Assembly: GCF_005217605.1 (NCBI RefSeq)
Contig: NZ_SZPX01000005.1
Span: 1-64,000, forward strand
DNA length: 64,000 nt
Origin: Sulfurimonas crateris
Lineage (GTDB): Bacteria; Campylobacterota; Campylobacteria; Campylobacterales; Sulfurimonadaceae
Direction: 5' to 3'
Shown here: positions 1 to 64,000 of the stretch, piece after piece
Numbering within the stretch: position 1 is the stretch's first letter
Layout of the letters: each line of letters begins with the position of its first letter
Position numbers and translations under genes: made by a program
Notes under the pieces: generated by a model
The model's input: only the letters and a program-made list of their open reading frames with translations
Told to the model about the DNA's origin: nothing
Database searches by the model: none

Positions 1-83
1 ATTAATGACCATCTAACTATTTCTAGTTATTAAAGTCTATTTACTTGCTTAGTTTTCAATGATCTCAAACTTAGATTGTTTGT

Positions 84-96
84 CCTAAACTTTAGG
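84..96. repeat. short palindrome in the left-end gap
   Basis: The first 197 bases hold no gene I can support. They contain CCTAAA-C-TTTAGG (84-96; with GT/TC flanks, extending it by partial symmetry) and TAACTA/TAGTTA (14-29). Either could be an operator or a weak terminator stem; there is no further evidence. Confidence 0.3.
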
Positions 97-197
97 TCTC
101 TTTGTTTGTGGAGGGGAATTATAGAGAAGTTACGCTTATTTATTTCTTAATTTTTAAGAGAGTTTGTAAAGAAATTTTATTTGAGGTAGAATTGTAT

Positions 198-1238
198 TTA
201 ATTCTCCTCTATCCAGCCTCCGCCGATCAGTTTTTTATCATCATAAAAAACGGCTGCTTGTCCCGTTGCTACTCCAAACACACTCTCCTTTAGAGTAACG
301 TAAGCTTTGTTCTCTTTTACTTTAACATGACAAGGAACAGCTCTGGTTCTATATCTCAATTTTACTGTAGTATCAAACTCTTTTTCATCGGTATAGAGAT
401 TTAAATTGTTCAGCACTACGCTACTGCAGGCCAGATCCTCTTTTTTACCGACAACAATCCGGTTTTTTTCAGCATCTATACTCAAAACATAGTGAGGATC
501 ATGAGCGCCTCTGACCGTAAACCCTTTTCTCTTTCCGATCGTATAGTGCATATAGCCCTTATGCTCGCCGACCACGTTTCCATCCTTATCAAGGACTTCA
601 CCCATTTTATCTACCTCTACATAATCTTTTAACAGATCAGTATATGTAGTATCAACAAAGCATATCTCAGAAGATTCGCCTTGGGATGCGAATGATTCAA
701 GCCCTTCTATCGATGCTGCTAGCTTTTTTATATCACTCTTTTTTCTCTCTCCGAGCGGAAAGAGCAGTCTTGGCAAAATTGTTCTATCTACATAAAACAG
801 AAAATAGCTTTGATCTTTTGTATCATCATCCGCTTCATAGAAATATTTTCCATCCGTTTTTATATAGTGCCCCGTAGCTATATAATCAGCTCCTATCTTG
901 TCCGCAAACTTTACCATCTCGCCAAATTTCAGACTTCTGTTGCATAGTGCGCATGGGTTTGGTGTTTTTCCCTCAGCGTAGGTATCTATAAAAGGTTGAA
1001 AAACCTCTCTGTTAAAAGTATCTTGCAGATCTAGAACATGCAGTTTTATACCGACAAAGTCAGCAGCTTTTTGTGCTCTTGCCTGATTGATCTCATGATA
1101 ACCGGGCTTAGAGTGGAGTTTCATATAAAGCCCCTCGACATCATATCCCTGCTCTTTTAGAAGCAGTGCCGAAACGGTAGAATCAACGCCGCCGCTCATT
1201 CCGACAAGAACTTTTTTTACTAAGTTTTCCTTTTTCAT
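198..1238 (-). CDS. mnmA: tRNA-specific 2-thiouridylase MnmA
   Basis: Makes the 2-thiouridine at wobble position 34 of Lys, Glu and Gln tRNAs, using ATP and a relayed persulfide sulfur in the cytoplasm. Visible motifs are the N-terminal PP-loop GMSGGVDST (about residues 13-21), the first catalytic cysteine in NPCALCN (about 93-99) and the second in SSEICFV. At 346 residues it has normal family length. Its start overlaps the stop of the upstream LOG gene by 4 bases, so the two are probably co-translated. Two of its substrate tRNAs, Lys and Glu, are encoded elsewhere in this window. Identification is firm. Confidence 0.95.
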   Translation of the reverse strand: MKKENLVKKVLVGMSGGVDSTVSALLLKEQGYDVEGLYMKLHSKPGYHEINQARAQKAADFVGIKLHVLDLQDTFNREVFQPFIDTYAEGKTPNPCALCNRSLKFGEMVKFADKIGADYIATGHYIKTDGKYFYEADDDTKDQSYFLFYVDRTILPRLLFPLGERKKSDIKKLAASIEGLESFASQGESSEICFVDTTYTDLLKDYVEVDKMGEVLDKDGNVVGEHKGYMHYTIGKRKGFTVRGAHDPHYVLSIDAEKNRIVVGKKEDLACSSVVLNNLNLYTDEKEFDTTVKLRYRTRAVPCHVKVKENKAYVTLKESVFGVATGQAAVFYDDKKLIGGGWIEEN

Positions 1239-1996
1239 ACTTTAATATCTCTGTCTGCAGAAAACTCTTTTAACATCTTAGAGTATTGTGTATCTTCAAG
1301 CCCTGAATCTCTAAGAAAATTGATCTGCTCGACTATTGAGGCCTGAAGCTCATCAACGACATGCTGCAGATCATCTGTAAGTCTTATCTGCTTAAAATCT
1401 TCCTCGCTAATCATTGCGTTTTTTAAAACTTTTTTTTCAATAAAATCAAGCAGCGGTTTATAATACTCAACTCCGATTACAAAAACCTTTACGCCTGTTA
1501 TCTTTTTGGTCTGGATAAGTGTTAATGCTTCAAACAGCTCATCCAATGTTCCATATCCGCCAGGAAATATCACGTAGCCGATAGAGTATTTAACCAACAT
1601 CACTTTTCTGGAAAAAAAATAGTCAAAGCTCAGATCAGTAGTAGTGTACTTGTTTGGAACCTGCTCAAAAGGAAGGTCAATGTTAAGACCTATAGACTCA
1701 ACATCTTTGTGTTGAAATGCCCCCCTGTTAGCAGCTTCCATAACTCCGGGACCGCCGCCCGTCATTATATTGAAGCCTCTTTCTGCCAACATAGAAGATA
1801 GCTCCTCGGCTTTTTTATAATACTTGTTTTTGCTATCAACCCTTGAGCCTCCAAACATTGTGACTGTCGGTCCAAGCTCCCCTAGCTCATCAAACCCCTT
1901 TACAAAGTCGGCAACGATCTTAAAAACACTCCAGACATCAGCTGATTTAATCTCTTTAATATATTTTTTTGTTAAATCATCTTTTTTTGTACGCAT
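1235..1996 (-). CDS. LOG-family protein (TIGR00730 type)
   Basis: Rossmann-like protein of the LOG (lysine decarboxylase-like, cytokinin riboside 5'-monophosphate phosphoribohydrolase) family. The two diagnostic motifs are present: GGGPGVMEAANRG in the middle and PGGYGTLDELFE further on. In bacteria such proteins usually hydrolyse nucleoside 5'-monophosphates; the physiological role here is unknown. I chose the ATG at 1996; an in-frame GTG two codons upstream (2002) is possible, and neither has a strong ribosome site. The 3' end overlaps mnmA by 4 bases. Confidence 0.85.
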   Translation of the reverse strand: MRTKKDDLTKKYIKEIKSADVWSVFKIVADFVKGFDELGELGPTVTMFGGSRVDSKNKYYKKAEELSSMLAERGFNIMTGGGPGVMEAANRGAFQHKDVESIGLNIDLPFEQVPNKYTTTDLSFDYFFSRKVMLVKYSIGYVIFPGGYGTLDELFEALTLIQTKKITGVKVFVIGVEYYKPLLDFIEKKVLKNAMISEEDFKQIRLTDDLQHVVDELQASIVEQINFLRDSGLEDTQYSKMLKEFSADRDIKV

Positions 1997-2016
1997 ATAC
2001 ACTACTTTCTATTTTT

Positions 2017-2880
2017 CTACGATTTTAATTGATTTAATCTCTCTCTTTTTGTTCCGATCGTAGTGATCTGAACTCCAAAGTTTCCATCTACTATTACCAC
2101 TTCACCCTCAGCTATCACATGATCATCTACCAATATTTCCAGTGGATCATTAGCAAGCTGATTAAGTTCTATAACAGATCCAATATCCATATTTAAAACA
2201 TCTTTTAAGAGCATCTTTTTCTTGCCTATTCTAACTTTGACAGGAAGTTTAACATCCATAATAAGAGATATATTGTTCATCTCTTCACTGTTTAAAGAAA
2301 CTGAGGGCATTGAATTTTGAGAGCTGTTTGAGTCCGATTTTATTTCGCTGTTTGATGGTTTGCTTGTTTTAAATACCGCACTTTGCAAATTTTCATCCAT
2401 AATAAACATAAAAAGAGATTTAAGACTCTCTATATTAAAGTGGTATACAAACATCTTGCTGTAGTTCTCTAAAGAGACCTCTTTGTTCTCTCCGATATAG
2501 TCGATTTTATCAATACTGAAAGAGAGAGCGGGGAGCTCTTTTTGAGCTGAGAGCGTATTTGATATTGCTCCAAATATATTAGAGACTATCTCTTTTGCCG
2601 CATCAAGATCATCTTCGCCTACATCTTCTCGCTCACTTGCCTCTTCGCCCATCATCATATCTGATAACGATGTGACAAGATTTGGTGTAAGCGCAACCAT
2701 CGCAGATGCATCTACATCTCCGCTGACACTTATGTTTAAAAGCACTATAGGAGGGATGATATTAGATATTATACTTAACTCCTGCTCCTCTTTAAGTTCA
2801 AGAGATGGAGCCTGTCCTATCAGTGCCTCTATTGTTGCTACTGTTTCATCTTCAAACAGCTTCATAAAATCACTCATCAT
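2017..2880 (-). CDS. fliY: flagellar motor switch protein FliY
   Basis: Component of the flagellar C-ring (switch complex). The C-terminal ~80 residues form a FliN-like SpoA domain (VKLPVKVRIGKK through VIAEGEVVIVDGNFGVQ). The N-terminal two thirds resemble the CheC/FliY region and contain several acidic helices, and the segment between them (about 170-200) is Ser/Asn-rich linker. The gene overlaps the stop of fliM by 11 bases and begins with ATGATG; the second ATG (2877) has better spacing to the AGGAG. Same order fliM-fliY as recalled for C. jejuni. Confidence 0.9.
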   Translation of the reverse strand: MMSDFMKLFEDETVATIEALIGQAPSLELKEEQELSIISNIIPPIVLLNISVSGDVDASAMVALTPNLVTSLSDMMMGEEASEREDVGEDDLDAAKEIVSNIFGAISNTLSAQKELPALSFSIDKIDYIGENKEVSLENYSKMFVYHFNIESLKSLFMFIMDENLQSAVFKTSKPSNSEIKSDSNSSQNSMPSVSLNSEEMNNISLIMDVKLPVKVRIGKKKMLLKDVLNMDIGSVIELNQLANDPLEILVDDHVIAEGEVVIVDGNFGVQITTIGTKRERLNQLKS

Positions 2881-4009
2881 CTACTCCTCTTTTGCGTTTT
2901 TTATCATACTCATACTCATAATCTTCATCTTCGTTCTCTTCACCGTTAAACATGATCTCTTTAACGCCTGAAATCTTTTCGCGTCTTATAGTTTCAAAGT
3001 TCTCCAGAGCACGCTTGACAGCATCTTTTTCTGTATCTATTATCTCTGTGATCTGTATAGACTTTCTAAACCTTCTAAGACCGATTTTACCTTTAAATCT
3101 GTCTTTGCCGTCAACGCATATCGTAACTATATCATCGGCAGCATTATTTAACCTTACAATATCTCCGCTCTGCAGGTCCAGAACATCTCTAAGAGAGAGC
3201 TCAGCATCGCCCAGCATTGCTTCAATACCGACTTTTGCACCGCCTAGAAGTACATGAAGTTCTGTATTTCTACTCTTTTTTGTACTTGTTTCATTAAGCA
3301 TTAGATCTCTGCTGGCAAGTTTTGGCAAAACAGGCTCCAGCGCAATAACCGGATAACAGATATTCATCATACCTGAACTCTGTCCTATAATAATCTCCAT
3401 TACGACCATAACTACTATCTCGTTTTGGGCAACGATCTGCACAACATTAGGGCTAGACTCTTTTGACTCTATATTTGGAAAGATATCCATAACAGGTCCC
3501 CAAGCCTCTTTTAGAGTTGCCATCATAACTCTTAAAATAGTCTCAAAAAGGCTTAGTTCTATATCAGAAAACTCTCTGCTTGCATCAAATGGCTCACCTT
3601 TTCCGCCCAAAAGACGATCAAGCATAGGAAAAGCTATAGATGGATTTATCTCAATAACCCCGCTGCCCTCTAACGGCTTCATTGAAAAAACGTTAAAGCT
3701 GGTAGGGTTAGGCAGTGACATTAAAAATTCGCCATACGTCATCTGGTCAACCGAGTGAAGCTGTATCTCAACAATTGAACGCATAATAGATGATATCTGA
3801 GAGGCTAGAGACCTAGCCATCTTGTCATGTATCCCACGAAATGCGCGAAGCTGCTCTTTTGAGACCCTGTTTGGTCTCTTAAAGTCATAAAGGGTTACCT
3901 GTCTTTGTGAGACTAAGGTGTCTTCACTTCCATCAAGTACATCATCTCCCTCATCATCTACAACATCGAGTAACGCATCTATCTCTTCTTGTGAAAGTAT
4001 ATCTGCCAT
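2870..4009 (-). CDS. fliM: flagellar motor switch protein FliM
   Basis: Middle C-ring protein that binds CheY-P and FliG. The N-terminal CheY-binding segment reads LSQEEIDALLDV (residues 4-15), a classic FliM signature, followed by the FliM core with YDFKRPNR near 41-48 and a C-terminal SpoA domain. At 379 residues it is slightly longer than average because of an acidic, Tyr/Lys-rich tail (about 350-379). It follows fliA by one base and precedes fliY with overlap, so the switch genes are in the same operon as the flagellar sigma factor. Confidence 0.95.
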   Translation of the reverse strand: MADILSQEEIDALLDVVDDEGDDVLDGSEDTLVSQRQVTLYDFKRPNRVSKEQLRAFRGIHDKMARSLASQISSIMRSIVEIQLHSVDQMTYGEFLMSLPNPTSFNVFSMKPLEGSGVIEINPSIAFPMLDRLLGGKGEPFDASREFSDIELSLFETILRVMMATLKEAWGPVMDIFPNIESKESSPNVVQIVAQNEIVVMVVMEIIIGQSSGMMNICYPVIALEPVLPKLASRDLMLNETSTKKSRNTELHVLLGGAKVGIEAMLGDAELSLRDVLDLQSGDIVRLNNAADDIVTICVDGKDRFKGKIGLRRFRKSIQITEIIDTEKDAVKRALENFETIRREKISGVKEIMFNGEENEDEDYEYEYDKKRKRGVDDE

Positions 4010-4010
4010 C

Positions 4011-4694
4011 TTAAGCTCCTACACTCTCTTTGATTTTATGTATAACCGACTTATGTATCTGAGAGATTCTAGACTCGGTAATATCCAAAATCTCGCTTAT
4101 CTCTTTAAGAGTCAGCTCTTCAAAATAGTAAAACTGTATTATCAACTGCTCTCTTTGGCTGTACTGGCTAAGAACAGTTTTAATACTGTTTATAAGCTCC
4201 TCTTTTTCTATATTAGCGATAGATGAACCTTCGTCTCCAACTTGCAGTTGATCCTGAAGAGGCATAACCGTGTAGATTGTAGAGGCGATTCTCGCTTCAT
4301 GTATCTTCTCGACGCTCTCATCTAATATCTCTGCAAGCTCTTCATCTGTAGGCTCTTCATCCTTCTCTACTCTATACTCTTCTATTGCGTAGTCTATCGC
4401 TTTTACAAGTTTTCTGCTCGCACGGCTAAGTACGTCAAGACTTCTTAAATAGTCAAGCATAGCGCCATAAACTCTCTTTTTGGCATATCCCCAAAACGAG
4501 TCGTTTAAGCTCTCATCATACCTACGTGCCAGTTTGATAAGCTCTTCCGTGCCGATAGCAGAGAGATCCATATAATCAATAGAACTTGGAAGTCTCTCTT
4601 TAAGCCTAAATGCCATCGCTTTAACTGCCGGTAGATACTGGATAGCCAGCTCATCTTCTTTATGTTTTAAATCTTGTGTGTATGCCGAAATCAT
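4011..4694 (-). CDS. fliA: RNA polymerase sigma factor FliA (sigma-28)
   Basis: Sigma-28 for late flagellar genes. Region 2 is visible around YMDLSAIGTEELIKLARRYD (about 41-60) and RVYGAMLDYLR, region 3 around residues 105-140, and region 4 with the helix-turn-helix near LTLKEISEILDITESRISQIH. Length 227 is typical. The start overlaps the stop of the upstream membrane protein by 4 bases. It sits inside the flhF-flhG-fliM-fliY run, the arrangement recalled for Campylobacter. No anti-sigma FlgM gene lies in this window. Confidence 0.95.
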   Translation of the reverse strand: MISAYTQDLKHKEDELAIQYLPAVKAMAFRLKERLPSSIDYMDLSAIGTEELIKLARRYDESLNDSFWGYAKKRVYGAMLDYLRSLDVLSRASRKLVKAIDYAIEEYRVEKDEEPTDEELAEILDESVEKIHEARIASTIYTVMPLQDQLQVGDEGSSIANIEKEELINSIKTVLSQYSQREQLIIQFYYFEELTLKEISEILDITESRISQIHKSVIHKIKESVGA

Positions 4695-5023
4695 GATCTC
4701 TTCTCACTATCTTGGCTGTTTGTGCTGACCGCTATATCAGTTATCTTTATAGCCGAGTCTATGATTTTTTCTCTCTTGTTTATCTCATTGGCAAAGATGT
4801 CAAGCCTCTTCTCATGCGACTCTTTTGGAAAGAAGTACAACTTTCCGACTGAAGTTCTGTAATATAGTGAGACTATTATATGTGAAAATAGATAAAAAAA
4901 TGTAGTTATTAAAAATGTATATACTAAGAGGCCCTCTGCGTCAAATGATTTCAATACACCAAATACTATTCCCATAAAAAAGCCCTGAATAGTAAAAAAG
5001 TATATAAAATTCTCACCCAACAT
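4691..5023 (-). CDS. small membrane protein in the flagellar operon
   Basis: A 110-residue protein with two hydrophobic segments (about 5-25 and 33-52) followed by a short soluble tail containing KLYFFPKESHEKRLDIFANE. I do not recognise a named domain. It lies between flhG and fliA with a 4-base overlap to fliA, the same slot as an unnamed integral membrane protein in the C. jejuni flagellar block (Cj0062c as I recall). Operon position suggests a link to flagellar placement or sigma-factor control; this is inference only. Confidence 0.7.
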   Translation of the reverse strand: MLGENFIYFFTIQGFFMGIVFGVLKSFDAEGLLVYTFLITTFFYLFSHIIVSLYYRTSVGKLYFFPKESHEKRLDIFANEINKREKIIDSAIKITDIAVSTNSQDSEKRS

Positions 5024-5045
5024 ATAAAAAAGCCTTGAATTAAAT

Positions 5046-5921
5046 TTAAAAGTGCTTGACTAATCGCTTGAAAAGCCCTGACAGTCCGCTTTCGCTAGGC
5101 ATAACAAGCACATCGCGTTCCAAATTTTTATTAATCGCATTGGCAATAGATAAGATATCTTTATGCACTATCGAGCCTGGATGCATTACACTAAAAAGAG
5201 CTCTCTGCTTCACTGAGGAGGATACCTTGATATCGCTGTTTATTTTACCCAAGAGTTTTATGTTTAGCTTCTCCCCGATATTTGCCAATGCTACTTTTTT
5301 TATCTTTTCATAAACGGCTATGGCCTCTTTTTCGCTCTTTACCTGATTCATGATAAGATTTATATCATCTCTGAAAGTTGCTATTGTCTTAATGGTCGCG
5401 TATGCATCTGTTATTGCAGCAGGGTCCGGGACTGTAACGACTATAACGTCATCCGCCGCGTCAATGAACATTTTTATATGATCCCCGATCCCTGCACCGG
5501 TGTCTATTATCATAACATCAAGCTTGTCGAGAATCTCAGCTTCGCTCATAAACCTCTCAAAAAGAGCCTTGTCGGAATACTTTAGTATCTCATCTCCGCT
5601 CTCACCGGGGATCAGTATAAGATTTCTCGTAATAGGGATCAATATGTCAGAGACACTTGCTTCTCCCTTTAAAACATGCAGAATATTTTTCTTGATCTTT
5701 ACGTTAAACATAACATCAAGATTTGCAAGACCTATATCTGCATCGAAGATACCGACATTAAGACCATTTTGAGAAAGTACATAGGCAAGATTCGAGCTTA
5801 TCGTACTTTTTCCAACACCGCCTTTACCGCTGGTAACTGCAATAAAGCGCGTTTTTTTAGACTTTTTAGCAGCCGTTGAAGAGACAAGCTCTTCTAGCTT
5901 TTGAGCTTGATGTCCAATCAT
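5046..5921 (-). CDS. flhG: flagellum number regulator FlhG (MinD/ParA-like ATPase)
   Basis: Deviant Walker-A ATPase that limits flagellar number and, in Campylobacter, also influences division-site placement. The signature TSGKGGVGKST lies near residues 30-40, followed by DADIGLANLD and a MIDTGAG Walker-B-like segment. A basic amphipathic C-terminal stretch (LFKRLVKHF) is consistent with membrane association. Length 291 is typical. It overlaps flhF by 4 bases (ATGA), as expected for a functional pair. Confidence 0.93.
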   Translation of the reverse strand: MIGHQAQKLEELVSSTAAKKSKKTRFIAVTSGKGGVGKSTISSNLAYVLSQNGLNVGIFDADIGLANLDVMFNVKIKKNILHVLKGEASVSDILIPITRNLILIPGESGDEILKYSDKALFERFMSEAEILDKLDVMIIDTGAGIGDHIKMFIDAADDVIVVTVPDPAAITDAYATIKTIATFRDDINLIMNQVKSEKEAIAVYEKIKKVALANIGEKLNIKLLGKINSDIKVSSSVKQRALFSVMHPGSIVHKDILSIANAINKNLERDVLVMPSESGLSGLFKRLVKHF

Positions 5922-7192
5922 GCTTTGCTCCTGTTAAAGCCGTTTAATAAACACTCAACCAAGAAGTCGCTGCTTGCACAGACCAGATCTTCTGGAACTT
6001 CCTGTCCGACTGAGAAGTAGCTGATCGGCTTTTTGGTCTCATACGCTAAAGAGAATATATTTCCAAAACCTCTAGTCTCATCGAGCTTTGTAAACATTAG
6101 AGTGTCGATATTGAGGCTAGAGAAATTCTCATATGTAGCTTTTAGATCTTCATATTTTATGGAACTAGGCATTACCAAAACGACATCTATGTTGTACTTT
6201 ATGTCGTTGCCGTCAAGACACTCATAAATTTTTTCTATTTTTGTTCTGTCATAAGGGCTTGAACCCATAGTATCGATAAGTATATAGTCACAATATCTAA
6301 GAGAGTCAAGCGCACTTGCAAAGTCTATCGGATCAACTACAGTCTCAATGCCAAGTTTCATCATTCTGGCATACTGCATCAGCTGCTCAACCGCACCTAT
6401 GCGGTATGTGTCAAGCACGACCAAGCCTACTTTGTACTTTTTTTGCATCAGGTAGGAGTATCTGGCAGCCAGTTTTGCCACCGATGTAGTCTTGCCCACT
6501 CCCGTAGGTCCCACAAGCATAATGACTTTTTTGTTTCCTATGGATGGAGCACTCTCAAGTCTGATAGGCACCATTTTTCTAAGAAGTGTCTGAAAATATC
6601 TTTTTATAGTTGCAGAGTTTTCTCTCATTCTAAAAGGCATATGCTCCAGCGTCATTCTCATAATGCCGTCAAGATGCTCTCTGTTCATACCGCTTTGGGA
6701 AGCAAGACGATATATCTCAGCAAACTCCGAGGGAATATGACTCTCAAGGTTAGGCGCTTTCTCATCCCAGAACATATTTTGAATCACTTTTACTTTATCG
6801 CCGAGCTTTGCGATCTCAGATTTTATCTCTTTTAACTCTTTTGGTTCAAAAAGCATCTGAGATTTACTCTCCTGATGCTCATACATCGGCTCTTTTACAT
6901 CTGCTATCTTGGATATCTGCTTTGCCGCATAGGAGATGTCGTAGAGGACATCGGCACTTTTTTGGGTAAGAGGTCTCTCATCCTTTGGCGAAGATTTTGT
7001 TTTTTGATATGTGTTATGCGACGCAGAATCACCCTCGATCCCCATCACTATCTCATAAATAGGCTCACGTCCGAGTGATTTTTTCTGAATCTCTTTTGTG
7101 TCTATGTGAAGCATTTGACTATAGTTGACATCCATCTTAGCTTTTTTAAGTGCCTCCGATGGTGTTCTTCCGGTAAAAGTTAAAATCTTCAT
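5918..7192 (-). CDS. flhF: flagellar biosynthesis GTPase FlhF
   Basis: SRP-family GTPase that sets the polar site for flagellar assembly. The B domain occupies roughly 1-130 (variable, charged) and the N/G domains the rest. G1 is VGPTGVGKTTSVAKLAARY (about 227-245); further GTPase motifs are DTYRIGAVEQL and IDTMGSS, and TKLDE is the G4-type motif. Length 424 fits. Start overlaps folK's stop by 4 bases and its end overlaps flhG by 4, so folK-flhF-flhG are translationally coupled. Confidence 0.95.
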   Translation of the reverse strand: MKILTFTGRTPSEALKKAKMDVNYSQMLHIDTKEIQKKSLGREPIYEIVMGIEGDSASHNTYQKTKSSPKDERPLTQKSADVLYDISYAAKQISKIADVKEPMYEHQESKSQMLFEPKELKEIKSEIAKLGDKVKVIQNMFWDEKAPNLESHIPSEFAEIYRLASQSGMNREHLDGIMRMTLEHMPFRMRENSATIKRYFQTLLRKMVPIRLESAPSIGNKKVIMLVGPTGVGKTTSVAKLAARYSYLMQKKYKVGLVVLDTYRIGAVEQLMQYARMMKLGIETVVDPIDFASALDSLRYCDYILIDTMGSSPYDRTKIEKIYECLDGNDIKYNIDVVLVMPSSIKYEDLKATYENFSSLNIDTLMFTKLDETRGFGNIFSLAYETKKPISYFSVGQEVPEDLVCASSDFLVECLLNGFNRSKA

Positions 7193-7677
7193 CTCTGTAT
7201 ATCCATTAATGGTATCAACACGCTCTCTCTTTCAAACCACTTGACATGCGGAATTTGAAGTTTGTGTGTTTTAACTACTCTATTATCAAAAAAAATTATA
7301 TCCAAATCTAGAGTCCTTGGAGCATTTGCAAAGCTTCTTTTGCGTGCAAACTTCTTCTCGAGCCTCATCAGATAGTCTAAAAAAAGCTTAGGCTGCATGC
7401 TTGTCTTTAAAAGTGCCACGGAGTTAAAAAAATCATCCTGATCAGCAAACCCGAAAGGAGGGTTCTTTAATATCAGCGAAGTTCGCAGAAGAGTGACTCT
7501 TTTATCTTTTTTTAAAAAGATATAAAGATGTTCCAGCCTTCTTTTTACATCGCCTATGTTTCCGCCTACACCGACGGTTGCCAGATACCTGTGTGGGGTT
7601 TTTTTACTACCTGCATAACAGCGGCGTAAATTTTTGAAGGTCTCTAACTCCTCGTTCAATCTACGCTTTATATACAT
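7189..7677 (-). CDS. folK: HPPK, folate pyrophosphokinase FolK
   Basis: 2-amino-4-hydroxy-6-hydroxymethyldihydropteridine diphosphokinase, transferring pyrophosphate from ATP to the pterin in folate synthesis. Motifs seen: VGVGGNIGD near residue 36, the pterin loop FFNSVALL, and the catalytic APRTLDLDIIFFD near 120. There is an N-terminal extension of about 30 residues compared with E. coli FolK. It lies 4 bases after aroQ and overlaps flhF, the same aroQ-folK-flhF order as recalled in C. jejuni. Another folate gene, folB, is at 27040. Confidence 0.9.
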   Translation of the reverse strand: MYIKRRLNEELETFKNLRRCYAGSKKTPHRYLATVGVGGNIGDVKRRLEHLYIFLKKDKRVTLLRTSLILKNPPFGFADQDDFFNSVALLKTSMQPKLFLDYLMRLEKKFARKRSFANAPRTLDLDIIFFDNRVVKTHKLQIPHVKWFERESVLIPLMDIQR

Positions 7678-7681
7678 AAAA

Positions 7682-8170
7682 TCAGTTTTCCTGCGCTGCC
7701 TGAGACTGTTGTTTTTGCATCTCTTGAACTGCTTTTATCTCGTTCATTATCTGCACCATGCCGACCATTGCCAGATGGTACCCGAACGGACCGAATCCAA
7801 CGATCGAAGATGAGCATACTGCTGCTATCATATTCTGCTTTCTAAACTCTTCACGGCGATGAACGTTACTGATGTGAACCTCAATAGTAGGAAGACTTAC
7901 AGCCGAAATAGCGTCGCGGATAGCTATAGATGTGTGTGTATATGCCGCAGGATTGATAATTATACCGTCTGCATCTCCATAACACTCTTGAATTTTATCA
8001 ACGATCTCACCCTCTAGATTGCTTTGAAAAAACTCTATATCCAACCCGCTTTGGCTTGCAAAATCTTTCATCTGAGCATGTATCTGCTCTAATTTCATTG
8101 ACCCGTAAATCTGCTGCTCTCTGACACCGAGCATATTTAAGTTTGGTCCTTGAATAACTACTATCTTCAT
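7682..8170 (-). CDS. aroQ: type II 3-dehydroquinate dehydratase
   Basis: Shikimate-pathway enzyme converting 3-dehydroquinate to 3-dehydroshikimate. The N-terminus [19 protein letters not shown] carries the conserved Asn, Arg and catalytic Tyr; [11 protein letters not shown] and [14 protein letters not shown] carry the remaining type II motifs. At 162 residues it is a little longer than average owing to a Gln/Ala-rich tail. It is the first gene of the minus-strand flagellar/folate run and is divergent from the plus-strand amidohydrolase, with both promoters expected in the 93-base gap. Confidence 0.95.
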
Positions 8171-8263
8171 CTTCTGCCTTTTTATTAATAATTACGATTT
8201 TTAAGGAGTTATTCTATCTAAATTAAGCATAATCTATTTTAAATTCAGACAAAAAGACAAAAT

Positions 8264-9484
8264 ATGCAGATAATAACTCCCGATTATATATTAACGCCTG
8301 ATATGCTACTTTGTGGCATGTCAGTGGCATTTGACAAAACTATTAAAAAGATAGCTCCGCTTGAAGAGCTGAAAAAAGAGTTTGGCGGTGCGGACGTAAT
8401 AGAGCTTAAAAAGAACTCGCTTTTGATGCCCGGACTTATAAATGCGCATGTTCATATAGAGTTTAGCGCGAACAAAACTCAGCTCTCCTACGGTGATTTT
8501 ATTCCCTGGCTCTACAGCGTTATTGAGAATAGAGATGAGCTTATAAACGGCTGTGATGATACCTGCATGGCAAAAGCCGTCAACTCTATGCTTGAGTCGG
8601 GGATCACGACTTTTGGAGCAATTAGCTCGCATGGAATGGATCTGAATGTCTGCGCCAAAGCTCCTCAAAATGTTGTTTTTTTCAATGAACTTATCGGCTC
8701 GCAGGCAACAATGGCTGACGCTCTTTTTACAGACTTCTTGGCGCGTCTGGATGCTTCAAAAAGTGTAAAAAGAGATGGTTTTTACCCTGCAATTGCAATC
8801 CACTCGCCCTACTCCGTTCACCCTATTTTGATCAAAAAAGCACTCCGTATCGTAAGAGATGAGAAGCTTAAACTCACCGCACACTTTATGGAGAGCAGTG
8901 CTGAGAGAGATTGGCTTGACAAGAGCGATGGAGATTTTAAAGATTTTTTTGAAAACCTGCTAAAACAGAGCTCTTCTATCAGTGATCCAAGCGAATTTCT
9001 GGAGCATTTTAGCGGATATGAAACGCTTCTAACACATGTCGTAAAAGCAAACGATGATGAGCTTAAAACTCTATCTTCAAACAGACATACCGTTATACAC
9101 TGCCCTATTTCAAACAGACTTCTGGGCAACGGTGTGCTTGATGTTAAAAGACTCCAAGATCATAATATCAGATGGATATGCGCAACAGACGGACTTAGCT
9201 CAAACTATAAACTTGACCTCTTTGAGGAGATGAAGTGCGCTCTGTTCATGCACTCAAATATGCCGCTTTTAGAGCTGGCAAAAAACCTGATAAGAAGTGT
9301 GACAAAAGATGCGGCAAATGCCCTTGGAATAAACAGCGGCGAGATAGCAGAGGGTAAAAATGCAGATATGATCGTGCTAGCTCTAGATAATGAGCCTAAC
9401 GATGAGTTAGCAGTTCATTTAATACTTCATAGATATAATATCTCAAAAGTTTACATTAACGGAAAGCTAGAAAAAGGTATCTGA
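8264..9484 (+). CDS. amidohydrolase, probable 6-aminodeoxyfutalosine deaminase
   Basis: Metal-dependent hydrolase of the amidohydrolase/chlorohydrolase superfamily. Metal ligands are seen in NAHVHIEFS (HxH), the middle histidine in LTAHFMES, HCPISN and the catalytic Asp in CATDGLSSN. In Campylobacterota the orthologue next to aroQ and sppA is thought to deaminate 6-aminodeoxyfutalosine in the futalosine route to menaquinone (established biochemically for a Nitratiruptor family member, as I recall). A generic S-adenosylhomocysteine/guanine deaminase is the alternative. Stop and the sppA start overlap (TGATG). Confidence 0.82.
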   Translation: MQIITPDYILTPDMLLCGMSVAFDKTIKKIAPLEELKKEFGGADVIELKKNSLLMPGLINAHVHIEFSANKTQLSYGDFIPWLYSVIENRDELINGCDDTCMAKAVNSMLESGITTFGAISSHGMDLNVCAKAPQNVVFFNELIGSQATMADALFTDFLARLDASKSVKRDGFYPAIAIHSPYSVHPILIKKALRIVRDEKLKLTAHFMESSAERDWLDKSDGDFKDFFENLLKQSSSISDPSEFLEHFSGYETLLTHVVKANDDELKTLSSNRHTVIHCPISNRLLGNGVLDVKRLQDHNIRWICATDGLSSNYKLDLFEEMKCALFMHSNMPLLELAKNLIRSVTKDAANALGINSGEIAEGKNADMIVLALDNEPNDELAVHLILHRYNISKVYINGKLEKGI

Positions 9485-10353
9485 TGCAGTTTATTAAAAA
9501 AATATTTTCTCCTATTGTCGCTACAATAAAATTTATCCAAGAGCATTTCAAAGCAATGCTCTTTTTGCTTATACTCTTTTTGATATTCGCACCCCAAAGC
9601 AAAGAGAATCTAAAACCGCACAATCTTGAGCAGATATACCTTGTAGGTCCTGTAATGGAGATCTCAGAGGTCGTAGAGCAGATAGATGAAGCGGCTTCGA
9701 ATGAGTTTGTAAAAGGCATATTGTTCAATGTTGACTCCCCGGGAGGAGCAGTTGCGCCATCTATTGAGGTTGCTTATGCCATAAAAAGAGCAAGAGAGAA
9801 GAAACCTGTTATTGTCTATGCCAGCGGAACACTAGCAAGCGGGAGCTACTATGCAAGCATCTGGGCAAACGAGATAATCGCAAATCCGGGCTCAATGGTC
9901 GGGAGTATCGGTGTTATTATGCAAGGGGCTGATGTGAGCGAACTTATGGGCAAAATAGGAATCAAATCACAGAGTGTTCAAGCAGGAAAATATAAAAAGG
10001 TCGGAGCAAGCGACAGAGAGTGGACGGAGTATGAGATAAATGAGTTGAATAAGGTCATACAGGGAACTTATGACCTTTTTACCACAGATGTTGCAGATGC
10101 CAGAGGCTTAGATATTAAAAAGCGAGACACTTTTGCAAATGCGCATATCTTTACTGCAAAACAGGCCAAAGATGTGGGACTGATCGACAGTATAGGTGTT
10201 GAGTATGACGCCAAGAAGAGGCTTGCAAGCTTAAGCGGAGTAAGCGAGCCGCTCTGGAATAAAGAGGATAGATTTGATAAATTTATTAAAAAACTCTCGG
10301 CACAGACAGCGGCTAGCATCCATACCTACTTTCCTGCACTTGTACTAAAGTAG
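9484..10353 (+). CDS. sppA: signal peptide peptidase SppA (S49 protease)
   Basis: Inner-membrane serine protease that degrades cleaved signal peptides. One N-terminal membrane segment (about 18-38) is followed by an S49 domain: VDSPGGAV forms the oxyanion region, SGTLASGSYY holds the conserved glycine-rich turn, PGSMVGSIGVIMQG contains the catalytic serine, and GKYKKVG the candidate catalytic lysine. Length 289 corresponds to the short, single-domain form. It is translationally coupled to the upstream amidohydrolase. Confidence 0.9.
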   Translation: MQFIKKIFSPIVATIKFIQEHFKAMLFLLILFLIFAPQSKENLKPHNLEQIYLVGPVMEISEVVEQIDEAASNEFVKGILFNVDSPGGAVAPSIEVAYAIKRAREKKPVIVYASGTLASGSYYASIWANEIIANPGSMVGSIGVIMQGADVSELMGKIGIKSQSVQAGKYKKVGASDREWTEYEINELNKVIQGTYDLFTTDVADARGLDIKKRDTFANAHIFTAKQAKDVGLIDSIGVEYDAKKRLASLSGVSEPLWNKEDRFDKFIKKLSAQTAASIHTYFPALVLK

Positions 10354-10367
10354 AGGCGTCTGACTTT

Positions 10368-10823
10368 TTACTCTTTTTCTAGTGAGAGCAAGAACTCTTT
10401 TCTCCACACCCCTCCCGTATATCCGCCTATATTTCCGTTTGAAGATATAACGCGGTGACACGGAATGAGAATAGCTATTGGATTTTTGCCATTAGCATTG
10501 GCAACCGCCCTTACGGCTTTTGGATTGCCGAGCATTTGCGCCTCCTTGGCGTATGAGACTGTTTTGCCGTAAGGTATTTTAAGAAGTGTGTTCCAAACGT
10601 CCATTTGAAACTCTGTTCCGCTTGGAGAGAGCGGCAGTGTAAATGTTTGTCGTTTTTTGCAGAAGTACTCATTTAACTCGCGTTCTAGTTGAAGCAAGAG
10701 AGGATGATCTGAGCACTTATCTTGCGTCTCTTCCTCCACAAAATCAAGATGGATCAGAGCATTTGCATCTGCAACAGCTTTCAGCATACCTATAGGAGTA
10801 GAGATAAGACGACTAAAATGCAC
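10368..10823 (-). CDS. ogt: methylated-DNA--protein-cysteine methyltransferase
   Basis: Suicide repair protein that transfers the alkyl group from O6-alkylguanine to its own cysteine. The active-site motif is IPCHRV near residue 122, preceded by the helix-turn-helix region with YGKTVSYAKEA and followed by GGYTGGVWRKEFLL. Length 151 is typical of the Ogt type without an Ada regulatory domain. It begins on the last base of the preceding gene's stop codon and is convergent with sppA across 14 bases. Confidence 0.92.
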   Translation of the reverse strand: MHFSRLISTPIGMLKAVADANALIHLDFVEEETQDKCSDHPLLLQLERELNEYFCKKRQTFTLPLSPSGTEFQMDVWNTLLKIPYGKTVSYAKEAQMLGNPKAVRAVANANGKNPIAILIPCHRVISSNGNIGGYTGGVWRKEFLLSLEKE

Positions 10824-11248
10824 TACTTCTCTTTTTCCTTCTCTTTTTTTTGTGGTTTTTTTCTGAACATATGATATTTTTCTCTCTCTAAAAGATCCTC
10901 TACATATGCAGCTTCCGCTTTTTTTACGCTCTTCCAGATGCCTGATGGAAGCCTTACCTGAAGCTTCTTTTTCTCTTTTAGTTTTATGATCTTTTTAATG
11001 GATAGTATCTTGGAAACGGGTGAGAAATCGACATCTGTAAGGTCTATGTCGTTCTTATAAAAAAGCGTCTGTTTGCTAAAATGCCCCCAACCCGGAATTC
11101 CATCTTCGGTATAGGGGACTTCATAATCATTTTTAAAGTTTACCATTATCTTATAGTGGCTGTTCTCAAAGATCTGAGACACATTCCCAGGACCGAATAC
11201 CAAGCCGTAAACGGCGTCTCCGAGCTTAACGTTATCAAAATATGCCAT
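10823..11248 (-). CDS. uncharacterised protein with Lys/Glu-rich tail
   Basis: A 141-residue soluble protein. Its N-terminus (LGDAVYGLVFGPGNVSQI) looks like a small beta-barrel of KOW/SH3 type, judging by alternating hydrophobic residues and glycines. The last 30 residues are highly basic and end in repeated KE pairs. I do not recognise a family. It is upstream of and touching ogt, so the two are probably co-transcribed, but this does not establish a DNA-repair role. Confidence 0.65.
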   Translation of the reverse strand: MAYFDNVKLGDAVYGLVFGPGNVSQIFENSHYKIMVNFKNDYEVPYTEDGIPGWGHFSKQTLFYKNDIDLTDVDFSPVSKILSIKKIIKLKEKKKLQVRLPSGIWKSVKKAEAAYVEDLLEREKYHMFRKKPQKKEKEKEK

Positions 11249-11306
11249 AACTACTCCTAATTTTTAAAAAGTGTACTATAACACGATTACGAAAAAATTA
11301 CATCCG

Positions 11307-11903
11307 CTAAATTATAACTTTAACAACGCTTGGCATATTGTCAAAAATTCTTTTTACTCTCTCTTGCCAAAGCTCGCCGAACTCTTTTACCTCTGCAGCA
11401 TTTGCCATGCCGCCCATCATCTTTTGCATAAGCTGCTGCATTTTCGGACTTCCGCCTACCAGCGACGGATCATAGTAGACATCCACGCTTTTGCCACTGT
11501 CCAATCTTGTAAATTTGACCGACGAGCTTATATTTGCATCAAAATGCATCAGAGAGTGGCGTGCAAATTTACCGCCCAAGCCTTTAAAACCGCTCTTATC
11601 GGTAGCTCCCGTTATTTGAGAGATCACATTGCTTATAACGCCTGCTACGCCATCTTCAAGCGACTCTTTAAACTCTACTTTTATCTCACCCCTTACGGCA
11701 GGCTGGTTTGGATATAGAGCTTTTAACCCCGCATAAGCAGTTATGTATGCACCCGCCACTGTCGGACAGCTATGCCCCGCTGCCTTTACAACCTCTAAAT
11801 AGTTAAACTCATATATGCCACCCTCAAACGCGCCTAAAACATTCGCTAGAGGATCGACAACCTTAATAGTATCTACCGTATCAAAAAACTCCGGATATTT
11901 CAT
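11307..11903 (-). CDS. FmdE-like protein
   Basis: A 198-residue protein whose segment AAGHSCPTVAGAYITAYAGLKAL (about 38-60; key residues His, Cys, Pro) resembles the FmdE family, named after a gene near methanogen formylmethanofuran dehydrogenases. The cysteine-containing GHSCP is the putative metal ligand site. It lacks the C-terminal zinc ribbon of longer FmdE proteins. The start is the ATG at 11903, because the run of five G immediately upstream (11908-11912) is a good ribosome site; a GTG at 11915 would overlap that site. It stands alone. Function unknown. Confidence 0.7.
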   Translation of the reverse strand: MKYPEFFDTVDTIKVVDPLANVLGAFEGGIYEFNYLEVVKAAGHSCPTVAGAYITAYAGLKALYPNQPAVRGEIKVEFKESLEDGVAGVISNVISQITGATDKSGFKGLGGKFARHSLMHFDANISSSVKFTRLDSGKSVDVYYDPSLVGGSPKMQQLMQKMMGGMANAAEVKEFGELWQERVKRIFDNMPSVVKVII

Positions 11904-11991
11904 ATAAACCCCCACTAATAAATCTCATATAATTTGAACTCATCCAAATTATATTCAGTCACTAAAGCTTTGCCCTAGCGGGCAAGAGGAG

Positions 11992-13254
11992 TCATTTTGA
12001 CTCCTGCGTACCTCTTTTTTCAAGCACTTTTGCGCTCACTGCAACCCTGTCACTCATCAGATCAAAAATTTCATCAACCTCTAAAGAGGCAATATCTATC
12101 ACTTTTGCATCTTTGGATATCTGAACAAAACCTTTTTTGCTTTTTAACTTTGGATCGTTGGATTCTAGCATCTTTTGCAGCGTTGTCACTTGATTTCGGG
12201 CAATATTGATTTTGCTCTCTATTACATGTGGAAATCTTATCTTAATAGATTCGATCTCTTTAGAGAAGCTCTGCATTTTAAAAGAGATAGTTTGGTTAAA
12301 GGAGCTTTGCAGCTGTTTTACATCCTCGATCTTTTGGCTTATCTTCTTCTCGATCGAGTGCCCTGAGTATAAGTTTACAAGGTGCGTCAGCTCCTGCTTT
12401 GAGTTGTAGATCTTTTGCATAACTCTTTGCGTATATTGCGTAGAAATTGAGTCTATATGCTGATACAGCTCATTACTCTCAGGCAGTATCATCTGCATAG
12501 CCGCACTTGGAGTCGGTGCTCTTAGATCTGCTACAAAATCGCTTATAACCCAATCTATCTCATGCCCGACGGCAGAGACTATCGGTGTTTTTGCTTTAAA
12601 GATCGCATCTGCCACGATCTCTTCGTTAAATGCCCACAAATCCTCTATGCTTCCACCGCCGCGCCCCATAACAATGACATCATACACTTTGGTATCGGCT
12701 AGACCAAGAGCCTTTACAATGGCAGGAGCTGCGCTCTCTCCCTGAACCAAAACATCATATATATCTATCTCTACCGCTCTGTATCTGCTGTTTGCAACAC
12801 GGAGCATATCCTGCAGTGCGGCCCCTGTTGCAGAAGTTATAAGAGCGATCTTTTTTGGAAATTTTACAAGAGGTTTTTTTCTTGCGCTATCAAAGTATCC
12901 CTTTGATGAGAGTCTCTCTTTTAGCTGCTCATAAGCAAGCGCCAAAGCTCCGTGACCGGAAGGCTGGATACTAAAGCAGTTTATCTGATACTCGCCGCGC
13001 GGTTTGTAAAGCGTTATGGCTCCATCAAGGATAACCTTTAGCCCCTCTTGAAGTTCAAACTTCAACTTTGAGGCATTTCCCTTGAACATAACCGCTTTTA
13101 TTGATGATGAGGCATCTTTTAGAGTGAAGTAGATGTGTCCGCTGTTATGGCATGTTACGCGCGAGAGTTCGCCCTCTACCAAGACTCTTGTAAAGGTGCT
13201 CTCTAAAACTGTTTTGATCTGCTCATTTAAAGAAGAGACACTAAGTGTTTGCAA
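11992..13254 (-). CDS. xseA: exodeoxyribonuclease VII large subunit
   Basis: Large subunit of exonuclease VII, which degrades single-stranded DNA from both ends. The N-terminal OB-fold begins with LSVSSLNEQIK and contains GHIYFTLKD; the catalytic domain includes GRGGGSIEDLWAFNEE and SAVGHEIDWVISDFVADLRAPTPSAA, and a long coiled-coil occupies about 270-370. Length 420 is typical. The only credible start is TTG at 13254, with a weak ribosome site. The small subunit gene xseB is not next to it. Confidence 0.92.
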   Translation of the reverse strand: MQTLSVSSLNEQIKTVLESTFTRVLVEGELSRVTCHNSGHIYFTLKDASSSIKAVMFKGNASKLKFELQEGLKVILDGAITLYKPRGEYQINCFSIQPSGHGALALAYEQLKERLSSKGYFDSARKKPLVKFPKKIALITSATGAALQDMLRVANSRYRAVEIDIYDVLVQGESAAPAIVKALGLADTKVYDVIVMGRGGGSIEDLWAFNEEIVADAIFKAKTPIVSAVGHEIDWVISDFVADLRAPTPSAAMQMILPESNELYQHIDSISTQYTQRVMQKIYNSKQELTHLVNLYSGHSIEKKISQKIEDVKQLQSSFNQTISFKMQSFSKEIESIKIRFPHVIESKINIARNQVTTLQKMLESNDPKLKSKKGFVQISKDAKVIDIASLEVDEIFDLMSDRVAVSAKVLEKRGTQESK

Positions 13255-13265
13255 AACTCTGTTGC

Positions 13266-13976
13266 CTATTTTTTTCTTGCAATGAGAAGTGTTGAGATAT
13301 CCATAGAGAAACTTTTTGTATAAACTATCTCAAAGCCTGCTTCAACAAGCTCATTTTGCATATTTTCAACCGTTGAGAAATCACCTATAGAGTTTGGCAG
13401 GTACTCATACGCTTCTAGATTGTTAGATATAAAACCGCCCACTTTAGGCAGTATCTTATTCATATAGAAGTCTCTTATTTTACCAAGAAGCGAAGGGTTC
13501 TCGTTTTTCATAAACTCTAAAATGACAACAAGACCGCCATCTTTTAAAACTCTGTTGAACTCTCTAAGTGCCGCTTCTCTCTCAACAACATTTCTTATAC
13601 CGTATGTAATGCTTAAAATATCCGCACTCTTATCATCAAGCGGGATCTCTGTAGCTTTTGCTATGTGGTAGTTGAATTTGGGAAACTTCTCTCTTGCTAC
13701 GTTTACCATGCCGTTAGATGGATCAACGCCGACTATCTCTCCAAGCGCAATAGCGTTTACTTCAGATCTTTTTTTCCAAAAGTCCATCATATCGCCAGTT
13801 CCGCAAGCAACGTCAACAATCTTATCGATAGACTCTTTTGCATAAAATTTGTAAGCCAGATCACAAGCTTTGCGTCTCCAGCTCTTATCGACGCCCATAC
13901 TCATAACACGGTTTGCCGTATCGTAAGTAGGCGCTATGTTGTCAAACATAGATACGATCTTTTCCTGTTTTTCCAT
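13266..13976 (-). CDS. ubiE: demethylmenaquinone methyltransferase UbiE/MenG
   Basis: SAM-dependent C-methyltransferase performing the last step of menaquinone synthesis. Motifs: MFDNIAPTYD at the N-terminus, the SAM-binding DVACGTGDM near residues 54-62, and the family hallmark YGIRNVVEREAALREFNRVLK. Length 236 is typical. As Campylobacterota use menaquinone, the MenG role is the relevant one, complementing the futalosine-pathway deaminase at 8264. It lies between ribD and xseA. Confidence 0.92.
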   Translation of the reverse strand: MEKQEKIVSMFDNIAPTYDTANRVMSMGVDKSWRRKACDLAYKFYAKESIDKIVDVACGTGDMMDFWKKRSEVNAIALGEIVGVDPSNGMVNVAREKFPKFNYHIAKATEIPLDDKSADILSITYGIRNVVEREAALREFNRVLKDGGLVVILEFMKNENPSLLGKIRDFYMNKILPKVGGFISNNLEAYEYLPNSIGDFSTVENMQNELVEAGFEIVYTKSFSMDISTLLIARKK

Positions 13977-13977
13977 T

Positions 13978-14994
13978 CTAGTTGTTTCCCTTTTGCTTCA
14001 TCCACATAATTATATCTTGCTCATCTTTTTGTATATTTAAAATCTCCAACTTCTCATTAATAGTTGTAAAATTACTATCTCCGCCCGTGCTCGGCGACAT
14101 AAAACAGAGATGATAGTCTGCAAACTGCATTGAGAGTTCAAACATCTTCCCTCCGCCCTCTATTATAATGTTTTTATAATCTTTTAAAAGTGAAAGATCA
14201 TCGCTTATGATGACTTTTCTTCCCTCAACACTAAAGAGGGGGATAGTTTTGTCAAACTCTTTGGTTCTTGAGTATATCAAGATATCCGGTGCTCTGCCGC
14301 CTACTAATCTGGCGTCAAGTGTCGGTCTGTCAACTCTTACGGTATTGCCGCCGATAACGAGCAGATCACAAACATCTCTCATGGCATGAACTAAGGTTCT
14401 TGATTTAAGCGAGCTGATAAGACCGCCGTCAATCGTGCCGTTTAATCTCTGAGCCCATTTAAAGAAGACGAACCTCTCTTCTCTCCACAGATCAAAAGGC
14501 TTTAAGAGCTCATCACACTCTTTTTGCATTACGGCACTCTCTACTTCTATGCCTGCATTTTTAGCTATCTCTGCTCCGCCGCAAGCTTGGGGATTTGAAT
14601 CCGTTGAGCCGATAAAGAGCTTTTTTATGCCAAGCTTAGAGATAAGAGATGCGCAAGATGGAGTTTTTCCTATGTGTGAGCATGGTTCAAGTGTTGTATA
14701 TAGGCTGACGCCATTAAAGCAGTTATTGTGATTTTGCAGAAGGTAGGTGTGAATTTGGGATGATTCATGAAGTTCTAAAATTTTTGAATCATCTGTTAGT
14801 CTAAAATATGCCGATTTCAGTGCTTCGACTTCGGCATGCGGAGCGCCTGCATATTTGTGAGCCTCAACGGAGAGTATCTCATTTTGGCTTGATAGAATAG
14901 TGCAGCCGACCGCAGGATTTGGATATGTTAGACCCTGATACTTCCAAGCCTCATCCAAGGCCAACTTCATATAAAACTGGGTATCTATTACCAT
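13978..14994 (-). CDS. ribD: bifunctional riboflavin deaminase/reductase RibD
   Basis: Second and third steps of riboflavin synthesis. The N-terminal CMP/dCMP-type deaminase domain (1-150) has the zinc ligands in PHAEVEAL and EPCSHIGKTPSC. The C-terminal reductase domain (about 155-338) starts with VFFKWAQRLNGTIDGG and has VRVDRPTLDARL. At 338 residues it is somewhat shorter than E. coli RibD (367) in the reductase part. Start overlaps rimP by 7 bases. Confidence 0.93.
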   Translation of the reverse strand: MVIDTQFYMKLALDEAWKYQGLTYPNPAVGCTILSSQNEILSVEAHKYAGAPHAEVEALKSAYFRLTDDSKILELHESSQIHTYLLQNHNNCFNGVSLYTTLEPCSHIGKTPSCASLISKLGIKKLFIGSTDSNPQACGGAEIAKNAGIEVESAVMQKECDELLKPFDLWREERFVFFKWAQRLNGTIDGGLISSLKSRTLVHAMRDVCDLLVIGGNTVRVDRPTLDARLVGGRAPDILIYSRTKEFDKTIPLFSVEGRKVIISDDLSLLKDYKNIIIEGGGKMFELSMQFADYHLCFMSPSTGGDSNFTTINEKLEILNIQKDEQDIIMWMKQKGNN

Positions 14995-15437
14995 TCAAAG
15001 TATGTTTTCGCTTTTGATATCTCGCCAAAATCAACTGAAACTTCTTCACCATCGACATCCAAGAATATCTTAGAACCTTCAACTTTAAGAAGTGTGCCTT
15101 TGAGCTTCTCTTTTGATTTTAACGAAATAGCGACTCTCTCGCCTAAACAGAGTTCAAACTGCTTGATAGTAGTGATCTTTCTCTCAATGCCGGGAGTCCC
15201 GACCTCAAGTCTATAATCCCCTGAGAGAGGTGGTGTAACATCTAAAAGTGGAGATATTAGATGCGTGAGGTTAACACACTCATCAAGACTCACCCCTTTT
15301 CTTTTACCATCTTCTATATCGTTTGAGACAACGCTTACTCTATAGATGGTATCGCTACCGTCATTTACTACTGCGATCTCATAAAGCTCTAAATCTACCG
15401 ATTTTACAAACGACTCTATATCTTTTTCTAAACTCAT
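14988..15437 (-). CDS. rimP: ribosome maturation factor RimP
   Basis: Cytoplasmic factor for 30S subunit maturation. The two-domain family pattern is recognisable: N-terminal alpha/beta domain with SPLLDVTPPLSGDYRLEVGTPG (the family signature SPLLD and GxYxLEVSSPG) and a C-terminal SH3-like domain with GTLLKVEGSKIFLDV. Length 149 is normal. It is part of the conserved infB-rbfA-rimP block, 12 bases after rbfA. Confidence 0.93.
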   Translation of the reverse strand: MSLEKDIESFVKSVDLELYEIAVVNDGSDTIYRVSVVSNDIEDGKRKGVSLDECVNLTHLISPLLDVTPPLSGDYRLEVGTPGIERKITTIKQFELCLGERVAISLKSKEKLKGTLLKVEGSKIFLDVDGEEVSVDFGEISKAKTYFEW

Positions 15438-15449
15438 AAATCTACCCGC

Positions 15450-15800
15450 TTAATCTTTGGCTATTTTCTTAAATAGCTCTTCAATATTCTGAACTTTTTT
15501 GAGCTGTTCATCAAACTCGAACGTAAGCTTTGGAGAGCGGAACCATCCCTGATCTTTCATACAAAATGTCTCAATAATAGGTCTTGCTTTTTTTAAAAGC
15601 TTTAAAAATTCGCTCTTCTTCTGCTCGCTGAAAGATGCAGGATCAATATAGACCTTGGCATCACTTCTTCCGCGTGAACACTTTATATCTATAATATCAA
15701 GCTGATGCAGTCTTGCATCGCTTAGAGAGCCTAAAGCTTCGGGAATCAATTCAAGAAGAACCGACTCTGTTCTCTTTAGCTTTATTTCAGCCTCAGTCAT
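15450..15800 (-). CDS. rbfA: ribosome-binding factor A
   Basis: Small KH-type protein that assists 16S rRNA 5'-end processing and 30S maturation. The family is recognised from size (116 residues), the N-terminal KRTESVLLELIPEALGSLSD, the middle strand KVYIDP and the C-terminal LTFEFDEQLKKVQNIEELFKKI. Position between infB and rimP is the standard bacterial arrangement and supports the call. Confidence 0.9.
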   Translation of the reverse strand: MTEAEIKLKRTESVLLELIPEALGSLSDARLHQLDIIDIKCSRGRSDAKVYIDPASFSEQKKSEFLKLLKKARPIIETFCMKDQGWFRSPKLTFEFDEQLKKVQNIEELFKKIAKD

Positions 15801-15831
15801 AATCTAAACTCCAATCTTAAAAAGCTTGCTT

Positions 15832-18480
15832 TTATAGTGACACTTTTTGCTCAATTTTTTTGAATGTCTCAATTACGTCGCCGACTATAACATCGTCATA
15901 ACCCTTGATCATAACACCGCACTCGTAACCGTTACCGATCTCTTCAACGTCATCTTTAAAGCGTTTTAGTGAAGTAAGCTCACCCTCGTGGATTACTACT
16001 CCATCACGAATAACACGAACAAGACCGCCGCGTACAAGTTTTCCGTCAACTACGACACATCCTGCAACCATTCCCTTAGGAGATTTAAATGTGTCTCTGA
16101 CTTCAGCCTGACCAGTATTTTCTTCAGTAAATTTAGGCGACATCATACCCGTTAGCATTCCTGTCATGTCATCTAATAGTTGATAGATGATAGAGTATGT
16201 TCTAATGTCAACATTTTTCTGTTTAGCAAGTGCTTTGACGCTGCCTGTAGGGCGAACGTTAAATCCAAGAAGAACACAGTTCTCACTGTTTGCAACAAGC
16301 TCAACGTCATTTTCCGTGATTCCGCCAACACCTGATGAGATAATATTTACTTTAACTTCATCATTTCTAAGTTCGCTAAGTGAGCTTCTAATAGCCTCAA
16401 GTGAACCGTGAACATCTGTTTTAAGAACAACTTTAAGAGATTTCAGTTTGCCCTCTGCGATCATGCTCGTCATATCTTCAAGAGTTGATTTCGTACTGTG
16501 AGAAAGCTCTTTATGTCTATCATACTCATGACGTTTTTGTGCATACTCTCTAGCTTCTTTATCGCTGTTCATAGCCATCATAACTTCACCCGAAGATGGA
16601 ACTTCATTAAGACCTACTACTACCGCAGTATGACTTGGCTTTATCTCTTTTATCTGTTTTTTATGCTCATCTATAAGAGCTTTTACGCGACCGAAAGAGC
16701 TGCCGCACACAACATAATCACCTACTCTAAGCGTTCCGTTTTGAACGATTACAGTAGCAACAGGTCCGCGTCCTTTTTCAAGAGAAGACTCAACAACCGC
16801 AGCTTTTGCCATAGCATTTTCGTTTGCTTTTAGCTCTAGAACTTCAGCAGTCAGCAGGATATTTTCAAGAAGATCATCTATCCCCATCCCTGTTTTAGCA
16901 GACAATGGAATAAACTCTATATCTCCGCCCCAATCAGCAGGGTTAAGACCGCGTTCAGCCATCTGTCCTTTGACCATATCAGGGTTTGCTGTCTCTTTAT
17001 CCATCTTGTTTAGAGCTACGATCACAGGAGCACCGGACTCTTTTGCAAGTTTTATAACCTCTTCGGTCTGTGGCTTAACACCGTCATCAGCCGCTACAAC
17101 TATTACGATAATATCCGTAACATCAGTACCTCTTTGACGCATCTGTGAAAATGCTGCGTGTCCCGGAGTATCTATAAACGTGATCGCTTCTCCGTTTTGC
17201 TCGATCGTATATGCACCGATATGCTGCGTGATGCCGCCTGCTTCATCTTCAGTCACTTTTGCTTTTCTTATCGCATCTAGAAGTGAAGTTTTACCGTGGT
17301 CAACGTGTCCCATAATAGTAATAACAGGAGCTCTTTTTGTTGCATTTTCATCGATCTCCTCTGCCATATCCTCTTCGTAGTTAAACGCATCTTTTGGATC
17401 TACGATAGTTACTTCAACACCGAACTCTTCAGAGAGGATCTCGATCTCGTCACTTCCCAAAAAGTCATTTTTAGTCATCATCAACCCAAGGCTAAAGAGA
17501 ACTTTTATAACATCGGAGATAGGACGGTTTAACTTTTCTGCGAACTCGTAAACACGAATATCTTCAGGGATCTCAACATGTGTGACTACAAGATCTTCAG
17601 GTTTGTCTTTTGTATATTTCTTTCTCTTGTCACGAGCAACTTTTCTGCCTCTTGGAGCAGCTTTTTTATTTGCATTTCTTCCTATAGGCTTTGGAGCTTT
17701 TGGCTTTCTTGGCTCCTCAGGAATCATATCGCGTCTCTCTGTAGCGTTTAGATCAAGTAAAACTACCTGATCATCCATATCCATGGAGACTTCAGCCAAA
17801 GAGCCGCCGAAAATATCTATCTTTACGCCCTGCTCTTGCTTTTTAGCTCCTGCAGCCTGTTTTATCTTTTTCTTTTTAGCCAGCTCTTCTAAAACATCAG
17901 CGCTCATCTTACCGTATGTAGAGACTGTTGACTTTGATTTTGACGGTTGTTCGAAATCCTCTTTATCAAAACTCTCTTGAGGCTGTTTTTTCTTTTTAAC
18001 GATCTTAAGACCAGACTTTTTGATCTGCATCTTTTTAGGCTCCTCAGTTGCTGTTGAGCTCTCAGCTTCCTCTTGAGTATCGTTGCTCTCTTTTATTTGA
18101 GGTTTTTCCTCTTTTAGAGCTGTTTTTGTCTCTACTTTTTTCTCATCACTCTCATCTTTTTCTTTAGCGACCTCTTTTTTTGCGCTATCTTCCTGCTTGG
18201 CATCAGGTTTTTTATCGTCAGCTTTTGGAGTTTCTTGTTTAGGAGCTTTCTCTTTTTGAGTATCACTGGTTGTTTTAGCAGTTGTTTCAGTCTCTGTCTT
18301 TGGTGCCTCTGCAAGCTCGCCGCTCATAATATAGTTCATTAAACTCTCTGCTTCTTGCATTGTAACTGAGCTGTTTGCCGACTTTACGTCAAGACCCATA
18401 TCTGAGGCTTTTTTAACAACATCTTTTGAAGTTATCCCTAGCTCTTTTGCAACTTCATGTACTCTAACTTTTTCTGTCAT
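15832..18480 (-). CDS. infB: translation initiation factor IF-2
   Basis: GTPase that brings fMet-tRNA to the ribosome. The N-terminal IF2-N motif ([18 protein letters not shown]) is followed by a Lys/Glu/Ala-rich low-complexity region to about residue 290. The GTPase domain contains [14 protein letters not shown] (G1), DTPGHAAFS (G3) and NKMD (G4), and the C-terminal domains follow ([13 protein letters not shown]). Length 882 is typical for this phylum. Start overlaps ylxR by 17 bases. The stop codon lies in a small AAAAGC/GCTTTT hairpin (15820-15833) before rbfA. Confidence 0.97.
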
Positions 18481-18727
18481 CAGTGATGATCTCCTTTAGT
18501 GTTTTGGCAAGTTTGTCTCTCTCACCGCTTTTGCATTGCCGCATCAACGCTTTTAATACTTTTTTCTCATCTGCAAGACAAATTTTGCATATATAAAAAC
18601 TTCTGCCGCTACCTCTAAAAAGACTAAGCTGTGAATCTATGCACTGAAGTCTTATAAGATTGTTTTGCGCGTCTCTCTGCCTGCAAGAGATACACATCCT
18701 AAGAGGCTGGTTTAATTTTTTCGCCAT
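18464..18727 (-). CDS. ylxR: YlxR-like RNA-binding protein (DUF448)
   Basis: Small basic protein of the YlxR family. Motifs: [10 protein letters not shown] with the CxxC near the N-terminus, a [11 protein letters not shown] segment and a second cysteine pair, forming an apparent four-cysteine site that many YlxR proteins lack. Position directly upstream of infB is classic. I chose ATG 18727 (87 residues); an in-frame TTG at 18736 sits nearer the AAGGAAG and cannot be excluded. Confidence 0.82.
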
Positions 18728-18771
18728 TATATCCAAAACTTCCTTGATTTACTAAGAAGATATCAATTAAC

Positions 18772-19668
18772 CTATTTTTCTACTATAAGTCCGTCGTTAT
18801 CAAAATCCAGTATCTTTACCACAAATTCCGGAAATTTTTGGCTCAGCTTATTTGCGATTGCTACAGAATCTTCATCATATACCATTGAGAAAAATGTTGA
18901 ACCGCTCCCCGAGAGAGTGCTCATAAGCGCACCGCTCTCATATGCGGTCTTTTGGACTCCGAATAGTTCAGGCAGTGTTTTCATTCTCGCCTTTTGGTGA
19001 AATCTGTCCTGCGAAGCAAGTTTTAAGATCTCCCAATCTTCGTTAAAAAAAGCCGCAACGCTAAGCGCAGTGTGTGAGAGATTGTAAATAGCGTTCTCTT
19101 TGGAGTATGATTTTGGCAGAAGCGTTCTTGCTCTTGCGGTGTTCATCTGCTTGTTGGGGATTACCACAACCGCTTTAATATAATCGGGAAGATGTTTTTT
19201 TTGCGAAAAAACCTTTCCCTTCTCTACGGTCGCAGCATTAAAACCGCCCATTACAGCAGGAGTTATATTGTCAGGATGGGACTCATAGACCAGAGCGTGG
19301 TTTAGTATTCTTCTTTTTGAGACGTTTATACCCGCTGCTTCATGCGCGCTTGCAATTGCACTAACTATTACGGCAGAAGAGCTGCCCAGACCTCTAGACA
19401 TAGGTATCTGGTTGTAAAACGTAAACTTAAAGTTTTGTCGCTTTTTGGTAAGCCTGTTGTAGTGTTCATTAAAGATGCTGACAAAAAGATTGTTGCCCTT
19501 TAGCTTAGGATTGTTCTCCCCCTCGCCCTTTATGCTGACACTGAAAAACTTTGATGGATGAAACTCAACTACATTTCGTAGATCAACTGCTAAACCTAAA
19601 GAGTCAAATCCAGGTCCGAGGTTTGCGCTTGTTGCCGGTACACTTACTGTCACTTTTTTCCTATCCAA
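18772..19668 (-). CDS. thrB: homoserine kinase
   Basis: GHMP-family kinase phosphorylating homoserine for threonine synthesis. The N-terminus [19 protein letters not shown] and the ATP loop [10 protein letters not shown] are diagnostic, and the C-terminal LSGSGSTFF matches GHMP motif 3. Length 298 is typical. It overlaps tsaB by 8 bases. Asd, which makes the precursor aspartate semialdehyde, is encoded at the end of this window. Confidence 0.94.
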
Positions 19669-20122
19669 CTGCCCCTATAGCGTAAAGAGGAGATGCAGCT
19701 GTACTAAACTCATTATACTCAAGCACATCCGGAAGCAAAAAACTCGCTTCGGGTACCGTTTCTAGTTTTTGGGTTTTTATTTCTGATGAAATTTTAACAA
19801 AATATAGCTTTCCAATCGCTTTGATTGGTTGATTTTTATTAAAATAAAACGCATCTGTTGCAAAAAGAGGTATATTTTTTAGAATGCTCATCGATCTTAG
19901 AAAAATATATGCGATTTTTATTGCCATAAAACTGCCCGGCCCGTTTGCATAATAGAGTCCTTTAACGGAGTACTCTTTTAACAGCTCATCAAATATCTTC
20001 GGCAGAACTTCAGAGCTTTTTTCTTCACTAACTACTCTTCTAATAATCTTCCCATCTTCATATATGCCGATTTGTATCGGCGAAGAGAGAGTTACAAAAA
20101 CAAGATCGACGCTCTTAGGCAT
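19661..20122 (-). CDS. tsaB: short TsaB-like protein
   Basis: Member of the TsaB/YeaZ family, the partner of TsaD in making the t6A modification of tRNA. The fold is indicated by the N-terminal strand pair ([19 protein letters not shown]) and [21 protein letters not shown], which corresponds to the family GPGSFTGLRIG loop with changes. At 153 residues it lacks most of the second lobe of E. coli TsaB (231), as I recall for other Campylobacterota. ATG 20122 overlaps lpxC by 8 bases; a TTG at 20134 is the alternative. Confidence 0.78.
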
Positions 20123-20999
20123 ACGCTTTTTCAAGCTCCATAGTTTTTTCGCCTACCAGCTCTACTATCTCATAATTTTGCGCATCTTTTAGAAGTTCAA
20201 GGGTCAGTTTATGATTAAGGTCATGACTCCCCGCCATCGCCTCGTAGTTGCCTACAAAGTTCATACCGATCAGAGCCATATCTCCGATCGCATCGAGTAT
20301 CTTATGTCTTACAAACTCATCGGGAAATCTAAGCCCCTCAGGATTTAGCACCTTTTTCTCATCAAGCACGACCGCATTCTCTAAAGAACCGCCGAGTGCC
20401 AGACCTTTTGAGCGCAGATACTGAACCTCATGCAAGAAACCAAAGGTTCTGGCACGTGAGATCTCATCTTTGTAGTTCTGCTTTGTAAAGTTTAAGACAT
20501 ACTCCTGTTTCTGAATAACAGGATGAGGAAATTTGATGGTAAAGCCATACTGAAGATCAGGAGAAGGAGAGAGTTTTACATACTTCTCCCCCTCTTGAAC
20601 GACTACCTCTTTTTTAATTCTCATCACTTTTTTTGGAACATCTAACTGCGCTATGCCCGCTTCATCCAAAAGCATACAAAAACTTGCACTACTGCCGTCC
20701 ATTACGGGAATCTCGTCAGCGTCTACTATAATTCTGAGATTATCAATTCCGTAAGCGTAAATAGCAGAGAGCATATGCTCTATAGTGGAGATGACATAGC
20801 CGTCTTTTCCGATAACGGTAGCCATTTTTGTATCAACAACATTCTCAGGAATAAGAGGGATCGCCACATCTACGTCACTTCGATAAAATATCAAACCGCT
20901 GTTTGACTCTAAAGGCTCCAATCTTAACTTGACTGCAGAGCCTTTGTGAAGACCAATTCCGACAAGCTCAACACTCTTTTTTATAGTTGTTTGATACAT
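20115..20999 (-). CDS. lpxC: UDP-3-O-acyl-N-acetylglucosamine deacetylase
   Basis: Zinc deacetylase, committed step of lipid A synthesis. Motifs: TIEHMLSAIYAYGIDN (zinc His in the N-terminal half), FVRHKILDAIGDMALIG (second zinc His and Asp), and GSHDLNHKL near the C-terminus (catalytic His). Length 294 is typical. Located between the M23 peptidase and tsaB, an order I recall from Campylobacter. Confidence 0.95.
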   Translation of the reverse strand: MYQTTIKKSVELVGIGLHKGSAVKLRLEPLESNSGLIFYRSDVDVAIPLIPENVVDTKMATVIGKDGYVISTIEHMLSAIYAYGIDNLRIIVDADEIPVMDGSSASFCMLLDEAGIAQLDVPKKVMRIKKEVVVQEGEKYVKLSPSPDLQYGFTIKFPHPVIQKQEYVLNFTKQNYKDEISRARTFGFLHEVQYLRSKGLALGGSLENAVVLDEKKVLNPEGLRFPDEFVRHKILDAIGDMALIGMNFVGNYEAMAGSHDLNHKLTLELLKDAQNYEIVELVGEKTMELEKAYA

Positions 21000-21043
21000 C
21001 TTTTATCCCTATCTCTTACTTTAAAGCAAATTGTACACTAAAT

Positions 21044-22414
21044 TTACTTTCTATCAATAATGCTCTTTGCGTTATCAATAACGTCGTTTATATTTAATTT
21101 TATCCATGTAGTGTCCATCCACTCTGCCGGACGCACCTCAATTCCCTGAATTAAAATCCCGAAATGGAGATGATCTCCCATTGCATAACCGCTTTTTCCG
21201 GTGTTAGCTATATGAGCGCCGCCTTTTACTTTGTCATCTATATTGACATTAACACTTGAGCAGTGTCCATAAAGTGTATAAAGCCCCAATCCGTGGGAGA
21301 TTATAGGCATATTGCCATAAAGTCCGTTAAATCCTGTAAAAACTACTTCTCCACCGTTTTGCGGTTTGATCTCTGCCATTGCGTTGCTGGCCAAATCAAG
21401 ACCCAGATGGTATGCCTCACTGATTTTTTTATTTTCATAAAAGTAGAATCTATGATCTCCAAAATAGGCGACAACTGCACCGTTTTTCAGAGGATACATC
21501 TTAGTGACCTTAAAATCATCTATCATCTCGTCGGATACTTTTGAAGTTATCTCATGGATCAACTCTTCGTTTTTTGCTCTTACGTCTTCGTTTATTATCT
21601 TAAACTGCTCTATTGAGTCTGTAACGCCTTGTGTTTCAGCAAACTCTTCGGCAAGCTCTGCGATTTTTCCCTTTAAAAAATTGTCGCTTATCTTTATGTT
21701 TGAGACTCTGTAACTCGCATCTTTGAGATAGAGAGGCACATCGGCTCGTGAGATGTTATCAGCCTTGTCCTTTGCCATAATTGTAGCTTTAAAGGTTGAC
21801 TCAGTCACAGGCCAAGCCAGAAGCGAGATGTAGTACCCATCTTTGTAAAAAGGCTGAACTTTAAACTGCTTGTCAAAGTTTGTCTGAATATAGAGCTCTT
21901 TTAGATTTTCATCCTCTGCTTTAAAAACTACAAGTGCCGCACCGCCCTTTTTAATCTTATATGAGTTTGCGATAGTGCCTAAAAGAGGTCTTTTTTTATC
22001 TATTTTTAGCTTAAACTCATTTTGGGCAACGTTTCCGTTTAAAAAATTCCACTTGCTTGAATCTTGTGCCTCGACAACTATTTTGATCTCTTTTTCGCTC
22101 ATAGCATAAGCACTTTTAGGAGGCTCTACACTAATATTTAGAGACTCTTTTGGAGTTAAAAACTGTTCATGATAAAGAAGCGTCTCTTCCGACTTTGTTA
22201 CCAGTGTTACTTTATACGATTTTAGACCGCTGCTGTCATTAATAGTTAACTCAAGCGGATTTTTCAGGTTCCAGTACCCGTTGTTTTTCATAGAGATCAC
22301 AGGTGACTCTCTCTCAAACATCGCCGAATTGTAAACGTATAAACCAACACCTATCACTACTGCTGCTATTGTTAGCAGCAGTGCCGAAGATCCTTTTTCT
22401 CTTCCTCTTCTCAA
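21044..22414 (-). CDS. M23 family metallopeptidase (cell-wall endopeptidase)
   Basis: Membrane-anchored LytM-type peptidase. A single N-terminal membrane segment (about 11-29) is followed by two beta-rich repeats (residues about 35-235), a helical linker and the C-terminal M23 domain. Zinc ligands are in AYHLGLDLAS (HxxxD) and GDHLHFGIL (HxH), so the enzyme should be active. It probably cleaves peptidoglycan cross-links in the periplasm; M23 proteins of this kind determine cell curvature in Helicobacter and Campylobacter. Which shape gene is the true orthologue cannot be told by eye. Confidence 0.85.
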   Translation of the reverse strand: MRRGREKGSSALLLTIAAVVIGVGLYVYNSAMFERESPVISMKNNGYWNLKNPLELTINDSSGLKSYKVTLVTKSEETLLYHEQFLTPKESLNISVEPPKSAYAMSEKEIKIVVEAQDSSKWNFLNGNVAQNEFKLKIDKKRPLLGTIANSYKIKKGGAALVVFKAEDENLKELYIQTNFDKQFKVQPFYKDGYYISLLAWPVTESTFKATIMAKDKADNISRADVPLYLKDASYRVSNIKISDNFLKGKIAELAEEFAETQGVTDSIEQFKIINEDVRAKNEELIHEITSKVSDEMIDDFKVTKMYPLKNGAVVAYFGDHRFYFYENKKISEAYHLGLDLASNAMAEIKPQNGGEVVFTGFNGLYGNMPIISHGLGLYTLYGHCSSVNVNIDDKVKGGAHIANTGKSGYAMGDHLHFGILIQGIEVRPAEWMDTTWIKLNINDVIDNAKSIIDRK

Positions 22415-22415
22415 A

Positions 22416-23354
22416 CTATAACTCCTTTTTTATCAAATCTAATACTCTGTTTTTTGCTTCATCTAAAGAGAGCTTCTCATAAATCTCAAAGCCGGCTCTG
22501 CTAAAATGTCCGCCGCCTCCAAAAAGAGTGGCAATCTTACCTACATCTACGGTAGATGAGGAGCGAAGAGAGCACTTTATTCCTAAATCTCTCTGTTCTC
22601 TAAGCAGCACGGCAACCTCAACGTGAGGAAGATACAAAGACTCCTCCAGCGGTGCTTCACAATCCTCTGCAACTGCACCGCTCATCGCCATATCTTCGCG
22701 GCTAAGACAAAAAACGGATACTTTTGCACTCTCTTCTAAGAGCATATTTTTATACATAACCGACTTTAATCTAAAAGCCGCAAGTGAGACACTTTTGGCA
22801 ATTTTTTTATTACATAATTTAAAATCAGCACCATGCTCGATCAACTCCACAACCGTAGCAAATGTCGTGCCATCGACCTCTTGAGACAAAAAAGCACCTG
22901 AGTCATCCAGAAGACCTGCATAGATAGCGGTTGCCATTTTTGGGTTTATCTTTACACCATTTTTTTTAAAAAGATCATATAAAAGTTCGGTCGTACTTAT
23001 AAAGTCAGGTTCTACAAAATTGAGATCGCCGTAGTTTGTGTTAGTAATGTGATGATCTATATTGATCAGATCACACTCGATCTCAACTCCAAGACGCTTC
23101 TTGTCGGCACAATCAAACGCAATTGCCAGATCTGCAGATGCGGGAAACCTGCTTTTTATCTTTTCAAACCATGGCAAAAAAGATAATTTTTGATCTATCT
23201 CACTACTCTTGCAAAACCATGATACTTTTTTATGCTTTTGAAGCAACATGGTATACATGGCACTCGCACTTCCCAGAGAATCTGCATCAGGGTTGATATG
23301 TGAGATAAGAACGATATGCTCGGCCTTTTCAATTTTTGCTAAAATTTTACTCAA
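22416..23354 (-). CDS. DHH/DHHA1 phosphoesterase, NrnA-like
   Basis: Manganese-dependent phosphoesterase, likely acting on short oligonucleotides or linear dinucleotides (nanoRNase/pAp phosphatase type). DHH motifs are SHINPDADSLGSA, AFDCADKKR and NIDHHITN; the C-terminal DHHA1 domain shows GGGGHFSRAGFE. Length 312 is typical. The only plausible start is TTG at 23354, with little ribosome-site support. It begins 27 bases after flhB and ends 1 base before the M23 gene, so likely co-transcribed. Confidence 0.85.
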   Translation of the reverse strand: MSKILAKIEKAEHIVLISHINPDADSLGSASAMYTMLLQKHKKVSWFCKSSEIDQKLSFLPWFEKIKSRFPASADLAIAFDCADKKRLGVEIECDLINIDHHITNTNYGDLNFVEPDFISTTELLYDLFKKNGVKINPKMATAIYAGLLDDSGAFLSQEVDGTTFATVVELIEHGADFKLCNKKIAKSVSLAAFRLKSVMYKNMLLEESAKVSVFCLSREDMAMSGAVAEDCEAPLEESLYLPHVEVAVLLREQRDLGIKCSLRSSSTVDVGKIATLFGGGGHFSRAGFEIYEKLSLDEAKNRVLDLIKKEL

Positions 23355-23381
23355 TTTTTATATCTTTTTGGGAATTGTATA

Positions 23382-24434
23382 CTACTTCTTATTCATTTTG
23401 TAAACGTATGCCAACACTTCGGCAACGGCGGCAAATAGTTCACTCGGTATTGGTCTGTCCAGATCCACCTGTGCATAAAGGCTTCTTGCCAAAGGAGGAT
23501 TTTGAACTATATGGACGTTGTTTTCTCTAGCTATTTTTTTAATCTGCAATGCTATATTGTCCATTCCTTTTGCCACGACTATAGGCGCATGCGACTTCTG
23601 CTCATCATACTTTATGGCAACTGCATAGTGTGTCGGATTTGTTATAACAACATCTGCATGTGGAACTTCAGCCATCATCCTCTTTCTTGATGCCTGCATC
23701 TGGATCTGACGGATCTTTGCTTTGATGAGTGGATCTCCATCCATGTTTTTCATCTCATCCTTGACCTCTTGCTTGCTCATCTTCAAACCGTCAAAATACT
23801 GCTTTCTTACAATAATGACATCGATTATAGCAAATACAAAAATGATAAAAAGCATTACAAGCGCGATTATCAAAGCCTTGTCTTTAAGCCAGATCATCTG
23901 ATCCCCCAGCCCGAAAAGTGCAACTGTAGGAAGTTCTACTATAAAGAGAAAGAAAAATACAAAACCAACACCCAAAGTAGTAAAAGATTTAAAGGTAATC
24001 TTGATGCCTTCAATAATTTTTTTCATAGAAAATAGATTTTTTGTCCCTTTTATAGGATCTATTTTTTTTAGATCAGGCACGATCGCTTTTGTAGTAAAGA
24101 GAAAACCAAACTGGGCAATTGCCGCTACAACACCGGTAATAGCGACAGCAATTGTAAGAGGCATCACGATAAGAAGAAACTCTTTTATGGTCACAATAGC
24201 AATATCTACCATCATTGCCCTATCAAGCGGCATCCCTAAAAGAGAGAAGTAGTATTTTGAGAGGGCAAGCATATGGTCACTCATATATGGAAAAAGAAGT
24301 AAAAAAGCAAGTATTGCAATAAAGAGGGTCATCACCCCCGATGCATCTTGAGACTTTGGAACATTCCCCTCTTTTCGGGCATCCTCTATCTTCTTGGCGG
24401 TGGGTTCTTCGGTTTTTTCCTGATCATCAGCCAT
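23382..24434 (-). CDS. flhB: flagellar export switch protein FlhB
   Basis: Inner-membrane part of the flagellar type III export gate that switches substrate specificity by self-cleavage. Four hydrophobic segments lie in residues about 30-210 and the cytoplasmic domain contains the autocleavage NPTHYAVAIKY. The N-terminus EKTEEPTAKKIEDARKEG is the family signature. Length 350 is typical. It sits 11 bases after nadC, separated from the main flagellar block of this window. Confidence 0.96.
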   Translation of the reverse strand: MADDQEKTEEPTAKKIEDARKEGNVPKSQDASGVMTLFIAILAFLLLFPYMSDHMLALSKYYFSLLGMPLDRAMMVDIAIVTIKEFLLIVMPLTIAVAITGVVAAIAQFGFLFTTKAIVPDLKKIDPIKGTKNLFSMKKIIEGIKITFKSFTTLGVGFVFFFLFIVELPTVALFGLGDQMIWLKDKALIIALVMLFIIFVFAIIDVIIVRKQYFDGLKMSKQEVKDEMKNMDGDPLIKAKIRQIQMQASRKRMMAEVPHADVVITNPTHYAVAIKYDEQKSHAPIVVAKGMDNIALQIKKIARENNVHIVQNPPLARSLYAQVDLDRPIPSELFAAVAEVLAYVYKMNKK

Positions 24435-24445
24435 GAATTAATTTT

Positions 24446-25261
24446 TTAATCCATTTTCATTGATAGATCGATCCAGTTTGCTTGGTGGATAAGCGAACCG
24501 CTGCTGATTGCATCAACGCCTGTTTTGGCGTAAGACTCTATGGTTTGCAGAGATATATTTCCGCTTGCTTCCAGAAGTATATGCGAAAAATTATCATCTC
24601 TGTATTTTACGACCTCGCGTATCTGATCAGGGGTCATATTGTCGCACATTACAATATCAGCACCAGCTTCAAAAGCCTCTTTTGCCATCTCAAAACTCTC
24701 CGCTTCAACCTCTATCTTTGCAGTAAAAGGGATCTTGTTTCTGGCTTTTTTAATGTAGAGCTTTAGATCTTCGATCGTTTTTAGATGGGTGTCTTTTATC
24801 ATAAGCGAGTCATCAAGCCCCATTCTGTGGTTTACAGCTCCGCCGCAGCGAGTTGCATACTTCTCAAAAACTCTAAGCAGAGGTCTAGTTTTTCTTGTGT
24901 CAAGAAGTTTTACTCCATAAGGTTCGACTATCTGGGCATATTTTTTTGTCAGAGTAGCGATCGAGCTTGCGTGAAGAAGCATATTTAAAAGTGTTCTCTC
25001 TATTCTAAGCAGGACATGTGAAGTACCGCTTATGTTTGCAAGAGTGTCGCCTTTTGAGAAACTCTCGCCGTCATGGACATTCCAGTTTATTTCAAAATCT
25101 TCAAGTTTAGCCAGAGTATTTATATACTCAACACCGGCTGTCACCCCGTCACTTTTTGCAATGATCCTTGCCGTAGCAGCAACACTAGGTTCAACCAAAG
25201 CATAAAGGTCTCCGCGTCCAACATCCTGCTCAAGCGTTGCTTTTACAAACTCTTCCATCAT
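24446..25261 (-). CDS. nadC: nicotinate-nucleotide pyrophosphorylase (quinolinate PRTase)
   Basis: Converts quinolinate and PRPP to nicotinate mononucleotide in NAD synthesis. Motifs: LDTRKTRPLLRVFEKYA, CGGAVNHRMGL (substrate-binding His/Arg), DNMTPDQ and LEASGNIS near the C-terminus. The ATG at 25261 overlaps the nadA stop as ATGA, the usual coupling, giving 271 residues; a longer frame to 25297 would lie inside nadA. With nadA it forms the de novo NAD pathway minus nadB. Confidence 0.93.
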   Translation of the reverse strand: MMEEFVKATLEQDVGRGDLYALVEPSVAATARIIAKSDGVTAGVEYINTLAKLEDFEINWNVHDGESFSKGDTLANISGTSHVLLRIERTLLNMLLHASSIATLTKKYAQIVEPYGVKLLDTRKTRPLLRVFEKYATRCGGAVNHRMGLDDSLMIKDTHLKTIEDLKLYIKKARNKIPFTAKIEVEAESFEMAKEAFEAGADIVMCDNMTPDQIREVVKYRDDNFSHILLEASGNISLQTIESYAKTGVDAISSGSLIHQANWIDLSMKMD

Positions 25262-26256
25262 AGTGCCAACATTCTCTCTAGAGCTATCTTTGCCCATTTT
25301 TGCGTCTCTTCATCAACATGAATCTCGTTGAGCGGAGCACCTTCATCAATTGATTTTAGTATGTCGTAAAGGTCCTGCAGAGTTGTCTCGTTCATGGTCG
25401 GACACTCAGGCTTTGTAGATGAGAGCACATAAGTATTTTTAGGACGAAGGCGGTTAACTAGGTTAAACTCCGTTCCAACCGCTACCTTTTGCTCTTCTGG
25501 AAGCTCTTTTATATATTTTATGATCTGTGAAGTCGAGCCAACAAAATCGGCCGCATCACAGATAGCAGGATCACACTCGGGATGAACTACTATCAAAATA
25601 CCCGGATATTTTTTACGGTAAAAGTTGATGTCATCCACGCTAAAGAGCTGATGCACGGAACAAAAGCCGTTAAAACAGATAATGTCCGATTCAGCAGGGT
25701 TACTCCCGTCTCCGATAACGCAGGATTTAAGTCCCATCTGATTTGCAATATTTTGCCCAAGACATCTGTCGGGCACAAAAAGTATCTTTTTACCCTCTTC
25801 AAGCGCTTTTGTTATGATTTTTTTAGCATTTGAGCTTGTACAGACCATTCCGCCCATCTGTGCAACTTTTGCCTTTACTTCGGCATTTGAGTTTATATAG
25901 GTTATTGGCAGTATGTTTTCGTTTGGTATTCCCGCTTCGTTGAGTGTTTTTACCGAAGCGTCAAACTGCATGCCATCAATCATCGTAGCCATGGCACAAC
26001 ATGCCGCCTTTGGCATAACGACTCTTTTGTTAGGAGATAGTACTTTTACGCTCTGCCCCATAAATCCGACACCGCAAAATACGACATAATCAGACTTATC
26101 CTCTTTTGTCTTTATTGCAAGCTCTAGAGAGTCCCCAGTGATATCACCCATCTCAAAAACTTCATCTCTTTGGTAGAAGTGCGCAACAACCGTTACGCTT
26201 AGCTTCTTTTTATACTCATTTATCTTCTCTCTTAGCTCTTCATTAGTAAGTTTCAA
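25258..26256 (-). CDS. nadA: quinolinate synthase NadA
   Basis: [4Fe-4S] enzyme condensing iminoaspartate and dihydroxyacetone phosphate to quinolinate. Motifs: VAHFYQRDEV at the start, KAACCAMATM with the first cluster cysteine, MVCTSSNA with the second, VHPECDPA and STKPECPTMNETT with the third. Length 332. The start codon is TTG, preceded by GAGGAT at good spacing. It is the first gene of the long minus-strand run, with a TATAAT at 26287-26292. nadB is not in this window. Confidence 0.94.
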   Translation of the reverse strand: MKLTNEELREKINEYKKKLSVTVVAHFYQRDEVFEMGDITGDSLELAIKTKEDKSDYVVFCGVGFMGQSVKVLSPNKRVVMPKAACCAMATMIDGMQFDASVKTLNEAGIPNENILPITYINSNAEVKAKVAQMGGMVCTSSNAKKIITKALEEGKKILFVPDRCLGQNIANQMGLKSCVIGDGSNPAESDIICFNGFCSVHQLFSVDDINFYRKKYPGILIVVHPECDPAICDAADFVGSTSQIIKYIKELPEEQKVAVGTEFNLVNRLRPKNTYVLSSTKPECPTMNETTLQDLYDILKSIDEGAPLNEIHVDEETQKWAKIALERMLAL

Positions 26257-26286
26257 AAAAAATCCTCATACTTATATAGTTGCGCC

Positions 26287-26292
26287 ATTATA
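26287..26292 (-). promoter_or_regulatory. candidate -10 box of nadA
   Basis: On the minus strand this reads TATAAT, about 30 bases upstream of the nadA TTG. No -35 is apparent, which is normal for Campylobacterota sigma-70 promoters. It would start the nadA-nadC-flhB run. Confidence 0.5.
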
Positions 26293-26365
26293 GCAAAAAT
26301 ATTATTTGGCATATTAAATTTATATGCTTGTAATCATAAACAAAGTAAAATGGCATAAATATTCA

Positions 26366-26413
26366 GGGCACTTCTGAAAATCCTATAAATTAAAGGATTT
26401 TTCAGAAGTGCCC
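26366..26413. repeat. long intergenic palindrome
   Basis: Inverted repeat with arms 26366-26384 and 26394-26413, starting GGGCACTTCTGAAAA and ending in its complement, with one extra T in the right arm and a 9-base AT loop. It lies between nadA and plsY, 16 bases before the plsY start. It has no U-tract, and no target duplication is visible. It may be a MITE-like or REP-like element or a stem in the plsY leader. The high symmetry with GGG/CCC ends resembles insertion-sequence termini. Confidence 0.6.
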
Positions 26414-26428
26414 ACAACAAGGTCTTAA

Positions 26429-27043
26429 ATGGATTTTTTATTTAACACAAACGCTCAGTTTTTTATAGCTGCTTATCTGGTCGGCGGCATACCCTTTGGT
26501 CTGCTTTTAGCAAAGAAATTTGCAGGCGTAGATGTAAAAGCAAGCGGTTCGGGCAGTATCGGTGCAACGAATGTTTTAAGGGTCGTTAAAGAGAGAGACC
26601 CCTCTTTGGCAAAGAAACTAGGAGCTGCAACACTGGCTCTTGATGCCATCAAAGGCGTTTTGGTTCTTCTTGTTGCCTACTTTGCAGGAGTCAGCGAAGC
26701 GACACTCTGGGGCATAGCAGTACTATCAGTTATCGGTCACTGCTTCTCTCCTTATCTTGGTTTTGAGGGTGGAAAAGGCGTGGCAACTGGTATGGGTGTT
26801 ATGATGTTTATGCTTCCGTACGAGACTATTATCGCTCTTATTGTCTGGGCGCTTGGTGCAAAATTTATACGTATCTCTTCGCTATCTTCGCTCACGGCAC
26901 TCACAGCACTGATAGTTGCCAGCTTTATTATCCATCCTGAGATGGCGCACGCACCTGTTCTGATAATCGGTTTTATACTTTTTTATAAACATATTCCAAA
27001 TATTATCCGTCTACTTAAAGGCGAAGAAAAAAGAGTTGTATGA
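26429..27043 (+). CDS. plsY: glycerol-3-phosphate acyltransferase PlsY
   Basis: Polytopic inner-membrane enzyme acylating glycerol-3-phosphate from acyl-phosphate, first step of phospholipid synthesis. Family motifs: GGIPFGLLLAKK, GSGSIGATNVLR (motif 1) and GFEGGKGVATGMG (motif 2). Several hydrophobic helices span the protein. Length 204 is typical. It overlaps folB by 4 bases (ATGA). Confidence 0.95.
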   Translation: MDFLFNTNAQFFIAAYLVGGIPFGLLLAKKFAGVDVKASGSGSIGATNVLRVVKERDPSLAKKLGAATLALDAIKGVLVLLVAYFAGVSEATLWGIAVLSVIGHCFSPYLGFEGGKGVATGMGVMMFMLPYETIIALIVWALGAKFIRISSLSSLTALTALIVASFIIHPEMAHAPVLIIGFILFYKHIPNIIRLLKGEEKRVV

Positions 27044-27369
27044 CGATTCATATTGAGGATCTAAAATTTCAATCAATAATCGGAATTTTAGATTTTGAGA
27101 GAGTTAAACCTCAGGATGTTATAGTAAATGCCGAGATAGAGTATGATGATACTGAGGGCTTTGTAAACTATGCAGATATTGCGAATATTATAAAGAAAAC
27201 AGTTATAAAAGGTGAATTTCTACTCATTGAAGATGCTTTGAAAGAGATAAATTTAAAGTTAATTAAAGAATACAAAGCGATAAAAAGCATCAATTTAAAG
27301 ATAACAAAACCATCGATTCTGCCCGACTGCAAGGTGAGTGTAAGCGATTATTTCAAATCCCAATCTTAA
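27040..27369 (+). CDS. folB: dihydroneopterin aldolase FolB
   Basis: Folate pathway aldolase converting dihydroneopterin to 6-hydroxymethyldihydropterin. The start IHIEDLKFQSIIGILDFERVKPQDVIVNAEIEYD follows the family pattern (G-I-x-x-x-E-R), and FLLIEDALKEINLKLI corresponds to the active-site region. At 109 residues it is slightly short. It feeds FolK (7189). Overlaps plsY by 4 bases. Confidence 0.82.
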   Translation: MTIHIEDLKFQSIIGILDFERVKPQDVIVNAEIEYDDTEGFVNYADIANIIKKTVIKGEFLLIEDALKEINLKLIKEYKAIKSINLKITKPSILPDCKVSVSDYFKSQS

Positions 27370-27427
27370 TTATAAGTTAAAGTTTTATTAAAAAAAAATT
27401 AAAAACTCCTTTAAATTAACCTAAAAT

Positions 27428-27433
27428 TATGAT
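27428..27433 (+). promoter_or_regulatory. candidate -10 box of hsrA
   Basis: TATGAT about 39 bases before the hsrA ATG, in a very AT-rich 100-base gap with several TTTAAA/TTAA runs. HsrA of Helicobacter autoregulates from its own promoter, so operator sites could be here, but I cannot define them. Confidence 0.35.
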
Positions 27434-27471
27434 ATCATTCCGCCAAAATATTCACATATAGGACAAAACTT

Positions 27472-28146
27472 ATGCGCATTCTAATTATAGAAGATGAAGT
27501 CACACTGAACAAAATGCTTGCAGAGGGGTTAAAAGAATTTGGTTACCAAAGCGACGTTGTTGAGACTCTTAAAGATGGAGAGTACTATCTAGATATTCGT
27601 AATTACGACCTGGTATTGATGGACTGGATGCTTCCTGACGGAAACAGCGTTGACATCATCGGCGATATTAAAACAAAAACTCCAAAGACTGTTGTAGTAG
27701 TTTTATCTGCAAGAGATGACAATGAGAGTGAGATAGAAGCTCTAAGAAGCGGTGCTGATGACTATATCAGAAAGCCGTTTGATTTTGACGTTCTGGTCGC
27801 TCGTCTTGATGCACGTCTTCGTTTTGGAGGCAGCAATATTATCGAGATTGAAGACCTGATTATCAATCCTGAAGAAGAAAAAATCACGTACAAAGAGATT
27901 GATATAGAACTAAAAGGCAAACCTTTTGAAGTTCTTACTCACCTAGCGCGTCACCGTGACCAGATCGTCTCTAAAGAGCAACTGCTTGATGCTATCTGGG
28001 AAGAGCCGGAACTCGTTACTCCAAACGTGATCGAGGTTGCTATCAACCAGATCAGACAAAAGATGGACAAACCTTTAAACATAACTACTATTGAAACTGT
28101 TCGCCGCCGCGGATATCGTTTCTGCTTTCCAAAAGAGATAAACTAA
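27472..28146 (+). CDS. hsrA: OmpR-family response regulator, HsrA/CosR orthologue
   Basis: The C-terminal winged-helix domain (about 125-224) matches what I recall of H. pylori HP1043/HsrA and C. jejuni CosR almost word for word (KGKPFEVLTHLARHRDQ, SKEQLLDAIWEEPE, RRRGYRFCFPK). These are essential regulators of growth and oxidative stress and are described as orphan and phosphorylation-independent. This protein, in contrast, has a complete receiver: E7/D8, D51 in LVLMDWMLPDG, S79 and K101 in RKPF. A histidine kinase gene follows. Length 224. Confidence 0.9.
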   Translation: MRILIIEDEVTLNKMLAEGLKEFGYQSDVVETLKDGEYYLDIRNYDLVLMDWMLPDGNSVDIIGDIKTKTPKTVVVVLSARDDNESEIEALRSGADDYIRKPFDFDVLVARLDARLRFGGSNIIEIEDLIINPEEEKITYKEIDIELKGKPFEVLTHLARHRDQIVSKEQLLDAIWEEPELVTPNVIEVAINQIRQKMDKPLNITTIETVRRRGYRFCFPKEIN

Positions 28147-28163
28147 CCTATATATTTTCAAAC

Positions 28164-28187
28164 GTAAAAAGAGGAAACTCTTTTTAC
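28164..28187. terminator. perfect hairpin after hsrA
   Basis: Ten-base perfect stem GTAAAAAGAG / CTCTTTTTAC closed by a GAAA tetraloop, 17 bases after the hsrA stop and 105 bases before the kinase. No long U-tract follows, but the U-rich 3' arm may serve. It could terminate or attenuate transcription between regulator and kinase. Confidence 0.6.
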
Positions 28188-28291
28188 AAAATTCTAAAGC
28201 TCTAAATCCCTCTTCAAAACTCTGCAAACTTCTCTTTTAAAGCTAAATTGGCTACAATTACAAACTTTTATTTATGGCTGCAGGTAAAGAT

Positions 28292-29587
28292 ATGTTCTCA
28301 AAAAGAAGTATAAGACAAAGTTTTTTAATTCAACTCATAATCTCTTCAGCTTCTCTCATAATCATTTTCTCATCGATCTTATATTTTTATATTGAGAGCT
28401 CAATTCTTGAAGAGAAGTACCAAGAGCTTCTTGTATATGCAAAAAACATCTCAAGCAACCAATCTATATATGGTCCTGAAGTTCCCTCTCCAGAGGCATT
28501 TTTAGGTCTTAATATAGAAGTCATATATCTTAAGCAGTCTCTGCTGGATATTGACTTTTTTGAAACTACAAAAGATAACAAATCACTTCTTGTCCTTATG
28601 CATCCTTTTGATCTAGATGAACTCAGCTACATAAAGATCACCAAAGATATAACCACGACAAGAGCACTATTGGACAAGATCCTCAACTATCTTTTTATTA
28701 TTAATATAGCCGGCTTTTTATTAGTCGTTATTTATGCTATCGCTCTTTCTAAAATGCTTGTCACGCCTGTTAAGACACTAAGCAACAAGCTCTCAAATAT
28801 GAATGAACATCTTATGCGTCCGATCAAAACCGAAGAGCTTCCTGAAGAGTTTGAGCCTCTTGGCGAAACCATAAACCATCTTATCTCTAGAATACAAAAC
28901 TTTGTAAAGTATCAAAAAGAGCTCTTTATCGGAACTGCCCATGAGTTAAAAACCCCTCTTGCGGTAATCAAACTAAAAAATCAGGTCACTCTGATAAAAA
29001 AACGCTCTATAGAAGAGTATATAGACGCCATTAAAGTAACAAATAAAACTGTTGATGAGATGAACATCATAGTCTCAAACATACTAAATATAGGTAGGCA
29101 GGAGGGGGCTCAGCTTGAAAAACCTCAAGAGGTTAACGTGATACAGATACTTAAACAAAAAGCTGACGACTTTGAACTTCTTGCAGCGAATGAGGGCAAA
29201 ACACTCCATATGCACTTTGAACCTAACGGTTTTTCGGCAATTCTTCAAGTAGGACTTCTTAACCAGATAGTGCAGAACTTTCTTCAAAATGCTCTGAAAT
29301 TCACTCCAAAAGATAAGAACGTAACCCTGAGAAGCTCTCTTAACAGCTACGGCCTGCTAATTGAGGTCATAGATGAAGGATGCGGGATAGACGAGAGTTC
29401 AGACCTCTTCGCACCGTTTAAAAGAGAAGGCAACAAATCAGGCGTAGGTCTGGGGCTATTTTTGGCAAAGAGCGCTGCAGATGCGCTTGGTGCGAAGATC
29501 AGCATAAAAAACAGAACCGATGGCGTAAGCGGAACGGTAGCCTCCCTAAACCTTAGCTCAAAGCTCTCCTGTATTCTTCCAGTTTAA
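28292..29587 (+). CDS. sensor histidine kinase next to hsrA
   Basis: Inner-membrane kinase with two membrane segments (about 12-34 and 135-158), a short periplasmic part (~100 residues), a HAMP-like linker, HisKA with ELFIGTAHELKTPLAVIK (phospho-His about 220) and an HATPase with NFLQNALKFTP (N box), DEGCGID (G1) and GVGLGLFLAKSAADAL (G2). All catalytic boxes are intact. I start it at ATG 28292, which has AGGTAAAG before it; the ATG at 28274 has no ribosome site. It lies between hsrA and the ferredoxin, and the most obvious partner is HsrA. Confidence 0.88.
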   Translation: MFSKRSIRQSFLIQLIISSASLIIIFSSILYFYIESSILEEKYQELLVYAKNISSNQSIYGPEVPSPEAFLGLNIEVIYLKQSLLDIDFFETTKDNKSLLVLMHPFDLDELSYIKITKDITTTRALLDKILNYLFIINIAGFLLVVIYAIALSKMLVTPVKTLSNKLSNMNEHLMRPIKTEELPEEFEPLGETINHLISRIQNFVKYQKELFIGTAHELKTPLAVIKLKNQVTLIKKRSIEEYIDAIKVTNKTVDEMNIIVSNILNIGRQEGAQLEKPQEVNVIQILKQKADDFELLAANEGKTLHMHFEPNGFSAILQVGLLNQIVQNFLQNALKFTPKDKNVTLRSSLNSYGLLIEVIDEGCGIDESSDLFAPFKREGNKSGVGLGLFLAKSAADALGAKISIKNRTDGVSGTVASLNLSSKLSCILPV

Positions 29588-29699
29588 ATAATAAATCCAT
29601 TTAAAAAAATTTAAAGCTTTATTCTGCTATAAATCGGGCACATGAAAATATATTATTTTAAATATATTTCAATTTGGATTACAACTATAAGGTATTTTA

Positions 29700-29951
29700 A
29701 TGGCTTTAATAATAAATGATGAGTGTATTGCGTGTGATGCGTGTCGTGAAGAGTGTCCTACCGTAGCTATTGAAGAGGGAGATCCGATATACTTCATCGA
29801 TCCTGATCGTTGTACCGAGTGTGTAGGCGTATATGATGAGCCTGCATGTATATCTGTATGTCCTGTTGACTGTATTATTCCTGATAAAGACAACGTAGAG
29901 TCCATTGCAGAACTTCAGTTTAAATATAAAAATATTTTAGCAGAAGAGTAG
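29700..29951 (+). CDS. fdxB: 2[4Fe-4S] ferredoxin
   Basis: An 83-residue ferredoxin of the YfhL/FdxB type. Two clusters are ligated by CIACDACREECP near the N-terminus and CTECVG...CISVCPVDC in the second half, where the second motif has the longer spacing (insert VYDEPA) typical of the Allochromatium-type family. It lies 5 bases before ppx. I recall fdxB and a phosphatase gene following cosR in C. jejuni. Confidence 0.9.
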   Translation: MALIINDECIACDACREECPTVAIEEGDPIYFIDPDRCTECVGVYDEPACISVCPVDCIIPDKDNVESIAELQFKYKNILAEE

Positions 29952-29955
29952 AGGT

Positions 29956-31425
29956 TTGGCAAAACGCGTAGCAGTCATAGATATAGGTTCTAACTCTGTT
30001 AGAATGGTTATCTATGAAAAAACTTCTCGTTTTGCGTTTCACATACTCCATGAGGCAAAAAGTAGGGTAAGAATATCCGAAAACGCCTATCAAAATGGCG
30101 GGAATCTACAAGAGATTCCCATGCAAAGAGCCTTTGATGCTCTTAGCGACTTTCTATCTATCGTCTCCTCATTCAAAGCAAGAAAAACACTCTGTATTGC
30201 AACCTCTGCACTTAGAGATGCTCCAAATAAAAAAGATTTTATTAACAGAATCAGAAACTCCCTTGGTCTAAATATAAAGGTCATTGACGGAGAGAAAGAA
30301 GCATATCTTGGAGCTGTTGCATGTATAAACCTTCTGCCGCAGCAAAAAGATGCACTAAGCATCGACATAGGCGGCGGCTCTACTGAGTTCTCACTTATAG
30401 ACGGGCAGAAAATGAGCTCGAATATCTCGGTTAATCTTGGAACCGTAAGACTTAAAGAGCTCTTTTTTGACAAAGGCGACATAGACGGTGCTAAAAAATA
30501 TATAGATTCTCAACTGCAACAGCTTGATGGGACAAATATATCTACCGTGATCGGCATCGGCGGAACATTTAGAGCAATATCAAATGGCATATTGAGCAAA
30601 AGCGGCTACCCGATAGACAAACTTCATGCTTATGAACCAAACTATGAAGAGTTTGAAAAAGTACTTGAAAAAATTGTCAAATCAGATGAAGATGAGCTCA
30701 AAGATCTTGGGATTAAAAGCAGTAGATTCGATGTCATAAAACCGGGTGCGCTTATTCTTTTGAGGGTATTTAAAAAGTTTAATATCCAAAAGCTTGTAAC
30801 AAGCGGTGCAGGAGTGAGAGAGGGTCTCTTTTTGACAGATCTGCTTAGAAACTCAAACGATAGATTTCCTGCAAACTACAACACTTCCGTAAGATATATT
30901 CTAGATGCTCATATTGACAACCATGAATATGCAAATCAGCTCAGCAAAGTCTCTAAAATGCTCTTTGACCTGACACATAAAGAGCTTGGCATAGAAGAGA
31001 GATACCGTTATGAACTCTCAGTTGCCGCAAAGCTCTGCATGAGCGGAAACAATATCCACTACTATTCGCACAATAAGAACAGCTACAACCTTATAAAAGA
31101 TGCTCTGGAGTTTGGATTTACCCATAAGCAGATAATCTTGATAGCAACACTAACAAGATATGCGAAAAGAAAACTCCCTTCACAATCTCATATACAGAAG
31201 TTTAAAGAGCTTCTGCCGGACTCTGAGCAGTTGGAGGCTCTAAGCTTTCTTCTCTCTTTGGCTGTGGCACTTTTAGGCCACTACCCTCGAAATATAGATT
31301 TCACACTCAGCTTTGAAGACTCAGAACTTAAAATTCACTCCAAGAACAGTCTCTATCTTGCAAAAGAGAGCATCAAAAAACTAGATATGATGCCAAAGAA
31401 TAGCATTAATATCTCGTTTTATTAA
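29956..31425 (+). CDS. ppx: Ppx/GppA phosphatase family protein
   Basis: Exopolyphosphatase or guanosine pentaphosphate phosphatase. The ASKHA-fold domain (1-300) contains VIDIGSNSVRMVIYE (phosphate 1), TSALRDAPN, and SIDIGGGSTEFSLI (phosphate 2). The C-terminal ~190 residues form the helical HD-like domain of longer Ppx proteins. Starts at a TTG just after the ferredoxin stop, and is convergent with bamA with a 2-base gap. It is likely linked to polyphosphate or ppGpp metabolism; which substrate is not visible. Confidence 0.88.
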   Translation: MAKRVAVIDIGSNSVRMVIYEKTSRFAFHILHEAKSRVRISENAYQNGGNLQEIPMQRAFDALSDFLSIVSSFKARKTLCIATSALRDAPNKKDFINRIRNSLGLNIKVIDGEKEAYLGAVACINLLPQQKDALSIDIGGGSTEFSLIDGQKMSSNISVNLGTVRLKELFFDKGDIDGAKKYIDSQLQQLDGTNISTVIGIGGTFRAISNGILSKSGYPIDKLHAYEPNYEEFEKVLEKIVKSDEDELKDLGIKSSRFDVIKPGALILLRVFKKFNIQKLVTSGAGVREGLFLTDLLRNSNDRFPANYNTSVRYILDAHIDNHEYANQLSKVSKMLFDLTHKELGIEERYRYELSVAAKLCMSGNNIHYYSHNKNSYNLIKDALEFGFTHKQIILIATLTRYAKRKLPSQSHIQKFKELLPDSEQLEALSFLLSLAVALLGHYPRNIDFTLSFEDSELKIHSKNSLYLAKESIKKLDMMPKNSINISFY

Positions 31426-31427
31426 CC

Positions 31428-33707
31428 TTAAAATCTCTGTCCCATAGTAAACTCAAATACGGCAGTCTTGTCACCCTCTTCTTCTCCTAGAGGCTTTGAG
31501 AACATCAACTGGATAGGTCCAACAGGTGAGAACCACTCAAGCCCTGCACCAAAACCGCCGCGTGAGATATTGTTTGAGAGATAATCAGAACTGCCTGCAT
31601 CACTCACAAGCGCACTTCCTGAAGCACCTATATAACCCCAGTCAAGATATGTCACTAAACGCATCTTAGCCTTTGGTACAAGAGGAAAACTAAGCTCAAA
31701 ACTGTTAGATGCAGTGTATTCGCCTCCGACTCTTCTATCGTCTGTTTCGTTTGGATCCGTATTTACGATCGTTGGTGAAAGTGAGTATGACTCATATCCT
31801 CTAACACTACCTATACCACCCATGTAGAATCTCTCGGCAATCGGTAAAAAGCCAATCTCTTTTACATAATAAAATCTTGCCTTATATCTTGCTACTACAT
31901 CAAATCCAAACCAATCTTCAAGTCCTTTATATGCGCTGAAGTTCGTTCTGCTTTTGAAAAAATCCGCATCTGCTCCCAGACCTGCATACTCTACACTTTG
32001 AGAGAACATAAAACCGTTTCTTGGAAGATAGAAGTCATCAGTATTATCAAACTTCGCACTGAGTGTGACCGAACTTTTTGAGTAATCTTCAAAATAGAAG
32101 GTATCAAGAGTAGTATTTGTATCATCAAACTCATAACTGTTTGCCGAATAGCCATACCCTACGTGTCCGCTGATATATCTTGTAAATCTATGTCCGACTC
32201 CTGCCGTAAATCCGTCAGACATAACGGTATAGTCGTTATACTCGTAGTCAGAGGTATACAAAGAGAAGTTACCGCTGAAATCGCTGTCATTTAATCTAGG
32301 GTTAGACATACTAAAAGAGTAGTTTGATGTCAAAGATGAGCGCTCTGCTTTAACACCTACGTTTATGCCTGAGCCCCAGACATTTCTGTCATCTACCGCT
32401 ACGCTCACAAGAAGACCGCCATAACTTCCGTACCCGCCTCCGAGCTGGATATTACCTGTTGGAGCCTCTTTTACTTTAACTACCAGATCCATCGTATGAT
32501 TGTCTACTCTTTTCTCTTCTATGGTATTTCCGTCAAAAAAACCAAGACGACCGAGTGCGTTTCTAGAGTCGGAGAGATCTGTGAGCGAGTACATATCTCC
32601 AGGTCCCAGATAGAGCTCTCTTCTTATGATCCTGTCAAGCGTTCTGCTGTTTCCTGAGATTATGACGTTTCTTATTTTGACTTTCTCTCCCGGCATGATC
32701 TTAAAGACAACCTCAACTTCTCTCTTCTCTTTATCTTTTTTAAGATCGGGAACTATCTGAACAAAAGCGTAGCTCTGGTCTGCGATAAGGGTCTTTATTC
32801 TTTGAGAGTCGTTACGGAAGGTCTCAACGTTAAAAGGCTCGCCGATCTCAAGCTTTATAAGTTCTCTTATCTTCTCCTCTTCTATTACGTGTTTTTGCTG
32901 ATCTATCGTGATCGCGCTAATGTTATATACCTCACCCTCGCTTACCTGATAGCTTATCTCCGCCGTATAGTTGTCAAAATTTACTTTTGCAAACGGCTCT
33001 TTTACATCAATATCCAAGTAACCGTGCTGCATATATAGGTCGCGGATTCTAAGAGGATCGTAAGCCAGATCGTTAACGCGCATCTTGCCGTCATTTCTTC
33101 CCCAGAACCAACCCATAAACTCTCTCTCTTTATTAGCGATCATATCGTCAAAATCATCGCTCTCAAGTCCAGATACTCCGCTGTAGAGAAGCTCTTCGAT
33201 AACTATCTCTTCGCCTTCGTTGACCAAGAACGTGATCTTATAACTTCCATTTTCCAGAAGCTCTTTTTGAATCTCCACGACACTGTCGATCTTGCCGTCT
33301 TGATTTATCATATCTATGATTCTTTTTTTTGCCGCTTCGAGCTTTTTCTCATCATAAAGCGAGCCGACCTTTATCTGAATAACGCTCTCTTTTATCTCGC
33401 TGTCATTCTCTTTCCAGCCCTTCAGCTCTATGTTCGATATAAGAGGTTTCTCTTTAAAGTGAAATGTTAAAACGCCCTCTTCATCTACCGTGGTCCAGAT
33501 ATCTTCAAAGTACCCCTGCTTGTAGTATGCCTTGATAGATTCGTCAAGCATCTTCTCATCGACGCTCTCACCTACCTCAAACTTTAGCATTCTAAGTGCT
33601 ACGGACTCTGACATGTTGACCATGCCATCATATTTAATTGATTTTATCGTGTAAGCAAAGGAGTTTACCGCCAGCAAGATGACAAAGAGTGCTAAAATTT
33701 TTCTCAT
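31428..33707 (-). CDS. bamA: outer-membrane protein assembly factor BamA
   Basis: Omp85 protein, core of the outer-membrane beta-barrel insertion machinery. A signal peptide (1-18, ending NSFA) is followed by five POTRA domains (about 20-400) and a 16-strand barrel (about 420-759). The barrel motif MGGIGSVRGYESYSLSP contains the conserved VRGY loop-6 residues, and the C-terminus ends TMGQRF, a proper terminal beta-signal with Phe. Length 759 is typical. Confidence 0.95.
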   Translation of the reverse strand: MRKILALFVILLAVNSFAYTIKSIKYDGMVNMSESVALRMLKFEVGESVDEKMLDESIKAYYKQGYFEDIWTTVDEEGVLTFHFKEKPLISNIELKGWKENDSEIKESVIQIKVGSLYDEKKLEAAKKRIIDMINQDGKIDSVVEIQKELLENGSYKITFLVNEGEEIVIEELLYSGVSGLESDDFDDMIANKEREFMGWFWGRNDGKMRVNDLAYDPLRIRDLYMQHGYLDIDVKEPFAKVNFDNYTAEISYQVSEGEVYNISAITIDQQKHVIEEEKIRELIKLEIGEPFNVETFRNDSQRIKTLIADQSYAFVQIVPDLKKDKEKREVEVVFKIMPGEKVKIRNVIISGNSRTLDRIIRRELYLGPGDMYSLTDLSDSRNALGRLGFFDGNTIEEKRVDNHTMDLVVKVKEAPTGNIQLGGGYGSYGGLLVSVAVDDRNVWGSGINVGVKAERSSLTSNYSFSMSNPRLNDSDFSGNFSLYTSDYEYNDYTVMSDGFTAGVGHRFTRYISGHVGYGYSANSYEFDDTNTTLDTFYFEDYSKSSVTLSAKFDNTDDFYLPRNGFMFSQSVEYAGLGADADFFKSRTNFSAYKGLEDWFGFDVVARYKARFYYVKEIGFLPIAERFYMGGIGSVRGYESYSLSPTIVNTDPNETDDRRVGGEYTASNSFELSFPLVPKAKMRLVTYLDWGYIGASGSALVSDAGSSDYLSNNISRGGFGAGLEWFSPVGPIQLMFSKPLGEEEGDKTAVFEFTMGQRF

Positions 33708-33776
33708 TAAGTTTCCATCAGTTGTAAAATAAGAGGAGATTTTACCTTTTATGAGGTTAATATTAAGTAAACTTTG

Positions 33777-33782
33777 TATAAT
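33777..33782 (+). promoter_or_regulatory. candidate -10 box of tyrA
   Basis: TATAAT with TTG before it, 28 bases upstream of the tyrA ATG, in the 102-base bamA-tyrA divergent gap. No -35 match, as usual for this phylum. Confidence 0.5.
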
Positions 33783-33809
33783 TTGAGAAATTTAAAATAA
33801 AGAATAGAT

Positions 33810-34640
33810 ATGAAAGTTGCAATTGTAGGACTTGGACTCATGGGCGGCTCTTTAGCTTTGAGTCTTAAAAAACTGGATTTTATTGAGAGTATCGTGGGGA
33901 GCGATCACAATAAAATCCACCAGCAAGAGGCTATTATGCTTGGTCTTGTTGATGAAATAGTAGAATTTGAAGACGTAAAAAATTATGATGTTATTTTTCT
34001 GGCAATTCCGGTAGATGGCATCATAAGAGCACTAGAGAGCCTTACAGATATAAAGAAGAGCACGACGGTTATTGACCTTGGAAGTACCAAAACAAAGATC
34101 ATCGCCTCTATTCCACCGAGTATTAGAGAAAATTTTGTAGCCGCTCACCCGATGACGGGAACGGAGAACTTCGGTCCGAGTGCCGCGATTGAGAACCTAT
34201 ACAAAGATAAAGCCGTAGTACTGTGTGATATAGAGCGCAGCGGAGAACTTCAAGCCGACATTGCCAAAAAGATATTTAGCTCACTTGAGATGAAAAAGTA
34301 CTTTATGTCGGCAAAGAGCCATGACCGTCATGCCGCATTTATCTCTCATATGCCTCATGCCATCTCATACTCACTGGCTAACACGGTTATGAACCAAGAG
34401 AACAAGCACAACATCCTTGCACTTGCTGCTGGTGGTTTTCGTTCAATGAGCCGTTTGGCAAAGAGTTCTGCAAATATGTGGGAAGATATTTTCAGACAAA
34501 ACAGAGAAAACCTGCTCGAAGCGATAGAGCTTTTTGAAAACGAGCTAACCATCTTAAAGGGGCATATACAAAACGAAGAGTGGGAAGAGGTTCATAAAAA
34601 TATAGAAGCCGGAAACAGGCTTCACGATATTTTAGATTAG
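33810..34640 (+). CDS. tyrA: prephenate dehydrogenase
   Basis: NAD-dependent decarboxylating dehydrogenase of tyrosine synthesis. The N-terminal Rossmann loop is GLGLMGGSLALSL (7-19), and FVAAHPMTGTENFGP holds the conserved substrate-binding His. Length 276 is the short, single-function form without a chorismate mutase or ACT domain. It is convergent with batD1; the two stops overlap by 4 bases. Confidence 0.93.
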   Translation: MKVAIVGLGLMGGSLALSLKKLDFIESIVGSDHNKIHQQEAIMLGLVDEIVEFEDVKNYDVIFLAIPVDGIIRALESLTDIKKSTTVIDLGSTKTKIIASIPPSIRENFVAAHPMTGTENFGPSAAIENLYKDKAVVLCDIERSGELQADIAKKIFSSLEMKKYFMSAKSHDRHAAFISHMPHAISYSLANTVMNQENKHNILALAAGGFRSMSRLAKSSANMWEDIFRQNRENLLEAIELFENELTILKGHIQNEEWEEVHKNIEAGNRLHDILD

Positions 34641-36064
34641 TTAACCCCATACCTCTTTAAGAGCTCTTTTAGGGCTTTTTTATCTATTTCTGTCTTCTCG
34701 TTTAAGTAGATATTCTTCTCCAATATCTCTACCATCTTGGCAACCTCTTTGTCATCTTTAAAAGGCAGAAGTTTTGTCAGAAGGATCTTTGGATCTTTTA
34801 TAGAGCCCTCTTTTGCTCTTTTTTCAAAACTGAAATTCGGTCTATAAAGCATAATAGCAATGCCAGCCGCCACTCCGCCTATAAAGATAATTATAAGGGT
34901 AAGCATGTCGTACTCTTTACTTACAGATGCTCCCTGAGTCTGCCCAACAGAAGCTCTCTCCTCTTTTTTGATGACAAGCTCCTCTCTTGAGAGCTCATTT
35001 GTGACATCTATCTTTATCTCTTTTGTAGAGAGCTCTTTTACCTCTTTTGTCTCAGGATCAAAATAGCGCAGCGAAAAAGAGGGAATGGTAAAATCCCTAT
35101 CTGAGACAAAAGCTATCTTTTGGGTAAGCTTATTGCCCTCTACAGAGATCTTCTCATCAAATACTGCCACATCATCCATAGCAGGCTTAAAGCTTTTGAT
35201 GTCCTCAAAGTTGCCATCCCCGCTGAGAGTTATAGTTATGTTTACCGCTTCGTTCGCTTTGATCTCTCTCTTGTCTGCAACCGCCTCTATGGCAAAATCT
35301 CCAACCAAGGTAACTCCAGATGGAAGCGGTTTTACATCAAAGCTAAGCTCGTTTGAAAAGTATGTTTTCCACTTTATTGTAGGTATCCAATCTCCCCAGT
35401 TGCTCGCTCTTGAACCTCTTGAGGCTATTCTCATCTGCGCCTGCGGGATTTTCAGCTCCCCTGCTCTTTGAGGAGCCAGAGAGTAGACTATCTCGGTAAT
35501 TGTATATTTTGAATCCTGATACCTCTTTGGCTCAGACTCGCTTTTTATCCAAAAACCCTTTAGCTCAGGCGGAGTAAATTCACTGTCAACCGCCTCTGCA
35601 TCGCTTCTTTGCTTAAATGTGAGCGTCAAGTCAAACGCCTCTCCCACAAAAAGCTCTTTTTTGCTGCTCTCTAGCTTTAAAACAAAGTCCAGATCCTTTG
35701 CGCCGCTTACAGGAATTACCTTTACTTCGACGCTGTTACTGGACTCGGTTTTACCGTCAACTTCAACCTCTGTAGGGTCTATCACACAGCTTTTTTGAGG
35801 CACGAACCTGTAACTTAGCGTGTAGTTTTTGTTGATCGACCCGTTGGTTATCTGCATACTTGTCTGAGAGCTTGTAGAGATAACGTCACTATCGCACAAT
35901 CTGCGTATATTTGGTCTTGTTATATCCTCTCCAGAGATACTAAGCGAGTATGTCACCATCTCGCCTAGTTCAACCTCTTTTGGGCTCACTTTTGCGACAA
36001 CTTGTGCGTATGCACTGCTTAAAGATAGGAGTAGTAAAAATAGTAATTTAGTTATTGTTCTCAT
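34637..36064 (-). CDS. BatD-like protein, copy 1
   Basis: Exported, membrane-anchored BatD/oxygen-tolerance family protein. The signal peptide is LLFLLLLSLSSAYA near residues 7-20, then repeated Ig-like beta domains typical of BatD (KVSPKEVELGEMVTYSLSIS; FVGEAFDLTLTFKQ), and a membrane helix about 75 residues before the C-terminus with a short cytoplasmic tail. I start it at ATG 36064, which has AAGG before it and lies after the batBC1 stop; the longer frame to 36124 would overlap that gene and add 20 charged residues before the signal peptide. 475 residues. Confidence 0.85.
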   Translation of the reverse strand: MRTITKLLFLLLLSLSSAYAQVVAKVSPKEVELGEMVTYSLSISGEDITRPNIRRLCDSDVISTSSQTSMQITNGSINKNYTLSYRFVPQKSCVIDPTEVEVDGKTESSNSVEVKVIPVSGAKDLDFVLKLESSKKELFVGEAFDLTLTFKQRSDAEAVDSEFTPPELKGFWIKSESEPKRYQDSKYTITEIVYSLAPQRAGELKIPQAQMRIASRGSRASNWGDWIPTIKWKTYFSNELSFDVKPLPSGVTLVGDFAIEAVADKREIKANEAVNITITLSGDGNFEDIKSFKPAMDDVAVFDEKISVEGNKLTQKIAFVSDRDFTIPSFSLRYFDPETKEVKELSTKEIKIDVTNELSREELVIKKEERASVGQTQGASVSKEYDMLTLIIIFIGGVAAGIAIMLYRPNFSFEKRAKEGSIKDPKILLTKLLPFKDDKEVAKMVEILEKNIYLNEKTEIDKKALKELLKRYGVN

Positions 36065-36080
36065 AATCTGCCTTTGTTCT

Positions 36081-37889
36081 CTACCATGGTTTCTCATCTG
36101 AATTTTTTTGGGTCTCATCTTCATCGTTTAGTCTATAAAGAAATGTAGCATTGCCGGAGTTAAGCTGCTTTATCCACTTCTGCTCCTCTTCATCGCTCAT
36201 TGTCTCATTTTGCATCTCCGCCGAGCCGTGCGAGCCGTTCTCATCGTTTTTTTCGTCCTCTTTCATATCTTTTTCTTTACTCTTTTGCTCTGTTTTACTC
36301 TCTTCGCTCTCTTTTGTTTCAGACTCTTCCTCTTCAGACTTTTCATCTTTTGACTCTTGCTCTTTATCACCCTTCTCATCTTTTTTGGAGCTATCTTTAT
36401 CGCCGCTCTCATCAGATTTTGAGTCCTGATTCTTATCGCTTTGCTCCTGTTTCTCTTCTTTGTCTTGCTTCTCTTGCTTATCATCCCCATCTTTTGAGTC
36501 GCTCTTTTGCTCCTCTAAAAGCTTGTTGACCTCTTGCAAGTTCTCTCTTGTCTCTTGGTCATCTATTATCTCCAAAGAGCTCTCATACGACTCAATAGCC
36601 TTTTGCAGATCGCCCGACTTCGCATAGGCGTTTCCGAGGTTAGAGAGACTCTTCGCTTTTAGCTCATCTTCCTCAAAAGCCGCTTTTTTATACGACTCTA
36701 TCGCCTCTTTATACTTTTCATCTTTATAGTAGGCATTTGCCGCATTGTAGTAGCTTTGCGGGTTTTGAGAGTTTTGTGCGTGCTCATTGTAGAGGTTTGC
36801 CGCCTCAGAGTAACTGCCGCTCTCATAAGCCTCTTTTGCCTTTTTTAGATCCATAAAGTCCAAGACTCCGGCTTCTGCTGAGGGAGTAGTAAAAAAAGCA
36901 AAAGAGAGAACAAACAGAGATGCTGCATTTTTAACCCTGCCAAGTGAGCTTGTAGCAATAAGGAGGATAAGGAGCGCAATTGCCAAAGGATAGTAAAAAA
37001 GAGGTGTGTGCTTCTGTATCTCTTCGCTTTTTAGCTCCTTCTCCTCGCTTATCTGGGTTATCTCCTTAAACATCCTCTTTATATCATCTGAAGATGTCGT
37101 GCTCTGTATATATACACCCCCTGTCTTTGTCGCCAACTCTGCAATATTCTCATTTAGCTTTGAGATGATTATCTCGCCTTTGTGTTTTACAAGAGTTCCG
37201 TCAGCTAGCTTTATAGGCGAGCCTTTTTGTGTGGCGATACCCAGTACAAAAACAGTGATATTGTTCTTTTTAGCTCTTTTGATCTCCTGCGAAAAATCAT
37301 CTTTGTCTCCGCCGTCACTTAGTATGAGAAGATACTTTTTATCCTTATCTTTCTCAGCTTTGCTAACGACATCCAAGACGGAGAGGAAATCTGTTCCCTT
37401 CTCTGTTATAGATGACGTATCAAGCTTGCGAAGCAGAAATGCTACGGCGGCGGTGTCAAAACTAAGCGGCGAGACGAGATAGGAGTTTTTTGCAAAAGCC
37501 ACTATTCCTATGCGCTCATTTGGAGCTTCATCCAAAAGCGTAAGCACTTTTGATTTTGCAGCTTCAAGTCTGTTAGGATAGATGTCGGGTGCGAGCATAG
37601 AATCTGATATATCTATGGCTATCATAATGTCTGCGCTCTTTGCTTTTACTTCAATTGTACCCTCTTTTATAGCGGGCTGGGCAAGTGCGACTATCATAAA
37701 AAATCCCACGAGAAAAAAGAGCGCATTTCTTGCTTTTAGAGTCAAAGAGTTTGTCTCTGCTCGAAGCCTCTCGATCACATCCGGAGCAAAAAAGGTTGCA
37801 AACTGCTCCTTTTGGGTAAGCAGCAATCCAAAGAGAATAAAGAGCGGAGGCAGCATATAGTAGAGAAACTCAGGGTGCAAAAATATCAT
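36081..37889 (-). CDS. VWA-TPR protein (BatB/BatC fusion), copy 1
   Basis: Two N-terminal membrane helices flank a short loop; a von Willebrand A domain with complete MIDAS (IAIDISDSMLAPD, then the conserved Thr in the SITEKGT loop and SDGGD) occupies about 85-280; a third helix is near 300-318 and a fourth near 328-345. TPR repeats follow (about 350-460), and the remainder to 580 is a Glu/Lys/Ser/Asp-rich stretch with very low complexity. The C-terminus ends EKPW, as in the second copy. The VWA and TPRs likely face the periplasm and organise protein assemblies. Confidence 0.85.
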   Translation of the reverse strand: MIFLHPEFLYYMLPPLFILFGLLLTQKEQFATFFAPDVIERLRAETNSLTLKARNALFFLVGFFMIVALAQPAIKEGTIEVKAKSADIMIAIDISDSMLAPDIYPNRLEAAKSKVLTLLDEAPNERIGIVAFAKNSYLVSPLSFDTAAVAFLLRKLDTSSITEKGTDFLSVLDVVSKAEKDKDKKYLLILSDGGDKDDFSQEIKRAKKNNITVFVLGIATQKGSPIKLADGTLVKHKGEIIISKLNENIAELATKTGGVYIQSTTSSDDIKRMFKEITQISEEKELKSEEIQKHTPLFYYPLAIALLILLIATSSLGRVKNAASLFVLSFAFFTTPSAEAGVLDFMDLKKAKEAYESGSYSEAANLYNEHAQNSQNPQSYYNAANAYYKDEKYKEAIESYKKAAFEEDELKAKSLSNLGNAYAKSGDLQKAIESYESSLEIIDDQETRENLQEVNKLLEEQKSDSKDGDDKQEKQDKEEKQEQSDKNQDSKSDESGDKDSSKKDEKGDKEQESKDEKSEEEESETKESEESKTEQKSKEKDMKEDEKNDENGSHGSAEMQNETMSDEEEQKWIKQLNSGNATFLYRLNDEDETQKNSDEKPW

Positions 37890-38815
37890 GCGTAACCCCT
37901 TTTGTTTCTAAGATATACATAGAGCATCAGCGAGAGCAGAGAGATAAAAAGAGGGAACTGATAGTAATAGTTTACATTTGTAAAACTCTCTCCCCTTATC
38001 TCTGACTTCTCAAGCTTGTCTATCGTTTTGTAGACCTCTTTTAGCTCATTCGCATTCGAAGCTCCAAACGCCACTCCGCCGCTCTCGTTGGCAATGCGCA
38101 GCAGTACGTCCTGATTATACTCATGCGGCATTCCTATGCCTATCGGGTAGACCTTGACGCCCTCTTTCTTTGCCATATCTATTGCCACGTCAAGCGGTAT
38201 CTTGTCGATCTGAGGAGTGGAGTAGCCATCCGTTAGCAATATCGCTATTTTTGTCTTGGAGTCACCCATCTTTAAGAGGTTTACACCCTGCGCCAAAGAA
38301 GTATTAAGTGCCGTATATTTTCCAGCCATTCCGATAGAGAGCTGCGAGAGTATCTTGTTCAATATATCCGCATCATACGTAGGAGGCGAGGCAATAAAAG
38401 AGAACGCGCCAAATACAACCAGACCTATGTTATCGTTTTGCCTCTCTTTGACAAACTCGCCTACGATCTCTTTGACTACGTCAAACCTTGTCAAGTAGTG
38501 GTTTTGGGCATCAAACCCCTCCGCCTGCATGGACTCTGAAGCATCCAGAATAAGAGCTATTTCATACCCCTCTTTTGGCTCGAGTTCATAAGGCTCATCT
38601 TTTACGGGCGACATTAGTGCGAGTATCATTCCTGCAATTCCTAGCCACTTTAAAAAGAGAAGTGTTTTTGATGCCGATACGCTACGCTTTAAAAACTCTG
38701 CCGTATGTGGAAAGTAGATTGATGGAAGCTTCATCTTGCAAAGAAAAGAGCAGAGAAGAAAAAGAAAAATAAGAGATGCAATTTGTGGAAACTCAAAGTA
38801 GATCCCATCAAACAT
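37886..38815 (-). CDS. VWA protein BatA-like, copy 1
   Basis: Membrane helices at about 10-28 and 50-68 and near the C-terminus (about 282-302) flank a periplasmic VWA domain. The MIDAS is intact (LILDASESMQAEG, Thr in KYTALNTSLAQG, LLTDGYSTPQ). Length 309. It overlaps the downstream BatB/C fusion by 4 bases and the upstream 135-residue gene by 8, so the module is tightly coupled. Confidence 0.86.
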   Translation of the reverse strand: MFDGIYFEFPQIASLIFLFLLCSFLCKMKLPSIYFPHTAEFLKRSVSASKTLLFLKWLGIAGMILALMSPVKDEPYELEPKEGYEIALILDASESMQAEGFDAQNHYLTRFDVVKEIVGEFVKERQNDNIGLVVFGAFSFIASPPTYDADILNKILSQLSIGMAGKYTALNTSLAQGVNLLKMGDSKTKIAILLTDGYSTPQIDKIPLDVAIDMAKKEGVKVYPIGIGMPHEYNQDVLLRIANESGGVAFGASNANELKEVYKTIDKLEKSEIRGESFTNVNYYYQFPLFISLLSLMLYVYLRNKRGYA

Positions 38816-39215
38816 CGATCATCTCCTTGTAAAGCTCTATATAGCCCAAAGTCTCTTGGCTAAACTCCTGCACCTCTTTTTTGTACTTGTACTCCTCAAG
38901 GCGGTTTGTGAGGTTTTCATACATCTCTTTGTGTCTTGGACTGTCATCTTTGAACGTAGCTCCCAGTGAGGTAATGAGATATGCGCTCTCTTTTGTATTT
39001 TTGAGATCAAGCGAGCTTAGAAGCCTGAAGTTCTCTTTTCGCAGATTAAAGGCATTGCGTTTTTTAAAGTACTTATAGATGAGATAACCGAGTGCCACAA
39101 CCAAAAGAAGCGCAATAGAGACAATGCCTAAAAAGTAGTAGAGCGAATACTCCTGCACCTCTACAATAGGCTTTATATCATGAAGCGGGATATCATAACT
39201 CTGCTCTTGTGCCAT
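38808..39215 (-). CDS. small membrane protein of the Bat module (DUF4381-like)
   Basis: A 135-residue protein: a short N-terminal segment with IPLHDIKP, one membrane helix (about 25-47) and a charged helical cytoplasmic tail. DUF4381-type proteins occupy this slot between the DUF58 and first VWA gene in many Bat operons; the call rests on size, topology and position. It overlaps the DUF58 stop by one base and batA1 by 8. Confidence 0.65.
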   Translation of the reverse strand: MAQEQSYDIPLHDIKPIVEVQEYSLYYFLGIVSIALLLVVALGYLIYKYFKKRNAFNLRKENFRLLSSLDLKNTKESAYLITSLGATFKDDSPRHKEMYENLTNRLEEYKYKKEVQEFSQETLGYIELYKEMIDV

Positions 39216-40045
39216 TATCTGCCCTCAAAAAGTCTACGAAGCTTTACGCCTGCGATGCTGTCGGTATACACTTTTGTAAATCTGATGCCGTCACGTCTTA
39301 GTCTCTCGAAGAGTCTGTGGTCATGTGCCGCTACTTTTTGGCTGTATGTTCTAACACTTGAAGCGTTAAAATCGCCCTCTAAGACCGCGCCGCTCTGGGG
39401 GTCGATAAGCGATGCAAATCCCATCTCTGGCGGATTCTCTTCAAGATGGTCTCTCACTATGACAGAGAGCACCTCATGTTTTCTTGCCAGAAGCCTGAAG
39501 TCGGGTATTTCAAAGTAGTCGCCGATAATCAAGATAAGCGATTTTCTCTTAAGCCTTTTAAAGAGCGTGTCTGCGATAAACTTGAAATCTACTTTTTTAT
39601 TGATGGCGTCAAAAGAGAGTATCTCCTCTACGCTTTTTTGCACGGAAGAGAGTTTTTTGCTCGGTTTTGCGTGCGAGACCATCTCATCTGTAAAGATGTA
39701 AGAGCTTAGAAGATCACCGTTTTTAAGCGTTGAAAAACCCAAAAGTGCGGCAACTTCGGCGATGGCTTCTTGTTTAAATCTCTTTGAGCCAAAATGCACG
39801 CTTCCGTTTAAGACAGAGACCACTACAACGCTGAGCTCTCTCTCTTCGCGAAATATCTTAATAAATGGTTTTTGCATCTTGGCGGTGATATTCCAATCAA
39901 TATGGCGGATGTCATCACCGGGCATATATTCACGAAGCTCGATAAAGTCATACCCCTCACCCTGAAAGATGGATGGGTTGTTTCCGACCATTTCACTAAA
40001 GACCTGACGTCTTGCGCGAACCAATATCTTTTGCAGTTTGCTCAT
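39215..40045 (-). CDS. DUF58 protein of MoxR-Bat module
   Basis: Cytoplasmic DUF58 family protein. The diagnostic motif YMPGDDIRHIDWNITAK is near residues 38-54, and the remainder has the VWA-like fold that lacks a MIDAS. Always paired with MoxR ATPases, it is thought to act as their adaptor. It lies 14 bases after moxR and overlaps the next gene by 1 base. Length 276 is normal. Confidence 0.9.
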   Translation of the reverse strand: MSKLQKILVRARRQVFSEMVGNNPSIFQGEGYDFIELREYMPGDDIRHIDWNITAKMQKPFIKIFREERELSVVVVSVLNGSVHFGSKRFKQEAIAEVAALLGFSTLKNGDLLSSYIFTDEMVSHAKPSKKLSSVQKSVEEILSFDAINKKVDFKFIADTLFKRLKRKSLILIIGDYFEIPDFRLLARKHEVLSVIVRDHLEENPPEMGFASLIDPQSGAVLEGDFNASSVRTYSQKVAAHDHRLFERLRRDGIRFTKVYTDSIAGVKLRRLFEGR

Positions 40046-40059
40046 AGTTTATGCCACAT

Positions 40060-41007
40060 CTACGGTATTGCAACTCTTTGAAGAACTTTTTCTATGATCT
40101 CATCGGTTGTAACTCCCTCAGCCTCTGCCTCGTATGTTAAAACTATACGGTGGCGCATAAGCTCTTTTGCGATGTAAGCAACATCAACAGGTGTTACGAA
40201 ATCTTTTCCTCTCATAAATGCCATCGCTTTTACGGCTTTGAACATATCGATGCTTACACGCGGAGACGCACCGAACTGGATAAAATCTTTTATATCGTCA
40301 AGTCCGTACTCGTGAGGGTTTCTTGTGGCATTTACAAGCTCGATCATATACTCTTCGACCTGCTCATCCACATGCACGTTTTTTACAGCCGCTTTTAGCG
40401 CATCGAGATCTTCATGCGTTATAACGCTCTCTATCGCCTCAAACTTGCCGCTGGAGATTCGTCTTGCGATCTCTAGCTCCTCCTCTTTTGTGTTGTAATC
40501 TACAATAAGTTTTAGCATAAATCTGTCTAATTGTGCTTCTGGAAGCTGATAGACACCCTCCTGCTCTACGGGGTTTTGAGTAGCCATAACAAAAAACGGA
40601 GGTTCTAGCTTGAATGTAGTATCTCCAAGCGTTACCTGCTTCTCCTGCATAACTTCAAGCAGAGCAGACTGAACTTTTGCAGGAGCACGGTTGATCTCAT
40701 CCGCCAAAAGCAAGTTTGTAAATATTGGACCTTTTTTTATCTTAAAGCTGTTGTTTTGCGGGTCATATATCTCTGCACCGAGTATATCCGATGGAAGAAG
40801 GTCGGGAGTGAACTGTGCACGTTTAAAATCAAGCCCAAGACTTTTTGCAAGCGCATTTACAGTTGTCGTCTTTGCAAGTCCGGGAACACCCTCGATAAGA
40901 ATATGTCCTTCACACAAAAGAGCAATAAGAAGAGCATCTATCATCTTCTCCTGCCCGACAACCACCTTAGAAACCTCTTTTTTAATCAACTCTATCTTAG
41001 AAATCAT
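40060..41007 (-). CDS. MoxR-family AAA+ ATPase
   Basis: AAA+ chaperone-like ATPase, cytoplasmic, likely forming hexamers. Walker A is EGVPGLAKTTTVNALA, Walker B LLADEINRAP, and sensor 1 FVMATQNPVEQEG, all intact. Length 315 is typical. It is the first gene of the second half of the Bat cluster and lies 88 bases downstream of the LpoB-like gene. The other Bat module has no MoxR, so this one may serve both. Confidence 0.93.
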   Translation of the reverse strand: MISKIELIKKEVSKVVVGQEKMIDALLIALLCEGHILIEGVPGLAKTTTVNALAKSLGLDFKRAQFTPDLLPSDILGAEIYDPQNNSFKIKKGPIFTNLLLADEINRAPAKVQSALLEVMQEKQVTLGDTTFKLEPPFFVMATQNPVEQEGVYQLPEAQLDRFMLKLIVDYNTKEEELEIARRISSGKFEAIESVITHEDLDALKAAVKNVHVDEQVEEYMIELVNATRNPHEYGLDDIKDFIQFGASPRVSIDMFKAVKAMAFMRGKDFVTPVDVAYIAKELMRHRIVLTYEAEAEGVTTDEIIEKVLQRVAIP

Positions 41008-41094
41008 TTAATTATAAACCTTGTTTTAAAAATTACTCTTTTATTGGCTCAAAGCATAGCAAAACGGCGTTAACTCACGGTAAAAAAAACTAAA

Positions 41095-41712
41095 TTACCA
41101 TGAAACAGCTTTATTACTTCCTCTCTTTGCGACAATGCGCTCATCTTCCCAATATGCAAGACCCGTTTTTATTTCAGTCAGAGACATCTGAAAATAGTAC
41201 TCGACTCTTTGTGTCTTAGAGTCAACTTTGATATTTCTTTGAAGTATCTTGCCCGATAAACTAAGATCGGGCGCTATCATGCTCCCTTTGCCAGCAACGC
41301 TCTTTTGGTCAAACTCAGCGTTTCCTCTTAGAGTCTCTCTTGCGTGCATCGACATCTCATCTTCTGCACCCTCTAATCCTACTGCGGTAGTGACGACCAC
41401 TTTGCCGCTTTGAAGCAGACCTACACGGATCTTTTTTATAAGCTGATCGGTATCTATATGCTGCATAGTGTCATTTACAATTCTTGAAACTACAAGAACA
41501 TAACGATCTCCACTCTTTTTATCCACCGCGCCAGAAGCGAGCAGTGACTCTATCATATCCTGTGCCGCACCTTGAAAATCTCTGTAGTCAAGACCCATTA
41601 CAGCCTCGCCCTTGTCATTGTCTATATCTATGTTCGTTGTTTTTGTCTCACATCCGCTAAACATGACTCCAAGAGCCGCTAAAATTATTGTCCATCGTAT
41701 TGTTCTTCGCAT
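41095..41712 (-). CDS. LpoB-like lipoprotein (PBP activator family)
   Basis: Lipoprotein with the signal MRRTIRWTIILAALGVMFSGC, lipobox FSGC at about residue 21, then a domain with YVLVVSRIVNDTMQHIDTDQLIKKIRVGLLQ, matching the LpoB/COG3417 fold. In Enterobacteria LpoB is an outer-membrane activator of PBP1b. The ATG at 41712 has AAGGAAG at ideal distance; the longer frame to 41823 lacks a signal peptide at its start. It overlaps the YcfL-like gene by 28 bases, paralleling the ycfL-lpoB pair of E. coli. Its partner PBP here is unknown. 205 residues. Confidence 0.8.
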   Translation of the reverse strand: MRRTIRWTIILAALGVMFSGCETKTTNIDIDNDKGEAVMGLDYRDFQGAAQDMIESLLASGAVDKKSGDRYVLVVSRIVNDTMQHIDTDQLIKKIRVGLLQSGKVVVTTAVGLEGAEDEMSMHARETLRGNAEFDQKSVAGKGSMIAPDLSLSGKILQRNIKVDSKTQRVEYYFQMSLTEIKTGLAYWEDERIVAKRGSNKAVSW

Positions 41713-42092
41713 ATTACTTCCTTTTGTGATTTTATATATAAGCGAAATGTAGTCGCTTTCGTATTTGGCGATGTTGCATTTATCTGAAACGGTTGGTTCG
41801 CGTAAGAAGGAACCGTCTGCCATTTTGAGAGTATGCTCTCTATCTTGAAGCCCTCTTTATCAAACCAGATGACCTGATACTCAAGAAGCTGATAGCTATC
41901 AGACCTGTTCTCTCCGATAACCTGCGCCTGCATAAAACCGTCAGACTTTTTTCGCCCTTTTATGTCGCTGACTACAATGTCGCTGTTGCCGCAGTTGCTG
42001 ATGACTTTGACTATTGAGTCGTTCATCTTAGGCTCTTTGGCGCAACCGCCAAAAATTAAAACCAAAAAAGCGATATATCCTATAAATCTCAT
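41685..42092 (-). CDS. YcfL-like lipoprotein (DUF1425)
   Basis: A 135-residue lipoprotein: signal MRFIGYIAFLVLIFGGC with lipobox FGGC (about 14-17), then a beta-rich DUF1425 domain with LLEYQVIWFDKEGFKIESI and FQINATSPNTKATTFRLYIK. In Gammaproteobacteria ycfL neighbours lpoB. It overlaps both neighbours only at the downstream side (28 bases) and follows the larger lipoprotein gene by 9 bases. Molecular role unknown. Confidence 0.75.
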   Translation of the reverse strand: MRFIGYIAFLVLIFGGCAKEPKMNDSIVKVISNCGNSDIVVSDIKGRKKSDGFMQAQVIGENRSDSYQLLEYQVIWFDKEGFKIESILSKWQTVPSYANQPFQINATSPNTKATTFRLYIKSQKEVICEEQYDGQ

Positions 42093-42101
42093 TAAAACTC
42101 C

Positions 42102-43511
42102 TTAAAACTCAATAACCGTAACACTCGGTCTTGAAGTAGCTGCAGCTATTTTAACATAAACAATAGCGTGTTTTGCACTCTTTGGGATCTCTACATTTAT
42201 ATTGTGAACTCCTGATTTTAGCAAGAGTTTATTACTAGATGGTATTTTAACTCTTGTAACCTGAAAATCTTTTGGCAAAGTATTCCAGCTTCTGGTGTCG
42301 GCATGTGTTGTTAAGAGTTGAAACGCCGCCGCAGCAAGTCCCAGATAGGGATTATCTCTCTTTGCTTCATACTGTGCGTAGGTTTTAATTGCCGCAGAGA
42401 GAAGTGCGCGGGTCAAAATATCGTTATATGTGTAGTTAAACTCAGTGAGTATCACACTCTCCATATCGCCTACTACCGAGGTCTTTGAGAGGCTCTTGCC
42501 GTCTGAGAGAACGTTTATGGCCTCGCTTGCGCTTGACCCCCTGCTCATCTGAGGGAGCGCTATGCCCGTGTAGATGACCTTGTTTGATGCCAGATAGATA
42601 GGGACGTTTATCTTAAACTCCTTCTTTGAGGCTACCAAACCGTTTTCATATATAACCCAGACATATCTCTCTTTTATAGCTCTGCCTGATAGCGCATACT
42701 CAACCATCTCAAAGTCGGACTCTACGGTTTTGTTGTTCGGCACCATTCCGTAGACCTCTTTAAGCAGCGACGATGATTTTGAGTAATCGCCCTCTATGGC
42801 AAAATAGAGACCTGCCAGATAGAGCGTAAATGGATTGACAAACTCCGGATATACGGCATACTGCCCAAGAGATGAGTAGTTTTTTGCAATGATGCTCTTC
42901 ACCTGTTGATTGTTAAGCGTATTCTCAATCGCTTTTGAGCCCTGCTCTCTCTTCTTTTGCTCTATCGCCTCTCTCTGTTTTGCAATAAGCTGGGCATAGG
43001 TCTCTTTTGCACGGCGCACTCTGTCTACAGCGCGGTTGAGCTCGACACGCACCTTTTGGGGCTCTTTAAGCGCCATATAATCAAGGGCTTTATATGTATT
43101 TACCATAATTGCTTCCGATATGGAGGCTTGGTAATCTCTTGCCGCATCGTTTAACATCACTCCTGTTAAATAGTCACTAGCACTGAGAGTTACAGTCTTT
43201 TGATGATGAGACTTTATAATAGCCTCCGCCTCATCTAAAAGCTCTATGCTGCTCTTATACTCCTTGGCAAAAAGGTAGCTGTTCGCGGCTTGCAGAGTTG
43301 GAAGAAGATTTGCATCATCGATCTCTGCCGTTTTGCTCTTCTCTTTTATCGATATTTGAGCCGATGCCATATAGTCACCCGCTACAAACTTTTCGTAACT
43401 CTGCTTGGAGCTGCCTATATCTACACCTACAGAGTTTGCCAGATTAGCCATACATCCGCCAAAGAACAGAGGCATAGAGAAAAGGAGTGCAGTGAGGAGG
43501 AGTTTTATCAT
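42102..43511 (-). CDS. COG3014-like lipoprotein
   Basis: Large lipoprotein (469 residues from ATG 43511; ATG 43529 also possible). Signal ends LFFGGCMANLANSVG, giving a lipobox FGGC. The middle is helical, with LNRAVDRVRRAKETYAQLIAKQREA (about 165-190), a long amphipathic helix, then FTLYLAGLYFAIEGDYSKSSSLL, which looks TPR-like. Matches COG3014 from memory. This family accompanies YcfL and LpoB in Shewanella- and Vibrio-type genomes. The start overlaps the next upstream gene's stop slightly or not at all, depending on the codon chosen. Confidence 0.72.
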   Translation of the reverse strand: MIKLLLTALLFSMPLFFGGCMANLANSVGVDIGSSKQSYEKFVAGDYMASAQISIKEKSKTAEIDDANLLPTLQAANSYLFAKEYKSSIELLDEAEAIIKSHHQKTVTLSASDYLTGVMLNDAARDYQASISEAIMVNTYKALDYMALKEPQKVRVELNRAVDRVRRAKETYAQLIAKQREAIEQKKREQGSKAIENTLNNQQVKSIIAKNYSSLGQYAVYPEFVNPFTLYLAGLYFAIEGDYSKSSSLLKEVYGMVPNNKTVESDFEMVEYALSGRAIKERYVWVIYENGLVASKKEFKINVPIYLASNKVIYTGIALPQMSRGSSASEAINVLSDGKSLSKTSVVGDMESVILTEFNYTYNDILTRALLSAAIKTYAQYEAKRDNPYLGLAAAAFQLLTTHADTRSWNTLPKDFQVTRVKIPSSNKLLLKSGVHNINVEIPKSAKHAIVYVKIAAATSRPSVTVIEF

Positions 43512-43518
43512 GCTGTTT

Positions 43519-44403
43519 TTATACCTCATCACTCTCAACTATCCAGAGATAAAGCTCACAGCTCTGCGGGTCAAGCCAGATATCTCTGATTTCTGCAGCA
43601 AAAGAGCTCTCTGCGCTTCTAATAACGGCGGAGGAGTCAAATATCTCCCCATTTATATCGTCACTTACTATTTTTAAGAGCTCATGTCTGGACTTTATCT
43701 GCATCTTTTTATCTCTGATAAGAGTCGATTTTGCAAGGGAGAGTGCAACTCTTTTCTGCTCAGCCAGACTCCTTCCTTCCTCTTTTTCGGCAATTCCCAC
43801 AGAGCCTAAAACTCCGCCCTGATTTGGTCTAAAAAACCAGACGGGCTTATTCTGAAAAAGTTCGCTCTTTGTATTAATGCTCTCTAAAAGCTCTCTTTGG
43901 TAGCATCTGCTCTCTATCAGCTCCTCCTTATCAAAAGGGCGTGTTGTCAAAGCAGGCAGCGGAGTTCTATTTTTTTGGGCACCCAAGCCCACTACTCTCT
44001 CAATACTCTCTTGCGGGCTCTCCACCAAGATGTAGAGCTTTCTATTTGAATCAAAAAATGCATCGACCTGATGAGCGTCGCTTAAAAAGAGCTCTGAGAG
44101 TGCAACTATTTTATCTTTGTATCTGTTTGATATCTTGTTATTGCCTACACTTGATTGGCTCTGCAGAGATGATGTTATGTATGAGCGTATATTATGCGCC
44201 AAAGAGCTCTTTGCCTCGTTTAGGGCAGCCGCTCTTTGTGTATAGACCCCTTGAAAATTGACCTCGCTTGAACCTACCGCCTGAGTCAAAGAGTGCTCAT
44301 TTACCCATAGCGGCAGCTGCTCTTTTGGCTTTGGCGAAAAAGCACATCCGCTTAGCAAAAAGAGTAATAAGGGCAGAAATATTTTATACAGAAGGCTTCT
44401 CAT
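43519..44403 (-). CDS. LPP20-family lipoprotein
   Basis: Lipoprotein with signal to LLFLLSGC (lipobox LSGC, about 17-20) and an LPP20-like domain: AVGSSEVNFQGVYTQRAAALNEAKSSLAHNI (about 40-70). A second, similar domain seems to be present, with GSVGIAEKEEGRSLAEQKRVALSLAKSTL (about 200-228). So it may be a tandem LPP20 protein. Length 294. It directly follows a 244-residue exported protein gene (0-base gap). FlgP in this window (60862) has the same domain type. Function unknown. Confidence 0.72.
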   Translation of the reverse strand: MRSLLYKIFLPLLLFLLSGCAFSPKPKEQLPLWVNEHSLTQAVGSSEVNFQGVYTQRAAALNEAKSSLAHNIRSYITSSLQSQSSVGNNKISNRYKDKIVALSELFLSDAHQVDAFFDSNRKLYILVESPQESIERVVGLGAQKNRTPLPALTTRPFDKEELIESRCYQRELLESINTKSELFQNKPVWFFRPNQGGVLGSVGIAEKEEGRSLAEQKRVALSLAKSTLIRDKKMQIKSRHELLKIVSDDINGEIFDSSAVIRSAESSFAAEIRDIWLDPQSCELYLWIVESDEV

Positions 44404-45138
44404 CTACTCATCTCTATAGAGCGTACCTTTGGCGACCTCTCTATCATCTTCATCTAGCAGCATAAAGAGCGACTGGGTATCGCTTACCTTTTTAAGTTCG
44501 ACAATAAGCAGGTCCGTGCATCTCTCATCCCCGTAACTCAGCTTCTGTTTGAACCTTACTTTAGTTGGCTCTTTTTTTTGGATGATAAGCTCACCGCCGC
44601 AGTTTGAAGCGATATAGTTTATGGTGGCTTCTCCAGAAGAGGTTATCTTTATGAGCACATCGCTGCTGCTTCCCTCACTTCTCATGATAAACCCGCTCCA
44701 GATACCGTAAAAACCGCGTCTGATCTGAGATATCTTCTCATCTGAAGCATCTATATCAAACTCTTTGACAGGAGAATATTTGGCTCTGTTTTTGAGATCT
44801 TCATCCGTTGCGTATGCCTCGATGCTTACTACGATGTCTCCAAAGTTCTCGCCGTTTCTAAACTTTGGCTCTCCCTTTATGCGCACCAGACCGCCTGATC
44901 GTTCGCGAACCACATCATCCATGACCTTACCGCCTACCATCACCGTCTCAGATATAAGAACTTCTCCGTATATCTCTTTTGCCGCCGCCTTTTTTGCCTC
45001 ATCAAGAGCTATCTCTTTTACCTCTAAAAAGCTCTTGTCGGGATATAGCATCTGATTTATCGTAACACTCTTTACAACGCTTTTGTCCGCAAAAGCCAAA
45101 GATAGAAAAAACGCAGCTATTATTAAAAAGTATCTCAC
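44404..45138 (-). CDS. exported protein of unknown function, FlgT/LPP20-like N-terminus
   Basis: Signal peptide MRYFLIIAAFFLSLAFA, then a domain with LDEAKKAAAKEIYGEVLI (about 47-64), the helix pattern seen in LPP20 and flagellar FlgT N-terminal domains. The second half is beta-rich (about 140-244) with two cysteines (NCGGE and DERCTD). 244 residues. I do not recognise the C-terminal domain. It stands between batD2 and the LPP20-like lipoprotein in the same transcription unit. Confidence 0.7.
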   Translation of the reverse strand: MRYFLIIAAFFLSLAFADKSVVKSVTINQMLYPDKSFLEVKEIALDEAKKAAAKEIYGEVLISETVMVGGKVMDDVVRERSGGLVRIKGEPKFRNGENFGDIVVSIEAYATDEDLKNRAKYSPVKEFDIDASDEKISQIRRGFYGIWSGFIMRSEGSSSDVLIKITSSGEATINYIASNCGGELIIQKKEPTKVRFKQKLSYGDERCTDLLIVELKKVSDTQSLFMLLDEDDREVAKGTLYRDE

Positions 45139-45187
45139 TTCTCTTCCCTTTTTTTTAAAATTTTAAATCATTCTAGTTAAAAAAGAT

Positions 45188-46291
45188 TTAACTCCATATT
45201 AACTTCTTTGCACTTTTAAGCGAAGTTACTTTTTTTGTCTCAATCTCGGATATGACCTTCTCATACCTCTTTGCATCTTTTAAGACCAGCATTATCATAA
45301 GCTCATCGACTGTTTTTGCATCTTCTACTTTTTGTCTGAACTCTTCATCACTATTTAGTTTTCTAGCTCCTTTTTTAAACTCTATCTTTGCGACTAAAAA
45401 TCCCGCCGCAAATGCCAGCAAATAGTAGATGTAGCTAATATCAAACTCAAAGCTCTCTTTTGGCTCCTCATCCAGAAGCTCCTCTTTGCTAAATCCAGCC
45501 TCAACGCTGACATCTGTTGTATCAATAGAGAGACTCCTCACTCTCTGCTCTTGCAGGTCAAAGTATGGTATCTCTATCTTTGGGATAGTAAACTCTCTCT
45601 CTGATACAAAAGCGAACTTCTGGCTCCACTCTCCGTGCAAACCATCCTCTTTAAGGACATAATCTTTAACGACCTCACCCGCAAACACTTTTACGCCCTC
45701 TATATTGAACTCTATGGGCTTTATAGCGTCGAAATTTCCGACTCCCTTGATAAACACCTCAATATGATAAGGCTCGTAAGCTTTTACTTTAGGCTCTCGC
45801 TTCTTCTCTTGGATGCTAAAATTTCCGACAAGAGAAGTGTTTGTCTCTTTAACGGTTACTTTTAAGACCTTTTGCGCAAAGGACTCTTTTGTAAAGTCCT
45901 CTTTTTGTACGTTGTCTCTGCCCAAAACGGTGTTTTCGATCGACTCTTTTGTGGTCTTTTTCATAACGGCTTCAAATGCGAACTCTATCTCGAGCGCCTC
46001 TTTTGCAAATGCAACGAACTCGTAGCTGTTTACCCTTTTGCCATCTACTATATGCTCGCTCTGGCTTAGGTTTTGAAGAGTGAACTTCTCATACTCGCCC
46101 GATGGATTAAACTCAATGGTGTAGAGCTCAGAAGCGTCGCTGAAACTGCAAACATACTTTAGATGGATCGCTTCGTGCAGATATGCGCTCGTTTTGTTAG
46201 CACTAGCACTCCATGTATATGTAGAAGCAGCAAGAGAGAGGTTTAAAAAAATAAAAACTATTAAAAAAATTCTACCAAGGCTTTTTCTCAT
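45188..46291 (-). CDS. BatD-like protein, copy 2
   Basis: Shorter BatD-family protein (367 residues against 475). Signal peptide (MRKSLGRIFLIVFIFLNLSLA), Ig-like domains with HEAIHLKYVCS and PYHIEVFIKGVGNFDAIKPIEF, and a membrane helix about 285-303 near the C-terminus. The arrangement matches copy 1, including the short charged cytoplasmic tail. It overlaps the BatBC2 stop by 20 bases, whereas copy 1 starts after its stop. Confidence 0.82.
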   Translation of the reverse strand: MRKSLGRIFLIVFIFLNLSLAASTYTWSASANKTSAYLHEAIHLKYVCSFSDASELYTIEFNPSGEYEKFTLQNLSQSEHIVDGKRVNSYEFVAFAKEALEIEFAFEAVMKKTTKESIENTVLGRDNVQKEDFTKESFAQKVLKVTVKETNTSLVGNFSIQEKKREPKVKAYEPYHIEVFIKGVGNFDAIKPIEFNIEGVKVFAGEVVKDYVLKEDGLHGEWSQKFAFVSEREFTIPKIEIPYFDLQEQRVRSLSIDTTDVSVEAGFSKEELLDEEPKESFEFDISYIYYLLAFAAGFLVAKIEFKKGARKLNSDEEFRQKVEDAKTVDELMIMLVLKDAKRYEKVISEIETKKVTSLKSAKKLIWS

Positions 46292-47693
46292 CTACACTCC
46301 TCTTGTTTATAAGTTCATACTGTTTTGAGCTGAGCTTTGCTTTGCCGCCGTTTAGGTTCACTTGGTTTTGTGACTCTGTCTTTTTGCCTTTGTCATCACT
46401 CCCGCTGCCCGCTTGTGCGCTTACTTTCATATTTGAGCCACCGCCCTCTTTGGGCTTCTTGGTCTGCTCTTTTTTAGCTAACGCTGATCTATCCTTGCTC
46501 TGCTGCTGCCCCGTGTTCATCTCTTTCTTCTCGCCCGCATCACGGATATACTCAAGATTTTCATCCGCCTCTTTTGAGTAGCTAAGCGTTAAGGACTTTA
46601 TGTAAGCTTCTCTCGCCTTTTCAAACTGCTGAAGTCTGACAAAAGTGTTTGCAATATTGTAGTAGATTATTGATTTTATCTCACTGTCGGCGGACTTTAC
46701 CATCTCAAAGTTCTGCAGCGCCTTTTCATACTCGCCGCTTCTGTAAAGCTCTGTAGCTTTGTTGAAAAACTCCATATTCTGGCTTGCGCTCAGATGCACG
46801 CCAAAGAGAAGCATAAATGCGACTACGTATCTCTTTAGAGTGGTAACGCTTACTAAAAAAGTGATGATGGCAAGAGCTATAAAGTAGTAGAAAAGTTCCA
46901 AATTTCTCATAATGGTCGTCTTGGACTCTTTATCCTCTTCTCTCTGCTCTTCAAGCGCATCAAGAAGTTCGTCAAGATCTTTTGTATAGACTCCACCGCT
47001 GACATCGCATATCTCTTTGGATGCGCTGTTCTCGCGGCTTACCACAATATCGCCAAGTTCATCTTTTAAAAGTTCGCCACTCTTCTCTCTTATTGTAGAA
47101 CCGGTTGCAGATGCCGTCATAAAGATATTTACAACTAAAGAGTTCTCCTTTGCAAATGCCGCTTCCGCCTCGTAATCAAGCTCATCACCGCCGTCGGTAA
47201 AGAGAACGACCGTAGCCTTTTTTGAGGCGGACATCTTTCTTGCTAATTTAAGTGCCGACATAATGGAGCTGCCCTGTGTGATAATAAACTTCTCATCAAG
47301 CGAGCCAAAAAGGTGAAGCAGAAGCTCTCTATCCTCGGTCAGAGGGGAGAGGATAACCGCGTTTGTAGTAAATCCAAGAACTCCGAATCTGCTCTTTTGC
47401 CTTGATTCGACCAGCTTTTTAAGCATCTCTTTTGCATAATCAAGTCTTGTCGGCTCCAAGTCGCTTCCCTGCATGGAGAATGAGAGATCTACCCCGATGA
47501 TTACGTCGCTTAACATCTGTTTTGACTCAATGGGCTCTTGCTCTATAACCGGTCTTGCAAGAGCCGTAACAATAAATATAAACGTCAAAATATAGCCATA
47601 CATGCCAACTCTGAACTCTCTTATATCTCTCTTTATAAAAAGAGGTACTATCAGGAGCAGAAGCCAGAGATACTCTGGATAGAGCAGAGTCAT
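46272..47693 (-). CDS. VWA-TPR protein (BatB/BatC fusion), copy 2
   Basis: Two N-terminal hydrophobic segments, a VWA domain with MIDAS (IIGVDLSFSMQGSD; Thr in ITQGSSIMSALKLA; LFTDGGDELDY) at about 65-235, two helices near 265-300, TPRs at about 310-380 and a Gln/Lys/Gly-rich tail to the C-terminus, which ends EKKPW as in copy 1. Length 473 against 602; the low-complexity stretch is much shorter here. It overlaps batA2 by 4 bases. Confidence 0.83.
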   Translation of the reverse strand: MTLLYPEYLWLLLLIVPLFIKRDIREFRVGMYGYILTFIFIVTALARPVIEQEPIESKQMLSDVIIGVDLSFSMQGSDLEPTRLDYAKEMLKKLVESRQKSRFGVLGFTTNAVILSPLTEDRELLLHLFGSLDEKFIITQGSSIMSALKLARKMSASKKATVVLFTDGGDELDYEAEAAFAKENSLVVNIFMTASATGSTIREKSGELLKDELGDIVVSRENSASKEICDVSGGVYTKDLDELLDALEEQREEDKESKTTIMRNLELFYYFIALAIITFLVSVTTLKRYVVAFMLLFGVHLSASQNMEFFNKATELYRSGEYEKALQNFEMVKSADSEIKSIIYYNIANTFVRLQQFEKAREAYIKSLTLSYSKEADENLEYIRDAGEKKEMNTGQQQSKDRSALAKKEQTKKPKEGGGSNMKVSAQAGSGSDDKGKKTESQNQVNLNGGKAKLSSKQYELINKRSVDEKKPW

Positions 47694-48613
47694 CTTCTCG
47701 CCTCCCTGTAGAGTAAAAAGAGCAAAATTGAAGATGCTAAAAGTAGAGCCGCCCAGTAGTAGTAATCTTTGAGGAGATACTCTCTGCTCTTTATCTTTGA
47801 AGATTCAAGCTCATCTATCTTCTCATAGATCTCTTTGAGTTTTTTTGCTGACTCCGCATAAAAAAAGTCGCCGCCGCTCTCGCTCGCTATCTTTTGCAAA
47901 AGCGCCTCATCAGCTTCGCCTCTGTTTCCCATGCCTATGGTGTATATCTTTATATCCTGCTCTTTTGCAAGATCTATCGCATCTTTTGGGGAGATCTCTC
48001 CGCTGTTGTGCTCGCCGTCTGTTAGCAGTATGATGATCTTGCTTTTTGCCTTTGAGTGTTTAAATGCCCTCACTCCATAGGCTATACCCTCGCCTATCGC
48101 GGTATTTTGACCTGCCATGCCGTGCGAGAGGTAACTTAGCATATCTACTACGATCTCTTTTTCATAAGTTATGGGAGAGGCGATAAAAGCAAAATCTCCA
48201 AAAAGCACTACGCCGACATTGTCGCTCTCTCTCTTTTGTATAAAATCAGAGGCGATAACCTTTGCGATCTCAAAGCGGGATAGTCTCTCGCCTTGGCTCA
48301 CCTCATCCTCCATATCAAAACCAGAAGCGTTCATAGAGCCGCTGCCGTCAATTGAGAGAACAATATCTTTTCCGTGTCTGTTTTGCGGGTTAAATTTATC
48401 GACGACTATCGGCGAAGAGAGTGCAATGCAGAGCAGAACAAAGATAAGAACTTTTAAAATGCGCTCAAGTTTTATGAAACTCTTCTTTGAATACAAGAGG
48501 TGCAGATGAGGAAAATATCTGGACTTCATAATCTCCCTGCACTTATACATACAGTATAAAATGGGAATTAAAAGCAGAATAAAATATGCATATTCAAAGC
48601 TAAAATAATTCAT
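47690..48613 (-). CDS. VWA protein BatA-like, copy 2
   Basis: Membrane helices about 8-22, 50-70 and near the C-terminus surround a VWA domain with intact MIDAS (LSIDGSGSMNASGFD; GQNTAIGEGIAYG; LLTDGEHNSG). Closely parallels copy 1 in length (307 against 309) and layout. It is the first gene of the 14-kb minus-strand block; the tRNA-Lys gene and its promoter lie divergently upstream, so its own promoter should be in 48614-48660. Confidence 0.84.
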   Translation of the reverse strand: MNYFSFEYAYFILLLIPILYCMYKCREIMKSRYFPHLHLLYSKKSFIKLERILKVLIFVLLCIALSSPIVVDKFNPQNRHGKDIVLSIDGSGSMNASGFDMEDEVSQGERLSRFEIAKVIASDFIQKRESDNVGVVLFGDFAFIASPITYEKEIVVDMLSYLSHGMAGQNTAIGEGIAYGVRAFKHSKAKSKIIILLTDGEHNSGEISPKDAIDLAKEQDIKIYTIGMGNRGEADEALLQKIASESGGDFFYAESAKKLKEIYEKIDELESSKIKSREYLLKDYYYWAALLLASSILLFLLYREARR

Positions 48614-48658
48614 TGAGTGTATTTTAACTAAAAATTTTCAAATTTCAACTCTTTTTTC

Positions 48659-48687
48659 TTGACAACTGATTTTGATTTGTCTATAAT
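48659..48687 (+). promoter_or_regulatory. consensus sigma-70 promoter for tRNA-Lys/tRNA-Glu
   Basis: TTGACA at 48659-48664, a 17-base spacer and TATAAT at 48682-48687: a perfect E. coli-type consensus at both boxes, which is rare in this phylum. Transcription should begin near 48694, 30 bases before tRNA-Lys. Confidence 0.9.
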
Positions 48688-48723
48688 TCGCGTCCACAAA
48701 CAATAGGTTTGAGGCACAAACAA

Positions 48724-48799
48724 GTCTTGTTAGCTCAGCTGGTAGAGCACGTCACTTTTAATGATGTGGCCGATGGTTCGAATCCATCACAGGACACCA
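48724..48799 (+). tRNA. tRNA-Lys (anticodon TTT)
   Basis: 76-base tRNA with encoded CCA. The acceptor stem GTCTTGT pairs with ACAGGAC (one G-T wobble), the anticodon loop is CTTTTAA in a CGTCA/TGATG stem, and the T-loop contains GGTTCGAATCC. It lies first in a tRNA pair. Confidence 0.95.
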
Positions 48800-48817
48800 T
48801 TTCTAAAGATATTTAGT

Positions 48818-48892
48818 GGCCCCGTCGTCTAGCGGTCAGGATCCATGGTTTTCATCCATGTTACAGGAGTTCGATTCTCCTCGGGGTCACCA
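48818..48892 (+). tRNA. tRNA-Glu (anticodon TTC)
   Basis: 75-base tRNA with encoded CCA. Acceptor GGCCCCG pairs with CGGGGTC (one G-T wobble), anticodon stem CATGG/CCATG with loop TTTTCAT, T-arm AGTTCGATTCT. It is 18 bases after tRNA-Lys and probably shares its promoter. Confidence 0.95.
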
Positions 48893-49010
48893 CTTTATCA
48901 ACTACTCTTAATCAACTCAACTCTTTATTTAACTTTTTATTTCTATAGTAATATAACACTTTTATATCCAACTAATAAATTGTCTTTATAATGTCTTTAA
49001 GAATTAACGC

Positions 49011-49016
49011 TATAAT
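49011..49016 (+). promoter_or_regulatory. candidate -10 box of the diguanylate cyclase gene
   Basis: TATAAT 38 bases before the ATG at 49054, in an AT-rich gap after tRNA-Glu. No -35 seen. A second TATAAT is present at 48987-48992. Confidence 0.45.
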
Positions 49017-49053
49017 TACATAACAAAAATTACCAATAACAGAATAGGCTTTT

Positions 49054-51693
49054 ATGAATAAAGAAATTATAAAATATCTGCTTCTTTTTATCTCTCTTAG
49101 CACAGTGGCTCTTCTAATCTCCTACTATCAGATAAAAAACCACGAACAAGAGGTTTTAAAACAAGAAAAAGAGATGCTCTCTATAACCTACAACACAATT
49201 ACGAAAGCCTACAAAACCCACTCTGAGATAATATTTGACACAAAAATAAATGTGCCGGAAGTCCACGCTTTAATGAAAAAAGCAAACAGCACGGATATAG
49301 GAGAGAAAAACAGCGCACGCGGAGAGCTCTACTCGCTTCTAATTGATAGCTACAACTCTATGAAGATATTTAAGATAAAACAGCTCCACTTCCATCTGCC
49401 AAATAACGAGAGTTTTCTAAGATTTCACAGAGTGGAGAAGTTTGGAGACTCTTTAGAGGGCATAAGAGATACGGTCGCTTATGTAAACAGATACAAGGAG
49501 CCTGTATCTGGTTTTGAAGAGGGGAGGATATATAACGGATATAGATATATCTACCCGATAGTCGACAGAGAACAGCACTACGGAAGCGTGGAGATCTCGG
49601 TCTCTATGCATGAGATAGTAAAGCATTTGAAAGATGAGGCTATTGCAGATGTCGAGTTTATAATCAGAAAAGACATAGTTGAAAAAAAGGTCTTTGAGAA
49701 TGAAAAAAGTAACTACGTACAAAGCAAAATAAACAACAACTATCTTTACGAGAGAGTTATCTCAAAAGATGGGAACAAACTTATAGAAAAAGTTGCTGCA
49801 AAACATTCAGATTTGGATGAGAAGATATTAAGCGGCAAAGGTTTTAACTTTTTTACATGCTTGGATAACAGGTTTTATATAACCACTTTTATACCCGTCT
49901 TTAACAAATACTCAAATCAACAGGTCGCTTACATAGTCGTAAACCGCTCAAACCCATCTATTGAGTATATGTTTAAAAAAGACAGGGTTATAAACGCTGT
50001 TATTATTATTCTCCTTGCCCTGCTTACATACTTTTACTACAAAATGAGAAAAAAGCATGAAGTATTTGAAAAAAACAACAAGACATTAAACGAGATACAG
50101 CACATAGCAAAGCTCGGTTCATGGGAACTTGACGCAAAAACAAACAAGCTTGAGTGGAGTGATGAAGTATATAATATATTTAATCTCAAGCCTCAATCAT
50201 TTGAACCTACATATAAAGCTTTTTTTGACTATGTTCATCCTGATGATAAAGAGAAACTAGAAGATGAATTCAAAAAATCTATAGAGACAAAAAGCGTATA
50301 TCAAGTTCAACACAGAATAATAAAAGCTGATGGCTCCATAGCGTACCTAAACGAATCCGCCTACCACACATATAATGAAAAAGGCAAGCATATCTACTCG
50401 ATCGGAACCGTTCATGACGTCACGCATATTATCGCTTACGAAGAGAAAATCTTACATATACAAAATGAGCTCCAATCAATCGTAGATCATATTCCAGATG
50501 TCATATTCAGGTCTAAAACGGACAAAGAGATGACCATGCTCTTTATAAACAGCGCCATTGATAAGATCGCGGGGTATAAAGCCCAAGGTTTTATCTTGAA
50601 CAGAGTAAGAAACTATAGAGACCTGATCCATCCGGATGATAGAGAAGTGGTTGAGTCAAATATCCAAGAGGCGATCAATAATAAGAGTGAATACTCCATA
50701 GAGTACAGAATTATAAACTCGCTAAGAGATGTGGTTTGGGTCAAAGAGAGTGCCGAAATAAGCATTGGTGAAGATGGGGCATATAACCTTGAGGGCATTA
50801 TAACCGACATCACCCATCAAAAAGACACTATGGATAAGCTTCGCAAATTTATAGATATTCAAGACAACATAGTTATTTTGACAGACTCTAAAAAAATACT
50901 CTTTGCCAATCAGAAATTTTTCGATTTCTTCGGTTACAAAGATCTAGATGAGTTTTCAAAAGAACACCACTGCATATGTGAACTCTTTGTAGAGGATGAG
51001 ACATTCTTTCACATAGGTAAAATGCTTCCAAAAGAGGAGCACTGGATAAGAAGTCTGCTAAATCTCTCAGGCAGAGAGAGAATAGTATCGATGATAAACA
51101 GAGATAAGAACTCTCATGCCTTTTCGGTCTCCATCAACAACTATGACCCGCAGACATACGTAGTAAACTTCAGCGATATAAGCGATACTATGTTTGAAAA
51201 GCTCCAACTTAAACAAAAGGCTATAAGAGATCAGCTCACAGGTGCCTACAACAGAACATTCTTTGACTCGTCAGTGCAGAGCATAATCAATAATAATGAG
51301 AAGCAAAACGGCAAGACAGGGATCATACTATTTGATATTGACCACTTTAAAGATGTAAACGACAACTACGGCCATGCTGCAGGCGATGAAGTCTTAAAAG
51401 CGCTTGTAGAGCTCGTAGAACGTTTTACAAGAAAAGAGGACAAGCTTATCAGATGGGGCGGTGAGGAGTTTATAGTAATTATGTATGCCAAAACCATAGG
51501 GGATATTGCAAGACAGGCGGAGCACTTAAGATTTGTCATACAAAACCACAAGTTTGACCATCTGCCTACCATCACCTGCAGTTTTGGAGTCGCACTTCAT
51601 GAACATGACGATAAGATCGAAGAGAGCATAAAGAGAGCAGACGAGAAGCTATATGAAGCAAAAAGAGGCGGCAGAAACCAAGTAAGGTCTTAG
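49054..51693 (+). CDS. membrane diguanylate cyclase with dCache and PAS domains
   Basis: Makes c-di-GMP from two GTP. N-terminal membrane helix (about 7-24), a periplasmic region to about 310 with the dCache_3-type pattern (IKQLHFHLPNNESFLRFHR), a second helix (about 312-330), PAS/PAC units around 350-460 (ELDAKTNKLEWSDEVY) and 470-590, a third PAS-like unit to about 700, then GGDEF with RDQLTGAYNR, DIDHFKDVND and RWGGEEF. The inhibitory RxxD site (RKED) is five residues before GGEEF. All active residues present; no EAL domain. Confidence 0.92.
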   Translation: MNKEIIKYLLLFISLSTVALLISYYQIKNHEQEVLKQEKEMLSITYNTITKAYKTHSEIIFDTKINVPEVHALMKKANSTDIGEKNSARGELYSLLIDSYNSMKIFKIKQLHFHLPNNESFLRFHRVEKFGDSLEGIRDTVAYVNRYKEPVSGFEEGRIYNGYRYIYPIVDREQHYGSVEISVSMHEIVKHLKDEAIADVEFIIRKDIVEKKVFENEKSNYVQSKINNNYLYERVISKDGNKLIEKVAAKHSDLDEKILSGKGFNFFTCLDNRFYITTFIPVFNKYSNQQVAYIVVNRSNPSIEYMFKKDRVINAVIIILLALLTYFYYKMRKKHEVFEKNNKTLNEIQHIAKLGSWELDAKTNKLEWSDEVYNIFNLKPQSFEPTYKAFFDYVHPDDKEKLEDEFKKSIETKSVYQVQHRIIKADGSIAYLNESAYHTYNEKGKHIYSIGTVHDVTHIIAYEEKILHIQNELQSIVDHIPDVIFRSKTDKEMTMLFINSAIDKIAGYKAQGFILNRVRNYRDLIHPDDREVVESNIQEAINNKSEYSIEYRIINSLRDVVWVKESAEISIGEDGAYNLEGIITDITHQKDTMDKLRKFIDIQDNIVILTDSKKILFANQKFFDFFGYKDLDEFSKEHHCICELFVEDETFFHIGKMLPKEEHWIRSLLNLSGRERIVSMINRDKNSHAFSVSINNYDPQTYVVNFSDISDTMFEKLQLKQKAIRDQLTGAYNRTFFDSSVQSIINNNEKQNGKTGIILFDIDHFKDVNDNYGHAAGDEVLKALVELVERFTRKEDKLIRWGGEEFIVIMYAKTIGDIARQAEHLRFVIQNHKFDHLPTITCSFGVALHEHDDKIEESIKRADEKLYEAKRGGRNQVRS

Positions 51694-51707
51694 CCTCTTC
51701 TTTTTTT

Positions 51708-52640
51708 TTAGTTCACGCACTCTATCTGTATGGTCGTATGCGCTATGGTAAACTCATCTTCTAAAAATCCACTCACATCATTAATGGTCTTGCTGTAGAG
51801 CTCTTCATCTTTTTTATCTAGGATAATGTGACACGTAAAGTAGTAGTAGTTATGCGAGATCTCCCAGCAGTGGATATCGTGAACATCTACAATATAATCA
51901 AACTCCTTTAAAATCGCACTTTTGATAGTTTGGGTATTGTGCGGCGAGCCCTCCAAAAGAACATGCACAGAGTCTTTTAAGAGGCTTTTTGCCCACTTAG
52001 CAATCACAAGAGCTACGACTAGAGCCAAAATGGTATCGAGTAGATAAAAGTTAGTGTAGTAGATAATTACTGCTCCCACAATAATTGCCGCCGAAGAGAG
52101 GGTGTCTGCCAACATATGAAAAAATGCAGCTCTAATGTTTATATTGTCATGATTTGCTCTAAGTAGAATAAGCCCCGTAATGATATTTACCGCCAAACCC
52201 AAAGCAGCTATCATAATGGTAGCAGATGCAAGTATCTCCTCTGGATGCAGAAGTCTTAAAACAGCCTCATAGAGTATCCACAATACGGAGAGGGCTATCG
52301 TCAAACCGTTTATAAAAGCTGCTAATACTTCAGCTCTAAAGTATCCAAACGACTTCTCGTCATCGATCTCTTTGGTAGCGATAAGAATCGCAAACAGCGA
52401 TAACCCAAGTGCGAATGCGTGAGTGAACATATGTATGGCATCACTTATAAGAGCAAGCGAATTGACATAGATACCGCCTACTATCTCAACTATCATAACA
52501 ACGAAAGTTATGGCAAAAGAGATTGTTAAAAGCTTTTTATCTTTTGTGGTGCTATGATCGTGCGTATGTCCGTGTTCAGACTCTTTTTTCTTCCGTGAAA
52601 TTGGGTGATGATGGTGATTGTCGTTATATTTGCATACCAC
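51708..52640 (-). CDS. cation diffusion facilitator transporter (CzcD/ZitB-like)
   Basis: Metal/proton antiporter of the inner membrane, likely exporting Zn, Co or Cd. Begins with a His-rich tail (residues 8-35) that may bind metal. Six helices follow, with SDAIHMFTHAFALG holding the HxxxD half of the metal site (D/H in helix 2) and FHMLADTLSS the second half (HxxxD in helix 5). The cytoplasmic domain (about 210-310) has DVHDIHCWEIS. GTG is the only in-frame start at 52640. Length 310. Confidence 0.9.
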   Translation of the reverse strand: MVCKYNDNHHHHPISRKKKESEHGHTHDHSTTKDKKLLTISFAITFVVMIVEIVGGIYVNSLALISDAIHMFTHAFALGLSLFAILIATKEIDDEKSFGYFRAEVLAAFINGLTIALSVLWILYEAVLRLLHPEEILASATIMIAALGLAVNIITGLILLRANHDNINIRAAFFHMLADTLSSAAIIVGAVIIYYTNFYLLDTILALVVALVIAKWAKSLLKDSVHVLLEGSPHNTQTIKSAILKEFDYIVDVHDIHCWEISHNYYYFTCHIILDKKDEELYSKTINDVSGFLEDEFTIAHTTIQIECVN

Positions 52641-52671
52641 TGTATTTGTTTCCTGTTTTTAAAGTATATCG

Positions 52672-53418
52672 TCAATTCAAGCTATATTCTATCGGTATTG
52701 TAAGAGTTATATTGCTCCCGGGTTTTGGAAATTTCCCCGAGAGCTCCTCTATGGTTTTTAGTGCCGCACGGCTTAAAATATCACTACTTGAGTCTATGGC
52801 CTCAAGGTTACTCACTTTTCCATCTGAGCATAAAGTAAACTTCACACTCACTCTGCCCGTAATATTTCTCTTTCTTGCCGCCATAGGGTAGTAGAGATTC
52901 TCTCTTATAAGTTGGCTTATCATTTGCGTGTTAATTTTGAGATACTCATCTGTTGCGTCTACCTCTCTGCTCTGCTCACTCTTTGGCTCTATTGCCTCTT
53001 TTTTTGGTTCTATATCTACTTTTTTGGGCGTACTTATAGCAACCTCTTGAACCTTTTCTTGCTCCACCTCAACAACCTTTTCTTCTTCTTTTGGCTCTTC
53101 AAGAACTTCGCTCTTTTGTATCTCCTGTGCTTTAGGCAGAGCTTTTTCTATGGCTATCTCTTTTTTAGGGGGTTTTGGTTTTGGTTCAGGCTTTGGTTTT
53201 GGAGCTTCTACTATCTTCTTTTGCACTTTTGGCTCAATTGGCTTTTTTTCGCTTACTGCTTCTTGTTCGTAATTTACATTACAGAGTTTAATGCATAGAG
53301 ACTCCTCTGTATACTCATCTTTGGTCTCTGAGTAGCTGCTCCATGCAAAAAATGCACTAAAGAGCAGAATCAGATGAATGACAATAGAGATAAAAAAGGA
53401 GCTGGAGTGTCTAATCAT
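52672..53418 (-). CDS. tonB: TonB energy transducer
   Basis: Links proton motive force to outer-membrane receptors. One N-terminal membrane helix (about 8-26) contains the SxxxH-like feature SIVIHLILL, followed by a Pro/Lys/Glu-rich periplasmic spanning region (about 55-165; repeats of PKP and EPK), and a C-terminal TonB domain (about 170-248: YPMAARKRNITGRVSVKF, ending PIEYSLN). exbB and exbD are not adjacent. It is downstream of amt1 with a small hairpin (53428-53448) in between. Confidence 0.88.
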   Translation of the reverse strand: MIRHSSSFFISIVIHLILLFSAFFAWSSYSETKDEYTEESLCIKLCNVNYEQEAVSEKKPIEPKVQKKIVEAPKPKPEPKPKPPKKEIAIEKALPKAQEIQKSEVLEEPKEEEKVVEVEQEKVQEVAISTPKKVDIEPKKEAIEPKSEQSREVDATDEYLKINTQMISQLIRENLYYPMAARKRNITGRVSVKFTLCSDGKVSNLEAIDSSSDILSRAALKTIEELSGKFPKPGSNITLTIPIEYSLN

Positions 53419-53465
53419 AAAAGAGATAGTAACAAAAAGATTGTTACTACTTTGTTAAATATGTA

Positions 53466-54641
53466 TTATATCGCACTTTTAAATTCCGGATATGACTCGA
53501 CCCCGCACTCGTTAATATCCATACCGACAAGCTGCGCCTCATCACTCGCTCTGAATTTTGAGAATTTATTGATGAGAAATAAAACAGTATAGGAGACACT
53601 AAAAGCAAAAACTCCTATGACAACGACCCCTTTTAGCTGCGATACAAAAGAGACGTCCTTGACAAAAATTCCTACCGCCAAAGTTCCCCATATACCGTTT
53701 ACCAAATGCACAGAGAGCGCTCCAACGGGGTCATCAAGACGAAGTTTATCAAAAATAGGAACTGCAAAAACAACCAAAGCTCCACCAATCGCTCCTACTA
53801 TAATAGGTGTGTACATATTGTAGAGATCGGGTGCAGCCGTCACTGCAACAAGACCGCCAAGAGCACCGTTTAGTATCATCGTAATATCAAGAAGTTTATA
53901 TCTGATATGCATCAGTATCCCTGCTATGATAGCACCGCTAAGTCCTGCACTGTTTGTATTCATAATAGTCTTTGCCACAAGATTTGCACTCTCAACGCTA
54001 GATATTGAACCGACACTCCCGCCGTTAAACCCAAACCACCCTATCCAAAGAAGAAGCGCACCTAACACAACAAGCGGGATGTTTGATGCCGGGATAACTC
54101 TGATCCTGCCATCGACATAACGCCCACGTCTCGCACCAATAACAAGAATAGCAGCCAAAAGAGCCCATCCACCCGTAGAGTGTATAACGGTTGAGCCTGC
54201 AAGGTCATACATATCAATATCCAGCATAGTTCCAGCGAGTATATCCGCACCCCAGCTTAAATTTACTGCCAGAGGGTATATGACGGCTCCCATAATAACG
54301 GTAAAAATTGCCAAAGGGATTATACGTACACGCTCGCTCACACCGCCGCTCATAATGTTCACGGTTTTACCGACAAACGCCATCTGGAACATAAAAACAG
54401 CCCAAATACTGCTGTTTAAGCTATCCCAGCTTCCAAACGCAATCTTATACCCGACAAGCAAAAATGCCAAAGATGCGACCGCATATATCATTACGTTTAT
54501 AGTAAGAACTGCCGAGACGTTTTTGGTACGAACCAAGCCCGCTTCAAGCATTGCAAAACCGGGAACCATAAAGATGATAAGTGTCATTGTAAAGAGTGTA
54601 AAGAAGGTATCGAGGATATATTTAAGATCTGTCTCTAACAT
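53466..54641 (-). CDS. amt: ammonium transporter, copy 1
   Basis: Amt/Rh-family channel with about 11 helices. FMVPGFAMLEAGLVRTKN is the N-terminal family motif; the pore histidines are in AGSTVIHSTGGWALLAA and ALSVHLVNGIWGTLAVG. Length 391; unlike copy 2 it starts directly with a helix and has no cleavable signal. It is 300 bases downstream of glnK and probably the last gene of the nitrogen group, although the palindrome-rich region intervenes. Confidence 0.93.
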   Translation of the reverse strand: MLETDLKYILDTFFTLFTMTLIIFMVPGFAMLEAGLVRTKNVSAVLTINVMIYAVASLAFLLVGYKIAFGSWDSLNSSIWAVFMFQMAFVGKTVNIMSGGVSERVRIIPLAIFTVIMGAVIYPLAVNLSWGADILAGTMLDIDMYDLAGSTVIHSTGGWALLAAILVIGARRGRYVDGRIRVIPASNIPLVVLGALLLWIGWFGFNGGSVGSISSVESANLVAKTIMNTNSAGLSGAIIAGILMHIRYKLLDITMILNGALGGLVAVTAAPDLYNMYTPIIVGAIGGALVVFAVPIFDKLRLDDPVGALSVHLVNGIWGTLAVGIFVKDVSFVSQLKGVVVIGVFAFSVSYTVLFLINKFSKFRASDEAQLVGMDINECGVESYPEFKSAI

Positions 54642-54781
54642 ATAAAATCCTTTAAAAAATTAAAAGAAATTATATCTTAGAAACTTTGCATATTTTTATT
54701 TAACTGATTAATTTTTAATCAATTAACAAATAGAAAAGGAACGGGCTCCTCTTCTGTAGTTTAATAAAATTAATTATATCT

Positions 54782-54929
54782 GCCGCTCTATGCGGCTAGC
54801 TTTTCTAAAGAAACTTCGTTTTGTGCCACAACGACACTTCTAATTCTCGAAAAACTTGTTTTTCGTAGCTTTAGGGGGTTGGAAGGGACTTTAGTCCCTC
54901 CCGCTAAAACGGACTTGTTCGTTTTAGCG
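54782..54929. repeat. cluster of short palindromes downstream of glnK
   Basis: The 300-base gap between glnK and amt1 (54642-54941) has no real gene. Its right half holds successive inverted repeats: GCCGC/GCGGC (54782-54796), TTTCT/AGAAA (about 54802-54813), CGAAAAA/TTTTTCG with loop CTTG (54848-54865), GGGACT/AGTCCC (54885-54898) and CGCTAAAACG/CGTTTTAGCG (54902-54929). The last is 12 bases after the glnK stop, where a terminator is expected, but there is no U-tract. The left half is AT-rich with GATTAA/TTAATC at 54706-54720. Looks like a dispersed repeat or a structured RNA. Confidence 0.55.
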
Positions 54930-54941
54930 TGTAACGTTAGT

Positions 54942-55357
<416 letters not shown>

Positions 55358-55359
55358 AA

Positions 55360-56613
55360 TTATAGATTTAGTGCTTTTTCTCCGTGAACAGTCTCATCAA
55401 GTCCTCTGTTCTCACTATCATAATCGACTCTTCCGCCGCCTGTAAGCATCGAAGCTAAAAAGTAAACAGCCGCAGTTGCTATAGCACTGTAGACGATAGT
55501 CAAACCGATCGCTTGAAATTGACTTACCAGCTGAGAAGCCATATCGTAAGCCTCAGGCATCGCATAAGGAGCAATAAAGATTGCCGTAGCGATCGATCCC
55601 CAGATACCTACTAAACCGTGAATCCAAAAAGCATCCAACGAGTCATCCACTTTAAACATATTTTTTAGTTTTGCAACAGCAAAAAATCCTAATATACCAC
55701 CGACCAAACCGATGATTATAGCACCCTCAACTCCCGCACTTCCTGAAGCAGGAGTAATTGCAACAAGACCTGCAACCGCACCTGAAGCCCCACCTACGAT
55801 CGTAGCCTTTTTATAAACGAACCACTCAGCAATTATCCATCCTATAACACCCAGTGCAGCAGCAACGTTTGTTACCAAGAATGCAGATGCCGCAACACCG
55901 TCAGCAGCTAACTCTGAGCCAGCGTTAAAACCGAACCATCCGAACCATAGGAGTGCTGCACCAAGTGCCACTAATACAGGAGAGAAAGGTTTGATCGCAA
56001 CTTTGCCGTAATCTCTTCTTCTACCAAGTATCAGAGCTACGACCAGACCTGCAACACCTGCATTTAAGTGAACAACAGTTCCTCCTGCAAAGTCCATCTC
56101 TCCAAAGTTTAGAGTCTCTCCACCGCCCCATGCCCAGTGTGTGATAGGTGCATAGACAACTATGATCCAAAGTGCTGCAAATAGTATATATGTAGAGAAC
56201 TTTACACGCTCTATCATAGATCCGCTGGCAATCGCAACCGCAATAGCCGCGAATGTTCCCTGAAATGCGACAAAAAGAAGTTCAGGAATAGTTCCGCTTA
56301 GAGTCTCGGATGTAATTCCCGATAAAAGCAGCTTACCGCTTCCTATAATATCTCCCTCGCCAAAAGCAATAGAGTAACCGACTAAAACCCATACCAATGT
56401 ACCGATCGCATAAGCTCCCAAGCTCATACCTATAGTGTTTAACACATTCTTAGAACGAGTTAAACCACCGTAGAAGAGTGCCAATCCTGCAGGAGTCATA
56501 AGCATAACAAATGCAGTAGCAACCAACATCCATGCCGTATCACCGCTGCTTAACGCATCTTCCGCAAACACAAAAGACGGTATAGCCAACATACTAAACA
56601 AAAACCTCTTCAT
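55360..56613 (-). CDS. amt: ammonium transporter, copy 2
   Basis: Amt channel with a signal-peptide-like start (MKRFLFSMLAIPSFVFA) as in E. coli AmtB, followed by GLALFYGGLTRSKN, pore His in AGGTVVHLNAGVAGLV and FWIHGLVGIWGSIATAIF, about 11 helices. Length 417. It is first of three nitrogen genes (amt2, glnK, amt1) on the minus strand; on this strand a TATATAAT-like box lies about 30-40 bases before the start. The two amt copies differ enough to be distinct subfamilies. Confidence 0.95.
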   Translation of the reverse strand: MKRFLFSMLAIPSFVFAEDALSSGDTAWMLVATAFVMLMTPAGLALFYGGLTRSKNVLNTIGMSLGAYAIGTLVWVLVGYSIAFGEGDIIGSGKLLLSGITSETLSGTIPELLFVAFQGTFAAIAVAIASGSMIERVKFSTYILFAALWIIVVYAPITHWAWGGGETLNFGEMDFAGGTVVHLNAGVAGLVVALILGRRRDYGKVAIKPFSPVLVALGAALLWFGWFGFNAGSELAADGVAASAFLVTNVAAALGVIGWIIAEWFVYKKATIVGGASGAVAGLVAITPASGSAGVEGAIIIGLVGGILGFFAVAKLKNMFKVDDSLDAFWIHGLVGIWGSIATAIFIAPYAMPEAYDMASQLVSQFQAIGLTIVYSAIATAAVYFLASMLTGGGRVDYDSENRGLDETVHGEKALNL

Positions 56614-56826
56614 TTTTCAATCCTTTTTTTTAATCTGCCAAATTATATACCATCCAAAATCACAATATGACAAAAAACTGCTTATTTTTTAATCACTTGA
56701 CACTTTTTTGACAAATTTCCCAAAAAACACAGATTTAAGTTAGCTTTAAATTTTATAGTTATATAGTTTTAACTTATGCATAAATTAGATTTATTCATAA
56801 TATTTCTTTATAATTAAGGGGTTTTC

Positions 56827-58089
56827 ATGATGAAAGCTAGAATTACGGCAAAGAGAATCATCTCGATGGTTGGTTTATCACTAATGTGTGCTACGGCAGC
56901 GGAGGCAACACCTGCGTTTGCTAGACAAATGGATGCAGATTGTATGTCTTGTCACTTTCAAAACATGCCAAAGCTGAATGCTTTCGGTAGAGATTTTAAG
57001 ATGTCGGGCTTTACGATGACAAGCGGTAAAGAGATGAAGAGTGAGCCAAACGGCGGTTTAGGTCTGCCAGAGACTCTAAACATGGCTTTTGTTATAAAAG
57101 CTCGTGTTCTTGACAGTGAAAACAAGTACGCTAAAACAGAGATTTTTGATGAATCTGCTTTCATCTTCGGCGGTAAAATAGCTGACAATGTAGGTACATC
57201 TATGGAGTTCGCTGAGGGCTTAATTGGGGGCAAGGTAACATTTGCTACTGAAGCTCTTGGTGGAAGAGTAGGTGCAACTTACCACATGACTGATGCGCTT
57301 GGTGCATTTGCGGGAACGGAGATATATACTACGGGTCTATACAGACCGGTTCGCCAGTTTGAGAATCGTAAAAAAACAAACATCTTCCAAAACCTAGGTA
57401 TCGGAGATGGTGAAGCTACCGGTGCTCAGGTTTACTATAGAGCAAATGGCTTCTATGCAACAGTAGGTGGGTATGTTCCTATGTTTGCAGCAAGTGCTGA
57501 GACTGGAACAGACTCTTTTAAAGCTTTGGCAAGAGCTGCATATGAGTTTAATATAGGTAGTTCAACAATCGCTCTAGGCGGATACTATATTGGCGGAAAT
57601 TCTGGGCAAGAACTTACTGACAGACTGCTAGATGGTACTGGCGAGCCTCTAAGTGATCTTGTTCACGGTCTAGATACGGATGCTTTGGATAGAGAGTCTG
57701 CTGGTATTGACCTCCAAGTAGAGAGCGCTATTGCTGATATGTCACTAATGCTAACTGGTGGTTATGTATTTAAGAATGACTATAGCTCTTATTATGACCC
57801 TAATGGCAACTTTCTTACATCTACTACTGCAATAAAGAGAGAGAGAACTGGTTACCATTTAGATCTTCAGATCAATCCGGTAGAGAGATTTGGCGCTAAA
57901 ATAGCTATCTTAGGCTATAACGACGAACTAATAGCTAATAATGACTACACTGTATACTCTCTTGGTTTAGAGTATAACATGAGACAAAACGTCCGTTTTT
58001 GTGTAGAGTATTCAAACACTTCACATGATAGTCCTACAAACACTTTAGAAGGCGATGAATTCTTGTTTATGTCTATGATTTCATTCTAA
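56827..58089 (+). CDS. monoheme cytochrome-porin, Cyc2-like
   Basis: Signal peptide (cleavage about after residue 27, AEA|TP), a single CxxCH heme site at residues 39-43, then NMPKLNAFGRDFKMSGFTM and a ~360-residue C-terminal part of alternating beta strands ending in LFMSMISF, a C-terminal Phe typical of outer-membrane barrels. The stretch TPAFARQ...C..CH..PKLN.FGR.FK closely resembles what I recall of Cyc2, the outer-membrane iron-oxidising cytochrome fused to a porin. Length 420 fits. Fe oxidation is a hypothesis; other small electron donors or acceptors are possible. AAGGGG precedes the start. Confidence 0.75.
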   Translation: MMKARITAKRIISMVGLSLMCATAAEATPAFARQMDADCMSCHFQNMPKLNAFGRDFKMSGFTMTSGKEMKSEPNGGLGLPETLNMAFVIKARVLDSENKYAKTEIFDESAFIFGGKIADNVGTSMEFAEGLIGGKVTFATEALGGRVGATYHMTDALGAFAGTEIYTTGLYRPVRQFENRKKTNIFQNLGIGDGEATGAQVYYRANGFYATVGGYVPMFAASAETGTDSFKALARAAYEFNIGSSTIALGGYYIGGNSGQELTDRLLDGTGEPLSDLVHGLDTDALDRESAGIDLQVESAIADMSLMLTGGYVFKNDYSSYYDPNGNFLTSTTAIKRERTGYHLDLQINPVERFGAKIAILGYNDELIANNDYTVYSLGLEYNMRQNVRFCVEYSNTSHDSPTNTLEGDEFLFMSMISF

Positions 58090-58140
58090 TTTTATTAGAA
58101 ACATCAACTTCTATCTCTCCTAGAACCATTTATATCGTAA

Positions 58141-58166
58141 AAACAACTGCTATAAAGCAGTTGTTT
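58141..58166. terminator. hairpin after the cytochrome-porin gene
   Basis: Perfect ten-base stem AAACAACTGC / GCAGTTGTTT with loop TATAAA, 52 bases past the stop. The 3' side ends TTGTTT, so it is a fair terminator in either direction; none of the stem is GC-rich. Confidence 0.6.
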
Positions 58167-58323
58167 GCGGTAACACCTCTTGCTCCTTTATACGTTTTGC
58201 AACGCATTTGCACACTGCTTTAAACTTCTAAAAAAGTTTCTTCTATTTACGCAACTCTTAAGCGACAATAAGGTACCATCTATAGAATTTATTTTTCAAT
58301 ATTATAAAGATTAGGTGTTATAT

Positions 58324-60816
58324 ATGGGCAACTTGTTAAACAACGATAATATACAGAGCATAAACATTGAAGAGACTCTTCAAAGCAGCTATCTTGATTA
58401 CTCTATGAGTGTAATCGTCGGTCGTGCACTTCCTGACGTGCGTGACGGACTCAAGCCGGTTCACAGAAGAATCCTTTACGCGATGGATAAACTGAGTCTT
58501 TCTCACGGAGCGAAGTTTAAAAAATCTGCGCGTATCGTCGGTGACGTTATCGGTCAGTACCACCCGCACGGTGATACTGCGGTATACGATGCTCTAGTTC
58601 GTATGGCTCAAGACTTCTCTATGAGAATGGAGCTGGTTGACGGTCAAGGTAACTTCGGTTCAGTTGACGGCGACAGCGCGGCGGCTATGCGTTATACAGA
58701 AGCTAGAATGACGAAATATGCAGGCGAACTTCTAAAAGATCTTGAAAAGAACACGGTCAATATGATCGACAACTACGACGGCACGACAGTTGAACCTGAC
58801 GTTATGCCTACACGCGTACCCAACATTCTTATTAACGGCTCTTCAGGTATTGCCGTAGGTATGGCGACAAACATCCCTCCTCACAATCCAAAAGAGGTAA
58901 TGATGGGTCTTAAAGCACTTTTGGCAGACCCTAATATTGAACTCTATGAACTTATGGAACACATCAAAGCTCCGGATTTTCCTACAGGCGGAACGATCTT
59001 CGGTAAAAAAGGGATCATGGATGCTTATGAGACAGGTCGCGGGCGCATAAAAGTTCGTGCTAAGACTCATATAGAGAAAAAAGGGAACAAAGACGTTATC
59101 GTCATTGATGAGCTCCCTTATCAGGTAAATAAAGCACGCCTTATCGAGAGCATAGCAAATCTTGTAAAAGATAAGATGATAGAGGGTGTCTCAGAGATTC
59201 GTGATGAGTCAGACCGTGACGGTATCCGTGTTGTTATAGAGCTTAAAAAAGATGCGATGAGCGAAATCGTTCTAAACAACCTATTCAAGCAGACAAGCAT
59301 GCAGACCACTTTTGGTATCATCATGCTATCTATCTTAAATCAAGAACCAAGAATATTCGGCATTATCGACATACTAAAACACTTTATCAATCACCGTAAA
59401 ACTATTATTATCCGCCGTACTATATTTGATCTTGAAAAAGCAAAAGCAAGAGCTCACATCTTAGAGGGATTGAAAAAAGCGATAGAGATTATTGAAGATG
59501 TAATAAGAGTTATTAGAGCATCTAAAAGTGAGGAAGAAGCAAAAGAGAATCTCGTAAGTGAATTTGACTTTAGTGAGATACAAGCATCTAGCATTGTTGC
59601 AATGAGACTAGGTCGCCTAACCGGTCTAGAGATAGAAAAAATTGAAAACGAATTGCAAGAGCTTATCAAATTGATAGATTACTTAGAGTCTATCTTAAAG
59701 AGCGAAGAGGTTCTGCATGGGATCATTGACCAAGAGTTTGACGAGATCCTTGCTACCTACACAGATGAGAGAAGAACCGACATCGAAGATGACTATGACG
59801 ATATCGACATAGAGGACCTTATCCCTAATGAGCCTATGGTCGTAACGATCACTCATAGAGGCTACATCAAAAGAGTTCCTCTTGCACAGTATGAGAAGCA
59901 AAAAAGAGGCGGAAAAGGCAAGATCGCGCTTACTACTTATGAAGATGACTTTATAGAGAGATTCTTTACATGTAATACGCACGACACGCTTCTATTTGTT
60001 ACAGACCGCGGACAACTCCACTGGCTAAAAGTTTACAAGATACCTGAGGGAAGCAGAACTGCAAAAGGAAAAGCGGTCGTTAACCTGCTTAATCTTGTAG
60101 CAGAAGAGCAGATTCAGTCTATCAACCCGACAACTGACTTCAGCGATGAGAAATCACTTGTGTTCTTCACCAAAAAAGGTGTTGTCAAGAGAACCAACTT
60201 AAGCGAATTCTCAAACATCAGAAGCAACGGTGTAAGAGCTATAAGCCTTGACGATGACGACTCTATCATCACAGCAAAAATTGCAGACAAGAGCATTAAG
60301 TACCTGTTTATTATGACTAAACTTGCACAGTGTATCAAGTTTGATATTGAAAAAACACGTGATCAAGGTAGAAATACAAGAGGTGTAAGAGGTATCAAGT
60401 TCAAGCACGATTCTGATGAAGTGGTCGATGCAAATATAATCGCAAACGACGAAGAGGAGATCTTGGTTGTGAGCGAAAAAGGTATCGGTAAACGTACCGA
60501 TGCAGGCGAATACCGTTTGACAAACAGAGGCGGAAGCGGAGTCATTGCTATGAAAATGACTGCAAAAACAGGTAAGCATGTTGTCGGATGCCTTATGGTT
60601 GATGAGAGCATGGATATGATGGCACTCACCAAAGAGGGCAAAATGATAAGAGTAGATATGCAAACTATCTCTAAATCAAGCAGAAATACAAGCGGTGTAT
60701 ATATAGTAAAAGGCGACGATGTTATAAGTGTCTCGCGTTGTCCAAAACAGCCTATTGAAGATGAAGATGACGAAGAGCAAGACAACTCTCTGCTTGACTC
60801 AAACGAATTGGAATAA
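58324..60816 (+). CDS. gyrA: DNA gyrase subunit A
   Basis: Breaks and rejoins DNA in negative supercoiling. The N-terminal domain has [20 protein letters not shown], the quinolone-resistance region [17 protein letters not shown] and the catalytic Tyr in [11 protein letters not shown]-terminal beta-pinwheel repeats are in 520-800 with GyrA box KRGGKGK, and the protein ends in an acidic tail (about 810-830). I chose ATG 58324 with AGG upstream; a GTG at 58315 would include the ribosome site. 830 residues. Confidence 0.97.
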
Positions 60817-60861
60817 TTATTGCTACCGATGGAGCATAAAAACCATGTCAAGGGAAAGACA

Positions 60862-61458
60862 ATGAAATATTCTATACTAGTCGTAATGCTTTTTAGTGTT
60901 TCAACACTTTTAGGAGCAGACAAAGTTCAGACTGTAGATACTACTGTAATTGAGCAGACAAATGCCGAGCTTGCTAAAGTAAGAGCTGAAGTTGCAGCGG
61001 CAAAAGAAGAAGCCGCTCAAGCAACGGCTCAGGCAAATGAAGCAAAAAAAGAGAGCAAAAGAGTTGCAGAAGAGCTGGAAGTTGCCAAAGCCGAGAGAGA
61101 AGAGGAGCTAGCTGCCGCTGCAGCTAAAGAAAAGGTTCTAAAAAAGAACCGAACTATGCATATATCAGTTGTCGGACAGGGTGTAGCTCCTATGAATACA
61201 TCATCTCCTGCTCAAGCTTACGCACTTGCAAAAAGAGCGGCTATTGCTGACGCGTATAGAGCTATTGCAGAAAAAGTCAAAGGTGTTCGTATCGATGGAC
61301 AAGATACCATTAAAAACATGATGGTTCAAAGATCAACTGTGCGTACTTACGTTCAAGCTATGGTAAGAAATGCAGACATCGTTGAGACCACTTTTAAAGA
61401 GGGCTTATGCGAAGTAGAGATGGAAATCTTAATTTCTCACGCAGACTTTGCTCAGTAG
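60862..61458 (+). CDS. flgP: flagellar basal-disk protein FlgP (LPP20 domain)
   Basis: Position gyrA-flgP-flgQ-flgR-asd matches C. jejuni as I recall. FlgP builds the basal disk around the flagellar motor. Signal peptide YSILVVMLFSVSTLLGA, a Glu/Ala/Lys-rich coiled coil (about 35-85), then an LPP20-type domain (AQAYALAKRAAIADAYRAIAEKV; about 112-135). There is no cysteine after the signal, so the lipid anchor described for Campylobacter FlgP is absent. The ATG at 60862 has AAGGGA; a longer frame from 60820 lacks a signal. 198 residues. Confidence 0.82.
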   Translation: MKYSILVVMLFSVSTLLGADKVQTVDTTVIEQTNAELAKVRAEVAAAKEEAAQATAQANEAKKESKRVAEELEVAKAEREEELAAAAAKEKVLKKNRTMHISVVGQGVAPMNTSSPAQAYALAKRAAIADAYRAIAEKVKGVRIDGQDTIKNMMVQRSTVRTYVQAMVRNADIVETTFKEGLCEVEMEILISHADFAQ

Positions 61459-61820
61459 TTATCCTCTTTAGCTCGCTCGCACTAAGTGCGAGCGAGTACC
61501 TTATCTCTTACAAATATATAGTAAAAGACGCAACTCTCTACAACGAAACCCTACTTATCTCTAAAGCCATGACAAAATGCGAAGGCACTCCCCAAGATGA
61601 GTTTATGTTGATGAACAGAGATGCAGACAATTTAAAAAAACTTATATCACAAAACTCGCAAGAGTTTATAGAGTATATTCATAAACTCGGTATGCACGTT
61701 AACCACGACGAAAAAACAATAAATATGCAAAACAGCTACACAACGGTACTGACACTTAAGACGACTTGTTTCAAAGTCGACTTTAATGATAATTTCGCTA
61801 CAATCGCACCTTTAAAATAA
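61407..61820 (+). CDS. flgQ: FlgQ-like exported protein
   Basis: A 137-residue protein with a signal peptide (VVILFSSLALSASEY, cleavage about after residue 28), then a soluble domain with two cysteines (MTKCEGTP and TTCFKVDF), possibly disulfide-linked. FlgQ is needed for FlgP stability and motility in C. jejuni; the call rests on position after flgP and size. The only in-frame ATG is at 61407, preceded by AGAGGG, so the gene overlaps flgP by 52 bases. A strong hairpin (61472-61496) lies in its signal-peptide codons. Confidence 0.7.
   Translation: MRSRDGNLNFSRRLCSVVILFSSLALSASEYLISYKYIVKDATLYNETLLISKAMTKCEGTPQDEFMLMNRDADNLKKLISQNSQEFIEYIHKLGMHVNHDEKTINMQNSYTTVLTLKTTCFKVDFNDNFATIAPLK
61472..61496 (+). 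promoter_or_regulatory. GC-rich hairpin inside the start of flgQ
   Basis: Perfect 11-base stem CTCGCTCGCAC / GTGCGAGCGAG with loop TAA, 13 bases after the flgP stop, unusually stable and GC-rich for this genome. It lies in codons of the FlgQ signal peptide, so it may attenuate flgQ or mark a 3' end of the flgP transcript. Confidence 0.55.
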
Positions 61821-61854
61821 GGGTGCCAAAACACTCAAATCCCAAGGCTTTTTA

Positions 61855-63006
61855 GTGAAAATTGCAATAGTTGAAGATGATATCAATATGAGAAAATCTC
61901 TTGAGATCGCTATGAGCGACTATAAAGAGTTTGAAATTCAGACATTTAAAAATGCAAAAGATGCACTAAAAGGTATTGACGATAGTTTTAACCTCGTTAT
62001 TACAGATATTAATATGCCCGGTATGGACGGTATAGAGTTTGTAAAAACGCTCGGCGGAAAGTTTGAAGTCATCATTATGACAGGCAACGCAACTCTGCAA
62101 AGAGCCATCGAATCAATCCACCTTGGCGTAAAAGATTTTTTACTAAAGCCTTTTGATGTAGACACTCTGATCGAGGCGATCAAAAGAGAAGACAAGATAC
62201 AAAAGGTCAAAAAAACTCTCCCAAAAACAAACAGCGACAACGCAGCAAGCAGTTTTTACGGAACATCAAAAGCTCTGGAGGCTGCTCTTAAAATTGCCGA
62301 CAAAGCATCAAAGACGGATGCCAGCATTCTGCTGTTAGGTGAGAGCGGTGTTGGAAAAGAGGTCTTTGCATCTTATATCCACAACAACTCTCCCAGAGCG
62401 AAAAAACCTTTTGTAGCTATCAATATGGCGGCAATTCCCGATAACCTTATTGAGAGCGAGCTGTTTGGTTTTGAAAAAGGTGCTTTTACAGATGCAAGCG
62501 AAGCAAAAGCGGGACAGTTTGAACAGGCAAACGGCGGAACGCTCTTTTTGGATGAGATAGCGGAGATGCCTTACGGTGTTCAAGCCAAACTTCTACGCGC
62601 GCTTCAAGAGAAAGAGATAAGAAGACTAGGCTCCTCAAAAGGGATCAAAATAGACATCAGAGTGGTATCCGCTACAAATGCGAATCTGAACGAGAAGATA
62701 AAAAACGGCGAATTTAGAAGTGATTTATACTTTCGTCTAAATACTATTCCTGTGAATATTCCGCCTCTTAGAGAGAGAAAAGATGAAATATTGCAGATAG
62801 CACAAAAGGTTTTAGAGCAAAATTGTATAAAATACGGTTTTGATTTAAAGACTTTTTCGGATGAAGCTTTAAAGCAGCTGCTCGATTATCACTGGCCCGG
62901 AAACATAAGAGAGCTTATCTCAGTGGTTGAGAGAGCGGTTATACTAAGCGAGAGCGATGAGATAACACCACAAGAGCTTTTTTTAGAGTCACGCGTATTT
63001 AATTAA
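61855..63006 (+). CDS. flgR: sigma-54 activator response regulator, FlgR-like
   Basis: NtrC-family regulator. Receiver domain (1-115) with E6/D7-D8, phospho-Asp in VITDINMPGMDG and KPFD; AAA+ domain (about 135-370) with Walker A LGESGVGKE, Walker B LFLDEIAEMP and the arginine finger RFRLRL-like FRLNTIPVNIPPLRERK. The contact loop is GAFTDA in place of the usual GAFTGA. The protein ends about a dozen residues after the AAA+ core, so there is no HTH domain, as in H. pylori FlgR. Start GTG 61855. 383 residues. It is likely to activate rod/hook genes. Confidence 0.85.
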   Translation: MKIAIVEDDINMRKSLEIAMSDYKEFEIQTFKNAKDALKGIDDSFNLVITDINMPGMDGIEFVKTLGGKFEVIIMTGNATLQRAIESIHLGVKDFLLKPFDVDTLIEAIKREDKIQKVKKTLPKTNSDNAASSFYGTSKALEAALKIADKASKTDASILLLGESGVGKEVFASYIHNNSPRAKKPFVAINMAAIPDNLIESELFGFEKGAFTDASEAKAGQFEQANGGTLFLDEIAEMPYGVQAKLLRALQEKEIRRLGSSKGIKIDIRVVSATNANLNEKIKNGEFRSDLYFRLNTIPVNIPPLRERKDEILQIAQKVLEQNCIKYGFDLKTFSDEALKQLLDYHWPGNIRELISVVERAVILSESDEITPQELFLESRVFN

Positions 63007-63025
63007 AACTATGAAGGAACAAATA

Positions 63026-64000
63026 ATGTCGAAAAAATATAATGTAGCGGTAGTCGGAGCAAACGGTGCTGTCGGTGAAGAGATATTGGCTATTTTGAAT
63101 GAGGTCTCTTTTCCTATCAACAAACTTGTCCCGCTGGCAAGTTCAAGAAGCTTGGGAAAAAGTGTAGAGTTCGGCAACAAAGAGATAGCCATCAAAGAGC
63201 TTACTGATACCGTATTTGAAGAAGAGGATATTGAGATCGCTCTCTTCTCTGCAGGCGGCAGCGTTAGCGCTCAGTTTGCAGCGGCTGCAGTAAAAGCGGG
63301 TGCGGTTGTAATAGACAACACTTCTCACTTTAGAATGGATGAGAACATCCCTCTCGTTGTACCTGAAGTAAACCCTGAAGATATCGCAAAATGGAAAAAA
63401 TCGGGGATCATTGCAAATCCAAACTGCTCAACTATCCAGATGGTACAAGCCCTAAAACCTCTTGATGAAGCATACGGACTAACCAGAGTCGATGTCAGTA
63501 CATATCAGGCGACTTCAGGTGCAGGAAAAAGCGCTATGGAAGAGCTTGTTAACCAGATGAAAGACTTTTTCAGTTTTAAACTTGACCAGAGCGAGCGCAA
63601 AGCGTTTAAACACCAGATCGCTCTAAACGTGATCCCTCAGATAGACACCTTTTTAGAAAACGGCTACACAAAAGAGGAGATGAAGATGGTAAATGAGACT
63701 ACCAAGATCATGCACAAAAAGATCCCTCTAAGTGCTACTTGTGTACGTGTACCTACTCTTCGCGGTCATGCAGAAGCTTTGACACTTACATTTTCTCAAG
63801 ATGTAGATGCATCCGAGGCAAGAGAGATCCTTAAAAAAGCTCCAAATATCATTGTTTTAGACAACCCAAGCGAGTCAGTTTATCCGATGCCGGCAATATC
63901 TTTAGAGAAGAACGAGACATTTGTTGGACGCATAAGAAATGATAATTTTTCAAAAAATATGCTGCATATGTTCATAGTTGCAGATAACTTAAGAGTCGGT
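63026..64000 (+). CDS. asd: aspartate-semialdehyde dehydrogenase (3' truncated by window)
   Basis: NADP-dependent reduction of beta-aspartyl phosphate, in lysine/DAP, threonine and methionine synthesis. Start MSKKYNVAVVGANGAVGEEILAIL (Rossmann loop GANGAVG) at ATG 63026; catalytic Cys in IIANPNCSTIQM (about 127-135). 325 codons are present without a stop; family length is about 340-345, so roughly 20 residues lie outside. Same gene follows flgR in C. jejuni as recalled. Confidence 0.94.
   Translation, partial: MSKKYNVAVVGANGAVGEEILAILNEVSFPINKLVPLASSRSLGKSVEFGNKEIAIKELTDTVFEEEDIEIALFSAGGSVSAQFAAAAVKAGAVVIDNTSHFRMDENIPLVVPEVNPEDIAKWKKSGIIANPNCSTIQMVQALKPLDEAYGLTRVDVSTYQATSGAGKSAMEELVNQMKDFFSFKLDQSERKAFKHQIALNVIPQIDTFLENGYTKEEMKMVNETTKIMHKKIPLSATCVRVPTLRGHAEALTLTFSQDVDASEAREILKKAPNIIVLDNPSESVYPMPAISLEKNETFVGRIRNDNFSKNMLHMFIVADNLRVG

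Follow-up and report, generated by a model that had tools for sequence, protein, structure and literature searches.

Cyc2 proteins are recognized in the literature by an AXPXFAR[Q/K][T/Y] stretch, a PXL motif past the heme motif, a minimum length of 365 aa and a 16-strand barrel (PMC8406198), and the AXPXFAR[Q/K][T/Y] consensus served as a filter in the published curation of the family (PMC8406198). The templates named for the Cyc2 protein of Mariprofundus PV-1 are OprO and OprP (PMC8406198). The cyc2 gene is reported from all Zetaproteobacteria OTUs (PMC7029218), and Cyc2 proteins of Epsilonproteobacteria (Campylobacterota) have been reported as members of Cluster 1 that are nested within the Zetaproteobacteria (PMC12442345). 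Members of the genus Sulfurimonas are widespread sulfur oxidisers, and at least one of them transfers electrons outside the cell by a route that is not known (PMC6589767). The conserved monoheme porin carried by part of this genus is a concrete and testable candidate for such transfer.

Here we report the analysis of a gene for a 420-aa Cyc2-like fused cytochrome-porin (positions 56827..58089, plus strand) in a 64,000-nucleotide stretch of Sulfurimonas crateris DNA, the whole of which is called the window. With Cyc2 Cluster 1 (Mariprofundus PV-1, Gallionellaceae, Chlorobium) the protein has in common a single N-terminal CxxCH, a PxFARQ stretch, a PxL motif four residues on, a predicted 16-strand OprO/OprP-like barrel and the pattern of loop L3. 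It differs from Cluster 1 in overall sequence (about 22-28% identity), in the Met that most of its own clade, designated clade A, carries in place of Thr/Tyr, and in the position of this clade, which is separate and lies at or outside the Cluster 1 base. A second comparison is offered by the Sulfurimonas tandem pairs (loci L003, L015-L019 and L069), which form the sister clade and have the same start motif and length, but consist of two adjacent genes, whereas the window holds a single one.

The ORF begins with an ATG preceded by an RBS-like AAGGGG. Residues 1-27 (56827..56907, plus strand) resemble, by eye, a signal peptide with an A-x-A site, A-E-A at the end of the segment, and have pLDDT values below 50 in the structural model. 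They are followed by the N-terminal cytochrome domain, residues 28-64 (56908..57018, plus strand), with PAFARQ, CMSCH, PKL and FGRDFK. The only CxxCH of the protein is C39-M-S-C42-H43, in the context TPAFARQMDADCMSCHFQNMPKLNAFGR and with the surroundings TPAFARQMDADCMSCHFQNMPKLNAFGRDFKMSGFTM; the C-terminus ends in SMISF, with Phe as the last residue. By our own estimate, about 0.001 CxxCH motifs would be expected by chance in 420 aa at approximately 1% Cys and 2% His. The dN/dS values against five relatives (0.21-0.29) point to purifying selection. The ORF with one CxxCH and a Phe-ending barrel region, which had been proposed in an earlier sequence-only reading of this DNA, is thus real, given its exact coordinates, conserved motif and purifying selection. 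The scan for sigma-70 promoters and terminators gave no more than shuffled sequences did.

Comparison of the protein with the published signature gave a nearly complete agreement. The PXL motif lies four residues past CxxCH (CMSCH-FQNM-PKL), and the length of 420 aa exceeds the 365-aa threshold. The stretch ATPAFARQM fits AXPXFAR[Q/K][T/Y] save for its last position, where Met, which the earlier reading had not remarked on, stands for Thr/Tyr, and because of this residue we name the protein Cyc2-like rather than a strict Cyc2 member. Met after FARQ is found in 7 of the 7 aligned clade A members and in 10 of the 32 other sequences of the Cluster 1 side; the L040 protein, from the same clade A, has Thr at this position. 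FARQ, CxxCH and PKL are invariant across all seven aligned members, and the heme domain is 91% identical among orthologs and on average 61% identical to the Cluster 1 side. Clade A may have been omitted from the published Cyc2 sets, since their curation demanded Thr/Tyr. Screens that demand Thr/Tyr after FAR[Q/K] would miss a Campylobacterota clade, and therefore surveys reporting no Cyc2 may be incomplete. No conserved His that could serve as a distal ligand was found in the alignment apart from the His of CxxCH; Met64 and the clade-typical Met35, Met40 and Met59 are candidate distal ligands.

The Cluster 1 HMM constructed here, built from Cluster 1 relatives with the biochemically tested PV-1, A. 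ferrooxidans and Leptospirillum proteins left out of both profile and tree, scored 249 bits on the whole protein and 154 bits on the barrel alone, so that apart from its own clade and the sister tandem clade Cluster 1 gave the top score. The profile of Cyc2-like proteins from the Thiomonas/Xanthomonas side, a group that we define only as not Cluster 1 and to which no Cluster 2 or 3 label is given, reached 74 bits; these proteins have in common with the window's the FARQ-CxxCH start and a similar length, but a long, fully supported branch lies between. Ordinary Campylobacterota porins scored at most 18 bits. The tandem clade and the ordinary porins were each considered as the true family and ruled out by the HMM scores. 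Homology to Cluster 1 spans the barrel and loop L3, beyond the heme motif. That the protein is an ordinary porin with a CxxCH arisen by chance, or else some unrelated c-type cytochrome, could be suspected from the last strands, which weakly resemble those of ordinary Campylobacterota porins; the conserved motif, the difference between 249 and at most 18 bits and the full tree support make this explanation extremely improbable. There was no Pfam match for the 420-aa protein, and NCBIfam returned nothing except a weak cytochrome c7 match far under the cut-off.

The barrel is predicted to comprise residues 86-420 (57082..58086, plus strand). AlphaFold2, run with 41 sequences, produced a model with 16 barrel strands (pLDDT 82.5, pTM 0.83), in which a 41-residue loop joins strands 5 and 6. 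The 16-strand fold that the earlier reading had put forward for checking is thus what AlphaFold2 predicts, as a model and not a solved structure. A search of PDB sequences yielded nothing meaningful. Among solved structures the model matched best OprP (Z 22.5 over 294 residues at 3.3 A) and OprO (Z 22.4), the two PV-1 templates; the Z scores of some other 16-strand porins were within 1 of theirs. The likeness to these phosphate porins is one of barrel fold (Z about 22); they lack the heme domain and are 12-14% identical to the cytochrome-porin. A Gallionella Cyc2 folded as a control gave a like strand layout, a long loop between strands 5 and 6 and matches of the same class. The loop itself, which corresponds to porin loop L3 (residues 156-196; 57292..57414, plus strand), is 86% identical among orthologs and 49% identical to the tandem clade, and clade A and the Cluster 1 side have in common a pattern of roughly TD..G...G.E...TG..R..R..E.R. 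The loci L051-L059 encode ordinary Campylobacterota porins without CxxCH that weakly match the last strands of the profile (E about 1e-4), perhaps reflecting a distant common barrel.

The main phylogenetic tree comprised 75 proteins; the Mariprofundaceae match (L099) was truncated and long-branched, and 12 other sequences of its class were substituted for it. The tree contains a fully supported split between the Thiomonas/Xanthomonas side and the Cluster 1 side (100/100), and on the latter side a Campylobacterota-only group (99/94) unites clade A with the tandem clade and is sister to the Zetaproteobacteria, Gallionellaceae and the rest (100/96). Among constrained topologies, whose groups were picked after the tree was seen, uniting clade A with the non-Zetaproteobacteria core was rejected (p-AU 0.004), and uniting clade A and the tandem clade with the Zetaproteobacteria was not (p-AU 0.34). 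The tree of the barrel alone keeps the Campylobacterota-only group (99) and places it weakly among Zetaproteobacteria lineages. These results put the cytochrome-porin on the Cluster 1 side, where its clade may be the sister group of Cluster 1 or may branch from the base of that cluster. The Epsilonproteobacterial Cyc2 proteins described previously are nested in the Zetaproteobacteria (PMC12442345), a placement that the test made here for clade A and the tandem clade did not reject (p-AU 0.34).

The phylogeny and HMM scores bear out the Cyc2-like architecture claimed in the sequence-only reading, for the protein groups with the Cluster 1 side of Cyc2 and not with unrelated cytochromes. The same reading also offered a distinct branch with another substrate, which was right in part: the clade contains Campylobacterota only and lies at the Cluster 1 base or just outside it, and the other substrate belongs to a scenario that we regard as less likely than not. 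According to this scenario, an ancient Campylobacterota-only lineage would have split off at the base of the iron-oxidising Cluster 1 or earlier and would use another surface donor (or direction), such as sulfur minerals; if true, it ties sulfur-oxidising Sulfurimonas to extracellular electron transfer. The sister or basal position bears on the timing of the origin of Cluster 1 iron oxidation. The earlier reading had implied that a Campylobacterota host was surprising; a Cyc2-like protein is indeed encoded there, but the host is less so because Campylobacterota Cyc2 is already in the literature (PMC12442345).

Relatives of the cytochrome-porin were identified in 31 of the 135 genomes of the genus, the nearest named loci being those of Sulfurimonas sp. 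Kmv11 (81% identity) and KA11 (71%). Clade A comprises eight intact genomes of the genus, including that of the window, a disrupted copy in genome G094 and L040, from another genus of the same family. The G094 ortholog (L014:1444-2514) has the same gyrA and amtB neighbours as the window gene, but stop codons break its reading frame, and it seems to be a copy in decay. Other sublineages in the genus are the tandem pairs (L003, L015-L019) and the types with CHSQNGYPALN (L004, L024-L028), CHFQHYPSLN (L021, L022) and CHTVFPEL (L029, L030, L005). This one genus holds at least five Cyc2-like sublineages (L021, L022, L004, L029, L005), some inside Cluster 1, and such diversity suggests several separate acquisitions. 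The profile scan of genome contigs also yielded relatives from, among others, Gallionella, Nitrosomonadales, Thiomonas and Xanthomonas, and among the Zetaproteobacteria, the class of the Mariprofundaceae genome, 55 of 61 genomes had a match, which agrees with the published statement on the OTUs of this class (PMC7029218). A tblastn search of plasmids produced two matches, both weak and partial.

The gene is a single one, flanked by the divergent amtB-glnK-amtB cluster on one side and by gyrA on the other, a position that is kept in most clade A loci examined and is different in L065, L011 and L040. The amtB-glnK-amtB arrangement, at 53466-56613 of the window, is on the minus strand and so runs away from the cytochrome-porin gene; several relatives conserve it. 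The flanks of the related loci contained no conserved operon partner, and no redox partner or sulfur gene is linked to the locus. The isolated position of the gene, next to amtB-glnK in most of the carriers examined, and its patchy presence in the genus would suit a heme porin with a non-respiratory role, for example as a sensor of metal ions, in their detoxification or as a gate for solutes, but its heme domain is strongly conserved and resembles that of respiratory Cyc2, and we consider such a role improbable.

We therefore favour, with somewhat better than even confidence, a Cyc2-like outer-membrane protein that takes up electrons at the cell surface, most likely from Fe(II), and delivers them to periplasmic c-cytochromes and then to the cbb3 oxidase or denitrification. 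Once the protein is exported and its heme attached, the small N-terminal cytochrome would lie at the periplasmic mouth of the 16-strand barrel, probably against loop L3; the AlphaFold2 model is without heme, and this plug position is borrowed from a published proposal. A surface donor, most likely Fe(II), dissolved or mineral-bound, would give electrons to the cytochrome-porin, and mono- or diheme c-cytochromes of the periplasm would relay them to the cbb3 oxidase or denitrification enzymes. Uptake of electrons at the surface is thus the likeliest role, with Fe(II) as our best guess for the substrate; like these two, heme binding, the plug position, the direction of electron flow and the partner cytochrome are inferred. 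Several points speak against this reading. The protein may fall outside Cluster 1, the group with the best support for Fe(II) oxidation; most of the clade has Met in place of the diagnostic Thr/Tyr; the host is of a sulfur- and hydrogen-oxidising type; and the gene is without a linked redox partner. Two published studies of other Sulfurimonas species reported no Cyc2 and no iron-oxidation genes in them (PMC10066037, PMC11411561), and our search of the literature turned up no experiment on the function of a protein from this clade.

An electron path exists, since the genome of the window (2.21 Mb, 100% complete, 11 contigs) carries ccoN, ccoO and a ccoP-like subunit of the cbb3 oxidase, a match to the cytochrome b family of the bc complex and several small c-cytochromes; no Paired_CXXCH_1 multiheme match was detected in it. 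For Kmv11, a Sulfurimonas MAG from a mud volcano of the Kerch Peninsula, the accessible part of the source describes sulfur oxidation, an uptake hydrogenase, a bc complex, cbb3 and complete denitrification, and that part makes no mention of Cyc2 (PMC7565565). The same architecture and uptake may have been re-tuned in this branch for a sulfur oxidiser, with reduced or solid sulfur (S0, polysulfide, FeS, pyrite surfaces) as the donor. The clade is Campylobacterota-only and apart from the known iron oxidisers, and sulfur compounds are oxidised by this type of host (PMC7565565); the heme domain and loop L3, however, remain near Cluster 1, and a sulfur gene linked to the locus is absent, which leaves the sulfur donor unlikely. 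We know of no Cyc2 with a sulfur donor.

Electrons could also be exported, with Mn(IV) oxide or another solid as the acceptor, during internal oxidation of sulfide or thiosulfate. Sulfurimonas marisnigri grows with MnO2 and either of these sulfur compounds, by an extracellular route that is not known (PMC6589767), but does not use Fe(III) oxides, and the flow is inward in Cyc2 relatives with demonstrated activity (PMC8406198); outward transfer accordingly seems to us to have little chance of being correct, and we retain surface electron uptake.

Two gene arrangements were recorded in addition. At L069:3540-7928, a tandem Cyc2-like pair of the kind found in L003 and L015-L019 is adjoined on the other strand by a small ORF with one CxxCH, followed by an ORF that looks ferritin-like by eye. 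At 36081-48613 of the window, the minus strand carries MoxR/Bat-like genes for von Willebrand A and TPR proteins in two sets, apparently one operon type present twice, as judged by eye.
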